In this document: one piece after another, positions 1-64,000 of the stretch | Position numbering within the stretch: position 1 is the first letter of the stretch | How the letters are laid out: every line of letters begins with the position of its first letter | Assembly: GCA_030017715.1 (NCBI GenBank) | Contig: JASEIU010000003.1 | Location: 310,001-374,000 of the forward strand | Source: Candidatus Saccharicenans sp. | GTDB lineage: Bacteria; Acidobacteriota; Aminicenantia; Aminicenantales; Saccharicenantaceae | Length of the DNA stretch: 64,000 bases | Direction: 5' to 3' | Made by a program: the position numbers and the translations under genes | Notes under the pieces: generated by a model | Databases searched by the model: none | Seen by the model: the letters and a program-made list of their open reading frames with translations, nothing else | Told to the model about the DNA's origin: nothing

Positions 1-1161
1 GGCCAGGAGCATGATCAGGACGGCACTGACTCGTCCAATATTCACCTGGGTCCTGTCCGATAGGCCCGGCTTGATATTTCCTGCTATATCGATTGCCACC
101 AGAGTGGCCGCGCTGTTCAAGGCAGCCGATATGGTGCTCATCAGAGCAGCCAGAAGAGCAGCCGCGATAACCCCTCTAATCCCCGTTGGGATGAGATTTA
201 TGATCAAGACCGGCAGAGTCTCGTTGGCATTATTTCCGATGACATCCTTGAAGAGAACATAACCCAGGACTCCAGGCAAAACCATAATGAAAACAGGAGT
301 AATCTTTAGCAGGCCGGCAAAGAGAGGCCCCCGCTGAGCATCCTGTTCCGTCCTGGAACCCAGCACTCTCTGGACAATGGTCTGGTCGGTACACCAGTAC
401 CAGATTCCCAGAACAGGATAGCCAAGAAATACCGCATACCAGTTCAATCCGACCTGGCTGTTGGTATGAAGCATGCTCAACTGATCCGGTCTTATAGCCT
501 CTCTCAACTGGGCCAGGTTGGTAATCCCGTGAGCCGGAAGAGCAAGAATACAAAAAACCGTTGTGACAATCGCTCCAATCACCAGAATAACAGTTTGAAT
601 TGACTCTGTAACCACTACGGCTTTTAGCCCCCCAAGGATGGTATAAATTGCTGTTATGACAGTAATTAGCAAGATTGAGATTATGACCTCAATCCCAAAA
701 AATGTTTTGAAAACTATGGCCCCTGCATAGATGCTCATCCCAATGTGAATAAAAAGGGCCGCCGCTATGGCCATAACCGCGACCATTAATCTGGCTCCCC
801 GGCTGTATCGCCTTTCTAAAAACTCAGGCAGGGTAGAAATTTTTGTTTTGAAATAAAATGGAGCAAAAATGATTGCCAGTATTATCAAACAGAAGGTGGC
901 CATCCACTCAAAATTTCCCCAGACCAGTCCTTCGTTATAACCGGAAGCAGCCAGACCGACAAGATGGATCGTGGAGATGTTAGCAGAAAACAGGGCAGCT
1001 CCCACCATAAACCAGGGGAGTGATTTCCCTGCCAGAAAGTACTGCTGACTTGACAGCTTCATCTTTCTGACGGAAAGCAGACCCAGGGCTAAAACCACGA
1101 TTATATAAATCACAATGATAATAAGATCTAAGACAGGCATCATAATTCCGTTTTCATTCAT
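1..1161 (-). CDS. Sodium:solute symporter (SSS/SGLT family), C-terminus cut by window edge
   Basis: Manual translation of the - strand from the ATG at 1161: MNENGIMMPVLDLIIIVIYIIVVLALGLLSVRKMKLSSQQYFLAGKSLPWFMVGAALFSANISTIHLVGLAASGYNEGLVWGNFEWMATFCLIILAIIFAPFYFKTKISTLPEFLERRYSRGARL... typical SSS N-terminal half; open to position 1. Not in the supplied ORF track because it has no stop in the window. Confidence 0.93.
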   Translation of the reverse strand, partial: MNENGIMMPVLDLIIIVIYIIVVLALGLLSVRKMKLSSQQYFLAGKSLPWFMVGAALFSANISTIHLVGLAASGYNEGLVWGNFEWMATFCLIILAIIFAPFYFKTKISTLPEFLERRYSRGARLMVAVMAIAAALFIHIGMSIYAGAIVFKTFFGIEVIISILLITVITAIYTILGGLKAVVVTESIQTVILVIGAIVTTVFCILALPAHGITNLAQLREAIRPDQLSMLHTNSQVGLNWYAVFLGYPVLGIWYWCTDQTIVQRVLGSRTEQDAQRGPLFAGLLKITPVFIMVLPGVLGYVLFKDVIGNNANETLPVLIINLIPTGIRGVIAAALLAALMSTISAALNSAATLVAIDIAGNIKPGLSDRTQVNIGRVSAVLIMLLA

Positions 1162-1334
1162 ACTGTCCTACCTTTTTATGATTAATGTTTTCACCCGATA
1201 TCCACATTTCTTTTATTTTTTGACCCGAAACCTAGAAATTCTGATATTGAAAAAAATTTAAGGATGGGCAAGTCATTCAGTTGATTTTTCTCTGGCGCCT
1301 TAGCTACTTTCTCGATAAAATCAATCATTCTATT

Positions 1335-1357
1335 ATTACTTTCTTATGTTAAGTAAT
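1335..1357. promoter_or_regulatory. Candidate ROK operator upstream of the SSS symporter
   Basis: ATTACTT-N9-AAGTAAT perfect inverted repeat; same TT-N9-AA architecture as NagC/Mlc-type operators. Confidence 0.5.
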
Positions 1358-1462
1358 CTATTTGCAAAGGCACTCTTTGTCAAGTATTTTTTAATTTCAG
1401 AAAATTTTGTATAAATCAGGCGGACAGGCAGATAGAAATAACTTAAATTCTTTATACTTAAT

Positions 1463-2698
1463 CTATTTGTGGCGGGACAGATGATGTTCCAGCTCTAAAT
1501 TAAGCAGTTTGTTCATGACCAGGGATACAGCCCCAATGGCCGCTGCTTTAAGCCCAAAAGTAGCCGGGCGTAAAGATACATCCCGCGAGCTTCTGTTAAG
1601 AGCTCTCGAATTCACGGTTTTTCTAATATTATCAAACAAAAATTCCCCGGCCAGGGTGACCCCACCGCCAAGAAAAATGGCTTCAGGATTAAACAGATTT
1701 ATGAGCGCCGAAATACCAAGACCGATATATTCTGCGGCCTGACTGAAAACATTCCAGGCCAGGATATCGCCCTTCTTAGCCGCATTCGCCACCATCTCCG
1801 CACTGATTTTTTTAAGATCCCCGCCGCACATCTCGACCAGAATGCTCTTCGCACCTCTTTCTAATTCATTCCGGGCGGCTCTGGCTATTCCCCGCCCCGA
1901 AGCCATGGCTTCAAGGCAGCCAAAATTGCCACAGTCACATTGGGTTTTGCTATTTAGATCAACCGTAATGTGGCCGAACTCTCCAGCCATTCCTGCAGCT
2001 CCCAGCAAAGGCTTCCCGTCAACTATGATCCCGGCTCCGATGCCGTAACCAATATTTATTAAAATAAAATTTTTATAATTCTTACCCATTCCATAACACA
2101 TTTCTCCCAGAGCCATTACCCTGGTTACATTATCAAAATAAATGGGCACAGAAAATCGGTTTCCAAGTACTCCAATTATATCTACATCATGCCAGTGAAA
2201 ATTCGGCGAAAACTCGACAATATTTCTACTTTTATTTATCAATCCTGCGACTGCCAGTCCGATGCCGCACAACCTCTTTTTCTTCTCCTCTATTTTTTGA
2301 TTCAGGATATCGATAATCTCCGAGGTTTGATCCATTATTTTATAAAAGCCTTCCTCCAATTTTGTTGGGCGCTTCTCTTCATATATAATGTTCGCATTCA
2401 GGTCGGCCAGGACACCATAGACATTTGTAGTTCCCAAATCTATCCCGATTATGTAATTATCAGCAGCAGCTATTCTTAATAATATCGGCCGCCGGCCGCC
2501 TGTTGACTGGCCAGCTCCGATCTCCTCCACCAGGCCCTCTTCTATGAAGCCATCAACGATCCTTGAAACAGTCGGAGCACTTATTCCGATTAGTCGGGTT
2601 ACTTCGGCCCTGGAAATGGACTTGTTGTCATATATCAGATTAAGAATCTTCTTTTTATTAACTCGAAGAATATACTTAGAGTTTCCAACGGGAATCAT
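1463..2698 (-). CDS. ROK family transcriptional regulator (NagC/XylR-like), copy 1
   Basis: N-terminal wHTH (ISRAEVTRLIGISAPTVSRIVDGFIEEGLVEE) plus ROK domain (IGIDLGTTNVYGVL; CxCGxxGCLEA zinc motif: CDCGNFGCLEAMASGRG). Confidence 0.93.
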   Translation of the reverse strand: MIPVGNSKYILRVNKKKILNLIYDNKSISRAEVTRLIGISAPTVSRIVDGFIEEGLVEEIGAGQSTGGRRPILLRIAAADNYIIGIDLGTTNVYGVLADLNANIIYEEKRPTKLEEGFYKIMDQTSEIIDILNQKIEEKKKRLCGIGLAVAGLINKSRNIVEFSPNFHWHDVDIIGVLGNRFSVPIYFDNVTRVMALGEMCYGMGKNYKNFILINIGYGIGAGIIVDGKPLLGAAGMAGEFGHITVDLNSKTQCDCGNFGCLEAMASGRGIARAARNELERGAKSILVEMCGGDLKKISAEMVANAAKKGDILAWNVFSQAAEYIGLGISALINLFNPEAIFLGGGVTLAGEFLFDNIRKTVNSRALNRSSRDVSLRPATFGLKAAAIGAVSLVMNKLLNLELEHHLSRHK

Positions 2699-3005
2699 CT
2701 TTCCTTCCTTCCTTTAACTTTAATTTATGATGCTCCAAAATAGCTGTATCCGGGAGTGTTCATTAAGTAACTATAATAACAAAGTTTCTTGACTGTCAAG
2801 TCCCCGGTTCGTCCTGATTTCAGGATGACGAAATCGGATTTTTCTTAGCTCAAAAGAGCGGCTTATATTTTTCCGGAAGCCAGGCTGAAAAAAAGCGATC
2901 CGGGAAAATTTCAGAACTTTCTTGTAGTGCCCCCCTGAAGTCAGGACACTTTTTTGGCAAAAAAGCTGTCTATGAATTCAACTGATAATTTTATCTTGGC
3001 GATTC

Positions 3006-5171
3006 TCATCTTTCGGGAATCAGGGAAATTTTAACAGGGGTTTTTTCATCCATCTCCAGCCAGACAATTAAATCTTTTTTCCCCAGCCTGTCCACGTAGC
3101 CAATTCGATATCGATCCCTTTTCTGGATATCCTTTCCGTTTATCCTTAGCGAGAATTTCGTGTCACCCCAGTTCTCGATATACAAAGAAGGATTATAAAC
3201 AGGAGATTTATCATCTGCGACCAACTCAACTTCCAGCGCTTCCGGTTTTCCGGCTGATTTGGAGATCAGATAGCAACGCTGAGTAAGGTCATAACCATGG
3301 TTCTTATATCCATTCGAATAGACTCTGATTTCGGGCGGGTTAGCCCAGGATCTCGCCAGGGGCAAAAGAGTCTTAATCGGTTTGTTGGTAGCTCCGTAGA
3401 GCCAGGCCCACCAGAAAATATCGCCTTCTCCCCGATGTGGCGGCGGTCCACCCCAGGCCAGGGAAAAATGCGACGGCCGGTCAGCTGCCTGACAGTATCT
3501 CCCATCGGAAGGAATTTGAGCTACAGGCCAGTGATTCCACCAGGGAAAGTGAGTTATTCCCTCCCGATATTCTATGCCAAATACTCTGACCCGATTGCCG
3601 GTTTCAAAGATTTCATAGGGCTTATATTCGGATTTCATGTTCACCATAAGCACCACTGGTTTCTCTTCCGGTCTGTCGCCAAAATGCAAGTACCTTCCCT
3701 GTGGATCCAAAATTCTGGGTGGCCCTGCTGACCAGTCATAGGTTTGATGCTGTCCGCTGAGATTCATCATAGTTAGAGCTTTTAAGTCAACCACGTCCTC
3801 AGGACGCTGACCGGGGTGGCAAAGAACGATAAATTCCTGCGGTCCGAGAGGGCCGCCTTTGGTGTGTAAAATGACCTTCCTCACCCCGACCTGGTCGGGA
3901 TAAATGGTATAATATTCATCTGCCCAGTCCGACCAACCAGAAACCGGGTCAACCTGTGAGCGGCTTCCATTGGCAGCTACAGGCGAATATCTCCAGTGCA
4001 CAACTACCCGGGCTTCTGTATTCTCAACTATCCTGACATGAGAGAACTGGCATTTGGCGTCAAGCATGTGCTCCTGACAGCCATCCTGGTCAGTAAAGTT
4101 CTCAGCGCTCTGGTCTGCCATCCAGTGCATTCTATCCATTGCCCAGACCGGCGAATACCGCGTCCCTCGCCAGAAAACGACTCTGACCGGAGAATTATCA
4201 AACTGCACCACCACCTCCGCATCTTTGACCACCGGCCAGAGGTTGTCCCATTCAGGATAATAATTTAAGGTCGTATAATAGGCTCCAAATTTTCCAGGAC
4301 CCTCCGGCCCTGAGGGCATCACCCTCGCCGGAAGTCCCGGCTCATCTTTGGGAAACTCAGCAGCATAGTGACCGGCAATTTCTTCCAGGGAGAGTGCTTC
4401 ATTAAATATCTTAACTTCATCTATCAGCCCATCAAAGGAATACCAGCAAGCCAGAGTGGCAAAGGGTCGCACCGGATAAGCCGGTTCTCTTTTTTCCCGG
4501 TTCATCCCGATACGCAGCGGCTCTTTCTTGGCCTGCGAAAACGAATAGGGACCACTCTTCTCGGCCACCTTTTTGCCATCGATGTATAACTCCAGACCAA
4601 CCTGTTTCTTAAAAACGGCCATTACGCTTATCCATTTTCTCAAAGGCAACTTTGACTCGCTCCGACAGACAATCCAGCCTTTATTTGTGCCAACCATTAA
4701 TCCCAGATAGCCTTCCGGAGAAACCCCAAAATAAAAGCCATCCCGGGGAGAATTAACCACCATATCATCCGGCCAACAATACTGGTCAAGATTAGAATTA
4801 AGGCTGATAGTATTTTCTTGAGCCGCAATCGGCACCCAGTTCCAGGGATAGGCACCCAGGGCAATCCAGGCTGATAATGTAAAATCAGAATTTAATACTG
4901 GAACATTCTCTGCGGGATGGGAAACACAAGTAGTATGGTCGTCAAAGACCAGGGCCCTGCCTCTTACCCCATTTAGCTGACGATAGTTTCCGTTAATGAC
5001 ACTCAACCCGCCGGCCACTTCTTCTTTTGTCTTTCCTTGCTCAATGGAATCAAAATTCCAGTAGAGGGTCGGCTTCCTGCCGGGAAGCTCAGCACTCAAA
5101 ATTGAACAGGCAACAAGAAAAATTGCCAGGGATACCAACAACCGATTCTTCATTTCTTTTCTCCTTTGCAC
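3006..5171 (-). CDS. Secreted LamG-domain protein with a large uncharacterised C-terminal region
   Basis: Signal peptide from an internal Met (MKNRLLVSLAIFLVACSILSAE, likely start ~5153), then a LamG/concanavalin-like domain (FTLSAWIALG...LELYIDGKKVAE...GLIDEVKIFNEALSLEEI). The remaining ~430 aa are not recognised. Confidence 0.8.
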   Translation of the reverse strand: MQRRKEMKNRLLVSLAIFLVACSILSAELPGRKPTLYWNFDSIEQGKTKEEVAGGLSVINGNYRQLNGVRGRALVFDDHTTCVSHPAENVPVLNSDFTLSAWIALGAYPWNWVPIAAQENTISLNSNLDQYCWPDDMVVNSPRDGFYFGVSPEGYLGLMVGTNKGWIVCRSESKLPLRKWISVMAVFKKQVGLELYIDGKKVAEKSGPYSFSQAKKEPLRIGMNREKREPAYPVRPFATLACWYSFDGLIDEVKIFNEALSLEEIAGHYAAEFPKDEPGLPARVMPSGPEGPGKFGAYYTTLNYYPEWDNLWPVVKDAEVVVQFDNSPVRVVFWRGTRYSPVWAMDRMHWMADQSAENFTDQDGCQEHMLDAKCQFSHVRIVENTEARVVVHWRYSPVAANGSRSQVDPVSGWSDWADEYYTIYPDQVGVRKVILHTKGGPLGPQEFIVLCHPGQRPEDVVDLKALTMMNLSGQHQTYDWSAGPPRILDPQGRYLHFGDRPEEKPVVLMVNMKSEYKPYEIFETGNRVRVFGIEYREGITHFPWWNHWPVAQIPSDGRYCQAADRPSHFSLAWGGPPPHRGEGDIFWWAWLYGATNKPIKTLLPLARSWANPPEIRVYSNGYKNHGYDLTQRCYLISKSAGKPEALEVELVADDKSPVYNPSLYIENWGDTKFSLRINGKDIQKRDRYRIGYVDRLGKKDLIVWLEMDEKTPVKISLIPER

Positions 5172-5429
5172 CCTGTTTGTATTAAATTAATTCTTCTTAA
5201 GCAAAATCTTTCTTATCGGATATAAAAACACCCAGGCCAGGGCATTTTCTCTTTAATCTAAAATCTAATTAATGATCAAATCTAAAATATTAACCTTGCC
5301 TCTTTAAGGCCTTAAAAAATTGCCAGCGGCCGCAAACTCTTCAAATTTTCCCTCTAATTTCCCCAAAAATGCTCCTTTCCGGGCAAGCCTTTTACCTAAA
5401 ACACCCGATATCATGAAATTTAATCTATA

Positions 5430-5454
5430 TTACTTATTTATCTTATATAAGTAA
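5430..5454. promoter_or_regulatory. Candidate ROK operator upstream of the LamG gene
   Basis: TTACTTAT-N9-ATAAGTAA perfect inverted repeat. Confidence 0.45.
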
Positions 5455-5769
5455 GTAATGCATTATAAAATGTCAAGCACTTTTTCAAAACGCTCTATCA
5501 GAAAAGCAAATGCTACCCGGGGCGCGAGCACGGCTTTCATCAAACTACAAGGTCTTCCTCCAGCACGCGGACGGCTGAGGAAGTCAGACGTTTGAAACCG
5601 GTTACAAAATTATGATGTTCAGGCCGCATTAATTGTACGGCAGAAACTCGAAGCAGCAGGGCAACCCTTCTGGGCCGTTTTGCTTTTAAGCTCTTACTTT
5701 AACAAAAAGACTGTCCTGACATCTCAATATAAAAAATATTCCAGTCAGCTCCCCTGGAAAATATTCCAT

Positions 5770-7020
5770 TTAAGTAGTGCCGCAACATTTCTTATATTTC
5801 AAGCCACTCCCGCAGGGACAGGGGTCATTGCGGCCGATTTTTCCTGATTTCTGAATATTGGTTATAAATCCTTCCTCCCTGGCCAGGGCTTGTTCCTGCT
5901 TCCACTGTCTTGCCAGCTTTCTCAAGCGGCTGTCGGCATGGTGGAAAAACATCCGGAATGAGTCGCAAAAGTAGTTGAGTTCCGGGTTTACCGGATTGAA
6001 TCGCCTGTCCTTAGGACAACCGCCCCTGCAGAACTGAAGCCAGGAGCAATTCAGACAAGATTCAGGTAGAGCAGATTTCCTCTGGCCAAAGACTTTCTGA
6101 GCATCAGAATTGAGAAGGTCAATCAACTTTTTTTCTTTAACATTACCCAGTTTCAAGTGGGAATCGACGAAAAAGTCGCAGGGATAAACATCGCCGTTGT
6201 GTTCTACGACGACATAAACACCACATTCAGGAAGCAAGGTACACTCGGGAGGTTCAAACCCAACATAGGCAAAAAAGAGAGAATCGAAAAAGCGGACAGA
6301 GGTTGTCTCCCGACCGTCACGAAAATCGCCCATCCACAGATCAAACAATTTGACCAGAAAGTCTCCGTAGTCTTCTGGAGACGGGCAAAAACTTGCTCTG
6401 TTTCCTGGATTGGCTGGACCCGGTTCCAGACACGGTATGAACTGCATATAGTTCAGCCCGAGAGTCTTGTGGAATTCATAGATCTCTTCCGGAAATTTTA
6501 CGGAATAATCATTGATCACGGTCAAAGCATTCACCGCCACTCCAGAGTCGAGCAAGAGTTTTGCCCTGTCCACCACCTGTGACCACGAGCCCTGCCCGCC
6601 TTTCAGGAAACGATATCTGTTATGAATATGTTCAGGACCATCGAGCGATAACCCTACCAGGAATTGGTTTTTTCTGAGAAAAGCAGCCCATTCTCTGTCA
6701 ATCAGAAGCCCATTGGTCTGGAGGGCATTTCTTACTAACTTCCCCGGACAATACTTTTTCTGAAATTCGATAGCCTTCTGGAAAAAAGAAAGACCTGAGA
6801 GCGTGGGTTCTCCTCCCTGCCAGGCAAAGGTGGCTGAGTTGCTCGCTTCCTCCAGAAACTGGCGCGTTGTCTCCTCAAGGACCTCCGCACTCATGCGATG
6901 GGAAATGGTGTCAGGGTAGAGTTCCGACTTTTTAAGATAAAAACAATATGCGCAATTCATATTGCAGTCGGCGCCTGCCGGCTTAATAAGAATTGAGTTC
7001 AGCGGCTTTTGTAATATCAT
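5770..7020 (-). CDS. Anaerobic sulfatase-maturating enzyme (radical SAM/SPASM) with C-terminal SEC-C motif
   Basis: Radical SAM CxxxCxxC ([10 protein letters not shown]), SPASM-type cysteines ([26 protein letters not shown]...[18 protein letters not shown]), terminal SEC-C motif [19 protein letters not shown]; adjacent to a sulfatase gene. Confidence 0.92.
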
Positions 7021-7248
7021 ATCTTCTTTAGTGAATTCTTGGTTGTTTTATGTTATGTCCATTATTTCCTTTCAGGATGCTATCAGAATCGATAGATTGG
7101 CATTTCAGGATGACCACAGGACACGTTGATTCGAGACGTTCTAATAAACTAAACCTGCAGATAAAAATTTTTTGGCCGGGGAGACGGGCCATTTTTCTAA
7201 AAATCCTTTACATGTCTCTTGATTTCTATGCCGTTAAGACTATTCAGT

Positions 7249-8814
7249 CTATTTAGTTCTTAATGGAGTGCTGCGGCCTTCTTGCCTGTAGCGATCCAGA
7301 AGGGCAGCCAACCGCTCCACTATTTCAGGCTGCTTTTCCCAGAGGTCGTTTTGCTCGTACGGATCTTCTTTTAGATTATACAATTGACCCGGTGTTCCCG
7401 GCCTGGGAGGTTCTCCTTCCGGAATCATCCAGCCGCCGGATGTTTTATTGTCCAGGATAAGCTTCCATTCCCCCTGGCGAATGGCAAATGTTCCGTTTTC
7501 GGAATGATGAATAAGAGCTTCTCTAATCGGTTGCTTCTGTTTTTTCCCGAATAAGGCCGGAGAAATGTCATAACTATCAGGCCCGGCTCCCGGTGCCGAT
7601 TCGGCGCCCGTGATAGCAGCAAAGGTTGCCATAAGATCAGTTAAGCAGAGGGGCTCATCTGACACAGTTCCGGGCTTTATCTTTCCCGGCCAGCGAACTA
7701 TAAAGGGAACCCGGTGACCTCCCTCCCAGATATGAGATTTCAAACCCCGGAGGGGCCCGGCCGACAAATGACCCTTTATCCCTGGATGCGGTCCATTGTC
7801 GCTGGTCATAATCACAAGCGTCTTCTCAGCTATGCCCAGGCGATCGAGAGTTTTCATAACTTCTCCCAGGCACCAGTCAGCCAAAATGACAAGATCCCCC
7901 CGGGGACCATCTCCGCTCTTCCCCTTTACAAAATCGGGGGGAAGCCAGGGAGTATGTGGTGAGGACAGAGCAAGTTCGACAAAAAAAGGTTTGTCTGATG
8001 CCCGGCACCCCTCTATGAACTCGATCGCCTCCCGGGTGAAAGCCAGGTCGACTTCCTCCAGAATAAACCCCTGAGCTATCCAACCCGGGCGCGGACTGCC
8101 CTCTTCTCCACGGCTCAGGTCATAAAATTCCGATACCTGGTGATCCGGAATGGCAGCAACCCGGTCATTGTCTATATAAGTAAAGGGGCCATCTATCGTA
8201 GAACAAGCGGCTGTGAAGAAAGCGCGGTCAAAACCGTGGTCCACCGGGCCGCCTCGCACAGGTTTGGTAAAATCAACATTCATCCCTGTTTCCGGAGGGG
8301 CATCCTGCCATGAGCCTCTCCACATCCTTTCGGCATCTCTCCAGGTAGGTGTAAAACCGTTCATCCGCTGCCAGCTAAGTCCGAGATGCCACTTGCCAAA
8401 AAATCCGGATTTATAGCCTCTTCTTTTTAGCATGGTAGCCAGGGTCTCCCTTCCCGGATCTATTAAAGGAGGCGTGTAACCACCGACAACACCTCTCTGG
8501 AGCCAGGTCCGCCAGCAATATCTTCCAGTCAGGAGGCCATAACGGGTGGGGGTGCACACAGCCGACGGGGAGTGAGCATCAATAAAACGGATCCCTTCCT
8601 TCGCCAGACGATCCATGTAAGGCGTTGGAATCCGGGAATCCGGATTATAGCAGCCCGGATCCCCGTAGCCCATGTCATCAGCCAGAATCAGAATGATATT
8701 GGGAACGTTTTCATTCTGATGAAGAAAAGAACGGCATCCTCCAGCAGTTAGGGAGGCAGCCCCGGCTCCAAGCAACTTAACAAAATGCCGCCTGTTCATT
8801 TTATTCTCCTTCAA
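7249..8814 (-). CDS. Sulfatase (arylsulfatase family, Cys-type)
   Basis: N-terminal RRHFVKLLGAGAASLTAGGC (Tat/lipoprotein-like), metal-binding IILILADDMGYGD, sulfatase signature C-x-P-x-R in SAVCTPTRYGLLTGRY, GKWHLG motif. Confidence 0.95.
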   Translation of the reverse strand: MKENKMNRRHFVKLLGAGAASLTAGGCRSFLHQNENVPNIILILADDMGYGDPGCYNPDSRIPTPYMDRLAKEGIRFIDAHSPSAVCTPTRYGLLTGRYCWRTWLQRGVVGGYTPPLIDPGRETLATMLKRRGYKSGFFGKWHLGLSWQRMNGFTPTWRDAERMWRGSWQDAPPETGMNVDFTKPVRGGPVDHGFDRAFFTAACSTIDGPFTYIDNDRVAAIPDHQVSEFYDLSRGEEGSPRPGWIAQGFILEEVDLAFTREAIEFIEGCRASDKPFFVELALSSPHTPWLPPDFVKGKSGDGPRGDLVILADWCLGEVMKTLDRLGIAEKTLVIMTSDNGPHPGIKGHLSAGPLRGLKSHIWEGGHRVPFIVRWPGKIKPGTVSDEPLCLTDLMATFAAITGAESAPGAGPDSYDISPALFGKKQKQPIREALIHHSENGTFAIRQGEWKLILDNKTSGGWMIPEGEPPRPGTPGQLYNLKEDPYEQNDLWEKQPEIVERLAALLDRYRQEGRSTPLRTK

Positions 8815-8952
8815 GCTTATTAATTATTTATTTTATAATCGACTCCATCCTTGACCACTCTGATTGAACCCTGCCCTCTTTTTAGCCTTCTAATTTTTCT
8901 CCCAATGAAGATGTTAAGACCTGACACTTTCATTAACCCTTCTTCTTAATAT

Positions 8953-9365
8953 GGCATAACTTATAACAGTTTGACATATTTTCCATCCGCGAAGCGCAGC
9001 AGGTGCTCTCTGCCTGCAAAAGCGACAGACTCGACTGCGCCATCTTCCAATCTTTTCGTTGGAAAGACCGGTCCAGTAACTGATAATTCAAAAGGTTTTG
9101 GGGCTGGAATACGGCCAGGGCCGAATTACGGTCACGGATTCGAGCCCCTACAGGATATTCACCCTCCCGGCTGAGGACAATTTCCAAACCTCCTCTGACC
9201 TGGAAGCCCTGGAAGGGGCCTTCGGCCAAAGCTCTCGGAGGTGCTGCACGAAGATAAATCTCACCGGTCTCAGGTTTAGACCGCATCATGCTGCTCATTT
9301 GGGCCGTCCAGAAACTTCAGTCTTTCTTTTGCTTCCTCAGCTGAGGGAGCAGCCGGATTACTGAG
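8953..9365 (-). pseudogene. Degraded gene remnant; possible C-terminal debris of a GH95-like protein
   Basis: Coding-like segments in different frames: GEIYLRAAPPRALAEGPFQGFQVRGGLEIVLSREGEYPVGARIRDRNSAL in one frame, then PKPFELSVTGPVFPTKRLEDGAVESVAFAGREHLLRFADGKYVKLL* in another. No single frame spans both. Confidence 0.45.
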
Positions 9366-9377
9366 GTATCTCGGTTT

Positions 9378-10631
9378 TTATAATTCTAATCGTTCTTCTT
9401 TATAACTGGACAAAAAGTCTGCCAATTCCAATTCGAGCAGCTTGTTCATTACCAGGGAAACAGCCCCCATGGCAGCCGCTTTAAGACCGAATTTGGCAGG
9501 AAGCAGAGGCACTCCTCGTAAGCTCCGGTTTAGAGCTCTGGCATTTATGGTCTTTCTGACATTGTCAAAAAGTATTTCTCCTGCCTGAACAACCCCACCG
9601 CCCAGGACTACCGCCTCAGGGTTATAAAGGTTGATCAGGGCCGAAATTCCTAATCCGATATACTCAGCAGCTTGAGTGAAGATATTCCAGGCCAAAACAT
9701 CTCCCTTTTTGGCCGCTTTAGCCACCGTTTCGGCCGTGACCTTCTCCAGATCTCCTCCACACATCTCATAAATGATGCTTTGAGCGCCCTTTTCCAGCTC
9801 CATCCGGGCGGTTCTGGCTATTCCCTGCCCGGAGGCCAACGCTTCCAAACACCCGAAATTGCCGCAATCGCATTGTATTTTGCTGTTTCTATCTACTGTA
9901 ATGTGGCCGAATTCACCCGCCATCCCCGCTGACCCGAACAGCGCCTTCCCCTCAATTATGACCCCGGCGCCGATCCCATATCCAACATTAATAAAAACAA
10001 AATTTTTATACTGTTTACCGGCACCGTAACATTGCTCGCCGAGAGCCATGACCCGGGTGACATTATCGAAAAAGATGGGCAGGTCAAATCTGCCTCTAAG
10101 AACCCCCAGTATGTCAGCATCATGCCAGTGGAAATTGGGAGAAAACTCGACGATATTTCTCTGCCGGTTGATTAAGCCCGCTACCGCCAGGCCGATTCCG
10201 CAGATTCTTATTCTTTTTTCCCGGGCTTTAGCGATCAATATTTCAATGATCTCGGCAGTTTGCCCCATAATCTGATAAAAGCCTTCTTTTATCCTGGTCG
10301 GCTGCCTCTCTTCAAAGATCAAGCTGGCGTTTAAATCAGCCAGCACACCATAAATATTGGTTGTGCCCAGATCTAGGCCGATGATGCAATTATTATCAGC
10401 AGCAATTTTCAGCAGCTTGGGACGCCGGCCACCCGTGGATTCTCCGACTCCGATTTCCTCCACCAGGCCTTCACTTAATAGACAATCTACTATCCTGGAG
10501 ACTGTCGGAGCGCTTATACCGCTCATTTTTGTCGCTTCGGCCCTGGAAATTGATTTGGCGTTATAGATCAGATTTAATATCTTTTTCTTATTAACCTGCT
10601 GAATGTATTTAGAATTTCCTATAGGATTCAT
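9378..10631 (-). CDS. ROK family transcriptional regulator, copy 2
   Basis: Very high similarity along its whole length to the ROK protein at 1463-2698 (e.g. MNPIGNSKYIQQVNKKKILNLIYNAKSISRAEATKMSGISAPTVSRIVD); same CDCGNFGCLEA motif. Confidence 0.93.
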   Translation of the reverse strand: MNPIGNSKYIQQVNKKKILNLIYNAKSISRAEATKMSGISAPTVSRIVDCLLSEGLVEEIGVGESTGGRRPKLLKIAADNNCIIGLDLGTTNIYGVLADLNASLIFEERQPTRIKEGFYQIMGQTAEIIEILIAKAREKRIRICGIGLAVAGLINRQRNIVEFSPNFHWHDADILGVLRGRFDLPIFFDNVTRVMALGEQCYGAGKQYKNFVFINVGYGIGAGVIIEGKALFGSAGMAGEFGHITVDRNSKIQCDCGNFGCLEALASGQGIARTARMELEKGAQSIIYEMCGGDLEKVTAETVAKAAKKGDVLAWNIFTQAAEYIGLGISALINLYNPEAVVLGGGVVQAGEILFDNVRKTINARALNRSLRGVPLLPAKFGLKAAAMGAVSLVMNKLLELELADFLSSYKEERLEL

Positions 10632-10912
10632 TCTAACTCGCTTCTCCTCTCTCTGACCGCTCTGAAGCTGTTCTGCTTCGATAGATTAATTTTGATTACC
10701 GAGCCCGCATTCTATCTTTAGAGCTTAATAAAGCCTGAGACAATCCGAAGTAAGCCGGAGGATAAGCTTCCGGCACTTTTGATTAAACCAGCAAAAAGAC
10801 CTTCGCGCCTGCTTCCACCTTAAGGCTAACTTTTTCCGCGGTTATAATAAGCAATTTAATAAAGAGAAGGGAGGAGCGGAGACTCCTCCCTTCCCGAACT
10901 TCTACCGCTAAC

Positions 10913-13900
10913 TTAGAACCTGTAAAGAATTGAAAACCTTACCTGCCTCGACCCTGAAAATCCCTTCAACCCGAGAGAGCCGGGGGTGAAAAGCCCTTCT
11001 GTAGAACCCTCGGCTACAGGTCTCCAGGTCCCGGCCGGGTTCTTGTTGACGATCAGAGTATAGGCGCCAAGCAGGTTAAAGACATCCACATAGAAAGCCA
11101 GTTTTCCCGGTCCAAGGCTGAAATCCTTCTGCAATCTTACATCTAAATTATCATAGGCTTCATTCCACCTGCTTCCGGGCTCCTCAACATTGATAGTATA
11201 TCCGGCCAGGCTGACGTTATTATCGGCTGCCCAGTCAGCTGGTGGCAATACCCTTACGGTCCTACCCCAGGGAGAACCGCTGATGTGCTGGAAGATAAAG
11301 GAGAACATTATCTGATATGGCAAATTAAACGTTCCATAGAGCTTGATTATCAAAGGACGGCTATAGGGCATCTCACCATAGGCATTGACAAACTTATTGG
11401 CGTTTGAGAAAGCTCCAAAGGAAAAAGAACTCTGCCAGCTCACCGGATAATTGCCGGGATTCTTGGAAAAATTAACAGAGCCGCCAAGCTGCCAGCCGTT
11501 TGACATGCGTTTATTAAAAGCGATCTCCAGCGACCTGAATTTCCAGCTGGCTTCCGGGACATTGGTCAGACGGTAAAACTGGTCAGGGGCATCATTTGAC
11601 AGGAAATACATGGTAACTTCCTGGGCGGGGAAGATCCCAAAAGCTGGCACAACCGTGGTAAAGGGCACCCACCATTCCGGAGCCAACTCGTGGCTGTACC
11701 AGTAGCGGTTGGACTCCTCATCCCACAGGACACTACCCAGCAGGTTTCCTCTATTCTTGATAATGTAATGAACACTGAGTTGAAAATCTTTGATCAGTTC
11801 ATGTTCTATTCCGAAGTTAAACTCGTTGACATAGGGCACTTTTAAATCCGGATCGATCGATTTGAGATAAGCGTCCGAAACCATTGCCAGCGGCGTATCT
11901 CCATAGGCTTCTTCATAAGCGTCTATACCCGGCAAATCCGGCAGGCCGTTATCATTCAGATCCCACCAGTTAAAAGTGTAGGATCTCCAGGTCAAAGGAT
12001 GCATGGCTGAGAAGGTCCCGGTCGGAAAAGGTTCAGCCTGGTGAGCGAATGACGCTTTGAGGGCGGTCTTATGATTTCCGAACAAATCATAGGTTAAGCC
12101 GACACGCGGCGAGACAAATAATCCGTAAGGGAAAGCATTGTCCCATTTTTCGTAGGTAATTTCATCGTAGGGATTAATTCCATAAAGAGGTTCAAAGTAG
12201 GTCGCCCCTATGGCCAGGGCAACCGGATCAACAGCAGCGCCCTTCACCCTGGCCGGACTCCAGGCTTTGATATAATCAAGTCTGGTACCCAAGTTGATTG
12301 TTAATCTCTTTATCTTGAAGGAATCCTGAATAAAACCGCCTATTCTGGAAGTTATCCCGCTTTCAAAGCCTGAACCAGATTCGGTCCCCATCGCCAGGTA
12401 TTCCAGGAGGCCATCCCCATAAACAGGATCGGTCAGGCCGCCATTCTGAGCTCTCCAGTAATACGGGCTACCGTCATAATAGTACCAGAACAAAGGTTGT
12501 TTCATGTAAAAACCCCAATCGCCTCTGTTCCGTTCCCATTCAAGGCCCGCCTTGAACTCATGTTCACCGCCGAGCAAATTATCCACATACTTGGTCAGCG
12601 ATAAAGCGATGTTGATTTTTGGCTTCCAGGTATATTCTTCTGGCCCGGTATTTCCCCAAACATATCCAGTATAATCATCAATGAAATGAGGTCCGTTAGG
12701 ATCTCCTTCTTTGGTATTGGTTCCAGTCCACTTGAAATACATACCGCCCGCTCTTAGATTCAGAATGGTGTTGTTATCTATAAACCAGGAAAGCGTTCCC
12801 GCATAATTAAGGCGTCTGGGCTTGTTATGCTTGTTGGCTTCATTGGTTAAGTTCCAACCGCTATAATAATAAGGAACATCCTGCATGCTGTAATGCCCCA
12901 TCAAGCTGCCCCTCAAATTTTCTGCCAGCTGAAAAGTCAGTTTTAGATAGCCGATGTAATTAGGGAAAACACGATCATAATTATCATATTGCTTTCCATT
13001 GATGACTGTCGGCCTGAAATTGCCGGTATACTTAGATTTCAAATAACGGAACTCGGTCATATACCAAAGACGATCCTTGATGAGCGCGCCACCGATTGCG
13101 GCAGAACCGTCATAGGAATATATCGGAATTGAAGGTTTTGCCAGATTAAGCGTCGCCAGGTCTGGTTCAGGCAGGTGTATTTCCACCAGATTCTGGTTCG
13201 TGTAATAGAAGGAAAATTCTCCAGTTATCCTGTTACCGCCTGATTTCATAACCATAATTGTCTGGCCTAAGGACGCTCCATAATACTCAGCAGAAGAACC
13301 TGAAGTGATTAATTCTGCCTCCTCAACCATATCCCAGGCCATACCCACATCCGTACCTATCCCTACGGCGTTCTGGTCAGAATCGTTAGCCTGAATTCCA
13401 TCGATAACCGCACCCGACTCTCCCCTGCCGCTTCCATAAATGCTCATTCCAGTGGTTCCGGGAGCGATGGTCAGAATGGAACTAAAAGTTCGGCTCAAAG
13501 GCAAGGATGCCAGGACTTCAGTTGTGACCAGGGTGGACTTGGTTGACCTGACTACATCCACTGTGGGCGAGGGAGCGACTACTGTAACTTCCTCCTGGAG
13601 GCTGGAAGGCTTCATCTGAAAATCGACTGTGACCGTCATTCCTATCCTGATGATAATTCCCTTTTTGACAATCGTCTCAAATCCCTGCAGCTCAGCCCTG
13701 ACCTCATAATCTGAGCCAGGCGGTAAACCGGGGATACGGAATACACCTTCCTGATTGCTGATGGCAGACATTTTTCCCTGTAGGGCCGGGCCGACGACAG
13801 TGACGCTTACCCCCGGAAGCGGCGCGCCACTTTCATCACTTATAAGGCCTCGTATTGACCCGGTCTGCATTTGCTGACCACTGGTAAGTGCTGTCATGAA

Positions 13901-13981
13901 GAGCAGCACTCCAAAAACAACCAATGCTAACTTTCTTGAATTCATTTTTTCCTCCCAAAAGATATTTTCCTCAGAGTCCAA
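10913..13981 (-). CDS. TonB-dependent receptor with N-terminal carboxypeptidase-regulatory-like domain
   Basis: Signal peptide (likely start ~13945, MNSRKLALVVFGVLLFMTALTSG), CarboxypepD_reg-like SIRGLISDESGAPLPGVSVTV, plug-like region, beta-barrel aromatic-rich repeats and C-terminal ...RQVRFSILYRF ending in F. Confidence 0.92.
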   Translation of the reverse strand: MDSEENIFWEEKMNSRKLALVVFGVLLFMTALTSGQQMQTGSIRGLISDESGAPLPGVSVTVVGPALQGKMSAISNQEGVFRIPGLPPGSDYEVRAELQGFETIVKKGIIIRIGMTVTVDFQMKPSSLQEEVTVVAPSPTVDVVRSTKSTLVTTEVLASLPLSRTFSSILTIAPGTTGMSIYGSGRGESGAVIDGIQANDSDQNAVGIGTDVGMAWDMVEEAELITSGSSAEYYGASLGQTIMVMKSGGNRITGEFSFYYTNQNLVEIHLPEPDLATLNLAKPSIPIYSYDGSAAIGGALIKDRLWYMTEFRYLKSKYTGNFRPTVINGKQYDNYDRVFPNYIGYLKLTFQLAENLRGSLMGHYSMQDVPYYYSGWNLTNEANKHNKPRRLNYAGTLSWFIDNNTILNLRAGGMYFKWTGTNTKEGDPNGPHFIDDYTGYVWGNTGPEEYTWKPKINIALSLTKYVDNLLGGEHEFKAGLEWERNRGDWGFYMKQPLFWYYYDGSPYYWRAQNGGLTDPVYGDGLLEYLAMGTESGSGFESGITSRIGGFIQDSFKIKRLTINLGTRLDYIKAWSPARVKGAAVDPVALAIGATYFEPLYGINPYDEITYEKWDNAFPYGLFVSPRVGLTYDLFGNHKTALKASFAHQAEPFPTGTFSAMHPLTWRSYTFNWWDLNDNGLPDLPGIDAYEEAYGDTPLAMVSDAYLKSIDPDLKVPYVNEFNFGIEHELIKDFQLSVHYIIKNRGNLLGSVLWDEESNRYWYSHELAPEWWVPFTTVVPAFGIFPAQEVTMYFLSNDAPDQFYRLTNVPEASWKFRSLEIAFNKRMSNGWQLGGSVNFSKNPGNYPVSWQSSFSFGAFSNANKFVNAYGEMPYSRPLIIKLYGTFNLPYQIMFSFIFQHISGSPWGRTVRVLPPADWAADNNVSLAGYTINVEEPGSRWNEAYDNLDVRLQKDFSLGPGKLAFYVDVFNLLGAYTLIVNKNPAGTWRPVAEGSTEGLFTPGSLGLKGFSGSRQVRFSILYRF

Positions 13982-14033
13982 TACCTGTAAGACCAGGCTA
14001 AATTTTTAATCATTCATCTCCCTCACCTCCTTG

Positions 14034-14100
14034 CTAAGTAAGAATTGTTAATTTATTCATTTTATACATAGTTTCTTAATATCAATAAGAAATTACTTAG
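14034..14100. promoter_or_regulatory. Candidate ROK operator region in the TonB receptor / GH95 intergenic region
   Basis: TTTCTT-N9-AAGAAA at 14072-14092; plus CTAAGTAA (14034-14041) ... TTACTTAG (14093-14100). Confidence 0.45.
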
Positions 14101-14465
14101 AAAAAGTCAAGCATTTTTTTTGACGACAATTTCTTTCTATGGGAGTATTTTCCTCGAGCCCCTGGAAATCATCGCCTGGCCGGTAAAATCAACAACCATA
14201 TAGGTCTAAATTGGTGATTTTTCTCAAGATTAAGAAATTGTGTCTGTCGCTAATACTCTGCCCGGGTCTATCAGGGAACTGAGTCACCAGTCGCACCATA
14301 AAGAAATTCAACCCTTGACTTTCGATTATTAAATATAATAACTAATTTAATGAAAGGAAATAACATGACAAGAAAATTTGATTTTATTTTATTGCGGGTA
14401 ACTTTTAAACCTCGGAAGACAAACTTCAACCCGGTCAGCAAAAATCTATAAAGGAGGGAAATCCC

Positions 14466-16991
14466 TTGAAATCAAAATACCGGCCAGTCTTAATTTTAAT
14501 AGCAGGTTTCTTTTTTATATTTATTACGATATCCGATACGTTATCGAATCATGAATCTCCCGAAGTCTTCGCCAGTCCTGGTTCCACCCGAGCTGCTTCC
14601 GATAACCCTCAGGTTCCCGAAAGAGGGTTCATCAGCACAGAACCGGGAGAAACCTGGGAACTGGGCCTGCTCAGCGGCAACGGAACCATCGGGGCCAACG
14701 TTCTGAGCCAGCCTTTAGATGAAACCATCATATTTACCCACGAACGCTTATTCCTTCCCGGGGGCACTCCCCACATGCCGCCGGACAATTCTGCCCGGTT
14801 GTTTGAAATTCGCAGATTAATCGAGCGGGGACTCTATCGACAGGCACAGCAACTGGCTTTTGACCTCTCCGGGCAATCAGGCTTTATGTACCCCGACCCC
14901 TTTGTGCCGGCCTTTGAAATGAATATCAAGATGGATGGGATCAAGAAAATATCTGACTATCTTCGGTCTGTTAATTTTCAGACGGGCGAAGCCTCCGTTC
15001 AATGGAACGATGACGCCGGCACTTATCAGCGCAAGCTGTTTGTGTCCAGAGCTGACGGAATTGCTGTTCTGCTGATCACCGGGCCCGGGAAGAGGTCAAT
15101 CAATTGCCGGCTTAAACTCAAGCCGGTGGAACCCAGCAAGAAACTCGACCCTCGCCAGTTAGAAACCTCAGCCAGAATATTTGAAGCTCATGTTTCCGAT
15201 ATCAGGACCGCGGCCGAAAACAACATTCTGACCTGGGAAAACAGTTTTACTAAAGCCTATCCGGGCAGCATTCATAAACTGGAAGGAATGGCCTACGTAG
15301 CTGTCGAAAATGGAACAACCAACCACACAGGAGACACCTTAACTGTCAGCGGAGCTGATCAGGTGCTGGTTTTTGTCGATCTGGAAGTTCTCTACGACGC
15401 CACTCATTCTAAGATTAAAGATATGAAAGATTTTCTGGCAAATTTGCCGGCCGACTATGAAACTCTACTGAACCGGCACCTTAAGATTCATGGAGAACTT
15501 TTCAACCGGATGCGTCTGGACCTGGGCGGCGGCCAGGATCATAACCTTCCGACCGAGGAGCTTCTGGCCAGATCCACCTACGATAATCCTGACAGAGCTC
15601 TGATCGAAAAAGAATTCGATGCCGGTCGGTACAATATCATTTCCAGCATCGGAGAATTACCCCCGACCCTGCAGGGAATCTGGGCCGGAACATACAACCC
15701 CCCGTGGGCCAGCGATTTTACCCATAACGGAAATGTGCCCTCGGCCATCGCCAGTCTTTTAATGGGCAACACTCCCGAGCTGATGTTAGCTTACACCTCT
15801 TACCTGGAATACATTGTCCCCTATCTGGAAATAAACGCCAAACATATGTTTGGAGCCCGGGGGATAGTGCTCCCCTCCCGCTCCACCACCCATGGGTTCA
15901 ACAATGCCCTGAATCCTAATTTTGCCGGCGGTTTCTGGGTAGCCGGGGCCGCCTGGGCCGCTCATTTCTTTTACGATTATTACCTGCATACCGGCGACCG
16001 GGAATTCTTAGCCAAACACGCTCTTCCTTTCATGGAAAAGGCAGCTCTGTTCTTCGAAGACTACCTGTATGAAGGGCCCGACGGGAAATACATATTCTCG
16101 CCGACCCAATCACCCGAAAATTTCCCCGCCAACACCAGGGTCCAGGCATCTTACAACGCCACGATGGATGTGGCCGCGGCCAAAGAATTATTAAACAACC
16201 TTATCGCTGCCTCCCGCGAACTCAGGGTAAATAAGGAAAAGATTCCTTTATGGAAGAGAATGCTGGAAAAAATGCCGGACTATATGATCGACGAGAAATT
16301 GGGCGTGGTTAAAGAATGGTTAACACCCCGACTGGAGGAGGATCTCAATCACAGGCATTCGTCTCAGCTCTATGCCCTTTATGACGGCCTGCCTGAAGAG
16401 ATTGCCAGCAATCCGGAATTGCGCGCCGCCTTCAAGCGTATCATCGAAATAAAGCTCAATAAACACTGGAAAGAAGGCACCGGTTTTATGTCTTTCGGAG
16501 TTGTTCAGCTCGGGCAGGCTGCAGCTTCCCTGGAGGATGGCGAATTAGCCTACGAGTGCTTAAAACATCTTGTAAATCGCTACTGGCTTAACAACCTGGC
16601 TTCCATGCATAACCACAAATCGCTCTTCAATATGGATATCAGCGGAGGCCTGCCGGCGGTGATCATAAGAATGCTGGTGGCTTCAGAACCGGGAAGAATC
16701 AAGCTCTTGCCGGCTCTTCCGGCCGCCTGGCCGTCCGGAGCGATAGAAGGAGTACTGTGCCGGGGACAGATTGAAATCAAGCGTCTTGACTGGAACGGCG
16801 ATCGCATCCTGATTAACCTTGTCTCAGCTAAGAAACAGTCAGTAACCCTGGAAACACGCGGGGAAATCTCAGACCTTGCCGTTAAGAAGGGCAAGGTTTC
16901 AATCAAAAAAACCCGGCAGAAAAACAGCCGCCTGGTCTCTCTTCCAGCCGGCAACGAAGTTACCTTAGAAATTAAATTAAGATTAGCTTAA
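14466..16991 (+). CDS. Glycoside hydrolase family 95 (alpha-L-fucosidase-like)
   Basis: GH95 hallmarks: N-terminal GETWELGLLSGNGTIGANV...ERLFLPGG, ELPPTLQGIWAGTYNPPWASDFTHN, central (alpha/alpha)6 region, C-terminal LLPALPAAWPSGAIEGVLCRGQIEI. Signal peptide present. Confidence 0.93.
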   Translation: MKSKYRPVLILIAGFFFIFITISDTLSNHESPEVFASPGSTRAASDNPQVPERGFISTEPGETWELGLLSGNGTIGANVLSQPLDETIIFTHERLFLPGGTPHMPPDNSARLFEIRRLIERGLYRQAQQLAFDLSGQSGFMYPDPFVPAFEMNIKMDGIKKISDYLRSVNFQTGEASVQWNDDAGTYQRKLFVSRADGIAVLLITGPGKRSINCRLKLKPVEPSKKLDPRQLETSARIFEAHVSDIRTAAENNILTWENSFTKAYPGSIHKLEGMAYVAVENGTTNHTGDTLTVSGADQVLVFVDLEVLYDATHSKIKDMKDFLANLPADYETLLNRHLKIHGELFNRMRLDLGGGQDHNLPTEELLARSTYDNPDRALIEKEFDAGRYNIISSIGELPPTLQGIWAGTYNPPWASDFTHNGNVPSAIASLLMGNTPELMLAYTSYLEYIVPYLEINAKHMFGARGIVLPSRSTTHGFNNALNPNFAGGFWVAGAAWAAHFFYDYYLHTGDREFLAKHALPFMEKAALFFEDYLYEGPDGKYIFSPTQSPENFPANTRVQASYNATMDVAAAKELLNNLIAASRELRVNKEKIPLWKRMLEKMPDYMIDEKLGVVKEWLTPRLEEDLNHRHSSQLYALYDGLPEEIASNPELRAAFKRIIEIKLNKHWKEGTGFMSFGVVQLGQAAASLEDGELAYECLKHLVNRYWLNNLASMHNHKSLFNMDISGGLPAVIIRMLVASEPGRIKLLPALPAAWPSGAIEGVLCRGQIEIKRLDWNGDRILINLVSAKKQSVTLETRGEISDLAVKKGKVSIKKTRQKNSRLVSLPAGNEVTLEIKLRLA

Positions 16992-17132
16992 CAGCGGCGG
17001 CGGAAACTTCTCGTTTCGTAAGCTAATTACAGAAATTAAGCCAGTTTAATATATAAACTTTTTAATCAGTTTAATCAGCCTGTCGTCCTTTGAGCGATTT
17101 TACTCAGCTGACTTCGGCTTTCTGAACTGATA

Positions 17133-19415
17133 TTACCGGGGTCCCGGCGGCAGATTTGTTATCAGATAGCGGGCAATCAGCATGTAAACATGCGTCACAG
17201 TGCCCGCCCCCTCACGCAGACCGTGGTCGCGGTTGGGATAGGTCATGTAATCAAACTGTTTTCCCAGCTCGATCAGACGGTCCACCAGGCCCTCAACGAT
17301 CTGCAGGTGGGTATTGGTCTCGCCGGTGCCGTGTATTATGAGCAGTTTTCCCTTGAGTCCTTCGGCGAAGTTTATCGGCGCCGATTGCTTATATCCATCC
17401 GGATTTACCTCCGGTGTGCGCATGTAGATTTCCTGGAACCAGGCATTGTAAAGGTGCGGCTGCGGTTTGGGGACAACGGCGATTCCAACCTGATAGACAT
17501 CCGGTTCCCGGAACAGGGCATTCAAGGTGTTGGAGCCGCCTCCACTCCATCCCCAGATACCGACGCGTGATAAATCAACACAGGACCGCTTTCGTCCGAG
17601 TTCCCGCATGGCGGCGGCGTGCTCCCTGGTGGATAGAGGTCCGAGACTCCCGAAAATAGCCCGTCTCCAGGCGGCGCCCTTCGGCGCGGGCGTGCCGCGG
17701 TTGTCGATTGAAATAACCAGATAACCCGTTTCAGCTATAACTCGATGAAACAACCCGCGGGCTCCCTGCCACTCGTCAAGGACAGTCTGAAGGTGCGGCT
17801 CGCCGTACACCCAGATAAACACCGGATATTTTTTTGCCGGGTTGAAATCGGAAGGCTTGACCATCCAGGCATCCAGAACCAGGCCGTCTCCAATCTCAAT
17901 CTGCAAAAACTCAACCGGCTGCCTGATGACAGCTGCCAGCTTGCTCCTGAGCTCGCCGTTGTCCTCGAGCGTTCGGACTTCCCGGTGATCCGGCAATCTG
18001 ACGAGACTGGTTACCGGCGGATCATCGAAGGTCGAGTAAACATGAAAGGCGTAACGCCCGTCAGGCGAGAGTTCGTAGCTATGGACACCTGGTTTATCCG
18101 CCGGAGTCAACCGCTCGGCTCTTCCCTTACCGTCAAGACGAACCCGGTAAAGATAGCGCCGGGTGGCGTCGCCCGGAGAGGCAAGATAGTAGAACCAGCC
18201 CTGTTTTTCATCCGCTCCCACCCGTGAAATGATATCAATTCCTCCAGGAGTTAAGGCCCTTTCTTTAAGGTCCTTTCGGGAGATGATATAAGCGCGCCGC
18301 CAGCCATCCTTTTCACTCACCAGAATAAACGACCGGTCATTGTCTATCCACTCCAGCCCGGCATTCGTTCCGTAGCTGGCGTCGACCCAGGCCGGGTCGG
18401 TTTCCTGATAGACGCGAGTTATCGTGCCCGTCTGAATACTGGCGACGATGAATTCCCTGTGGTCTCTAAATCGGCTGAGCTTTTCCAGGCAGACCTCTCT
18501 GGAATTTTTCAACCAGTTTAATTCCCTGAGATAAAAACCGGCGGGCTCATCGCCGACCGAGAGCCATAAGACCCTGCCTTCAGCCACATTTATCACCCCG
18601 GGGCGGAGGCGGGGAATCGGTGTCCCCACCCGGGCGTAACGAACATATCTTACCTTCGGGTAAGTTGGGTCAACCGGCTCCAGAATCGGGCGAAGCATCA
18701 CATTTGAATAGTCAGCCTGAATGAAGGCGACGTGCTTCCCGTCGGGACTCCAGACAGCATTACCATTGGAAATCGTGTCCACCACCCCGTCGCTGGTGAC
18801 AGGCTGGGATTGAGAGGTATCAAGGTTGTAAACATAAATGTTCTCTTTAAGATAATAGAGGACTTTTCTATTATCCGGCGAGAAACTTCTGGCAATCGGT
18901 GCGGGATCGACGCCGGAAACAAGCTTGCGGAGAGTACTGCTTTTTATATCAAAGAGCCAGTAGTCGACAACGGTCGAGGCTCTCTCTGGATCCTGCCTTC
19001 CGCCGGTCTGTATCAGAACGAACGATCCGTCCGGAGACAGAGCGTAATTTTCAATCTGCAAAGGTCTGGATTCGCCTGCCGGAATCAGTTTTGATAGAGG
19101 CGTTAGGACAGTTCGTTTGCCCGTGGCCACTTCGTACCTCACAACTTCAAGCCCGCCTTCTTCCGTATTTCTTTCCAGGACCGTATAACCCGATCCATCA
19201 GTCAGCCATATCCCGCGAAATAACCGGGCATTAAACTCTCCCCGGTCAAATATCTGCCGCAGCTTTAATTCTATGTCATCAGACACCTGAGCCCAGGACT
19301 TGATTACTCGAGTTTCAGTATCAACCGCGAAACCAATTTTGCCCGATCCCCAAAAAAGCAGTGCCATGACAGATAATGCCAGAACAACTGATGAAAACGT
19401 TGATTGTCGCCTCAT
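17133..19415 (-). CDS. S9 family peptidase (dipeptidyl peptidase IV-like)
   Basis: N-terminal propeller (DPP4-like) and C-terminal catalytic domain with GWSGGG nucleophile elbow (VGIWGWSGGGSNTLN) and C-terminal NRDHGLREG His motif. Confidence 0.9.
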   Translation of the reverse strand: MRRQSTFSSVVLALSVMALLFWGSGKIGFAVDTETRVIKSWAQVSDDIELKLRQIFDRGEFNARLFRGIWLTDGSGYTVLERNTEEGGLEVVRYEVATGKRTVLTPLSKLIPAGESRPLQIENYALSPDGSFVLIQTGGRQDPERASTVVDYWLFDIKSSTLRKLVSGVDPAPIARSFSPDNRKVLYYLKENIYVYNLDTSQSQPVTSDGVVDTISNGNAVWSPDGKHVAFIQADYSNVMLRPILEPVDPTYPKVRYVRYARVGTPIPRLRPGVINVAEGRVLWLSVGDEPAGFYLRELNWLKNSREVCLEKLSRFRDHREFIVASIQTGTITRVYQETDPAWVDASYGTNAGLEWIDNDRSFILVSEKDGWRRAYIISRKDLKERALTPGGIDIISRVGADEKQGWFYYLASPGDATRRYLYRVRLDGKGRAERLTPADKPGVHSYELSPDGRYAFHVYSTFDDPPVTSLVRLPDHREVRTLEDNGELRSKLAAVIRQPVEFLQIEIGDGLVLDAWMVKPSDFNPAKKYPVFIWVYGEPHLQTVLDEWQGARGLFHRVIAETGYLVISIDNRGTPAPKGAAWRRAIFGSLGPLSTREHAAAMRELGRKRSCVDLSRVGIWGWSGGGSNTLNALFREPDVYQVGIAVVPKPQPHLYNAWFQEIYMRTPEVNPDGYKQSAPINFAEGLKGKLLIIHGTGETNTHLQIVEGLVDRLIELGKQFDYMTYPNRDHGLREGAGTVTHVYMLIARYLITNLPPGPR

Positions 19416-19860
19416 GATTCCTCCTTTAATTCTGGCTAATTAATGTCGTTTCTAATTGGCCAATTGAGCAGGTCGATGCTCGCTAAAAATACCCTCAAGC
19501 AAAGGATTGTCTTATGGCCAGGACGACCTGGCAACAAAATTACCCTTAAAACGCACCTGCCATATTAGTGATACGAGATATCTAATATATCAATTATTTT
19601 AATAATATTAAAAAGCTTTTTTATCAGGATTTATCTTTTCAGGCCAGGGAAGTCTTGTTTCCTATTTCCTATTGAAAACTCTGCAAATCAGGGAACGAGC
19701 ATTGTGTCTCCACTTATATGGGGGGCTTACATGCGGCTCAATTAAAGATGGAGTCGAAGGTATAAAATAAAAAAAGAGGGAACACTATTAATGTCCCCTC
19801 GTTAATTTTGCCGGATTTATTCCGCCAAAAATTAGGGAATGAGTATTGTGTCCCCCGTTT

Positions 19861-20457
19861 TTACCTGATGCTGGAGGGGGAGGCTTCTTCCTTGCCCTCT
19901 ATCAGCTTGAAGGTGCCGTAAAGGGCCGCCGTCGTCAGAACCATAAGGATGGCAATACCGACCGGCGTCCAGAAAAAGGATGGTTTTTCCTTGCCGTATT
20001 CCTCAGGCCCCCGGCCCATAGGCGTAATCTCGCCGCGCATCAGAGCCAGACTGAGCTTGCCCACCTCTCCTTCTTTGACCCGGACCACGTGCCCGAAATT
20101 GTAATCGCCGTCCGGGGCTGTAATCCCTACCACATAGCTGCCTTCCTTAAGCTGTTCTAACTTATAGAACCCTTTCTCGTCGGTGGGCTTACTAACAAAT
20201 TCCTGACCGGTGTCAACGTGACGAATCTTAACCACAGCATTCTTAACCGGAGTCTTCATATCTGAGGCATAGATAAACCCGACCAGAGCACCTCCCTGGC
20301 TATTCCCGGCCGAAAAGCCTTCTACCGGTAGGATTAACAGGGCAAAAGCGCTTAAAACCAGTGTTAACAAAACAGGCGACTTAAAAATTCTCTGAGTAAG
20401 CATCCGATCCTCCTGAGAATGTATAGTTTTAATACGAAAATTATTCGTAAATGTCAA
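19861..20457 (-). CDS. Carboxypeptidase-regulatory-like / Cna_B-type domain protein with C-terminal TM helix
   Basis: Signal peptide (probable start ~20403, MLTQRIFKSPVLLTLVLSAFALL), GALVGFIYASDMKTPVKNAVVKIRHVDTGQEFVSKPTDEKGFYKLEQLKEGSYVVGI, C-terminal hydrophobic PVGIAILMVLTTAALYGTFKLIEG. Confidence 0.75.
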   Translation of the reverse strand: MTFTNNFRIKTIHSQEDRMLTQRIFKSPVLLTLVLSAFALLILPVEGFSAGNSQGGALVGFIYASDMKTPVKNAVVKIRHVDTGQEFVSKPTDEKGFYKLEQLKEGSYVVGITAPDGDYNFGHVVRVKEGEVGKLSLALMRGEITPMGRGPEEYGKEKPSFFWTPVGIAILMVLTTAALYGTFKLIEGKEEASPSSIR

Positions 20458-20909
20458 GTATTTTTCTCTTTCCGGTTAAGACATGGTATCCAGGGTAAGG
20501 GGTCTGTTTTGAATAATCTTTTTATCCCCGATATTACTCGCGCCAGTTGACCTCTTTGAGGGAAAATTTCCATGAACGGGCCGACCCGCCTTTAAAATTC
20601 GGCACCGCTGTCCTGCGTCATTCCCCTTCGCTTTCGCCCGCACCATGGAAATCTCCCCGGCACTGCAGATTGCCTTGATTCTTGCCTTTCCAGGTCTGGC
20701 ACCCGAGCCTATCCGCGCCCGAATACCTACTAAAAATCCCCCCTGCCAATTTCTTCCTTTTTCTTCCTTATGTGTTCGTTCCCCGCTTCTCTTAAAATTA
20801 TGGGATTTTTATCGTCGCCTGTCGCCACCTCCTCCCCCCTTTAATCCCGCCCCTGAATTTTATATAATCAGGCAATGATAATTCTGAACTGAGGAAGGGA
20901 GCCCGGGAA

Positions 20910-22439
20910 ATGGAAAAAACAGGAATCAAGAAGAATCGGACTCAAGAGAGGAAGGGACGCCCAACCAGTGCTGTGATCAAGTTAGAAGGCCCGGGCACCA
21001 GACAGGCCGTCTCCATAAAGAAACCCGGCAGCGCATCCAGGTCGAAAAACCCCGGCCCCAAACCCTCAGCCCCTCAAACCCGGAGCCCCCGAAAGCCCGC
21101 CTCTGCCTCCGCCCCCGTCCACAAAGCACGCCTTCTCTCCCGCATCGCTTCCAGGCAGGCGGTAGTCGGAGTAATCGGGCTGGGTTATGTTGGCCTCCCG
21201 CTGGTTCGCGAATTTATGAAGGCTGGCTTTCCGGTCATCGGCTTTGATATAGACGAAGAAAAAATCCGAAAGCTCCGGGCCGGAAAAAGCTATATCCATT
21301 ACCTGCCCTCATCCCTTATTCAGAGCTGGCTGCAGACCGGCCGTTTTCAGGCCACCTCCGACTTTTCCGAGCTGCGGACCGTAGATGCCATCCTCATCTG
21401 TGTGCCCACTCCGCTAAACGAAAATCGCGAGCCCGATATGAGCTTTGTCTTCAACACCACCCGGACGATCGCCGACAATCTCCAGCCCGGCCAGCTCGTC
21501 ATCCTGGAATCCACCACCTATCCCGGCACAACCGACGAGGATATGCGTCATATGCTGGAAGAGCGTTCGTCCCTTCGAGCCGGCCGCGATTTCTTCTTAG
21601 CCTTCTCACCCGAGCGCGAGGATCCCAACAATAAGGACTATACGACAGCCACCATTCCCAAGGTGGTCGGTGGTTACACTCCTTCCTGCCTGGAAGTGGC
21701 TAAAGCCCTTTACGATCAGATAGTCGCCATGACGGTCCCGGTTTCCTCCTGCCTGGCGGCCGAAGCCACCAAAATCCTCGAAAACACTTACAGGGCGGTC
21801 AACATCGCCCTGGTCAACGAGCTCAAGATGCTCTTTGACCGGATGGGCATTGATATCTGGGAAGTGATTGAAGCGGCTAAAACCAAACCGTTCGGCTTCC
21901 AGGCCTTCTATCCGGGACCCGGGCTGGGCGGCCACTGCATCCCGATCGACCCGTTCTACCTCACCTGGAAAGCCCGCGAGTACGACTTCGAAACCCGCTT
22001 CATAGAGCTGGCCGGCGAGATAAACGTCTCAATGCCATACTACGTCATTCTGCGGACGATGGAGGCGCTTAACAGGCAGGGAAAAAGCCTTAAGGGTTCA
22101 AAAATTCTGATACTGGGTCTGGCTTACAAGAAGGATGTCGACGACCCGCGCGAGTCGCCTTCATTCAAGTTGATTGAGCTGCTAAAGGAACGTGGTGCGG
22201 AAGTCGATTACAACGACCCCTACATCCCGAAACCGCCAAAAACCCGCAGGTGGAAGCTGGAGAAAGGCTCGGTCGAGTTGACGGCCAAGAACCTGGCTTC
22301 CTACGACTGCGTGATAATCGCCACCGACCACTCAATTTACGACGCCGCCCTCATCCACAAGCATGCTGAGCTGATTGTAGATACGCGTAATTTGATGGGT
22401 AAGGCGGGAATTAAGTCAGAGAAGATAATCAAGGCCTGA
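20910..22439 (+). CDS. wbpA: Nucleotide-sugar dehydrogenase (UDP-N-acetylglucosamine 6-dehydrogenase / WbpA type) with basic N-terminal extension
   Basis: Rossmann GVIGLGYVGLPLVREF, active-site region PGPGLGGHCIPIDPFYLTWKA, C-terminal domain LILGLAYKKDVDDPRESPSFKLIELL; ~75 aa Lys/Pro/Ser-rich extension precedes the core. Confidence 0.9.
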   Translation: MEKTGIKKNRTQERKGRPTSAVIKLEGPGTRQAVSIKKPGSASRSKNPGPKPSAPQTRSPRKPASASAPVHKARLLSRIASRQAVVGVIGLGYVGLPLVREFMKAGFPVIGFDIDEEKIRKLRAGKSYIHYLPSSLIQSWLQTGRFQATSDFSELRTVDAILICVPTPLNENREPDMSFVFNTTRTIADNLQPGQLVILESTTYPGTTDEDMRHMLEERSSLRAGRDFFLAFSPEREDPNNKDYTTATIPKVVGGYTPSCLEVAKALYDQIVAMTVPVSSCLAAEATKILENTYRAVNIALVNELKMLFDRMGIDIWEVIEAAKTKPFGFQAFYPGPGLGGHCIPIDPFYLTWKAREYDFETRFIELAGEINVSMPYYVILRTMEALNRQGKSLKGSKILILGLAYKKDVDDPRESPSFKLIELLKERGAEVDYNDPYIPKPPKTRRWKLEKGSVELTAKNLASYDCVIIATDHSIYDAALIHKHAELIVDTRNLMGKAGIKSEKIIKA

Positions 22440-22444
22440 AAACC

Positions 22445-22712
22445 GGGGACACGATGCACCGGGGACATAAACTGCTTCCTGATCAATTAGCTATTAAAGT
22501 CTATTCTATCAGAGGCAGTTTGTGTCCCCTCTTCAAAAAAGCTTCGTGTCCCCCTTTTCTTCCCGGGGACTTAAACCTTTTCCTGAGCCATCAGCCATTA
22601 AGGTATAATCTCTCCGAAAAGGTTTGTGTCCCCTCTTTTTCCTGGGACAAGATGCGTTTTCCTGCACAATCATGGGCTCATCTATTCTGGCTGAAAATGA
22701 ATCGTATCCCCC
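22445..22712. repeat. Three tandem ~69-bp GGGGACA/TGTCCCC hairpins (REP-like), with an outer nested arm pair
   Basis: Hairpins 22461-22529 (GGGGACATAAACTGC...GGCAGTTTGTGTCCCC), 22565-22633 (GGGGACTTAAACCTTTT...AAAAGGTTTGTGTCCCC), 22644-22712 (GGGACAAGATGCGTTTTC...GAAAATGAATCGTATCCCCC, imperfect); outer arms 22445-22457 and 22541-22553. Confidence 0.85.
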
Positions 22713-22722
22713 GTTTATCTAA

Positions 22723-24318
22723 TTGACAATGAGAATCCCTGCTTTTCTCAAAAAACAAACCATAACTCAGGCGGCGTTGATAATCGCCGTTATCTCTTTC
22801 ATCAGTAAATTTTTTGGCTTTTTCCGCGAAGTCCTGGTGGCCAAGTATTTTGGCGCCACCGGCCAGACCGATGCCTTTCTTGTTGCCCTTATAATCCCTC
22901 TTTCAATCCTCGGCCTTTTTTCAGGCGGCTTCAATACCCTCGTCATCCCCTTTTACCTTGAGAAAAAAACCCAGAGCCAGGAAACCGCCCGTCGATTTGT
23001 TAATTCTGTTTTTATGGTCTGGGGTGTTCTTTTTATATTTCTCTCAATCCTAATTTTTATCTTTGCCCCTGCTTGTGTTCGCATAATTGCCTATGGCTTC
23101 AAAGGCGAAACCTTTAATTTAGCTGTAACCCTCACTCGCTATCTGATAATTTCCGGCCTATTTACAGTATTCGTAGGACTGTTTACGGGCCTTTTCCAGG
23201 CCGAAAAGCAGTTCTTTTTTCCTATATTCGTTACTTTCCTGGGCAATGTCGGCCTTGTTCTTTCGCTATTCTTTTTGCATCGCTATCTCGGAATTCACAG
23301 CTGGACCTCAGGGCAGATATTTAACGCCGCCTTTGCCTTCTTCGCTATGCTTTCTGTCCTGTACTGGCGCCATAAATTATTTCACTCATTAAGCTACAGC
23401 CAGATTGACTGGTCTGAAATAAAAAAGTTCGCCTTTCTTCTCCTTCCTCTGGTTATTTCAGGCGGATTGTCTATTCTGAATCAGATTGTTGATAAGACAA
23501 TTGCCTCGGGACTTGATGCTGGCTCAATAGCCGCCTTAAATTTTGCCACCCGTGTCTGGAGTATCCCTATATCGCTCCTGGCAACACCGATTGCCACTGC
23601 CGTCTTCCCGACTTTCTCCGAACTGGCCTTAAACGGCACTTCAAAAAAGGAATACGAATCCCGGCTCGACCGAACACTGAGCTATATGTTCTACCTTACC
23701 ATCCCTTCAACCATATTTTTATTTTTCCTCTCGAAGCCGCTTGTCAGGTTATTCTTCGAAAGAGGCGCTTTTGACTCTGAGGCCACAGATTTGACCTCAT
23801 TTGTTCTTAAGATGTATATACTCGGTCTCTTTGCTCACGCCATATCGCCGATCCTGGCCCGGGCTTTTTACTCCTTCAAGAACACCAAAACACCCCTGAT
23901 AATAAGCGCCATCTGTGTTTCACTCAACATAGTTTTGAACATTCTTTTATCAAGACTGCTGGGGGCCGCCGGAATAGCTCTGGCAACCAGTATTGTTATG
24001 ATGGTTAATATAGCCTTATACAGACGTTTTCTCAGACGATATTTAACCACCTTCAGGGCTGAACTCGGCGCTGATATTTTCAGAATTATAATTAGCTCCT
24101 TACCCATCGGTCTTGTCTGCTATTTTTCCCTTCCCTTCCTGAACAACATCTCTGCTGACTCTATCGCAGGTTTCACATCCCTGGCCATCAGAATCTCAGC
24201 CGTTGGCTTAATTTCAATCATACCGTTTTTTCTGCTTAGCCGCCTCTTTCGTCTTGAACCATACCTCTTCTTCAAATCCTACACCTTAAACCTGGTAAAA
24301 AAACTACTGCCAGAATAA
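22723..24318 (+). CDS. murJ: MurJ/MviN-like lipid flippase
   Basis: Multi-TM MVF-superfamily sequence: FISKFFGFFREVLVAKYFGATGQTDAFLVALIIP; start TTG 22723 or ATG 22729. Confidence 0.9.
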   Translation: MTMRIPAFLKKQTITQAALIIAVISFISKFFGFFREVLVAKYFGATGQTDAFLVALIIPLSILGLFSGGFNTLVIPFYLEKKTQSQETARRFVNSVFMVWGVLFIFLSILIFIFAPACVRIIAYGFKGETFNLAVTLTRYLIISGLFTVFVGLFTGLFQAEKQFFFPIFVTFLGNVGLVLSLFFLHRYLGIHSWTSGQIFNAAFAFFAMLSVLYWRHKLFHSLSYSQIDWSEIKKFAFLLLPLVISGGLSILNQIVDKTIASGLDAGSIAALNFATRVWSIPISLLATPIATAVFPTFSELALNGTSKKEYESRLDRTLSYMFYLTIPSTIFLFFLSKPLVRLFFERGAFDSEATDLTSFVLKMYILGLFAHAISPILARAFYSFKNTKTPLIISAICVSLNIVLNILLSRLLGAAGIALATSIVMMVNIALYRRFLRRYLTTFRAELGADIFRIIISSLPIGLVCYFSLPFLNNISADSIAGFTSLAIRISAVGLISIIPFFLLSRLFRLEPYLFFKSYTLNLVKKLLPE

Positions 24319-24321
24319 AAA

Positions 24322-24359
24322 AAGCGCAGAGGCTGTTCGACAATCATACCTCTGCGCTT
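24322..24359 (-). terminator. Rho-independent terminator for the - strand polysaccharide operon
   Basis: Perfect stem AAGCGCAGAGG (24322-24332) / CCTCTGCGCTT (24349-24359); read on - it is followed by TTTTTTTATTC. Confidence 0.8.
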
Positions 24360-24540
24360 ATAGGCTTATTGTTAATTTATTAATAAGCTATTCTTTAATG
24401 TTTCACCCAATCTGCTTTCATCCGGAATATACAACCACCTCCCAAAGGTTAACTCTGGGGACCGTTTTTGACCTTACGCAATAAAATTCAGCATCTTAAT
24501 GGACAGCCTAACCTTTCGCCTCAGATAGCGGTCATATATA

Positions 24541-24785
24541 TATGCCCATCTTAGCTAACAACTTCTCAAAGGAATAGACCTGAATTTTTTTCTCGGCCGG
24601 CAACGCCAATAGCAGTCCGCAACTCGCAGATTAAGACAAGAAACAGGTCTCTCCAGAGCTTTAGCCAGAGTTGAAATGTCGCCCTGCTCTATCAAAAACC
24701 CAGTGCCTCCATCTTCCTCCAGGTCGAGTTTACCGCGGAAAATAATAACGGCTACTGGTTTCTCAGCGGCCACGTTTCCTTAACA
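24541..24785 (-). pseudogene. C-terminal remnant of a GT4-type glycosyltransferase
   Basis: Frame 1 AAEKPVAVIIFRGKLDLEEDGGTGFLIEQGDISTLAKALE... and frame 2 EKKIQVYSFEKLLAKMGIYI*; both resemble GT4 C-termini but are frameshifted. Confidence 0.6.
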
Positions 24786-24806
24786 AATTTGGAGAGACCT
24801 TTGTAT

Positions 24807-26051
24807 TTATTCGTCTCCCCACCCCAGCAAAGATTCTAAACGTTCGGCGAGGACTTTGATGTTGTGAAACTGTTCCACATAGCGTCGACCGTTCTTGCCG
24901 AGCTGTGCCCTTTCTTCTTCAGATAGTTGGGAAATCTCGATAATAGCCCTGGCAAGGGCTTCTGGGTCCTCTGGAGGTACTGATTTGCCAGCAGCAGCTT
25001 CTTCAACTGGGTTATTAATTGCTTCTATAGACGTAACAACCGGTTTGGCACTGGCCAAATAATCGAACATTTTATTGGGGCTCATTCCATAACGTAAAAC
25101 ATCCACCTTCTTGAGGGTATGCAAGAGCAGATCTGCTCTTGCAAGAACATTAGGAACCTGATCTTTTGTTACTGGTGGTAAAAAGAAAACGTTGTTAAGG
25201 CCCATTTCTTTAGTTTTTCTCTCTAATTTACTCTTCTCAGGCCCATCCCCTATCAAGAAGAAATGGATCTCAGAATTGACATTTCGCATAATATTAGCAG
25301 TATGAATTATAACTTCTAATCCGTTTGCTTCTCCATGCGCCCCTGTATAAACAACCTTAAATTTATCCTTAAATTTCTCAAAAACTCGGGCGACTTCTGA
25401 GGTTGGGTCCAATGGCTCTGGATGGTCAAATCTTTCCAGATTCACACCATTCGGCAACCAGACTACTTTTTCCTGGCTTAGTCCTCTGCCCACCACATAG
25501 TCCTTTGCGTGTGGTAATAATACAATAATTTTTTCTGCTTTATCATACATAAATTTTTCCCAGGCATACAAAACCTTAGCCGGCAAACCGTTTGGCTTCA
25601 TAGCCCCCATATCTACTGCAGTCTGTGGCCAGAGATCTCTAACTTCAAAAAAGAACCTGGCTTTATACCTGCGGGCCAACCACCAGGCCGCCAGGGCAGC
25701 AAACGGATGCATGGAAGAGCCGATAACCGCGTCTGGTTTTGGTAAACCCCGATCACAACCTAAGACACGCCAACCGTAAGAGAGCATATTCAGCAACCGG
25801 CGCCAGTTATTTCTGGTATATGGGAACGTATTAATCCATACAAATCGTACCCCTTCATATTCCTCCAGCCGCATCCGCTCTTTTGGCTTTAATTTAAGAT
25901 ATTTTCTGCTAACATGGTCAAAACCAGATGCAAAAATAGTTACATCATACCCCTTTCTTACCAATTCTCTGGCCAGGTCAAAGTGCCTTGTGCCCCCGGG
26001 CATATCAGGGCTGATGGCATAATGATTTAGAATCCAAAGAGATTTACTCAC
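24807..26051 (-). CDS. Glycosyltransferase family 4 (WbuB-like)
   Basis: SLWILNHYAISPDMPGGTRHFDLARELVRKGYDVTIFASGFDH; GT4 signatures KVVYTGAHGEANGLE, YGMSPNKMFDYLASAKPVV. Confidence 0.9.
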   Translation of the reverse strand: MSKSLWILNHYAISPDMPGGTRHFDLARELVRKGYDVTIFASGFDHVSRKYLKLKPKERMRLEEYEGVRFVWINTFPYTRNNWRRLLNMLSYGWRVLGCDRGLPKPDAVIGSSMHPFAALAAWWLARRYKARFFFEVRDLWPQTAVDMGAMKPNGLPAKVLYAWEKFMYDKAEKIIVLLPHAKDYVVGRGLSQEKVVWLPNGVNLERFDHPEPLDPTSEVARVFEKFKDKFKVVYTGAHGEANGLEVIIHTANIMRNVNSEIHFFLIGDGPEKSKLERKTKEMGLNNVFFLPPVTKDQVPNVLARADLLLHTLKKVDVLRYGMSPNKMFDYLASAKPVVTSIEAINNPVEEAAAGKSVPPEDPEALARAIIEISQLSEEERAQLGKNGRRYVEQFHNIKVLAERLESLLGWGDE

Positions 26052-26079
26052 GCAATCAACCCCCTGATAAATATTCCAC

Positions 26080-27167
26080 CTAATAACGCATGGTTAAATA
26101 CTGAATGATCTTACTGGCGGCATGACCATCACCGTAAGGAGCCCCATCAAAATGCAGAAAATCTCGCAAGCTGGATTTAATTCCATTAGCTATTGCGTCT
26201 ACCGAAAATGGAGGAATGATTCGATTCCATCCCAATTCTACCAACTCCACCCATTCCGTCTCTTCTCGCAGAGTAACGCAGGGCACCCGGTAAAAGAAGG
26301 CCTCCTTCTGCACACCTCCTGAATCAGTGGCAATGAGGCACGCTTTTTTCTCAAGCATCACCATGTCCAGATACCCCACAGGCTCGATTGCTACAACGGA
26401 TTCTAACAGATGAACAAGCCCAAACCGTTCCGCCGCTTTACGTGCCCTCGGATGGACTGGGAAGACCACGGGCATTTCCTGGTGGACCTCGGCCAGAGCC
26501 TTTAGGATGACATGAAGTCGAGCTGGGTCGTCCGTGTTTTCTGCTCTGTGAACGGTAGCCAGGATGTAATTCTTTGGCTGAAGCAGAAGTTTCTCCAGGA
26601 TACGGCTTTCCGCCTCGGCCTTTTGACCATTGTAAAGTGTGGCATCGTACATGATGTCTCCAACCAGGTGAATCCGTTCTTCGGGAATCCCCTCCCGCTT
26701 AAGGTTTTGGGCTGCCTTCTCTGTAGGGGCAAAAAGTAGGTCTGAAGCGTGGTCGGTAAGCACGCGGTTAATTTCTTCCGGCATTCTCCAGTTAAAAGAT
26801 CGTAAGCCAGCCTCCACATGAGCCAGGGGAGTATGTAATTTCACCGCGGCTAAAGCTCCAGCCGGCGTAGAATTAGTATCTCCATATACCAACACCCAAT
26901 CGGGCTTTTCTTTTAAAGGCACCTTCTCAATTACTTCTAACATGCGGCCAGTTTGAGCTCCATGAGTAGCAGAGCCAATACCTAAGTGATAGTCTGGTTC
27001 GGGAATCTCAAGCTCCTCAAAAAAAAAACTCGGCTCATATTGTCATCGTAATGCTGGCCGGTATGCACCCAAACCTCTTTAATCCCCTCTTTTAACCGCA
27101 GCAATGTTGACACAACCGCAGCTCTAATAAACTGCGGTCGAGCACCGACGATGTGAACAAGCTTCAT
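26080..27167 (-). pseudogene. wecB: UDP-N-acetylglucosamine 2-epimerase interrupted by a frameshift at an A10/T10 tract (pseudogene, slippery gene or sequencing error)
   Basis: N-terminal ORF 26982-27167 (MKLVHIVGARPQFIRAAVVSTLLR...HTGQHYDDNMSRVFF) and C-terminal frame EELEIPEPDYHLGIGSATHGAQTGRMLEVIEKVPL... are contiguous but offset at the 10-nt homopolymer 27019-27028. Confidence 0.85.
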
Positions 27168-27257
27168 GTGATCAACGCCTTATATAGTGCCACAGGCTTT
27201 TCGCTCTCCTTCAGCAAATTATACTTTACAAAATCGCCCGCCAATTATGACCATCAA

Positions 27258-28640
27258 TCAAGATCTGCTTTTATTCACTATTAACCTCTGTTTTGCACCC
27301 GGCGTCCTTGGAATTTCTGCTACCAACTCGATGCTGACATCAGCAGATGGTCCTAAGTAATAGTGCAGGATTTCCAAGCACTCTTCTTGTTCCTTAAAGC
27401 CAATATGCCCATTATTCAACACCAATAATTTATAGCTATTGCTGCTTTCTTGGATAAGCTGATATTGTTCCAAAAATGCCAGCTTTGCAAATCGAGTCCG
27501 GAAGGAAACCGGTAGAACAGCCTCGCCCTCCGGTGTGGTAATGACATCATCTATCCTACCCACAATCTTGCTTAAAAGAGGAAGCCCCCTGCCGCAGGAG
27601 CAATTATTTTCGGATAAAGCTCCTAAATCACCTGTTTTATATCTGATAAAAGGCATAGCATAATTGTGAAGAGAAGTTGCGACGATCTCACCAACGCCAC
27701 TCCCCAATTTCTCATCTTGAATGACCTCCACTATTCCATATTCGGAGGCGATATGATAGCCTTCGTGCACTTCGCATTCAGCTGCCATGCCAACCGCTTC
27801 TCCCTGGCCCCAGCCGTCAAAGACTTTGCATTGGAACCTGCGTTCTATAACCTCCCGTTGATCGGCATAAAGCTGTTCGCCGGTTGTCAATACGGCCTTT
27901 ACCGAGATGGTTATATCAAAAGCCTCCATCCTACTTGCAAGGTAAGCAATGGCTGAAGGATGTCCCTGAATAACCTTGGGTGAGAATTTAACTATTTGCT
28001 CAATATATTTATCTACCGTCTGAGAGGTCAGGTGATGGGTGGAAAGCAAGAGCTGATTTTCCGCCCGGTTTATCATCCAATAAGGAGGATGATTGGTAAA
28101 GAATCTGCCCGCAATAGTTACTCGCTTTTCACCGACATCAAAGCTTGCCCAGCGGTAAAATCTGTACAAATTTGCATAGTTAATATTCCATCTAAGCCCC
28201 TCAGGGAGATAGAATTCAAGCCTCCTTCCCGTTGTCCCACCTGTATGATGCAGAACCATGTGTGATCGGGGGAAATTACGGGCTATTAGATCAGAGAAGT
28301 TCTTGTTTATGATTTCTTTTGTCAAAAAAGGGAGCTTGCATAAGTCTTCTTTACATTTTATATCGGCGGGCTTCAAGCCTCGTTCATCGAATACTAGCCG
28401 ATAATAAGGAACATTCCAATAGGCATGTTCAATAATCCTCCTCAGAAGATCATTTTGGAGTTCCTCTAGCTCAGAAGGAGGCCACCACTGGCTATCCTCT
28501 AGCTCTTCAAGAATCTCCCTGAAATTTCCGCCAAAGCGGTTTCGGGCCTGCCAATATCCATAAACATTAATCCCAATCTTTTGGATTGTCAGCGGGCAAG
28601 AGAAATACGCCTTCTCTAAAAGCTCGCCTAGCATCGACAT
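27258..28640 (-). CDS. CapK/PaaK-like adenylate-forming enzyme (phenylacetate-CoA ligase family)
   Basis: HHTGGTTGRRLEFYL, TTGEQLYADQREVIERRFQCKVFDGWGQGEAVGMAAEC, YKTGDLGAL. Confidence 0.85.
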   Translation of the reverse strand: MSMLGELLEKAYFSCPLTIQKIGINVYGYWQARNRFGGNFREILEELEDSQWWPPSELEELQNDLLRRIIEHAYWNVPYYRLVFDERGLKPADIKCKEDLCKLPFLTKEIINKNFSDLIARNFPRSHMVLHHTGGTTGRRLEFYLPEGLRWNINYANLYRFYRWASFDVGEKRVTIAGRFFTNHPPYWMINRAENQLLLSTHHLTSQTVDKYIEQIVKFSPKVIQGHPSAIAYLASRMEAFDITISVKAVLTTGEQLYADQREVIERRFQCKVFDGWGQGEAVGMAAECEVHEGYHIASEYGIVEVIQDEKLGSGVGEIVATSLHNYAMPFIRYKTGDLGALSENNCSCGRGLPLLSKIVGRIDDVITTPEGEAVLPVSFRTRFAKLAFLEQYQLIQESSNSYKLLVLNNGHIGFKEQEECLEILHYYLGPSADVSIELVAEIPRTPGAKQRLIVNKSRS

Positions 28641-29785
28641 CGCTTAATGAACCTCCTTATTCTATGAGAGAGGGCAGCTCCCAAGAGCCGCAGATGAAAG
28701 AGCCTTATATGACTCAACCTCATAAAAATGGCCCTTAACCCATTACGGCTGATTGACCTGATAAGGCCAGCTTTTTGATCGGCCAAGAAGACACTCCCTG
28801 CAGCCTCCCAAAATCTCTTATCGCTGGAACCATCTTGGAAATACTGGGAAAGCTCTTTTAGCCTTGTAACGATCTTTAGAGCCATTTCTTCAGAGGCTAT
28901 CTGAGGTTGATACTCGTCGTTGATCCAGATGGGAAGCAAGTAGACCGCCTTGATGCCCTCTCTGTCGAAAGTTGCCCGCAGGATAATGCTTTCCCTGCGT
29001 CTTTCGGTTAGGTTGTCGAAGACGAAGTTTCCGAGACTATAGGCGGCAAATCCTCTCTTGTAGAACTCCATCCCTTGAATGACATGAGGATGGTGCCCTA
29101 GAACCAGATCGGCCCCGTATTCGATAATTTGCCTGGCCTGGAGACGACATTCCGGTGGAGGATACTCCACGTTCTCATAGCCGAAATGTAGCGAAACGAT
29201 GCACACGTCAGCTTTGCTCTTCGCTTTGCGAATGTCATCTTTTATCCATCTCAAATTGATGGGGGGAGCTACATACTCATGCTTGGGATCAGTAGCGTTA
29301 TATGCTGAGGTATAAGCCAGAAAAGCGAACCTTATCTCCTTCGTTGAAATAATCACTGGCTCACGGGCATCTTCAACTGAGCGACCCATTCCTATGGTAT
29401 GAATATTTCTCTCTTTGAGAAGTTTTAGAGTTTCCTCGATCGCCTCTCTACCGTAATCATAGATATGATTATTGGCTAGTGAGAGAATCTTAAAACATGT
29501 GATTGCCAGCCCATCTGCAGCTAAGGGGTTTGCCCTAAAGCTGCTTTGGGTAAACGGTGAAGGGGTACCGCACGAAGAGATAGGGCCCTCTAGATTGCCG
29601 AAAACAAGCCCTTCTTGAGTGATCAAGGAGCGGACTTGGGCAAAGGGATAACTGGGGCCATGTTCTGCGATCTTCTCGCCAACCCCCCGGCTTAGCATGA
29701 TATCTCCAACTGCTAAAACAGACACCTCTGGCAGATTAGCTACTCCTCGTTCCCAAAATCTGTAATAGAGCTCTTTCACTTTCAT
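28628..29785 (-). CDS. CapA family protein (PGA_cap-type metallophosphatase-like)
   Basis: VLAVGDIMLSRGVGEKI...VFGNLEGPIS...ILSLANNHIYDYG...DLVLGHHPHVIQGME. Confidence 0.88.
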   Translation of the reverse strand: MKVKELYYRFWERGVANLPEVSVLAVGDIMLSRGVGEKIAEHGPSYPFAQVRSLITQEGLVFGNLEGPISSCGTPSPFTQSSFRANPLAADGLAITCFKILSLANNHIYDYGREAIEETLKLLKERNIHTIGMGRSVEDAREPVIISTKEIRFAFLAYTSAYNATDPKHEYVAPPINLRWIKDDIRKAKSKADVCIVSLHFGYENVEYPPPECRLQARQIIEYGADLVLGHHPHVIQGMEFYKRGFAAYSLGNFVFDNLTERRRESIILRATFDREGIKAVYLLPIWINDEYQPQIASEEMALKIVTRLKELSQYFQDGSSDKRFWEAAGSVFLADQKAGLIRSISRNGLRAIFMRLSHIRLFHLRLLGAALSHRIRRFIKRCRC

Positions 29786-30711
29786 TAAAACTCCTTAAAA
29801 GAGATTAACTGAATGCCCTCACGTTCGATTGCCTCCTTAAGTTCGCGGCTTGTCAGCACCTCTACTTCGATCTCCCTCTCCTTGACGTAATATGCATATT
29901 TAGCTAATAGCTCATCAGGATAGCCGGGGTGACAGTAAATCTCGTTAACCCCTTCCGGTAAAGTACTCATAATACCTAGCCATGTCTCTAAAGAGTTTTT
30001 CCTAGTATTATCGGCATAGCTAGGGGTTATTAACCGATCTGAGGTTTTTATACCTTTTACTTGGGCATACCAAGTCAAAACCTTCGCCCCAGTATGGGAA
30101 AAAAGCCTTTGGGGATGAGATAGGTAATAATAAATTATCTTCGCAATTCTCGATCCACCTCCTATGAAAAGATAGCGGTTATGCGAGCGCATGAACTTGA
30201 TATCCCACTCCTTTGCCACCTTTAATGCTGCTAGGAAGAATGGTAGATATAAGTGCTTGTTTTGATGACCATCGAAGTGTGTAGGCTTAATGCCAAGCTC
30301 CGCCAGGCGTCTCACCTGATTGTCAAGCTCTTTAACCATATCGGAGAAGCTTATCCGACCTGAAAGGAGCTTGGGCACAAAGGCGTACCTCAGAAACTCA
30401 CCTTTTTCGTCTATCAGAGTCGGCACATCATCAGGTGAAGAAACCGGCCTTCCAACAGAGAGATTGAAATGAATCCCTATACTGACCCCGGGGAATCGGT
30501 CTTTAAGTTTTTTTACTTCCTCAATTGCTGGCATGTTTGCTAAGGCACTGGTACTACGAACTACACCCTTCTCAATTGTTTCGATAATGCCCCTATTAAC
30601 TCCGAAGGTGAACCCAAATCCGTCGGCGTTTATGATCAACTGTTTGCTCATTTTTCCTCCTCTAGAAGCTCCTGATAGAGCGACAAGAGATTCTCCTCTT
30701 CTTTCTCCCAA
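29785..30711 (-). CDS. ChbG/HpnK (YdjC) family deacetylase
   Basis: Likely start ~30651 (MSKQLIINADGFGFTFGVNRGIIE), IGIHFNLSVGRPV, THFDGHQNKHLYLP, EIYCHPGYPD. Start overlaps upstream stop as ATGA. Confidence 0.9.
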   Translation of the reverse strand: MGERRGESLVALSGASRGGKMSKQLIINADGFGFTFGVNRGIIETIEKGVVRSTSALANMPAIEEVKKLKDRFPGVSIGIHFNLSVGRPVSSPDDVPTLIDEKGEFLRYAFVPKLLSGRISFSDMVKELDNQVRRLAELGIKPTHFDGHQNKHLYLPFFLAALKVAKEWDIKFMRSHNRYLFIGGGSRIAKIIYYYLSHPQRLFSHTGAKVLTWYAQVKGIKTSDRLITPSYADNTRKNSLETWLGIMSTLPEGVNEIYCHPGYPDELLAKYAYYVKEREIEVEVLTSRELKEAIEREGIQLISFKEF

Positions 30712-31790
30712 TTATATTTTTCTTTTATTAGCTCCATTCCTTTGGTTCCCATCTCCCCAGCCACCACTGGGTTATCCAACAAGTATTTTACCGAGTTGGC
30801 AAAGGCCCCCACATCACCAGGTCTGACCAGGATAGCGCAGTTCTTACCACCCAAAAGCTTCCTTAGCAGCGGGAGATCACTCGAAATTACCGGCAGACCA
30901 CAAGCCATATACTCAAAGACCTTAACTGGGATGGCTGCCAAAAACCGGGGCTCTGCAAGGTGATGGTTTACTCCTATCTTACTTTGCAATAGGTATCTGC
31001 ACACCACGGTGTGCGGAACCTTTTCTATAAAGACGAAATTTTCACTAATATCTGGTCCTTCTTTCTTCATCTCGCTTTCCGCCCATTTTATCATTTCCGG
31101 GGAGGCTCCCAAGATGCACCACTTAAAATTATACCCCATTTGCTTTAATTCGCGAGCCACAGAAAACATAAATGATAGTCTAGGGGAAGAGAGGGTTCCC
31201 GTGTGGATGAGATCAAATTGCAGTGTCAGGACGGTTTCATGACTATTAGCCGATCCGAACTCAAGGAGTGGGAAGTTATGAAGGGTACGCACCTTCCTAG
31301 CTCTCAGTTTTTGAAAGCGTTCAGTTATGGCATCAGTGGGAGTTATGATAGCAGCAAAGCTTCTTGCGCTGATTTTTTCGATCTGCCACATGAACCAACT
31401 AGCAATCCTCCGCAGGGAAGAAGGGAACCACTCTTTGAAAAGCATGTGCTGAACATAATCCTCATGCACATCATAAATGACCTTAGCCTTTGTTACAAGC
31501 GTGAGCAACATTCCAATGGGGATCAATTCTGGATCATGAAAGTGATAAATATCGGCTCTTTGCCTAAAAGCTAAGTGGAAAGCTTTGCTGGTAAGCCCAA
31601 GCATCCGCTGAAGCCGATTTCGCGATTTAGGCAAAGGAATGATCTTGACTCCATCTACAACCTCGTTCTTGTCATGCTGTGCGATCAAAGTTACATCGTA
31701 GCCCGCCTGGACCAACGTCTTCGCCTCCTTGTGGAAGACGCGGGCGTCAAATGGCGAATGAACAGTGGTAATGTGTACAACCTTTCTCAT
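30648..31790 (-). CDS. Glycosyltransferase family 4
   Basis: VVHITTVHSPFDARVFHKEAKTLVQAGYDVTLIAQHD; KVFEYMACGLPVISSDLPLLRKLL. Confidence 0.9.
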   Translation of the reverse strand: MRKVVHITTVHSPFDARVFHKEAKTLVQAGYDVTLIAQHDKNEVVDGVKIIPLPKSRNRLQRMLGLTSKAFHLAFRQRADIYHFHDPELIPIGMLLTLVTKAKVIYDVHEDYVQHMLFKEWFPSSLRRIASWFMWQIEKISARSFAAIITPTDAITERFQKLRARKVRTLHNFPLLEFGSANSHETVLTLQFDLIHTGTLSSPRLSFMFSVARELKQMGYNFKWCILGASPEMIKWAESEMKKEGPDISENFVFIEKVPHTVVCRYLLQSKIGVNHHLAEPRFLAAIPVKVFEYMACGLPVISSDLPLLRKLLGGKNCAILVRPGDVGAFANSVKYLLDNPVVAGEMGTKGMELIKEKYNWEKEEENLLSLYQELLEEEK

Positions 31791-31820
31791 AATATACTCG
31801 GCTTTGAATATCTACTGCAA

Positions 31821-32954
31821 CTAATATCGATGTATTCGAATCCCAAGCACTTTCACCAAGACCTCTTTGAATCTAAACAAAAACTCAGAAGAAGGGAACT
31901 CGCTATGTTCTCGAGGTGGCAATGCCAAGATCTCTTCCCATTCCCCAAGCGATAACCCAAGTTTATCGGCAATATAGGCTTTATCTTTTTCAAGCACTTC
32001 CTGACTCGGATACGGTGGCTTCTTAAGCTCATCGATCGCCTTTTCTCTGGCGAGCTGCCCCGAAAGTATTAGGCTTGATAGGTGTGCCCTCCGCTTGTCA
32101 ATTCCGAACTTCGTTGGAAGATAGTAGCCTTGATAGAACCTAGTTAGGATAGACTCATAATGCTTTAGGCCGTAATCATGCCAACCATACTTTTCTATCA
32201 AGGTCCTTTTTGCCTCCTCCTTATTGTAAGGCAAATAGTTAAGGAGCCGTATCACCCTGATCTTGCGTATGAAAGGATAATATACATATCTCTCCCAAAA
32301 ACTTAGCGCAGGGAACTTTTTCAAAGGGTCAGTTCCGAAACGCTTTTGAATGGCGAGCAGATGACGCAGATCACCGGAATTGAATCCCCATGTGCGCGGG
32401 AGGATGGATTCTGTTGCATAATTCCCTCCAATAATAATATAACGAACGCCCACCTCATTGGCCTTTTTATATAAAGCAGCAAAGAAGGCATGGTCTTGGG
32501 GAATCTCGCAGTTCTTGACGGCAGCTTTATAAAATGCAATCTGTAAGTCGCGCATCTCTTTCCATTCTACTGTGATAGTTTCAAAATCGAAGCCCAATTG
32601 TTTCACAAGGTTTTTTACATTGTTTTCTGATTCAGGACTATTCCATCCGGTGCCCACATGAACTAAGAGCGGGCGTAACCCTAACTCGGCAGTTAAATGT
32701 GCCAAATAAGAGCTATCGGTCCCACCGCTAATTCCTAAAACGGAGTCATAAGATTTGCCCTGCCCAGACTTTTTGATGGTAGATACAATCTGCTCCAACA
32801 GTTTACTTCCTTCTCCTGTATGAGCTCGTTCCAGAATCGGCCTAATTTCGCGATCAAAGTAATGGCAAAAACTACAAACGCCGTGGGCATCGAAGCTGAT
32901 TTCATCAGCAGTTGTGTCCATAACACATCGTATACAACTTTGATAACTTCTCAT
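31821..32954 (-). CDS. N-acetyl sugar amidotransferase (WbpG/PseA-like)
   Basis: CIRCVMDTTADEISFDAHGVCSFCHYFD Zn motif; PP-loop VLGISGGTDSSYLAHL. Confidence 0.88.
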   Translation of the reverse strand: MRSYQSCIRCVMDTTADEISFDAHGVCSFCHYFDREIRPILERAHTGEGSKLLEQIVSTIKKSGQGKSYDSVLGISGGTDSSYLAHLTAELGLRPLLVHVGTGWNSPESENNVKNLVKQLGFDFETITVEWKEMRDLQIAFYKAAVKNCEIPQDHAFFAALYKKANEVGVRYIIIGGNYATESILPRTWGFNSGDLRHLLAIQKRFGTDPLKKFPALSFWERYVYYPFIRKIRVIRLLNYLPYNKEEAKRTLIEKYGWHDYGLKHYESILTRFYQGYYLPTKFGIDKRRAHLSSLILSGQLAREKAIDELKKPPYPSQEVLEKDKAYIADKLGLSLGEWEEILALPPREHSEFPSSEFLFRFKEVLVKVLGIRIHRY

Positions 32955-33738
32955 ATAGATCTCCTAATTTTAAGATTAATTCCTGCAATACTGTGGAACT
33001 CGATAAGGTGTGCTAAAACGCTCCATCCCGACATTACCGTTTCATTAGCGATAGATTTGTATCTGCTCTCATAGACTGCTTGCGGTCAATCCAATAAAGA
33101 GGGCTGCCAGTTGGAAAGAAGAGCAAACGCAGCGATGGAATAATCATAAACCTCGCCATTGCTGTCGAAATTATGTATGAGATAGAACCTGCTATGCTAA
33201 TCAGTATTGCAAGACTTTTCAGTTTTCGAGTTCGCAGGTCTCCATATTTGCTCCATAAATTTCCAGGCAACTGCCTTCAGGTCATTTTCCCGAAATTCTG
33301 CACCCATTTCCCAAGCCTCGACCATAAAACAGAGGGTCAAAAGAAGTTTGACACATCCTCTGTACCATGGTCAGGATCAGTTCGTAAATATGGGCTATTT
33401 ACCTGGTCAGCGCCTCTATTCTCCCAACCAGCATAAGGCGGATTATCCTTGACCTAATAAGGGATCCTCACTATCCCATTAAGCAGAAAAATTATACCTG
33501 CTCGCATTTTCCCGGTCAAAGCCACAGCTTTCTCTAAGTAGTTGACATCTCAGGTTACCAGCCGCAACTAAAACAGAAATCGATTGTTTGCACAAAGACA
33601 GTCGCTAGGAACTTGGAAGGCCACTCAACAAGAACTTTGCGCCTGGTTCGAGTACCAAGTAGCCTTAGCACACAAACTCTTCCCATGAATTACAACGGGC
33701 TCAAAAACTCTCTTCAAAAGTTTCTTCATATTCATGAA

Positions 33739-33895
33739 TCAATGGTTGATATACATAGAGCGCAGGATTAGCGTGAAGCATTCCTTGTCTTCTTGTATTA
33801 TTTTAACCATTATGTTGTCATGCCGTCCATGTGAATGCCTTTGAATCTGAAGAGCTGATCTGCCCTTTTCATTGTATATGATCACCGGAACGCCT
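33739..33895 (-). pseudogene. Decayed coding fragment of unknown family
   Basis: Frame GVPVIIYNEKGRSALQIQRHSHGRHDNIMVKIIQEDKECFTLILRSMYINH* is protein-like but preceded by stops. Confidence 0.4.
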
Positions 33896-33929
33896 AGAAT
33901 TTATTAACTTCCTATTCGCCACCGTGGCC

Positions 33930-34075
33930 TCATTCGGCCAGCGAGTCTGGTATTCCTTCTCGATAACCCCTAACTTGAAGCAAATGATTAGCCCACTCGA
34001 TGAACAATTCAAGATTGCGCTCATTTTCTGTCGGCTCCTGCATATTTAAGAGCAACTCCATATATTTGGCCTCGC
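33930..34075 (-). pseudogene. Decayed coding fragment of unknown family
   Basis: Frame SEAKYMELLLNMQEPTENERNLELFIEWANHLLQVRGYREGIPDSLAE* with upstream stop; no intact ORF. Confidence 0.4.
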
Positions 34076-34305
34076 TTCAGAAATTCCCAATAGTTAGGCT
34101 ATCATTGTACAGCGGTTTTTTTCTAATGCCATTGTTTCGAGAAGAATATAATATTAATGAATATCACGCACTTTTCTGGAAGAACATGGTCTCAGCTGTT
34201 TTAGTCGAATTCTCGTATCTTTGAAAGACAAGCAACCTAGCAACACAGCAAAGCGGGGCCAGGCCTGCCAGGCCCAAACATATCCTCTGTATCATAGAGG
34301 AATTC

Positions 34306-35703
34306 TCATCGTTCTTCCTCCTGTATCTCACCTAGTAGCTCCTTCGATTTAGATGTCCCAATATCAAAGGAGTTTGAGGAACTTTCTGTCTTGCCCCTCT
34401 GGAACATGTGGACTGTGGCGATTAATGCTATCCAGGTGAATAGCATTCTATTGTCATTTATATCGCCAGACACCATAGAATTCACGAAAGCAAAGAAGCC
34501 TGCCACTAATAAGTATCGAGTCACAACTTTTGCAAGCCCTTTTTGTTTGCCCCGAGTGATAATCGGTATGGCAAAAGCTGTTAAAATCATTGCCAAAAAA
34601 ATCAAAGTACCTATTAGCCCGGTCTCAGCCCCTAATTCTAATATTATGTTGTGTGGATACTCGCGAATATCTAAACCTGCCACCGCTACACTGAACTGCC
34701 CAACCCCGTGTCCCCAGATTGGCGAGCGTGCCCAAAGTTCAAGCGCTTCACGATTGAAGCTTATTCTCGTTAATGCAGAGCTTCCTACCTCTGTTAATAG
34801 GACTTGGGTCCGGAACATGAGGGTTGGGAATAACTCTTCCCCCCCTACTCCGAGGATAATAAGGGCACAAAGTATCACAACGCCAAGGCGTATTGCATAT
34901 CGATCGATTCGAATGAAAGGCCGTCCGTTTACGCTAAGTATTAAGAAGAGGGCGAGCGAGAGGATCAGGGCTAATACCGGTCCTCTTGCCCCGGCAATTA
35001 ATGCTGCCCAAAGCTGTAAGACTGCCATTATCCATAGGATTGGGTTCATCAAGGGGCTTTTCTTTATAGGAAGTATAAAGGCCACGGTCACAAGAAACCC
35101 CAGGCCACAAGCGCGGGCTAAGGCAATGTAATTGCTCCCTAATGCAGTGATGAAACCTACACGTCCTATAGCTTGATAGTTTGCAAGTGCATCAATCGCC
35201 ATTAAAGTTGAAATCACTACGGTTGCCCAAGAGAACCTCTTGAGAGAGTGGAAGTCTGTAATAAGCAAGCCAGCACCAAAGAAAGCCCAGCCTGTTATGA
35301 AAATGAATCTAAAGACTTTGTCGTATCCGTACTGCCTGCTATCTGTGTAGAGCAAACTCCCAACAAGAGATAAAATGAGCAGAATGAATAATACAGCAAC
35401 TTTGTTAAACCCAATTGGAGTTCTCAAGGCAAATTTCGTCTTTAGCATACGATAAAACAATACACAAAATGACAAGATCAAAAAGAGTATCGTGATGTCG
35501 ATGTGATTCTGGATAAAAGCAACCCTCCGATCCGCCTTGTAGTAGCCAGCAAAAAGAAAGAGGGCAAAGAGCCATTCCGCTATCTTTTCGATAAAAGAAA
35601 CAGGCTGGCGGGACACACTTAGTTCACGCCCTTTCCTCAATGATGTCTCTCCTGCCTGTCTACAGTTGATATAGTCCTCAAAGCGTACCAAATGAGGCTC
35701 CAT
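34306..35703 (-). CDS. O-antigen ligase/polymerase (Wzy/WaaL-like) membrane protein
   Basis: ~10+ hydrophobic segments, periplasmic loop with ...RISFNREALELWARSPIWGHGVGQFSVAVAGLDIREYPHNIILELGAETGLIGTLIFL, typical of the Wzy_C family. Confidence 0.88.
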   Translation of the reverse strand: MEPHLVRFEDYINCRQAGETSLRKGRELSVSRQPVSFIEKIAEWLFALFLFAGYYKADRRVAFIQNHIDITILFLILSFCVLFYRMLKTKFALRTPIGFNKVAVLFILLILSLVGSLLYTDSRQYGYDKVFRFIFITGWAFFGAGLLITDFHSLKRFSWATVVISTLMAIDALANYQAIGRVGFITALGSNYIALARACGLGFLVTVAFILPIKKSPLMNPILWIMAVLQLWAALIAGARGPVLALILSLALFLILSVNGRPFIRIDRYAIRLGVVILCALIILGVGGEELFPTLMFRTQVLLTEVGSSALTRISFNREALELWARSPIWGHGVGQFSVAVAGLDIREYPHNIILELGAETGLIGTLIFLAMILTAFAIPIITRGKQKGLAKVVTRYLLVAGFFAFVNSMVSGDINDNRMLFTWIALIATVHMFQRGKTESSSNSFDIGTSKSKELLGEIQEEER

Positions 35704-36992
35704 AAAACAAGATAAGCGATCAGCATTGACAGACTATAAATAGTGACAGCATTGACAGGCGATATGCCCCATGCCCTTCCTGCGAGTAGACCCCCGACAA
35801 CCAAAACCAGTCGTGTCCCTTCCCAAACTGAATACAGATCCTGCCGCTCCAGGATATTCATGGTATGTGAGAGCGGGATTATCGCAAACCGTACTGCGAA
35901 CATCGGCCCCATGATCTGCACATAGCGGCCGGCTGTCTTCCAACCCGGACCGAAGACGATGGTAAAGAACCATGGTGCCAAAGCACACAAGACTGCTACA
36001 GGAAGCCCCCCGATGAGGGCGAGCCGAGCAGTTAATTTGAGGTAGAGTTGCCTTATAGATTTTGGATCCTCTCGGGGGAGTCGAGACGCTTCACCAAAGT
36101 AGACTTGAGCCACTGAATCCCCGACTAAGTTGAGTGGAGCCGCGATCACCCGCTGACCCAAGGCAAACCAGCCGGCAACCTCTGCGCCATAAAATGCCGC
36201 GAACAAGAGTTGAGGTAACTGTAGCCCCAAACCCTCAAGAAGGTCAGCCCAACTGGAAAAGAACGGGAAGCGTTTATATCTCGCGCCAGCATGGCATATC
36301 GCCCGCAAACTGACGGCCTTGAAAGGAGCGCGGTCTTTCCTCCAGGCAGATAAGCCTAAGGATGCACTTCCGGCGGTTTCGCCCGCCAATTGGCCTAGAA
36401 GGAGCCCAACTGGCCCAGAATGCACAAAACCCACACCAACTTGAAGGGCTGCGCGGGCCACACCACGGCTTAGCCGTGTTCGGGCAAGATTTGGAAAATC
36501 GCGTTTCCGCACTGCCCAGTAATTCAAAATTTGGTAGGTGCCGGCACCCAACATTCCTAAAGGGACGAGCCACAAATAAGGCTTAAGCTTGGGGACACTG
36601 GCCCAGGCAACTATCTGCTCTCCTAGTTTCCAGACTACTACCCATGACAGCAAGCTCATTCCCAGCAACAACATAAAACAAAGAGCCAAAACGTTGGCTG
36701 CCGTTTGATCATCTTCAGGAAGAGGAATGGCATATTCATAGCGCAAAGATGCCACCACGGTAATGATTCCCAACATAGAAGCATAGACTCCAAAGACGCC
36801 AAATTCCTCCGCAGAATAGAGGCGGGTGAGAATGGGCGATACGAGGATCGTTATCGCTTGCCCCAACGCTGATCCCCCTGCGAGCATGGTGACGCTTCGG
36901 GCAAACCGGCTCTTGGGCAAGTGTGCCCTTATCGCGTCCTTGAGCCACCTTTGCGCTGCAGCTACCCTTCTCATCCTATTTATCTTCATCAC
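35637..36992 (-). CDS. Polysaccharide flippase (Wzx-like, MATE/MOP superfamily)
   Basis: SVTMLAGGSALGQAITILVSPILTRLYSAEEFGVFGVYASMLGIITVVASLRYEYAIPLP. Confidence 0.9.
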   Translation of the reverse strand: MMKINRMRRVAAAQRWLKDAIRAHLPKSRFARSVTMLAGGSALGQAITILVSPILTRLYSAEEFGVFGVYASMLGIITVVASLRYEYAIPLPEDDQTAANVLALCFMLLLGMSLLSWVVVWKLGEQIVAWASVPKLKPYLWLVPLGMLGAGTYQILNYWAVRKRDFPNLARTRLSRGVARAALQVGVGFVHSGPVGLLLGQLAGETAGSASLGLSAWRKDRAPFKAVSLRAICHAGARYKRFPFFSSWADLLEGLGLQLPQLLFAAFYGAEVAGWFALGQRVIAAPLNLVGDSVAQVYFGEASRLPREDPKSIRQLYLKLTARLALIGGLPVAVLCALAPWFFTIVFGPGWKTAGRYVQIMGPMFAVRFAIIPLSHTMNILERQDLYSVWEGTRLVLVVGGLLAGRAWGISPVNAVTIYSLSMLIAYLVLWSLIWYALRTISTVDRQERHH

Positions 36993-37005
36993 TTATCCTT
37001 GGCCA

Positions 37006-38220
37006 TTACCTAATATAGAACAGAGCATGCACAATCCTCTCCGACGCCTTGCCGTCTCCGAAAGGAAGTCCGGAGGAACTATCGCGCTGAGAGGCAGAGG
37101 AACAGACAGCAAGTGCTGCTTGAAAGATGCGATTGGGATCAAAGCCAACCAGTGTGTTCCAACCCGTCTCCACCGTCTCCGCCCACTCCGTTTCCTCCCG
37201 CATGGTCACACAGGGAACGCGGAAGAAGAAGGCCTCCTTTTGGACTCCGCCCGAGTCGGTGAGGATAACCCGGGCGTTCTTCTCGAGCAGGAGCATGTCC
37301 AGGTAAGAGACCGGCTCGACTATAAGCAGATTGCGCGGCGAAGGGTCAGGATGGGGGGAGAGGAAAGAGAGGGCGTTTCGGGTGCGGGGGTGCAGGGGAA
37401 CCACGACCGTGAGCCCCTTCCGGGCGACGGTCGCCAGTCCTTCAAAGATCCCCCTGAGGCGCCCAGGATCGTCAGCGTTCTCCGCCCGGTGAATGGTGGC
37501 CAGAGCGTATCCTCTGCGTTCAAGCCCCAGGCGATCGAGGATCCCGGACTTCGTTTCAGCCAGCTCGGCGTACTGGAGCACCGCATCGTACATCACGTCG
37601 CCGACGTTGAGAACTAATGGTACGTGGTGTGTGGTCAGTGCCTTGTCCCCTGGAATCAGTGGCACATAGTCAAGCGGGAGGAGATGGCCGTCGTTGACGA
37701 TATTGGTGAAGCCCTCCCTTTTCAGATTCCGTACTGCGGTCTCGGTGGGACAGAAGAGGAGATCGGCTACATGGTCGGCGAGCACTCGGTTTATCTCCTC
37801 AGGCATCGTCCTGTTGAAGCTGCGCAGCCCAGCCTCCACGTGAGCCAGAGGGATATGTAGCTTGGTCGCGACTAAAGCACCTGCCAGGGTGGAGTTCGTG
37901 TCGCCGTAGACCATCACCACGTCCGGCTTCTCTTTGAGAAGCACCTCTTCGATCCGCTTGAGCATCTCGCCGGTCTGATAGCCATGGGTGCCTGAGCCCA
38001 CACCCAGGTGGTAATCCGGCGCTTTTAGGCCAAGTTCTTCGAAGAAAACCTGAGACATCTCATAGTCATAATGCTGGCCGGAATGGAGCAGAACCTCCTG
38101 AATATGATCTCCATCAGTCTCTTTATTATGAAGGTCGATCCCCTTTAAAATTGGCGCCAGTTTTATAAACTGAGGCCTGGCGCCAACGATGTTAATGAGC
38201 TTCACCGCTTTCCCCCTCAC
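37006..38220 (-). CDS. wecB: UDP-N-acetylglucosamine 2-epimerase (WecB/WbpI type), intact copy
   Basis: KLINIVGARPQFIKLAPILKG...LLHSGQHYDYEMSQVFFEELGL...VMVYGDTNSTLAGALVATKL..HVEAGLRSFNRTMPEEINRVLADH. Confidence 0.92.
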   Translation of the reverse strand: MRGKAVKLINIVGARPQFIKLAPILKGIDLHNKETDGDHIQEVLLHSGQHYDYEMSQVFFEELGLKAPDYHLGVGSGTHGYQTGEMLKRIEEVLLKEKPDVVMVYGDTNSTLAGALVATKLHIPLAHVEAGLRSFNRTMPEEINRVLADHVADLLFCPTETAVRNLKREGFTNIVNDGHLLPLDYVPLIPGDKALTTHHVPLVLNVGDVMYDAVLQYAELAETKSGILDRLGLERRGYALATIHRAENADDPGRLRGIFEGLATVARKGLTVVVPLHPRTRNALSFLSPHPDPSPRNLLIVEPVSYLDMLLLEKNARVILTDSGGVQKEAFFFRVPCVTMREETEWAETVETGWNTLVGFDPNRIFQAALAVCSSASQRDSSSGLPFGDGKASERIVHALFYIR

Positions 38221-39337
38221 TCATCTCAAAGAATCGCGTGATCTCGCCGGCCACGCATTTCTGCTGCTCTTCGGTTAGTTCAGGAAACATAGGTAGCGAA
38301 AGGACTTCACGACTTGCCTTCTCGCTTTCCGGGAAATCTCCTTCTTCATAACCAAGAAATCCAAAGCACGGCTGGAGGTGCAGGGGCAAAGGATAGTAAA
38401 CCTGCGTCTCAATTCCACGCTCCCTCAGGTAGTTGCGAAGAGCATCACGCTTCTCTCCCAGGACACGAATGGTATACTGGTGAAATACATGAGAGCAGTC
38501 TGGTGCTATGTAAGGAGTTTTCACATAATTGATTTCTCTCAGAAGTTCATTATACAGAGCGCTCAGGCGTTGCCTCGCCCCGGCCCAGGCATTTAGATAA
38601 GGAAGCTTCGCCCGGAGAATAGCCGCCTGTATGGTATCGAGACGCGAATTATAACCGATCATGTGGTAGTAGTACCTGGGTTTTGAACCATGAGCCCTTA
38701 ACATCTTTATTCTATCGGAAATTTCAGGATCGTTGGTGACAACCAATCCCCCGTCGCCAAAAGCCCCGAGATTTTTGGAGGGGAAAAAGCTAATGCAGCC
38801 AGCATGGCCAAACTGCCCTACCGCTTTTCCTTTATATTTTGCTCCTATGGCCTGGGCAACATCCTCAACAACAAAAAGCCTGTATTTTCGGGCAAGCTCA
38901 AGTATTTTATCCATGTCGGCTGGCTGGCCATAAAGATGGACCGGAATTATGGCTCGAGTCTTTTCGGTAATGGCTCTTTCTATTAAATCGGTGTTAAGGT
39001 TAAAGGTTTCAGGGTCAATGTCGACAAACACCGGTTTTGCGCCACAGTGAACTATAGAAGAGGCCGAGGCGACAAAAGTTAAGGGAGAGGTAATCACCTC
39101 GTCACCGGGCCCAATTCCGATAGCCTTTAGAGCTAAAATCAAAGCATCCGTGCCTGATGCCACTCCGACCCCATACTTACAGCCGCAGAACTCAGCTACT
39201 TCCTGTTCTAAAGCTTCCACCTCCGACCCGAGGATGTACTGACCGGAGCGAAGGACTCTTTTTACTGCCTCATCTACCTCTTTTTCAATAGAAGCATACT
39301 GAGCTTTGAGGTCAACTAAAGGAATTGATTTCTTCAT
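38192..39337 (-). CDS. DegT/DnrJ/EryC1/StrS aminotransferase (WbpE-like)
   Basis: IPLVDLKAQYASIEKEVDEAVKRVL; VEDVAQAIGAKYKGKAVGQFGHAGCISFFPSKNLGAFGDGG PLP-lysine region. Confidence 0.92.
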   Translation of the reverse strand: MKKSIPLVDLKAQYASIEKEVDEAVKRVLRSGQYILGSEVEALEQEVAEFCGCKYGVGVASGTDALILALKAIGIGPGDEVITSPLTFVASASSIVHCGAKPVFVDIDPETFNLNTDLIERAITEKTRAIIPVHLYGQPADMDKILELARKYRLFVVEDVAQAIGAKYKGKAVGQFGHAGCISFFPSKNLGAFGDGGLVVTNDPEISDRIKMLRAHGSKPRYYYHMIGYNSRLDTIQAAILRAKLPYLNAWAGARQRLSALYNELLREINYVKTPYIAPDCSHVFHQYTIRVLGEKRDALRNYLRERGIETQVYYPLPLHLQPCFGFLGYEEGDFPESEKASREVLSLPMFPELTEEQQKCVAGEITRFFEMSEGESGEAH

Positions 39338-39349
39338 TGTTAAAGGTCC

Positions 39350-39961
39350 TTACTTCAATGGTTTATCTTCGGGCCAATCGAGACACCTCAAAATTCCTGG
39401 CTCAACTTCCTTATACCGCCAGCCACTTTCAGGACAGACATATATCCCATCATTATCAGGATTTATTAAGCGATGGCCATGACGACTGACCCAGCCCTTC
39501 TGGCGGGCAGGGACTCCGAGCATAAGCGCATAATCAGGAACATCAGAAACTACTACCGCCCCCGCTCCGATTAGGGCATATCTTCCTATGGTTACGCCAC
39601 AGACTATTGTAGCGTTGGCTCCGATAGAAGCTCCTCTCCGGACAATTGTTTTTTCATAGAGATGACGCCTTACTAGCTCTGACCTGGGATTGCTGATATT
39701 AGTAAAAACACAGGATGGTCCACAAAAGACATAATCTTCGAGGATCACACCCTCATATACTGAAACATTATTCTGGATTTTCACATAATCGCCTATTACA
39801 ACATTATTGCCTATATTAACATTCTGCCCGAGAACACAATTCTTCCCTATTCTGGCCCCGGATTGGATATGGCAAAAGTGCCAGATTTTCGTTTCCTCGC
39901 CTATTTCAACTCCCTCATCGATGAAGCTACTTGGATGGACAAAATAATTATTCTGGCTCAT
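39350..39961 (-). CDS. Hexapeptide-repeat N-acetyltransferase (WbpD-like)
   Basis: Left-handed beta-helix repeats [69 protein letters not shown]. Confidence 0.9.
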
Positions 39962-40004
39962 GTTTATCCTTTCTAAAGTTGCTATTTGATTATTTTACCC
40001 TTCT

Positions 40005-40955
40005 TCATAAAAGTTTAGCGGCCAGGGGATGGACATCGCCGGCTCTCGGCTTTAATTCTGTCTTCCTAATTTGATAAACTATATCTATCGCATTCCTATT
40101 CTCGTCGAGACGGAATCCATTACCTTTTAGGATTTCTTCATAAACTCTGGTGTGGAGATCCTGAAAGCCGTCAGTAAAATCAAATGGCTTCCCATTTATT
40201 TCTATGCAGCGATACGACCTTTTGCCAGCCGAGAGAACTTCGGGCGGCAAATCTTCAAACCTTAGCGACAAAAACCATCTGACTCGGGCTTTTTTAAGCT
40301 CAAGATAACCGGCAGCAACGTCTGGTTGCCTCAGATGAACAATATTTCTCAAAGGCGGGCCAAAAATCCAGCTCAGCATATCAAAGAAATGAACTCCTAT
40401 ATTGGTTGCGATTCCGCCCGATTTATCTTCTATCCCCTTCCAGGAATAAAAATACCAGCGACCACGGGCTGTTATATAGGTAAGGTCAATATCATAGATT
40501 GAATCGCTCCTGTTCTGCTCTATTTTTTCCCTTAAATTCAATATTTCCGGATGCAATCGAAGTTGAAGAACTGTATATATCTTATGTCCGTATTCTTCCT
40601 CTTCTTCCTTTAATGCATCTATGTTCCATGGATTAAGGACCACAGGCTTCTCGCAGATAGCATCAGCTCCAATACGCAGAGCAAAGCGGCAGTGCGCGTC
40701 GTGAAGATAATTGGGAGAGCAGATGCTCACAAAATGCACCGCTCTTTCCGGCTCTTTGCGGCGAAGCATTTCTAAATGTCTATCAAATCGCTCGAATTCG
40801 GTGAAAAAATCAGCGTTCGCGAAATATGAATCGATAATTCCCACTGAATCACTCTTATCAAGCGTGGCTACCAATTGATTATTTGTCTCTTTGATGGCTT
40901 TAAGGTGACGAGGAGCAATATAGCCGGCAACGCCTATTAAAGCAAAGTTTTTCAT
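40005..40955 (-). CDS. Gfo/Idh/MocA family oxidoreductase (WbpB-like)
   Basis: MKNFALIGVAGYIAPRHLKAIKETNNQLVATLDKSDSVGIIDSYFANADFFTEFERFD; ADAICEKPVVLNPWNID. Confidence 0.92.
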   Translation of the reverse strand: MKNFALIGVAGYIAPRHLKAIKETNNQLVATLDKSDSVGIIDSYFANADFFTEFERFDRHLEMLRRKEPERAVHFVSICSPNYLHDAHCRFALRIGADAICEKPVVLNPWNIDALKEEEEEYGHKIYTVLQLRLHPEILNLREKIEQNRSDSIYDIDLTYITARGRWYFYSWKGIEDKSGGIATNIGVHFFDMLSWIFGPPLRNIVHLRQPDVAAGYLELKKARVRWFLSLRFEDLPPEVLSAGKRSYRCIEINGKPFDFTDGFQDLHTRVYEEILKGNGFRLDENRNAIDIVYQIRKTELKPRAGDVHPLAAKLL

Positions 40956-40979
40956 TTTAGACTCGCAAAATGATTAAAA

Positions 40980-42893
40980 CTAAACTTTAGCATTATAACC
41001 AGGTTTGTATGTTGGTAATATCTCTTTAAGAATCTCTACTATTTGTAATTTATCAGCAGAATTAGAACTTATTTGAATAAGATAATCTATTTTGTTTAAT
41101 AGCCACTCTTCATCTTTACCATTAAAGCTTTTTTCTTTATCAACTGATCTTGCTTTGAATATTTTTGGATGCTCAGTTGGTTCCGACCCCTCTTCAGCCC
41201 CGAGCAATTCCTCAAATAATTTTTCTCCCGGCCTTAAACCTGTAAACTCAATCTGAATATCTACATCGGGTTCCAATCCTTTGAGCCTTATCATTTCTTT
41301 TGCCAGGTCTGCAATTTTAATTGGCTCTCCCATGTCAAGGATAAAAACCTCGCCGCCATTACCTGAAGCCGCCGCTTGAAGCACAAGTATAACCGCCTCA
41401 GATGTGGCCATAAAATATCTCTTCATCTCAGGATGAGTAACCGTGACCGGGCCACCTTTTTTTATTTGTTCCTCAAAAATAGGTATTACGCTTCCACGAC
41501 TTCCAAGCACATTGCCGAATCTGACTGAAATAAATTTAGTAGTGTTCAATTTATTTACAACTTTTAGCATTTCTTCGCTGACCCTCTTGCTCGCTCCCAT
41601 AACGCTCGTCGGATTTATGACTTTATCTGTCGAAATATTTACAAACTTTTCTACCTTATGTTTTATTGATAACTCTGCTAGATTTTTAGTGCCGAGCACA
41701 TTCGTCTTTATAGCCTCTTCAGGGAATTCCTCAATTATTGGGACGTGCTTGTAGGCCGCCGAGTGGATAACTACACCCGGATTGCATTGCTTAAAAACCA
41801 TATCAAGCTTAGCTTTATCACGGATGTCTGCCACAACGGGGATTACTTCAATTTCTTTCTTTGGTAATTTGTTTATTAAATAAAATAATTCAGTCTCGTC
41901 AATATCCAGAGCGGCAACTTTCTCTGGCTTAAATTGAAGGACAGTTCTTACTATTTCTGAACCAATCGAGCCACCAGCCCCAGTGATCAGAATACATTTT
42001 CCGTTTATAAACTCGCTTATTTTTTGAAAATCTGTAGAAACAGGTTCCCGGGAGAGAAGGTCTTCGATTCTAATCTCTTTAATATCTCTAAGTCCAACAT
42101 TACCGTCAACGAGCTCAAGGATGCCGGGCAAAACTCTTATTTTTTTCTTCCACTCAGCCTGTCTTATTTGATCAAGGATCTTCCTGATTTCTGTAGAATC
42201 AGCGCTCGGGATAGCAATCAATATCTCATCTATGTGATTGCCTTTAAGAATATCCAGTATTGCTGTTCTATTTCCCAGAACCTTTATTCCATTTATCTTC
42301 AACCCTTGTTTCGCCGGATCATCATCGACAAAGCCAACCGGAACATAGGGCGACTTCGGATTGCTTATCATTTCATTTACGATGCTATTCCCGGCTTCGC
42401 CTGCCCCGATTATTAGAACCCTTAACTTCCCCTTTTCCAGTTTCCTCCCTTTACTAATATATTCTCTATAAACCCTCTTTGAGACCCTCAGCATCATCAT
42501 TAAAGAATAAGTGAGTATAAAATCAATTAATAATACAGACCTTGGTATGCCGCCTATATAAGGGCTCTCCCTGAATATCAAGAATATGCTTGAAAGCATT
42601 CCTGTTGAAAGAATGACGGCTATAGTTAGCCTGGCAAGATCCAGGACACTAAAGTATCTCCAGGAAAAATTGTACATTCCGAAGATATAGAGTAACGCAA
42701 CTCTTATGATTATCGCTGTCATCAAATAAAAAGGATATCGGAGTTGGTATTGCTCCGGTATCAGAGCATCAAACCTCAGCCAGAATGATGCATACAAAGA
42801 AAAAGCTATTATGATTATGTCCGATATTAAAAAGAAAGCGCGTCTTTTCCATACAGTTACAGAAAACAATCTGCTCAGTATCTTCCGGTCCAT
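40980..42893 (-). CDS. UDP-GlcNAc 4,6-dehydratase, membrane type (PglF/WbpM/CapD family)
   Basis: N-terminal TM helices, two Rossmann domains (VLIIGAGEAGNSIVNEM; ILITGAGGSIGSEIVRTVL), INPTSVMGASKRVSEEM. Confidence 0.92.
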   Translation of the reverse strand: MDRKILSRLFSVTVWKRRAFFLISDIIIIAFSLYASFWLRFDALIPEQYQLRYPFYLMTAIIIRVALLYIFGMYNFSWRYFSVLDLARLTIAVILSTGMLSSIFLIFRESPYIGGIPRSVLLIDFILTYSLMMMLRVSKRVYREYISKGRKLEKGKLRVLIIGAGEAGNSIVNEMISNPKSPYVPVGFVDDDPAKQGLKINGIKVLGNRTAILDILKGNHIDEILIAIPSADSTEIRKILDQIRQAEWKKKIRVLPGILELVDGNVGLRDIKEIRIEDLLSREPVSTDFQKISEFINGKCILITGAGGSIGSEIVRTVLQFKPEKVAALDIDETELFYLINKLPKKEIEVIPVVADIRDKAKLDMVFKQCNPGVVIHSAAYKHVPIIEEFPEEAIKTNVLGTKNLAELSIKHKVEKFVNISTDKVINPTSVMGASKRVSEEMLKVVNKLNTTKFISVRFGNVLGSRGSVIPIFEEQIKKGGPVTVTHPEMKRYFMATSEAVILVLQAAASGNGGEVFILDMGEPIKIADLAKEMIRLKGLEPDVDIQIEFTGLRPGEKLFEELLGAEEGSEPTEHPKIFKARSVDKEKSFNGKDEEWLLNKIDYLIQISSNSADKLQIVEILKEILPTYKPGYNAKV

Positions 42894-42927
42894 TAATATT
42901 TATCCCCTTCCACTAACATTATGAGGA

Positions 42928-44061
42928 TTATTTTCTTTGCACCTTCTTTATAACCTGAACAACTCTTTCAATGTCTTCATCGCTCATAGCCGAGCCAGAA
43001 GGAAGGCATAGTCCATTTTTGAATATCATCTCAGAGACACCGCTGCCAATAAATTCGCAATCTTTGAATACCGGCTGCATATGCATCGGCTTCCAAAGAG
43101 GTCTTGATTCAATATTTTCTTCTTCCAATGCCAATCTTACATCTTCCCGCGTAGCTCCAAATTCTTTCTCATCTATTACTATGCAGGTAAGCCACCTGTT
43201 GCTTTGTCCCCAGGGAGTTTCGGGCTGAAATGATATGCCTGGCAGGTCGGATAATAGTTCTTTATATTTTTCAAAAATATACCTTCTTTTTTCAACTCTT
43301 TCCTTCAATACCTTTAGCTGGCCCCTTCCAATAGCTGCTAATATATTGCTCATTCTATAATTGTAGCCAATTTCTGAATGCTCATAATGAGGAGCAGGAT
43401 CCCTTGCCTGGGTAGCCAGTTTTCTTGCATGATCAATAAGATCTTTCTGCTCTGAAACCAGCATCCCCCCTCCAGAGGTTGTAATTATCTTATTCCCATT
43501 GAATGAAAATACTCCCAATAATCCAAATGTTCCCAATGAGCGGTTTTTATAAGTAGCTCCAAGAGCTTCTGCCGCATCTTCTATAACAGGTATGCCATAT
43601 TCATTGCAAATATCTAAAATGGGATTTAAATTAGCAGGCTGTCCATAAAGATGAACCACCACTACGGCTTTAGGTAATATTCCTTTCTTTTCCTTATTTT
43701 TTATGGTTTCAGCAACTAAATCGGGATCAATATTCCAGGATGCTTTTTCGCTGTCTATAAAAATCGGTTTTCCCCCGAGATAAACAATAGGGTTGGCACT
43801 TGCGGAAAAGGTTAAAGATGAAACAATTACTTCATCCCCCGTTTTTACTCCAGATAAAATAAGAGCAAGATGTATAGCTGCAGTTCCTGAGCTCAAAGCA
43901 AGAGAATATTTAGCTCCAACAGCTTTTGAAAACTCTTGCTCAAAGGCATCAACCATTGGCCCCAACGGAGCTATCCAGTTTGATTCGAAAGCCTCCTTTA
44001 TCAATTCTAATTCAGTCCCGCTCATATGAGGTGGAGATAGAAAGATTCTTTTATTCTTCAT
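42928..44061 (-). CDS. DegT/DnrJ/EryC1/StrS aminotransferase (PglE-like)
   Basis: RIFLSPPHMSGTELELIKEAFESNWIAPLGPMVDAFEQEF; IEDAAEALGATYKNRSLGTFGLLGVFSFNGNKIITTSGGGML. Confidence 0.92.
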   Translation of the reverse strand: MKNKRIFLSPPHMSGTELELIKEAFESNWIAPLGPMVDAFEQEFSKAVGAKYSLALSSGTAAIHLALILSGVKTGDEVIVSSLTFSASANPIVYLGGKPIFIDSEKASWNIDPDLVAETIKNKEKKGILPKAVVVVHLYGQPANLNPILDICNEYGIPVIEDAAEALGATYKNRSLGTFGLLGVFSFNGNKIITTSGGGMLVSEQKDLIDHARKLATQARDPAPHYEHSEIGYNYRMSNILAAIGRGQLKVLKERVEKRRYIFEKYKELLSDLPGISFQPETPWGQSNRWLTCIVIDEKEFGATREDVRLALEEENIESRPLWKPMHMQPVFKDCEFIGSGVSEMIFKNGLCLPSGSAMSDEDIERVVQVIKKVQRK

Positions 44062-44062
44062 A

Positions 44063-44698
44063 TCATAAATTCTTTATAATCCTGGCGGGATTGCCATAGG
44101 CCAAAACGCGAGGCGGAATATTACTTACGACTACGCTGCCTGCACCAATCTGGCTCCATTCTCCTATTTCTACATTTGGAATTACGATGCTCCCAATCCC
44201 AACGAAGGCACCTTCCCCAACTCTGACACCACCGGCCATATGAACACCAGGGGCGATATGACAGAAATCTCCTATTTCGCAATCATGATCAATTGAGCAT
44301 GCTGTGTTTATTATGCAATGATTTCCTATTTTTGTGTTCGTCTGAATTATTGCTCCTGCAAAAACTACTGTGCCGTCTCCTATTTTAACTTTATCATCAA
44401 CAAAGGCTTTCGGATGAATCAGCTTTAAATAGCTAATATTATTCAGCCCAGATATTTTCTCAAATACTCTTTTTCGAATACTATTATCACCGACTGCAAT
44501 TATAAAATACCCATCATCAAATGCAATCTCATTTAATGGACCCAATATAGGTACATCCAATAAACAGCTCCCCTTTTTGTTTAAATCATCGTCAAATATT
44601 CCTGTTACACGATAATTTAATGCCTTTATTGTGGATATAACAACTTTCGCCTGGCCTCCCGCCCCTATTATGTATATTTTATGCATTTTCTTCTCCAA
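44063..44698 (-). CDS. Sugar O/N-acetyltransferase (PglD/NeuD family)
   Basis: KIYIIGAGGQAKVVISTIKAL; hexapeptide repeats ...IINTACSIDHDCEIGDFCHIAPGVHMAGGVRVGEGAFVGIGSIVIPNVEIGEWSQIGAGSVVVSNIPP. Confidence 0.92.
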   Translation of the reverse strand: MEKKMHKIYIIGAGGQAKVVISTIKALNYRVTGIFDDDLNKKGSCLLDVPILGPLNEIAFDDGYFIIAVGDNSIRKRVFEKISGLNNISYLKLIHPKAFVDDKVKIGDGTVVFAGAIIQTNTKIGNHCIINTACSIDHDCEIGDFCHIAPGVHMAGGVRVGEGAFVGIGSIVIPNVEIGEWSQIGAGSVVVSNIPPRVLAYGNPARIIKNL

Positions 44699-45293
44699 AC
44701 TTTGGAGCAGTTACATGATCTCTTGCCGAAATTCCTTCCATTTTTAATACTTTAATAACTGTAAATAATATGATTTTTAAATCTAACCAAAAGCCAATAT
44801 TATCAACATACCAAACATCAAATTTGAATTTATCTTCCCAGGAAATCGCGTTCCTTCCATTGACCTGGGCCCAACCTGTCATTCCAGGCTTAACTTCATG
44901 TCTTCTTGCCTGCTCAGGGGTATATCTATCTAAATATTCCATCAGGAGAGCACGTGGGCCAACCAAACTCATATCTCCTTTGATCACATTCCATAATTCT
45001 GGCAATTCATCAAGGCTGGTCTTCCTCAGAAATTTTCCAAACGTTGTCAGCCTATATTCATCAGGTAATAGATTCCCATTTTTATCCCTTATATCCTTCA
45101 TAGTTCTGAATTTATAAATAACAAATGGCCTGGCAAGGAATCCCGGTCTCAATTGTTTGAAAATAACAGGATTGCCATCTGTCAGCCATATGCAAAACCA
45201 AATAATTCCAATTATTGGTAATACGCACAAAGCTAAAGGCATAGATATTAACAGGTCAAGATATCGTTTGTAATTTTTAGCATATTTATTCAC
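44679..45293 (-). CDS. Initiating sugar-1-phosphate transferase (PglC-like, bacterial sugar transferase)
   Basis: PVIFKQLRPGFLARPFVIYKFRTMKDIRDKNGNLLPDEYRLTTFGKFLRKTSLDELPELWNVIKGDMSLVGPRALLMEYLDRYTPEQARRHEVKPGMTGWAQVNGRN. Confidence 0.94.
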   Translation of the reverse strand: MNKYAKNYKRYLDLLISMPLALCVLPIIGIIWFCIWLTDGNPVIFKQLRPGFLARPFVIYKFRTMKDIRDKNGNLLPDEYRLTTFGKFLRKTSLDELPELWNVIKGDMSLVGPRALLMEYLDRYTPEQARRHEVKPGMTGWAQVNGRNAISWEDKFKFDVWYVDNIGFWLDLKIILFTVIKVLKMEGISARDHVTAPKFGEENA

Positions 45294-45342
45294 GGAAGTT
45301 TTTAAAAATGATCAATTGATCTAGAATCTATGAATAAAATAG

Positions 45343-46392
45343 TTATTCAGCAAATTCTCCGGTGTCGACCCATTCCTTTTTTAGGATGCTCCAAAAGTCT
45401 TCGGCCAGGCCGCGAAGCACGTAGTCATAGGGAAGCCAGCCGTAGCCTCGCTCTCCCCAGTAGGTGCCCCAGGAATTGCGGATGAGAAGGGCACCTCTGG
45501 TCTTCTGCTTGCTGATTTTATTGGTAATTTCCAATTTGTCGGCGTAGCCAACAGCCATCACCGCATGGCCGCCTTCCAGGCGCTCGCGGGTTGAGGGGAA
45601 GGGAATGCGGCCGTCAGCCTCGGCCTGCTCTACCGAGCTGTAGACCGAAAAGCCGAAGATGAACGGCAGGCCCTTGGCTAAGTAGCCTTTCAGGCTATGG
45701 AGGACCTCATCGGGGCGGGAGCCGGCCGGGTCGTGGCGGAAGTACTTTATCGTCTGGAAGTTCTGGGCAAAGGCATAGCAGAAGGCGGGCGGTTCGCGGT
45801 CGAAGGAGCTGGAATCGTCGGTATACGGCCAGTAGGATTCGGGCGGCACGCCGAACAGCACCATCGCCCCCATGGTCGTGCGGAGGTAAGCGCCGGTATC
45901 GCCGCGGAGCTTCATCAGGTTGCGGGTGACCTTATAGAGGAAAAGACGGGAGGCATCGAGATGACGTCCGAAGGCACGCCGCTCATAGTATTCGATAAGG
46001 CCAACGCCGGCATGAGCTGTGCAGGAGCCGAGGGCACCCTGGTCTTCCACCGGCGAGCAGTATTCGCGAAGGTCAACTGAAGCGGGAAGGGATGAGGCCT
46101 CGACTCTGCGGCTGGGCGGCACGTAGGCAAGGGTTTCGCCGGGAGGAGGAAAGGGCCCTTTTATACCCTCATCCAGGATAGGCCGGATTTCCTCGTGGGC
46201 TTCGTGATAATCTCGGAAGTCCGGTCGGTCGGGCAGCCAGCCCATGCCCCGATTTATCGACGGGATACAGGCTGAAACTGGATCTGGATAAGGACCGCTT
46301 TCGAGTTCAATGGCTCTTTCCCCGATGACCGGGGTGAGGCCAGGATTCTGAAGTCCCCTTCTGGTTGCCTTTCTTTTTGGTTCCCCTGACAT
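45343..46392 (-). CDS. C1 (papain-like) peptidase family protein
   Basis: SVDLREYCSPVEDQGALGSCTAHAGVGLIEYYERRAFG; GGHAVMAVGYADK; LLIRNSWGTYWGERGYGWLPYDYV. Confidence 0.9.
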   Translation of the reverse strand: MSGEPKRKATRRGLQNPGLTPVIGERAIELESGPYPDPVSACIPSINRGMGWLPDRPDFRDYHEAHEEIRPILDEGIKGPFPPPGETLAYVPPSRRVEASSLPASVDLREYCSPVEDQGALGSCTAHAGVGLIEYYERRAFGRHLDASRLFLYKVTRNLMKLRGDTGAYLRTTMGAMVLFGVPPESYWPYTDDSSSFDREPPAFCYAFAQNFQTIKYFRHDPAGSRPDEVLHSLKGYLAKGLPFIFGFSVYSSVEQAEADGRIPFPSTRERLEGGHAVMAVGYADKLEITNKISKQKTRGALLIRNSWGTYWGERGYGWLPYDYVLRGLAEDFWSILKKEWVDTGEFAE

Positions 46393-46464
46393 TAAATAAT
46401 TTCTCCTTTCATTCAGGATGAGAAATTTATGTTTTTTGCTATTACGGCTTTGTGTGTCACGGGC

Positions 46465-46842
46465 TCAGTAACCTGAAAGAATTAATATGCCGGTGATTAA
46501 AATTCTAATTGAGATGACGATGACTGCCAGAATGACCGCGGCTGTGGCCAGCACCCGGAGGGATTTTTCTATGATTGACATGCTGTTCCAGCGCGGGGAG
46601 AAGGCGAAGAAGCGGCGGCTGCAGCCATCGCACTCGTAGTGGCGAAGTGGGAGCACGAACGACACGGCTTTCTGCCACAGGCGGCGCGGCCGGCGTTCCA
46701 GGCGCTGGCCGCAGTGAGGGCATTCGTGGTCGCCGAGCTGGCGCGGATAAATTCTGATTCCTTTTATCTTCATCGGGCTAAATCCACGGAGTGGAGTGAA
46801 GCCGGGCAGCGCGCCGACGCTGAATAATATATGAACAGACAT
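46465..46842 (-). CDS. Small membrane protein with zinc-ribbon-like CxxC pairs
   Basis: Likely start ~46773 (MKIKGIRIYPRQLGDHECPHCGQRLERRP...HYECDGCSRRFFAF), C-terminal TM VLATAAVILAVIVISIRILITGILIL. Confidence 0.65.
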   Translation of the reverse strand: MSVHILFSVGALPGFTPLRGFSPMKIKGIRIYPRQLGDHECPHCGQRLERRPRRLWQKAVSFVLPLRHYECDGCSRRFFAFSPRWNSMSIIEKSLRVLATAAVILAVIVISIRILITGILILSGY

Positions 46843-46998
46843 TCATATATTGAATCATCCGACAGAGCCAAGCTGGCCTCTGCGCGAAACGATCGCTTGC
46901 GGAGAGGCCGGGATTCTGACCTGGAAATAAAATCCGGATAGATTTCATCGCCACGGCCAGCTCTGGAAAATTGATAACTTTTCCGCTCTGCTGTCATT

Positions 46999-47391
46999 TC
47001 AATCGCCCGGGGATGCGGATTTGCTTTTGGAGTCGGCATCGTCAGTCAGAAACCAGTTGGCCCACTTTCCGGCTTCGAGCACCATGGCATTCCAGCCGAA
47101 GCCAAAGCCGAAGGCTACACAGAAGAGGCGGAAATAAGCCTCGAAGGCAGTAGCAGCTGTCTCTTCTGGTCCGCCGGGCTCGACCTTAAGCTGCGGGAAG
47201 AGCACCAGCGTCAGGATGATCCCGAGGATGAAGGTCGCTAAGGCCGAGTAGAAATAGCGGCGGTCGAAGCTCTGGACTTCACCCTGGCGAAGCTTGCGCA
47301 GCCACGGAATGAGCGAGCGGGCGACCACACCCAGAAAAAGCCCGACAATCTTGATGGCGAAAGTTAAGCTCATCATCTCTCCTTCAACCAA
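46999..47391 (-). CDS. Small membrane protein of unknown function
   Basis: Two hydrophobic segments near the N-terminus, hydrophobic C-terminal half; located between and co-directional with neighbouring small genes. Confidence 0.6.
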   Translation of the reverse strand: MVEGEMMSLTFAIKIVGLFLGVVARSLIPWLRKLRQGEVQSFDRRYFYSALATFILGIILTLVLFPQLKVEPGGPEETAATAFEAYFRLFCVAFGFGFGWNAMVLEAGKWANWFLTDDADSKSKSASPGD

Positions 47392-47481
47392 CAGTAACCA
47401 ACAGGGGCCATCATACGGTGTCTCGCTTTTTACCCCTTCTTCTCTCTTATGCTGTCCGGGGACACTCTACAGTGTCCTTAG

Positions 47482-47775
47482 CTACTCAGGCTTGACTTCA
47501 AATATTACTGTACCTCCGCCCGTCAGCTGGCAGGGGTCAAGGCACTGGAGGTAAGCCACCTCCCCTTCCCTGGCCAGGCCCAGCTCGACCGGGCTGACCC
47601 CTCGGCTCAGGGCGACGTAATAAGGCATCAGAGAGGCCAGCGAATGCAGGCAGACCGGAGCGGTGCAGGTTAGCTTGAACCCATCGACTACCCTGAAAGA
47701 ATCCCCGACCCTGTACACCGGGCAGTGTCCTTTTATTTGCTCTACCCGGACAATCAGGCTGGATTTATCGCTCAT
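47482..47775 (-). CDS. TIGR04076 family protein
   Basis: IVRVEQIKGHCPVYRVGDSFRVVDGFKLTCTAPVCLHSLASLMPYYVALSRGVSPVELGLAREGEVAYLQCLDPCQLTGGGTVIFEV. Confidence 0.75.
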   Translation of the reverse strand: MSDKSSLIVRVEQIKGHCPVYRVGDSFRVVDGFKLTCTAPVCLHSLASLMPYYVALSRGVSPVELGLAREGEVAYLQCLDPCQLTGGGTVIFEVKPE

Positions 47776-49470
47776 CTGAGCCTTGCGGTTGATTCGGGAT
47801 TAATCCTATTCAAGGTTCGAACTTTATGTTTTTCTTAATTTTCGGGTCGTTCTTCCCGGCAGGCAGAGACGTATGCCCGGAGTCCTGCTGTGGTATTCGG
47901 GCAATTGTTCCGGGCCACGATCAAGGGAAAATTGGGGAATGAGTATTGTGTCCCCCGTTTTATAAATCATTGATATTTAATATGGATAAACGGCGGGCAA
48001 AAGACAGGCTACCGCCCCTGCAGGCACGCAGCCGCAAAGAGAAAAGCCGCCTTCTTTAAGGCGCATTTTTATCTATTCAGACTCAAAGGAGCCGATTTGA
48101 GACAACACTTGCGGCAAATCCTGGCTGATGATTTAGCTTCAGGGGAAAACGGCAGCCGGAATAAGAGGCATTGTGAGGAAAAAAGCGGGAATTCCGGGTG
48201 GAAAAGCCACGACCATCAGATTTAACAGATGCCCGAGCAAAAGAACCGGAAGAAGCGCCGTAAGCCGGGGCGGCGATAGGAGAGTTAGCGAGGGCAGCCG
48301 AAGAAGACAGGGCCGCCGGCAATATAAATTCTATGGATAGATTTGCAGCCGCCAGAAAGCAGGATGTAACGGCGAACGAGGGCTTCGGCCAGGAATTCGG
48401 CTGCCAATTATCCGGGAGAGCGCGAAATGCCTTTTTGGCTCCCGAGTTTAGCTTTGCTTCATCTTTACGAAGTACTATTTCACTTCTTTCTCTTCCCATT
48501 CTCATTGAGAACCCCGAGCTTTCTCAACGCTACGTAACTAATCCACTAACTTCTCAGATAATAAAACCAGGGAGAATGAGAACCAGACTTCTCAAGCTCT
48601 CTTCATTCAAGTCGGCTTTCTCAGGCTCCCTGGTTCCAGAGAACGATTTTAATATTTATAAATTTTCGGCCTTTTTGTCAAGGAGTTATACCACAAAGTT
48701 TGATATTTTTCTACAAAAAAACGTCAGGCTGCACTGGCCAATCTCTGTCCCCACTTAAAACCGCTTTTTTTATTCGGGGAGCTTTCTTTTTTCGGCATTT
48801 TCGGGCCATTTCCAGATTTGGTTTGAGCCCGCCGACCTCCCGGTACCCAATAGGCCGCCAAAAATATGCCTTAGCCTGGAAACAATGCCGCCAGCAGCGT
48901 TTGATGACAACAGCTATGCCTGTTTATTTTTCTTATTTAAGACAAGAGCGGCCAAAATATTTCTGTTTTATCCATATCGTTGAGTCAGCGCACGTCTTAT
49001 TTTGTTTGCCGATCGAATCTGCGCTCTTAAAGACTGGAAGGAGCGCCGGCCAGCGGTAAGGTCGGATGTGCTGACACTGATAAAGATAGCCGGTGGGTTT
49101 TCGCAATTTTCAACATAAAATAATACGCGAAGGAGCAGTTATTCAACCGAGACATATCTGGCCAGCCTGCCTGAAGGCTGAGACTTGAACGAATTAATAG
49201 AGGGGCTTAGATATTATTCCAACGCCTCTGCTTTTCCGGCGCCGTCGCGGCCGAAACGAGTTTCATGTCAACCGGGCCGATAGAGGCGGGCGAGTTCGCG
49301 TCCCGGGTCAGGAATTAGTTCACCCCATAGCCAGGATAGAAGGTCTTTTGCGGAAAGCTGGAATTATTCCACGAGTTCTTAAATGGCGAAGCCCCGGTCA
49401 AGGCAAGAATCGAGCAGGTTTCAGTATGGCCGCGGTCTTTGATGCTTTTGATGCTCGATAACGATAACGG

Positions 49471-52400
49471 TCAGACCTGGGTGCGGTTTTTCCCGGAGGT
49501 TTTCGCCCGGTAAAGAGCCTGGTCGGCCCGGGCGATAAGCTCGTTGGTGTCGCCGCCCTCAGCGGGGTTCATCGTGGCCAGACCCAGGCAGACGGTCAGC
49601 CGAGGCGATTTAACCGGACCGTCCGGGGCAGGCTGTCCCTGGCCGTTAATTTCCCTGAGCTCCATCTGGCTGAAATCCATAGCGGCCACACCTTCACGGA
49701 TTCTTTCGGCCACGATGTAAGCGCCGGCGGTGTCGGTTTCGGGCAGCACTATGGCAAACTCGTCGCCGCCGTAGCGGCAGGCCAGGTCGGAGCAACGCTG
49801 GCAGCATTTAAGCATGACCAGGGCCACTTTTTTCAGGCATTCGTCGCCAGCCTGGTGGCCGTAAGTGTCGTTGAAGAGCTTGAAATCGTCGAGGTCGGTT
49901 ATGATGACTGAAACCGGCCGCCCGGTGCGGTGAGCCCTTCGCCACTCATACTCCAGAAAATCGCGGAAGCGGCGGTAATTGGCCAGGCCAGTCAGCTCGT
50001 CGGTGGTGGCCAGAAACTTCAGCTTATCGTTAGCCAGGCGAAGCTCTTCGGTGCGCTGGGCCACCAGGCGCTCGAGCTCCTGCTGGCGGCTGTGAACCTG
50101 CTGGAGTCGCAATCTGACGCCGCCGTAAATGGCGGCGACGCCAAGTAACCCTGACAGCAGATAAAACCACCAGGTGTGCCAGAACGGCGGGATGACCCGG
50201 ATGAACAGGGCGGCGCCGGATTCATCCCAGACACCGTCGCAGTTGGAAGCTTTGACCCGGAAGGTGTAGAGGCCGGGCGGCAGGTTGCTGTAGGAAGCAA
50301 AACGCCTGCCTCCGACATAGTTCCATTCTCGGTCAAATCCTTCCAGTATGTAAGCATACTGATTCTTGCCAGGGGAGGTATAATCGAGGGCCACGAATTC
50401 AAAGGCCACCACCCGGTGCTTCCAGGTAAGTTCAAGATATTGGGTTTCGGAGAGAGGTTTGGTAAGGATGGTTTTTCTGTCAACCTGCTGGGCGGGCTTT
50501 ACCGGACGGTTGTTGATGAGAAGCCTGGTCAGGTAGACCGGGGGCCGATAATCATTTTCTTTGACCTCCCGCGGATTGAAGACATTGAATCCGTTAATGC
50601 CGCCAAAATAAATATATCCCGACTGGCTGCGGAGATGGGCATTCCCGTTAAACTCATAGCCCTGAAGGCCGTCGTGAACATCGAAATTGCGGAATTTCCC
50701 TGTCCGGCGGTCGAAGCGGGAAAGGCCGCGGTTGGTGCTGAGCCAGAGGAAGCCTTCGTCATCCTCGAGGACGGAATAGACGACCGAAGAGGGCAGACCG
50801 TGGGATTCATTGTAGCGGGTGAAGGTGCGCGTCGCCGGGTCGAGGCAGTTGAGACCGCCGCCGTTGGTTGCCGCCCAGACCAGACCCCGGCTGTCGACGA
50901 AGACATTGATGATGGAGTTAGAGCCGAGGGAATTGGGATTATACGGGTCGTTAACAAATATTTCTACTTCGCCGCTGGCGGGATTGAAGGCGACCAGTCC
51001 GGTGTCGTAAGCGGCCAGCCAGAGGTTATTTTGCGAGTCGGAAGCGATATAGAAGATGCGGCCGCCGGAAATGGGGTCGGGAAGAGAAGGACCGATTGGA
51101 GGAGCGAGGGGCGGGGAGGGAGTGGGGTCAGGAGTGGACCGGGTCGGGGCCGGTTTGGAGGAGGAAGAGGGTGAAGAGGAAGAGGGGGGAGAAGCAGGAG
51201 GCCGGGCGACGGAAACAGAAGTTCCTGACGGGGCTAAATGGATGGCGCTGACTTCTGGCCGTTTGAACTGGCGCGATTTCCGGTCGAAATATACCAGGCC
51301 GCTGGAAACTGTGCCGACCCAGAGAGTATCGTTCCGGTCGAGAAGCAGGCTTCGGATATTGTCCTCGGGCAGGGAGCCGGGGCGGGAGGGATTGGCGCGG
51401 TAATGGATGAAACGGCCGGTGGCCGGGTTGTAATTGCTCAGGCCGCCGTAAAGGGTGCCGATCCAGAGCGAGCCGTCGCGGTCTTCAAGCAGACAGAAGA
51501 CGCGGTCGCTGTTCAGTGAGTAGGGCGAATTGGGACGGCCGGGGTCAGCCCGGAGGTGGAAAACGATTCTGTGTTCGAGGTCGAAGGCGGAAATGCCGCC
51601 GCCATCGGTGCCGACAAAGGTAATGCCCGAGCTGTGCTGGCAGAAAGCCCTGACCGCCGGCTGCTGCAGGCTGAGCGGGTCCTGAGGGTTGGAGAGAAAA
51701 CGCTTAAAGTACTGACGCTTGAGATTTAGCTGGCTGATGCCGCGGTAGGTGCCAACCCAGAGGATGTTGTCGGGAGTGCGCAGAAGGGCCAGCACCCGGT
51801 TGTCGGCGAGCGACGAGAGGTCATAGGATTTGTATTTGTAGGAGATGAAGGTCTCGCGGGCAGGATAGAAATGGTTCAGGCCGCCGGAGTCGGTTCCGAC
51901 CCAGAGGGAGCCGTCGGCGTCGCCAATGAGGCAGTTGACGGCGTTATCGCTTATGGAGAATAGGTCCTGAAGGCTATAAGAGCTGACGGGGGCAGCGGGA
52001 CGCTGAGAGGCGGCCGGGGGCGAAGTTGACTGGTAATAAACCTTGAATTCGCCGCGGGCCGGGAGATAACGAACCAGACCGGAAGAGGCGGTTCCAATCC
52101 AGATAACATCGGGCTGGGATTCCGGGGTGGAGGAGGAGGCGGAGGCGGGCACGGCGACTGAAGCTGAGCGCTGATCGGGCTCTATAAGCAGGGCGTTAAT
52201 GTGGTCGTCAGGCAGGGAGGAGCTTATTCTGATGTTAGGAGTGGGCGGAGGAAGATTGCGCCGCGCTGGGACACGAGCGGAATCGGGGGAGGCGAGAGAT
52301 GTCTTAAGGACGGAGGAAGCTTCGTCTCGAGGAGTTGATTGGCGGGAGCCGAATTCGGGATAGGCAAAATTTTTCAGGGCGGGCCGGCTGGAGCCAGAAG

Positions 52401-53325
52401 GGCTGGAAGGATAAGAGGCGCTGGAACTGTCGGCCGGGGCATCAATGTATCCGGGAAGGCCGGCGGTTACAGCACCGGACCTGATATGAATTATTTTACC
52501 GGTTGAAGGGTCGAGCCGGTTGAGGCCGCCGCCGGCGGTTCCAATCCAGATATATCCGCGACGGTCCTGAGCGATGGCCCGGACCTGATTGTTGCTGAGG
52601 GTTGAATCGGGACGGGCCGGGTCGTGCTGGTAGCGAATGAAATTTTTTGTTTTGCGGTCAAAGAGATTGAGGCCCCGGTCGGTTCCGACCCAGAGACGGC
52701 CCTGGTGATCTTCAAAAATGGTCAGGATGCGGGATGAAGAAACCGAATGCGGGTTGGACGGGTCGTGGAGATAACGGATGAATTGTTCGCGGGCGGCGAC
52801 AAGTTGATTGAGGCCGTTTTCGGTGCCGGCCCAGAGGGTGCCGAAGCTGTCAACCAGAAGGGCGTTGATCCAGGAGTTAGACAGGGAATTGGGATCGCCT
52901 TCGACGGGGAGATAAACGGTAAACTGGTAGCCGTCAAATTTGTTCAGGCCGGATTCGGTTCCGAACCAGAGAAAGCCTTCAGAGTCGAGGGCCACGGAAA
53001 GGACTGAATTCTGAGAGAGTCCGCTTTCGATCGAAATGTTGCGAAATAGGATGTGCGGGCCGAGCTGGGAGCGGAGGGGAAGCGGAAGGAGCAGAGCTAA
53101 GGAAAGGAACAGGAAAAGGGCGGGGAGGAAAAGGGAGAGGCGGGAAAGGACGGGATGGAAAAGAAAAGGGGAACGCCTGGGGAAAAGAGCGCGGGATGCC
53201 GGGCGGGAAGGAAGTGGAGAAGGAAAGGGAGCAAGAGGGCGGGAAATGTCCTGCAATGAGGAACGCAGGACGGAAAGAGCAGGCAAAAGGGCACGGGGAG
53301 ATTTCAGATGAACCGGGCCGCTCAT
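49471..53325 (-). CDS. Two-component-regulator-propeller / Y_Y_Y / GGDEF diguanylate cyclase
   Basis: Repeated propeller blades (WIGTASSGLVRY, LWVGTDSGGLNHF, LWLSTNRGLSRFD), Y_Y_Y region (YAYILEGFDREWNYVGGRRFASYSNLPPGLYTFRVKASN), TM helix, GGDEF domain DLACRYGGDEFAIVLPETD. Confidence 0.92.
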   Translation of the reverse strand: MSGPVHLKSPRALLPALSVLRSSLQDISRPLAPFPSPLPSRPASRALFPRRSPFLFHPVLSRLSLFLPALFLFLSLALLLPLPLRSQLGPHILFRNISIESGLSQNSVLSVALDSEGFLWFGTESGLNKFDGYQFTVYLPVEGDPNSLSNSWINALLVDSFGTLWAGTENGLNQLVAAREQFIRYLHDPSNPHSVSSSRILTIFEDHQGRLWVGTDRGLNLFDRKTKNFIRYQHDPARPDSTLSNNQVRAIAQDRRGYIWIGTAGGGLNRLDPSTGKIIHIRSGAVTAGLPGYIDAPADSSSASYPSSPSGSSRPALKNFAYPEFGSRQSTPRDEASSVLKTSLASPDSARVPARRNLPPPTPNIRISSSLPDDHINALLIEPDQRSASVAVPASASSSTPESQPDVIWIGTASSGLVRYLPARGEFKVYYQSTSPPAASQRPAAPVSSYSLQDLFSISDNAVNCLIGDADGSLWVGTDSGGLNHFYPARETFISYKYKSYDLSSLADNRVLALLRTPDNILWVGTYRGISQLNLKRQYFKRFLSNPQDPLSLQQPAVRAFCQHSSGITFVGTDGGGISAFDLEHRIVFHLRADPGRPNSPYSLNSDRVFCLLEDRDGSLWIGTLYGGLSNYNPATGRFIHYRANPSRPGSLPEDNIRSLLLDRNDTLWVGTVSSGLVYFDRKSRQFKRPEVSAIHLAPSGTSVSVARPPASPPSSSSPSSSSKPAPTRSTPDPTPSPPLAPPIGPSLPDPISGGRIFYIASDSQNNLWLAAYDTGLVAFNPASGEVEIFVNDPYNPNSLGSNSIINVFVDSRGLVWAATNGGGLNCLDPATRTFTRYNESHGLPSSVVYSVLEDDEGFLWLSTNRGLSRFDRRTGKFRNFDVHDGLQGYEFNGNAHLRSQSGYIYFGGINGFNVFNPREVKENDYRPPVYLTRLLINNRPVKPAQQVDRKTILTKPLSETQYLELTWKHRVVAFEFVALDYTSPGKNQYAYILEGFDREWNYVGGRRFASYSNLPPGLYTFRVKASNCDGVWDESGAALFIRVIPPFWHTWWFYLLSGLLGVAAIYGGVRLRLQQVHSRQQELERLVAQRTEELRLANDKLKFLATTDELTGLANYRRFRDFLEYEWRRAHRTGRPVSVIITDLDDFKLFNDTYGHQAGDECLKKVALVMLKCCQRCSDLACRYGGDEFAIVLPETDTAGAYIVAERIREGVAAMDFSQMELREINGQGQPAPDGPVKSPRLTVCLGLATMNPAEGGDTNELIARADQALYRAKTSGKNRTQV

Positions 53326-53587
53326 TGTGACCGCTCTGCTATCCTTTCAAATTCTCTGTTATTTTTTATTTTATTGGCAGTGCCGGCGTCAATTATTTTT
53401 AGGGGTGATGATGGGGGTGAAATTTGGGTGAGGAAAGGGGACCCAGAAAAAAACAGGGACATTGTAAAGTGTCCCCTTTTTCGGCACAGCCTGCCGCTCG
53501 GAAACGGGGGACACGATACTATTTCACCAATTTTTTTTGTTTCCTGGGAAAAATCGGGGACAGCTTATTGTGTCCCCGGTTTCTTAC

Positions 53588-55615
53588 TCACTCAACGGTA
53601 ACACTTTTGGCAAGGTTGCGGGGCTGATCGACGTCAGTGCCCTTGAGGTCGGCGACAAAGTAAGCGAAGAGCTGGAGCGGAAGAGTGTTGACAAAAGGCT
53701 GGAAGTATTCGTCGACGTCTTCAATTTCGAGGGCGTGGTCGAGGAGCGAGCGGGTTTCGCTGTCGCCGCGGCTAATTAGGCCGACGATTATTCCGCCGCG
53801 GGCTTTGGCTTCGAGCAGGTTGGAGATGATTTTTTTGAGCTGGCTGCCGCGGTTGGCCAGGGCCATCACCGGGACCTGCTCGTCGATGAGGGCGATCGGG
53901 CCGTGTTTCATCTCGCCGGCGGGATAGCCTTCAGCGTGAATGTAGGAAATTTCTTTGAGCTTGAGGGCGCCTTCCAGGGCGATGGGATAGTTGATGCCGC
54001 GGCCCATATAGATGAAATCGTGGCAGTGAACAAAGCGGGCGGCCAACTGCTTGATCGAATCTTCTTCGGCCAGCTGTTTTTCAAGCAGGAGGGGGAGGCG
54101 GTAAATCTGGTCAACGAAGCGAGAGAGGTCGGCCGGGCTGAGGAGGGCTTTTTGCGAAGCGAAGTGAAGGGCAAGCAAGAGAAGGACCTCAACCTGGGCG
54201 GTGAAGGCTTTGGTCGAGGCGACGCCGATTTCGATGCCGGCACGGGTGTAGATCACCTGTTCGGCGGCCCGGGCTATGGAGGAATCCATAACATTGCAGA
54301 TGGCTATGGTCTGAAGGCCGCGGGAACGGATTTCTTTGAGGGCAGCGAGGGTGTCGGCCGTCTCGCCCGACTGGGAGATGAAGATGGCCAGGTCGCCGGG
54401 AAGAAGGACCGTGCGTCGGTAGCGGAATTCCGAGGCGTATTCAACGGTCGTCGGTATGGCGGCGATTTCTTCAAAGTAATGGCGGCCGACCAGGCCGGCG
54501 TGGTAGGAGGTGCCGCAGGCGATGATGAGGATGCGGGTCAGGCGGGACGGGTCAGGCAACCGGCAGTCATCAAAGACGATGCGGGGCGGGTTGCGCTTGA
54601 TGCGTCCGAGGAAGGTGTCGGTGAAAATTTTCGGCGTTTCGAAGATTTCCTTGTGCATGAAGTGCTTGTGGCCGGCTTTTTCGGCGGACTGGAGGGAGAG
54701 GGCAACGGTTTGAGGCGGTGAGGTAATGGGTTGGCCGGTGCGCAGGTCAAAAAGCTCGACGCGGTCGCGGTAGATGCGGGCGATTTCAAATTCCTTCAGG
54801 GTGATGATGCGGCGGGTGAACGGAAGCAGCGCCGGAATGTCGGAAGCGACGAAATTTTCGTCCTGGCCAAGGCCGATGATGAGAGGCGAGAAATTTTTGG
54901 CCACGACGAAGTGGTCGGGGTGGGCCTGGGAGATGACGGCGATGGCGTAAGTGCCCTCAACGCGGGCCAGGGCACGGCGGACGGCAGCGAGAAGGTCCGG
55001 AGATGTGGGCGGAGACGGAGAAGCAGCCGGAGTTCCGGCGGCACCGGATTCGGAGACGGAAGTGGCCCTGGTAGTTTCAGGAGCAGTTGAGGCGGCCGAG
55101 GAAGAAGAACCAGGAAAGGTAGCCGATGAGTCAGAAACCAGACCATCTGAAGAGCTGCCGGATGTGAAAGGAGCGGCGGGGTCAGCGACCCCGGCCTCGG
55201 AAGCGGAACGCAATTCGTAGTCGATGAGGTGAGCGATAACTTCGGTGTCGGTTTCGGAGGAGAAAGTTCGGCCCTGCTGGATGAGGTGGGCTTTGAGTTC
55301 GACATAGTTTTCGATGATGCCGTTGTGGACTACGGCCAGACCGTTGACCAGGTGGGGATGAGCGTTGTTCTCGGATGGGCGGCCGTGAGTGGCCCAGCGG
55401 GTATGCCCGATGCCGAAAGTACCGGGAACGGGCGAGGAATTAAGTAGCTGACAGAGGCTTGAGATTTTGCCGACCGAGCGGACGATTTTCAGCCCGTCCG
55501 GGGTTTGGATGGCCAGACCGGCCGAGTCGTAGCCCCGGTATTCGAGGCGGCGCAGTCCTTCGAGGAGAATGGGCGCAGCCTGATTATGGCCGATGTAACC
55601 GACTATTCCGCACAT
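53588..55615 (-). CDS. glmS: Glutamine-fructose-6-phosphate aminotransferase (isomerizing) with ~70 aa low-complexity insertion
   Basis: MCGIVGYIGHNQAAPILLEGLRRLEYRGYDSAG; FGIGHTRWATHGRPSENNAHPH; C-terminal ...PRNLAKSVTVE. Confidence 0.95.
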   Translation of the reverse strand: MCGIVGYIGHNQAAPILLEGLRRLEYRGYDSAGLAIQTPDGLKIVRSVGKISSLCQLLNSSPVPGTFGIGHTRWATHGRPSENNAHPHLVNGLAVVHNGIIENYVELKAHLIQQGRTFSSETDTEVIAHLIDYELRSASEAGVADPAAPFTSGSSSDGLVSDSSATFPGSSSSAASTAPETTRATSVSESGAAGTPAASPSPPTSPDLLAAVRRALARVEGTYAIAVISQAHPDHFVVAKNFSPLIIGLGQDENFVASDIPALLPFTRRIITLKEFEIARIYRDRVELFDLRTGQPITSPPQTVALSLQSAEKAGHKHFMHKEIFETPKIFTDTFLGRIKRNPPRIVFDDCRLPDPSRLTRILIIACGTSYHAGLVGRHYFEEIAAIPTTVEYASEFRYRRTVLLPGDLAIFISQSGETADTLAALKEIRSRGLQTIAICNVMDSSIARAAEQVIYTRAGIEIGVASTKAFTAQVEVLLLLALHFASQKALLSPADLSRFVDQIYRLPLLLEKQLAEEDSIKQLAARFVHCHDFIYMGRGINYPIALEGALKLKEISYIHAEGYPAGEMKHGPIALIDEQVPVMALANRGSQLKKIISNLLEAKARGGIIVGLISRGDSETRSLLDHALEIEDVDEYFQPFVNTLPLQLFAYFVADLKGTDVDQPRNLAKSVTVE

Positions 55616-55733
55616 GGCGCACCTTCCTTCAAACCATCAAAAGTAAGGCAACGGAGAGGCAGGCTTTCGAACGGTCACTGTTATGTTTTCCCTGCTTCTT
55701 TTGCCCTGGCTGCCTTATTTTAGCATGAAAAAC

Positions 55734-56350
55734 GGGGGACACAATACTAATTCACCAATTTCCTCCATACTCGCCCGGGTTCGCCTCTGCAGCATTAGCG
55801 CCAAAAACGGGGGACACAATACTAATTCACCAATTTTCGGCCGGGTTCCCCTCTTCAGTATTACTGCAGATAGAGCAAGGCTTTTAGCCGATCAGCCGGT
55901 TATGTTAATTATTAATCCCGTTTCTGTGCTGCTGCTCACGGAAATAAAACGCCCCCCGAAGTATCGCACCTGATATTGAATGCCCAAATACCCGGGGAGG
56001 CAATCTATCTATATTTCCTATTTTTTTTCAAAACCGGGGAAACATTGCGACCACAATATATTTTATTTTTACAATATATTTTCATCATATTTTTCGTATT
56101 TTTCATACTTTAAGATAATTAACCCAGAAAAAAGCCCGGGGAGGAAAAGCGCGCGGGTTCTTATCACCTGATCACCTGCTCTTTTCCAGGCTTCCAGGGG
56201 ATGGGCAACACTGAAAGTTTTCACTTCTTCCAGGCACAATTCCGAGTGATAACGCCGGGGACCCAAGCATCTCAAGAGCGCTGCTTTGAGCAGCGACATA
56301 GGAAAGAAGGGACACTTTTAGGAAAGAAGGGACACTTTAAGGTGTCCCCC
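55734..56350. repeat. Long interspersed repeat, copy A (~617 bp)
   Basis: Near-identical to 58252-58848 and 60135-60654; begins GGGGGACACAATACTAATTCACCAATTT and ends GGGACACTTTAAGGTGTCCCCC. Confidence 0.95.
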
Positions 56351-56460
56351 TTTTCGGCACAGCTTGCCGCTTAATAACATATTGATAGCAAAGAAGATAC
56401 AAGCCGAGACAGATAAGCCTCAGGCAAGATTTGGGGACAGTGTAAGATGTCCCCTCTTAA

Positions 56461-57840
56461 TCAGGTCTGGAACTGAAGTTCGCGGAGCTCAAAGGCCAGG
56501 TTTTTCATAAACTTATTGATGGCTGCCTTGCCGTAGACGCCAAGGGCCGCATAATGGAGGCGCAGAGTCGCCAGATGCTTCAGGATGTATTTCCAGGAAT
56601 AGAAGCCGGCCATGGCCCTAAAAGTCTCAATCTGCAGGGTGATCGGCGTCATCGAAGCCGGCCTGTAAACAACGTGGTGGGCGTCGTATTTGCTCCAGTT
56701 GGTATGGATGAGCCTCCCGCCATCCTTCATTTCGCTGAACAGCGGAGTGCCGGGGAGCGGCGTTAAGATCATAAACTGAATCGTGTCAATTTTGCCTTTC
56801 CTGGCGAAATTCAGGGTCTGACGGATGGTCTCGACGCTATCGGTGTCGGCGCCCAGAACAAACATCCCGTGGATGTGAATCCCGTAGTCCTTGATAACCT
56901 GAATCGCCCGGATGATGTCCTCAAGGCTCTGTTTTTTCTGGTAGGCTTCGAGTGTGCGGGGGTTGATGGATTCAAAACCGATGTAAAGCGTATGGCAGCC
57001 TGAGTCGGCCATAAGGCGCAGGAGACGGGGGTCACGGGCGACATCAACTCTAACCTGGGTGGACCAGGTCATTTTGATTTTCTCGGCCAGCACTCCGGAG
57101 AGAATTTCTCTGGCGCGGCGAGGGTCGGCCGCAAAATTATCATCGACGATAAATTTGGTGGCCCGGGAAACCGCGTTCACATACTTTAGTTGCCGAACGG
57201 TGGCTTCGGCGGATTTAAACCGGTACCTGCGGCCGAACATCTGGATGACCGAGCAAAACTTGCAGCCGTAGGGACAGCCTCTCGAGGTTGAAACAGGATA
57301 GATGTTGGATTTTTTCCAGCCGTGAACGAGCGAGAAATCCGGTTCGGGAAGGAGGTCAAGGCTTTCGATGAATTCGGCCGGCGGATTGTGAGTCGGGCTG
57401 CCATCCCGGTCACGGAAGGAGAGTCCCTTTATGCTGGAAAGCGATGGCTGGCCGGTTTCCAGGCTGGAGAGCAGGGCGGGGAGCGTCGTCTCCCCTTCTC
57501 CGCGGACGACGAAATCGGCATGCTGGAGGGCTTCGTCGGGCAGAAAGGTCACGTGCGGACCGCCGACGACAACCGGAATGCCCAGGGCCCGAATTCGGTC
57601 GGCCAGAGAGAAGGCGCGGGCCGCAGTTGAGGTTATGGTTGAAAGGCACACCAGGTCCGAGTTGTTGACGTATGACCAGTCCGGCTGGGCGATATCTTCG
57701 ACAAAGGCTCTGACCCTGTAGCCCTGCTCCCGCAACATAGTGGACAACAGAACCGAGCCGAGACGCGGGATGGGAAATTTGCTGAAGATGTTGGCGCCGG
57801 GCGAACCGGCCTCGATGAAAGCTATGTTTTTAATTTTCAT
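56461..57840 (-). CDS. Radical SAM protein with N-terminal B12-binding domain
   Basis: B12-binding-like N-terminus (RLGSVLLSTMLREQGYRVRAFVEDIAQPDW...LVCLSTITSTAARAF); radical SAM STSRGCPYGCKFCSVIQMFG. Confidence 0.92.
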   Translation of the reverse strand: MKIKNIAFIEAGSPGANIFSKFPIPRLGSVLLSTMLREQGYRVRAFVEDIAQPDWSYVNNSDLVCLSTITSTAARAFSLADRIRALGIPVVVGGPHVTFLPDEALQHADFVVRGEGETTLPALLSSLETGQPSLSSIKGLSFRDRDGSPTHNPPAEFIESLDLLPEPDFSLVHGWKKSNIYPVSTSRGCPYGCKFCSVIQMFGRRYRFKSAEATVRQLKYVNAVSRATKFIVDDNFAADPRRAREILSGVLAEKIKMTWSTQVRVDVARDPRLLRLMADSGCHTLYIGFESINPRTLEAYQKKQSLEDIIRAIQVIKDYGIHIHGMFVLGADTDSVETIRQTLNFARKGKIDTIQFMILTPLPGTPLFSEMKDGGRLIHTNWSKYDAHHVVYRPASMTPITLQIETFRAMAGFYSWKYILKHLATLRLHYAALGVYGKAAINKFMKNLAFELRELQFQT

Positions 57841-58251
57841 GATTGATTTCCTTCCAGATCAAATAAAGCGGCAGACGGCGGCTGAAACATGGCGAATAAT
57901 GAAAAAGAAGTGAAGCTGCCGAGTGAAGCCGCCAAGTAAAGCCGGCGCGGGAAGAGAAACTGTGCGTGCATCGCGGAGGCAGAAGGGAGTTTGGCCGGCC
58001 TGTGTCAGGTAGATAATAGACATGAATATAACTTGCTTATAAAGAAGCTAAGGGAAAGAGGGCGGCCTGAAGTGAAATGAGACCGATAATGCTAATCATG
58101 GTTTGTGAGCCTCAGATCTTAGAACCGAATCCTATACTTCTATTTCAAGCATTTCAAGCAGCCGGCATAACTGGTATCGAAGGCGAAATCAGCTTCTCCC
58201 CTGCCTACTTACAGCATAAGCTTCTGATTAATAATAGTCAAGATAAAAAAC

Positions 58252-58848
58252 GGGGGACACAATACTAATTCACCAATTTCCTCCATACTCGCCCGGGTTC
58301 GCCTCTGCAGCATTAGCGCCAAAAACGGGGGACACAATACTAATTCACCAATTTTCGGCCGGGTTCCCCTCTTCAGTATTACTGCAGATAGAGCAAGGCT
58401 TGTTAGCCGATCAGCCGGTTATGTTAATTTTTAATCCCGTTTCTGTGCTGCTGCTCACGGAAATAAAACGCCCCCCGAAGTATCGCACCTGATATTGAAT
58501 GCCCAAATATCCGGGGAGGCAATCTATCTATATTTCCTATTTTTTGCAAAACCGGGGAAACATTGCGACCACAATATATTTTATTTTTACAATATATTTT
58601 CATCGTATTTTTCGTATTTTTCATAGTTTAAGATAATTAACCCAGAAAAGAGCCCGGGGAGGAAAAGCGCGCGGGTTCTTATCACCTGATCACCTGCTCT
58701 TTTCCAGGCTTCCAGGGGATGGGCAACACTGAAAGTTTTCACTTCTTCCAGGCACAATTCCGAGTGATAACGCCGGGGACCCAAGCATCTCAAGAGCGCT
58801 TCGTTGAGCAGCAACATAGGAAAGAAGGGACACTTTAAGGTGTCCCCC
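58252..58848. repeat. Long interspersed repeat, copy B (~597 bp)
   Basis: Near-identical to copy A over its full length, including the two GGGGGACACAATACTAATTCACCAATTT units at its left end. Confidence 0.95.
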
Positions 58849-58928
58849 TTTTCGGCCAGAATTCACGCCTGTAACTGACAGTAAACAAAAAGTTTAAAAG
58901 CAGGGCCGGGCGCGAGCAGAGAAAAAAA

Positions 58929-58950
58929 GGGGACATCTTAAGGTGTCCCC
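58929..58950 (-). terminator. Palindrome GGGGACATCTTAAGGTGTCCCC acting as probable intrinsic terminator of the DUF362 gene
   Basis: Read on -: GGGGACACCTTAAGATGTCCCC followed by TTTTTTT; starts ~12 bp after the stop codon at 58963. Confidence 0.7.
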
Positions 58951-58962
58951 TCTTCGGCGATT

Positions 58963-60090
58963 TTAGAAGAGGAGGGGGCGAATCCGGGCGGCGTAGGCTT
59001 CGCTGGCCGCATCGGGCGTCTCAATGATTATATCCTCGGGCGATTTGACGCCGAGGCCCAGTTCGGCCGCCCTCGCTATCTGTTCCTGCTCAAACACTTT
59101 CGGCTTCATTATGGCCTCATTGGAGCCGAGCTCTTTCAGGATGGCCACAGCCACGGCATCAATGGCCACGCGATCCACGCCGGCCAGGAAAACATAAGCT
59201 TCCTTGCGCGGGCCGCTCATCGGCCCCTGGTCGACAAAGGCCACCAGTCCATCCAGAATAACGAAGGTCGGCTTATAGGCATAATTAATCTCGGCGATCA
59301 TCCGGCGCTGGTGCGGCGAGGAGTGAAGCTCACGCATATAGGTATGCCCTTTGCGAGGGACGATGCCGACCGAATTTTTTAGCGACATGGTGAATACCCC
59401 GCCGAAGCCGTGGGTCTTCAGACAACAGGTGGAGATGAGGGCTTCGGCTTCCACCACCGGTCGGGCCACCAGAAAGCCGTCCTGCCAGTGGGAACCGGGC
59501 GGGGTAATTTTTAGGTAACCTTCCGGACCGAGTTCGTCAAAGTTCAGCAGGCGGGCATCAAAGGAAGCGGCCAGCTCTGGGATGCCTTTTTTATCAAAGA
59601 CCTTTTCGGTAGGCTCAGGCCCGCTGCGGTCGCCGATGGTCAGCTCTTTAGCGCCGGCCTTGCGCAGCTCGTTGAGTATTTCTTTCAGGGTGTCGTTGTG
59701 GGTTGAACCGGGTGTTTCGTCGGAAGTGTTGAAGTTTGGCTTAACCAGGACTCTTTTTCCTTTGAAGGGCTTGGTCTCCTTGAAAAAGGCGAAGGCTTTG
59801 CGCACTCCGTCGGCCCGGTCTTCTGTGCGGATCAGAAGGACACGGGACTTGCCGGCGGGAGCCAGCGGGTCGCGGGGGAAAACATCTGTCACGGAAACTC
59901 GGCCAGCGCGGATATTAGCACCGGCGGCCGGATTTCCAGATCTAGATAAGGAAAAGTAAGAAGATAAATCAGCGCCGTTAGCTGCTGAAAGCAGTGCTTT
60001 CCCGCCCAGCGCAGAAAAGCCAACCAGGCCGAGGCTGGTCATTAAAAAATTCCTCCTGTTTATTTCCTTTGATTTCTGTTTCTCCGACAT
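58963..60090 (-). CDS. DUF362 domain protein with Tat-like signal
   Basis: NRRNFLMTSLGLVGFSALGG signal; VLVKPNFNTSDETPGSTHNDTLKEILNELRKAGAKELTIGDRSGP; STCCLKTHGFGGVFTMSLKNSVGIVPR. Confidence 0.88.
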   Translation of the reverse strand: MSEKQKSKEINRRNFLMTSLGLVGFSALGGKALLSAANGADLSSYFSLSRSGNPAAGANIRAGRVSVTDVFPRDPLAPAGKSRVLLIRTEDRADGVRKAFAFFKETKPFKGKRVLVKPNFNTSDETPGSTHNDTLKEILNELRKAGAKELTIGDRSGPEPTEKVFDKKGIPELAASFDARLLNFDELGPEGYLKITPPGSHWQDGFLVARPVVEAEALISTCCLKTHGFGGVFTMSLKNSVGIVPRKGHTYMRELHSSPHQRRMIAEINYAYKPTFVILDGLVAFVDQGPMSGPRKEAYVFLAGVDRVAIDAVAVAILKELGSNEAIMKPKVFEQEQIARAAELGLGVKSPEDIIIETPDAASEAYAARIRPLLF

Positions 60091-60134
60091 GACAAATCCC
60101 TCCTCATGGATTCACTGCTATTTTACCAAAAAAC

Positions 60135-60654
60135 GGGGGACACAATACTAATTCACCAATTTTCGGCCGGGTTCCCCTCTTCAGTATTACCGCAGATAGA
60201 GCAAGGCTTTTAGCCGATCAGCCGGTTATGTTAATTATTAATCCCGTTTCTGTGCTGCAGCTCACGGAAATAAAACGCCCCCCGAAGTATCGCACCTGAT
60301 ATTGAATGCCCAAATATCCGGGGAGGCAATCTATCTATATTTCCTATTTTTTTCAAAACCGGGGAAACATTGCGACCACAATATATTTTATTTTTACAAT
60401 ATATTTTCATCATATTTTTCGTATTTTTCATACTTTAAGATAATTAACCCAGAAAAAAGCCCGGGGAGGAAAAGCGCGCGGGTTCTTATCACCTGATCAC
60501 CTGCTCTTTTCCAGGCTTCCAGGGGATGGGCAACACTGAAAGTTTTCACTTCTTCCAGGCACAATTCCGAGTGATAACGCCGGGGACCCAAGCATCTCAA
60601 GAGCGCTGCGTTGAGCAGCAACATATGAAAGAAGGGACACTTTAAGGTGTCCCC
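60135..60654. repeat. Long interspersed repeat, copy C (~520 bp)
   Basis: Same as copies A/B but with only one left-end GGGGGACACAATACTAATTCACCAATTTT unit. Confidence 0.95.
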
Positions 60655-60722
60655 TCTTATTATATATAATGGGTATGAGTCTGAAAGACCCCTCCGTCAC
60701 CCGGGTTTAAGAGCGTTTAAGG

Positions 60723-61703
60723 ATGTCCCGCAAAATGAAGAGAAAAGATTTCCTGAAGCTGGCATTCGGTGGATTAGTCGGGGTGCGGCTGGGCGATATT
60801 GCAAAAGAGGTATCCAGTCATGGCATCAATCCTCACCACAATTACCAGAAAGATAAGGCCCAGACTGAACAGACTGAAAGTTACAATACCGCGCTGGCCA
60901 AGAAACTTCCCCGGTTTACAGAACTCGGTAAGACAGGAATAAGAGTTTCCACCATTGGCTTCGGAGTCTCGCGGACGATGGAGCCCGCCCTGGTGGAGGC
61001 GGTTGTTGAGGCTGGCATAAATTTTATGGACACCGGTCGGTCATATTTTCGCGGGCAGAATGAAATCATGCTGGGCAAGGCCGTGGCCGGAAAACGGAAA
61101 GAAATTGTCATCCAGTCGAAGCTCCGGGTGAATCTTTCAGTCGACAGATTAAATTCAAAGGAAGACATTTCCCGGGCAGTTAAGGAAATGGAACAATCGC
61201 TCCAGGCCAGCCTCAAGGCGCTCGGAACCGATTACCTCGACCTGTTGTTGATCCACGGCGCCGAAGAACCGGCGATTATTCATCACCAGGAAATCATGAG
61301 ATTCTTCGAGGAGCAAAAACGAAAAGGACTGATACGGGCCGATGGCTTTTCCTGTCACCTGAACCAGGTGAGGTTGCTTCAGGAAGAAAACAGGGTCAGG
61401 TTCTACGACGTCATTATGACCACTTACAACCATGGCGGATATTATGTCCACATGAATACCGGGCGGAGGAGCAGCTGGGACCAGGTGGCCCTGGAACGAG
61501 AGATGCGCCAGGCCCGGGAAAGAGGGGTCGGTCTGGTGGCCATGAAAACCTGTTCAGCAGGCCCTTTTGCTCCCGCCTCCGATATTAAACCCAGTTATGC
61601 CCGGGCCTTGAAATGGATACTGGAGCGAAACGTGGTTCATACTATGGCCGTAGCCATGGCCAGCTTCGAACAGATAAGAGAAAATCTTCTGGCCTGGCAA
61701 TAA
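60723..61703 (+). CDS. Aldo/keto reductase with Tat-like N-terminus
   Basis: MKRKDFLKLAFGGLVG; LPRFTELGKTGIRVSTIGFGVSRTMEPALVEAVVEAGINFMDTGRSYFRGQNEIMLGKAVAGKRKEIVIQSKL; DYLDLLLIHGAEEP. Confidence 0.88.
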   Translation: MSRKMKRKDFLKLAFGGLVGVRLGDIAKEVSSHGINPHHNYQKDKAQTEQTESYNTALAKKLPRFTELGKTGIRVSTIGFGVSRTMEPALVEAVVEAGINFMDTGRSYFRGQNEIMLGKAVAGKRKEIVIQSKLRVNLSVDRLNSKEDISRAVKEMEQSLQASLKALGTDYLDLLLIHGAEEPAIIHHQEIMRFFEEQKRKGLIRADGFSCHLNQVRLLQEENRVRFYDVIMTTYNHGGYYVHMNTGRRSSWDQVALEREMRQARERGVGLVAMKTCSAGPFAPASDIKPSYARALKWILERNVVHTMAVAMASFEQIRENLLAWQ

Positions 61704-62140
61704 AAAGCTGGGGACACAATAATCACTCCCCAATTTCCCGAACGAGCTTCATTCTCCTCAAAGGAAAAAATGCCCCATGATTTTGCAGATATTTTTTCGA
61801 GCTTTTCCCGGCGGCAATGATATCAGAAAAATTAATCAGAAAAATAAAATTGCGGCCAATAATTCCTGTTTTTGTTTGGAAAGCCGGGGAAAAGACTCCT
61901 TCGGCTTTTTATCAGGACAGACAACGCCGGAAGGAGAAAACCTCCGGAGAGAAATTTGAGGCGTTTCCTGTCGACTTAGCTTTTCTGCAAAAATCTCGAT
62001 ACTTAAGCGAGAAAAGCATTCGAATAATCGTAAGTGTTCGGGACACTAGAAGGTGTCCCCTTTTTGGCCTGGAAAGCTGGCTGATAACTAACTGATATCA
62101 AATATTTTATAAACTAAGCGGGATGCGGCAGGAGAAAAAA

Positions 62141-62161
62141 AGGGGACACTAGAAGGTGTCC
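62141..62161 (-). terminator. Palindrome abutting the M3 peptidase stop codon; probable intrinsic terminator
   Basis: Read on -: TAG then GGACACCTTCTAGTGTCCCC followed by TTTTTTT. Confidence 0.7.
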
Positions 62162-64000
62162 CTAAAGGAGGCCGCGCCGCTTGAGCATCGGCTCGACTTT
62201 CGGCTCCCGGCCCCGGAACTCCACATACAGGGTCATCGGGTCCTCACTGCCGCCCCGGGCCAGAATATTTTCCCGGAAAGCCCTCGCCGTCTCGGCATCG
62301 AACAATCCTTTTTCCTTGAAAGCCTCAAAGGCATCGGCATCCAGAACTTCAGCCCAGATGTAACTGTAATAGCCGGCTGAATAGCCACCGGCAAAAATAT
62401 GGCTGAAATAAGGGCTCCGGTAGCGCACGACAATTTCTGGAATCAAACCGATCCTGACCAGCGAGCGGTTCTCAAAATCCATCACCTCTTCTGTCTTAAC
62501 CGGTTCGGTCAGTATATGCCAATCCAGGTCCAGATAGCTGGCCGCCATGTATTCAACCGTGATGAAACCCTGATTGAAATGCTGGGCGTTTTTGATTTTG
62601 GCCACCAGCTCGTCGGGGATGGGTTCGCCGGTCTGATAATGCCTGGCAAAAAGCTTGAGGAATTCAGGCTCGGCCACCCAGTTTTCCATGATCTGCGACG
62701 GCAGCTCGACAAAATCGCTCGGGACATTGGTCCCGGTGAGCCTCAGGTAGGCGCACTCGGAAAGCAGTCCGTGCAGGGCATGCCCGAACTCATGGAACAG
62801 AGTGTTGACTTCCTCCCAGCTCAGAAGCGACGGCTGCTCCGGCGTGGACTTGGTGAAATTGCCGCAATTTATGATCAAAGGAGCGATCCTCTGGCCGTCC
62901 ACTTTGTAGGTGTCTCGAAGAGCATTCATCCAGGCTCCAGCCCCTTTGGAAGCTCGCGGGAAATAATCGGTATAAAGCAAGCCCACATGTCGGCCATCGG
63001 CTTCTTTGACCTCGAAAACGCGAACGTCCGGGTGATAGACCGGAATGTCCTTTCGCTCCTCAAAGTTCAGACCGAAAAGCTTGCTGGCCAGCAGGAAAAC
63101 ACCGTCGATGACGTTTTCAAGTTTGAAATAAGGACGAAGCATCTCCTCGTCAAGGGCGTATTTCTGCTTGCGCAGTTTTTCGGCATAATACCACCAGTCC
63201 CAGGGTTCAAGCTTGAAATTCGCGCCCTCGGCTTTGATGAGCTTTTGGAGCTCGGCGGCTTCTTCCCTGGCTCGCTTGAGGGCCGGCTTCCAGACCTGGT
63301 CGAGGAACTTATAAACATTCCCGGGCGTTTTGGCCATTTTCTCTTCCAGGACATAATCTGCCCAGGTCTTGTAGCCAAGCAGTCCGGCTTTTTCGATTCT
63401 CAGGGCGATGGTCCTGGCCACCAGAGCTTTATTGTCATATTCGTTGCCGTTGTTGCCGCGGTTGATGTAAGCCTGGAAGATTTTTTCCCGGAGCTCGCGG
63501 CGCGGTGAATACTGCAGGAAAGGAATCAGGCTGGGCTTGTGCAGGGTGAACACCCATTTGCCCTCCAGGCCCCGCTCCTTAGCCGCTTCGGCAGCCGCAG
63601 TCACCACGTTCGGGGGCAGCCCTTCCAGGTCAGCCGGATTTTCGATAACCAGAGTGAAGGCGTTGGTTTCCTTGAGCACATTTTCGGCAAACTTCAGCTC
63701 GAGAACCGCCAGTTCCTGGTTGATTTCCTTGAGTCGGGCCTTTTTGGCTTCGTCGAGCCTGGCGCCCGCCCGGACAAAGTCTTTATAAAATCGTTCGAGA
63801 AGCTGTTTCTGCTCGGGATTAAGGGAGAGCTGACCACGCTGGTCATAGACCTCCTGAATGCGGGCAAAGAGCCTGGCATTGAGAAAAATTTCATCATAAT
63901 GAGCTGAAAGCGTAGGAGCCAGCTCCTGGGCCACGGCTTGCAACTCATCGCTGGTATGGGCCGAAAGCAGGTTTTCCAGGACCTTTTCCGCCCGGTCGAG
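62162..64000 (-). CDS. M3 family metallopeptidase (peptidyl-dipeptidase Dcp-like), N-terminus beyond window
   Basis: HEXXH motif NTLFHEFGHALHGLLSECAYLRLTGTNVPSDFVELPSQIMENW; frame stays open to 64000 (LDRAEKVLENLLSAHTSDELQAVAQELAPTLS). Confidence 0.92.
   Translation of the reverse strand, partial: LDRAEKVLENLLSAHTSDELQAVAQELAPTLSAHYDEIFLNARLFARIQEVYDQRGQLSLNPEQKQLLERFYKDFVRAGARLDEAKKARLKEINQELAVLELKFAENVLKETNAFTLVIENPADLEGLPPNVVTAAAEAAKERGLEGKWVFTLHKPSLIPFLQYSPRRELREKIFQAYINRGNNGNEYDNKALVARTIALRIEKAGLLGYKTWADYVLEEKMAKTPGNVYKFLDQVWKPALKRAREEAAELQKLIKAEGANFKLEPWDWWYYAEKLRKQKYALDEEMLRPYFKLENVIDGVFLLASKLFGLNFEERKDIPVYHPDVRVFEVKEADGRHVGLLYTDYFPRASKGAGAWMNALRDTYKVDGQRIAPLIINCGNFTKSTPEQPSLLSWEEVNTLFHEFGHALHGLLSECAYLRLTGTNVPSDFVELPSQIMENWVAEPEFLKLFARHYQTGEPIPDELVAKIKNAQHFNQGFITVEYMAASYLDLDWHILTEPVKTEEVMDFENRSLVRIGLIPEIVVRYRSPYFSHIFAGGYSAGYYSYIWAEVLDADAFEAFKEKGLFDAETARAFRENILARGGSEDPMTLYVEFRGREPKVEPMLKRRGLL

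Follow-up and report, generated by a model that had tools for sequence, protein, structure and literature searches.

RAYT and TIRYT enzymes are widespread. In the TIRYT/TIRtron system, as presented in the main-text sections of Di Nocera et al. (2013, PMC3733652) and Quentin et al. (2018, PMC6006769), Y1 genes are bracketed by GGGGWSAS repeats, which lack a GTAG tag and are found as single copies, dimers, and clusters as well; the TIRYT Y1 proteins are placed there in subclass 2.1 (Quentin et al. 2018, PMC6006769). REPINs and BIMEs, which are mobilised by RAYTs, have spacers of roughly 20-100 bp (Bertels and Rainey 2011, PMC3116915).

In this work, we describe a repeat found in three copies (A, B, and C) in a 64,000-nucleotide stretch of a Candidatus Saccharicenans genome (the window), which begins with a left tip (LE) and ends with a right-hand hairpin (HP). 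As in the TIRYT/TIRtron system, GGGGWSAS-type repeats bracket Y1 genes here: LE units in inverted pairs surround the gene at C10:430470, and HP hairpins surround that at C12:250808. In contrast to that system, several lineages of the enzyme, differing in tip type, coexist in one genus, and mixed tips bound half-kilobase composites that have been multiplied locally. Such long composites are not described in the main-text sections of PMC3733652 and PMC6006769. No earlier description of these repeats in Aminicenantes or Saccharicenans was found in a search of the openly accessible literature.

The repeats resemble REPINs and BIMEs in forming non-autonomous inverted tip pairs that are dispersed between genes, with one matching Y1 transposase gene for each family. 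In contrast to REPINs, no GT[AG]G foot is present at the hairpin, where the tips read AAAACG followed by GGGGACAC, spacers reach about 500 bp, whole units stay local where REPINs are dispersed, and one composite carries tips of two families. Despite the outward pairing of its tips, the element was therefore rejected as a canonical REPIN on the missing GTAG foot, the interiors of about 490 bp, the unlike end tips, and the exclusively local copies. Like MITEs, it is short and non-coding, has inverted tips (GGGGGACAC...GTGTCCCCC) that match the repeats bracketing the resident Y1 genes, and has its candidate transposase encoded at another place in the genome; unlike MITEs, it would depend on a Y1 single-strand transposase and not on a DDE enzyme, no target duplication is seen, and there are only three full copies, all of them local. 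The alternation of single genes with repeats in one orientation is reminiscent of integron attC arrays. An integron-like array was set aside on account of repeats that are far too long and genes lying on both strands, and the ends are here accounted for by transposase tips. The material of these composites is of a known kind, TIRYT-linked terminal repeats that work like REPINs; what is new is the combination of great length (520-617 bp), end tips drawn from two different transposase families, and multiplication that is purely local.

Structure of copies A, B, and C

The initial annotation had reported three near-identical repeats in the same orientation, and alignment bore this out together with their coordinates and ends. 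Copy A (55734..56350, plus strand, 617 bp) lies upstream of glmS and comprises two left tips, LE1 (55734-55761) and LE2 (55809-55836), an interior, and HP (56329-56349), with an extra 20-bp tandem repeat just before HP. Copy B (58252..58848, plus strand, 597 bp), located upstream of the promoter of the radical SAM gene, is likewise made of LE1, LE2, interior, and HP (58827-58847). Copy C (60135..60654, plus strand, 520 bp) is placed between the divergent DUF362 and aldo/keto reductase genes and has a single left tip, the equivalent of LE2, followed by the interior and HP (60634-60654); the outer tip of A and B is found 75 bp upstream of the tip at which C starts. Pairwise, the copies agree at 587/596 positions (A-B), 511/520 (B-C), and 514/520 (A-C), which corresponds to 98-99% identity, indels aside. 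The substitutions are star-like, and the direction of descent is not readable from them alone. Gene identification confirmed that the copies alternate with glmS, a B12-binding radical SAM gene, the DUF362 gene, and the aldo/keto reductase gene.

The unit extends from the outward-facing GGGGACAC tip of LE through to the matching GTGTCCCC tip of HP, enclosing an interior of about 490 bp. As the initial annotation had stated, no transposase is encoded inside, the longest ORF touching copy C being at most 76 aa. A degenerate LE2-type tip, CCGGGGAGGCAATCTATCTATATTTCCTATTTTTTTC, is located inside copy C (60318..60356, plus strand) and also in A and B; it resembles GGGGACACAATCTATATTTCC, a tip that flanks other Y1 transposase genes in the genus on both sides. 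The junctions of A, B, and C show no apparent target-site duplication, which a Y1 transposase would not be expected to leave.

Terminal repeats and resident Y1 transposases

The left end consists of AAAACG followed by GGGGACACAATAC... and occurs at least 40 times genome-wide. The LE motif is about 33 bp long (40 copies in the stretches examined), with AAAACG followed by GGGGACACAATACTCATTCCCCAATTTT as its commonest form, and the left-tip pattern GGGGACACAATA has 41 matches in the genome, against a single match of its reversed control. A hairpin of 21-22 bp, GGGGACAC-n-GTGTCCCC, forms the right end and is likewise repeated. The family of small palindromes to which the repeats had been related is real, since three exact GGGGACA(N0-30)TGTCCCC palindromes are present in the window against 0.01 expected. 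Each of the three copies carries a GGGGWSAS motif, as GGGGACAC, at its two tips; most tips in the genus fit this consensus, published for TIRYT/TIRtron repeats, and the motif is found around most of the Y1 genes there. Tips pair outward: nine LE+>LE- pairs (97-495 bp), seven LE+>HP pairs (70-554 bp), and no inward pair were counted in 226 kb of the genome, a set of stretches chosen for containing tips rather than a genome-wide census. As single-stranded DNA, the LE variant carried by the three copies (TTCACC) has a poor fold, a point against mobilisation by a transposase.

This genome has two Y1 transposase genes, and genes of this type are present in 18 of the 19 genomes of the genus. The resident enzymes match Y1_Tnp of Pfam above its cut-off and retain the HuH and Y...RNPVRAG motifs, and a profile built from these enzymes retrieves the E. 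coli TnpA_REP structure 4er8 (E 0.003). They have no match to an HTH family in Pfam at E<=1, and their match to REP_Tyr_transpos of NCBIfam lies under its cut-off. The named relatives belong to Candidatus Saccharicenans and Aminicenantes. At a greater distance, GGGGACAC tips also accompany several Y1 genes of Mariprofundaceae, Desulfobulbaceae, and others.

Within the genus, Y1 lineages for the most part have tip types of their own. The types (LE, LE2 with GGGGACACAATCTATATTTCC..., HP, and others) track the enzyme tree with five label changes against 14.3 in shuffles, a degree of clustering that is inflated by near-copies; the labels come from motif scans, in which five genes had no scanned tip, some of them having related repeats on reading. 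In several LE-type transposases, the last residues (KTGDTILVH) are encoded by the LE repeat itself, the tip overlapping the 3' end of the gene (L032:1189-1250; also L158, L171, and L175).

Origin of the copies

We interpret A, B, and C as copies of one non-autonomous composite, assembled from terminal repeats that belong to Y1 transposases (HuH/tyrosine, RAYT/TIRYT-type) and mobilised in trans, a reading to which we assign a probability of roughly 0.6. The make-up of the element from transposase terminal repeats is well supported; the copies would have been made by a transposase or, less probably, by local recombination. The evidence for this reading includes tip identity, the association of tips with enzyme lineages, outward pairing, and the lack of the core in G005, the closest relative with synteny, whose glmS is 90% identical at the amino acid level over its main part. 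The initial annotation had offered a non-autonomous or composite element related to the palindromes, alongside a long structured RNA; the first of these is supported, with ends that are the repeats bracketing resident Y1 genes, and the second is not.

In G005 the promoter-side flanks are conserved at the A, B, and C sites, and the core is absent at all three. Homology stops at the LE tip at sites B and C, and no homologue of the interior is present at the C site, where the local alignment score is 36 against a shuffled maximum of 38. Site A of G005 holds a decayed LE and 43 bp, then HP, which aligns with LE1 and the 45-bp spacer of copy A. At the right boundaries of the three sites, hairpins are native in relatives, and the right limit of the unit may for this reason be either its genuine terminus or a point where crossover took place within a hairpin common to the sites. 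In G005 the radical SAM gene itself is a fragment with an internal stop (G005:C31:4026-4142), and the neighbouring glmS and DUF362 genes remain.

In the mechanism that we favour, a C-type unit (LE2...HP) would have arisen in an 11-kb stretch whose spacers already held LE and HP tips. Joined to the glmS spacer at the hairpin already present there, it would have yielded copy A (native LE1, 45 bp, and LE2...HP), and the enlarged unit (LE1...HP) would then have been copied to give B. The preferred engine would be a resident LE-type and/or HP-type transposase acting in trans on nearby single-stranded DNA. The order A then B would be the simplest, and the LE2 start of C could also be explained by a deletion between LE1 and LE2.

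The whole 520-bp unit is found in only three places of the 2.89-Mb genome (18 contigs), all within 5 kb, and in 39 other genomes of the order the core matches nothing except tip-like pieces. A repeat confined to these 5 kb and lacking conserved ends had been put forward as the finding that would speak against such an element and for a simple local duplication; the core is indeed so confined, but its ends are conserved and scattered over the genome. Besides A, B, and C, there are at least two local clusters of a similar kind: one in this genome (C10:239.7-247.8 kb), with one partial member and segments that look patchwork, and one in the relative G012, within about 9 kb. Whole units that are only local are at odds with the prediction of random transposition. 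Moreover, the two ends of A, B, and C are of different tip types, and a single enzyme using both is hypothetical. We propose only tentatively that a Y1 transposase moves long composites with two tip types (LE left, HP right) over just a few kilobases. If this is true, the spacers of a neighbourhood would be rebuilt from a shared mobile spacer, a process that would recur at other places in this genome and in a second species of the genus.

The alternative that survives best, possible yet somewhat doubtful, is that local recombination or replication template switching copied the interior between neighbouring spacers that already bore transposase-derived tips, with no transposase in that step, through gene conversion or strand switching at the short hairpin-forming homologies of the LE and HP tips. 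It would account for the strict local confinement in three clusters, for the LE and the right-boundary hairpins that relatives natively have, the LE at site A, and for the patchwork similarity and partial copy in the C10:239-248 kb family. However, the common homologies are just 20-35 bp or so, and sites B and C of G005 showed no LE. The TTCACC variant of the left tip also weighs against it: being identical in all copies and absent from other places in the stretches scanned, it travelled with the unit.

A long structured RNA or cis-regulatory leader, selected for in three spacers, is very improbable. The copies adjoin promoters and are nearly identical, and the minus strand gives the lower of two fold z-scores (-1.53 and -2.17 on the two strands), but both values are weak, the repeat unit has no Rfam match, and the core is absent at the A, B, and C sites in relatives, with an interior that is not conserved outside this genome; folding and Rfam were judged unconvincing, and this half of the initial annotation was dropped. 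An assembly artefact, in which one repeat was misplaced three times in a metagenome assembly of 18 contigs, can practically be dismissed, since the copies differ by independent substitutions, by 75-bp and 20-bp indels, and in their flanks, and similar clusters occur in other assemblies.

Returning to the composite of transposase terminal repeats, its wider interest comes from the variety within one genus, where several enzyme lineages that differ in tip type coexist with tip-bounded units whose lengths reach from about 70 bp up to half a kilobase. Recent copies with 98-99% identity, together with syntenic relatives that are free of the core, make the unit ends, the use of mixed ends, and local copying testable.

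Other composites, single tips, and neighbouring genes

The LE...HP plan occurs in six spacers of the 11 kb around A, B, and C, and in four of the six a second HP follows about 80 bp on. Composite D (61709..62060, plus strand, about 350 bp) has the plan of A, B, and C with a different interior. A short LE...HP composite of about 70 bp is located at the 3' end of glmS (53506..53577, plus strand), and another short version lies just past the end of the window. D and the short composites were absent from the initial annotation. Three further HP hairpins, to which no strand is assigned, lie at gene ends. The first (56433..56454) is separated by 7 bp from the radical SAM gene's stop, a position at which many relatives have hairpins or inverted LE pairs; the second (58929..58950) lies by the stop of the DUF362 gene and is followed on the minus strand by a T-run, in a terminator-like arrangement; the third (62142..62162), at the stop of an M3 peptidase gene, is also terminator-like on the minus strand.

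Several HP hairpins resemble intrinsic terminators. With ORFs called mechanically, 13 of 28 intergenic HP hairpins lie at a stop (<=30 bp from an ORF end; control 21%), as do 19 of 43 LE units (control 12%). The start of copy B lies some 10 bp upstream of the promoter-like site of the radical SAM gene, TTGACT-17-TATGCT (58213..58241, minus strand), and similar sites are present in relatives. The hairpins and tips may affect termination or insulation of neighbouring genes. These repeats suggest a source of many intergenic spacers and terminator-like hairpins in these bacteria.

Tips also move alone, because a single LE unit inserted in frame within tilS (L032:461-505; G000:C10:429430-429474), which adds a peptide like KNGGHNTHSPI, is missing from several relatives; others have similar inserts in this gene. 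Additionally, a 1.4-kb segment is present at G000:C1:6440-7821 and G000:C10:398955-400339, 88% identical, and both occurrences end at an LE unit. In the relative G012, spacers at L177:5620-14850 (G012:C68) are mosaics of further tip-bounded palindrome families, such as GGGGGACACGAAGCCTTTTC...GAAAAGGCATCATGTCCCC. Elsewhere in the window, at 1503-10619 (contig C12 311503-320619), two 1.2-kb stretches are 73% identical and apparently represent paralogous genes.
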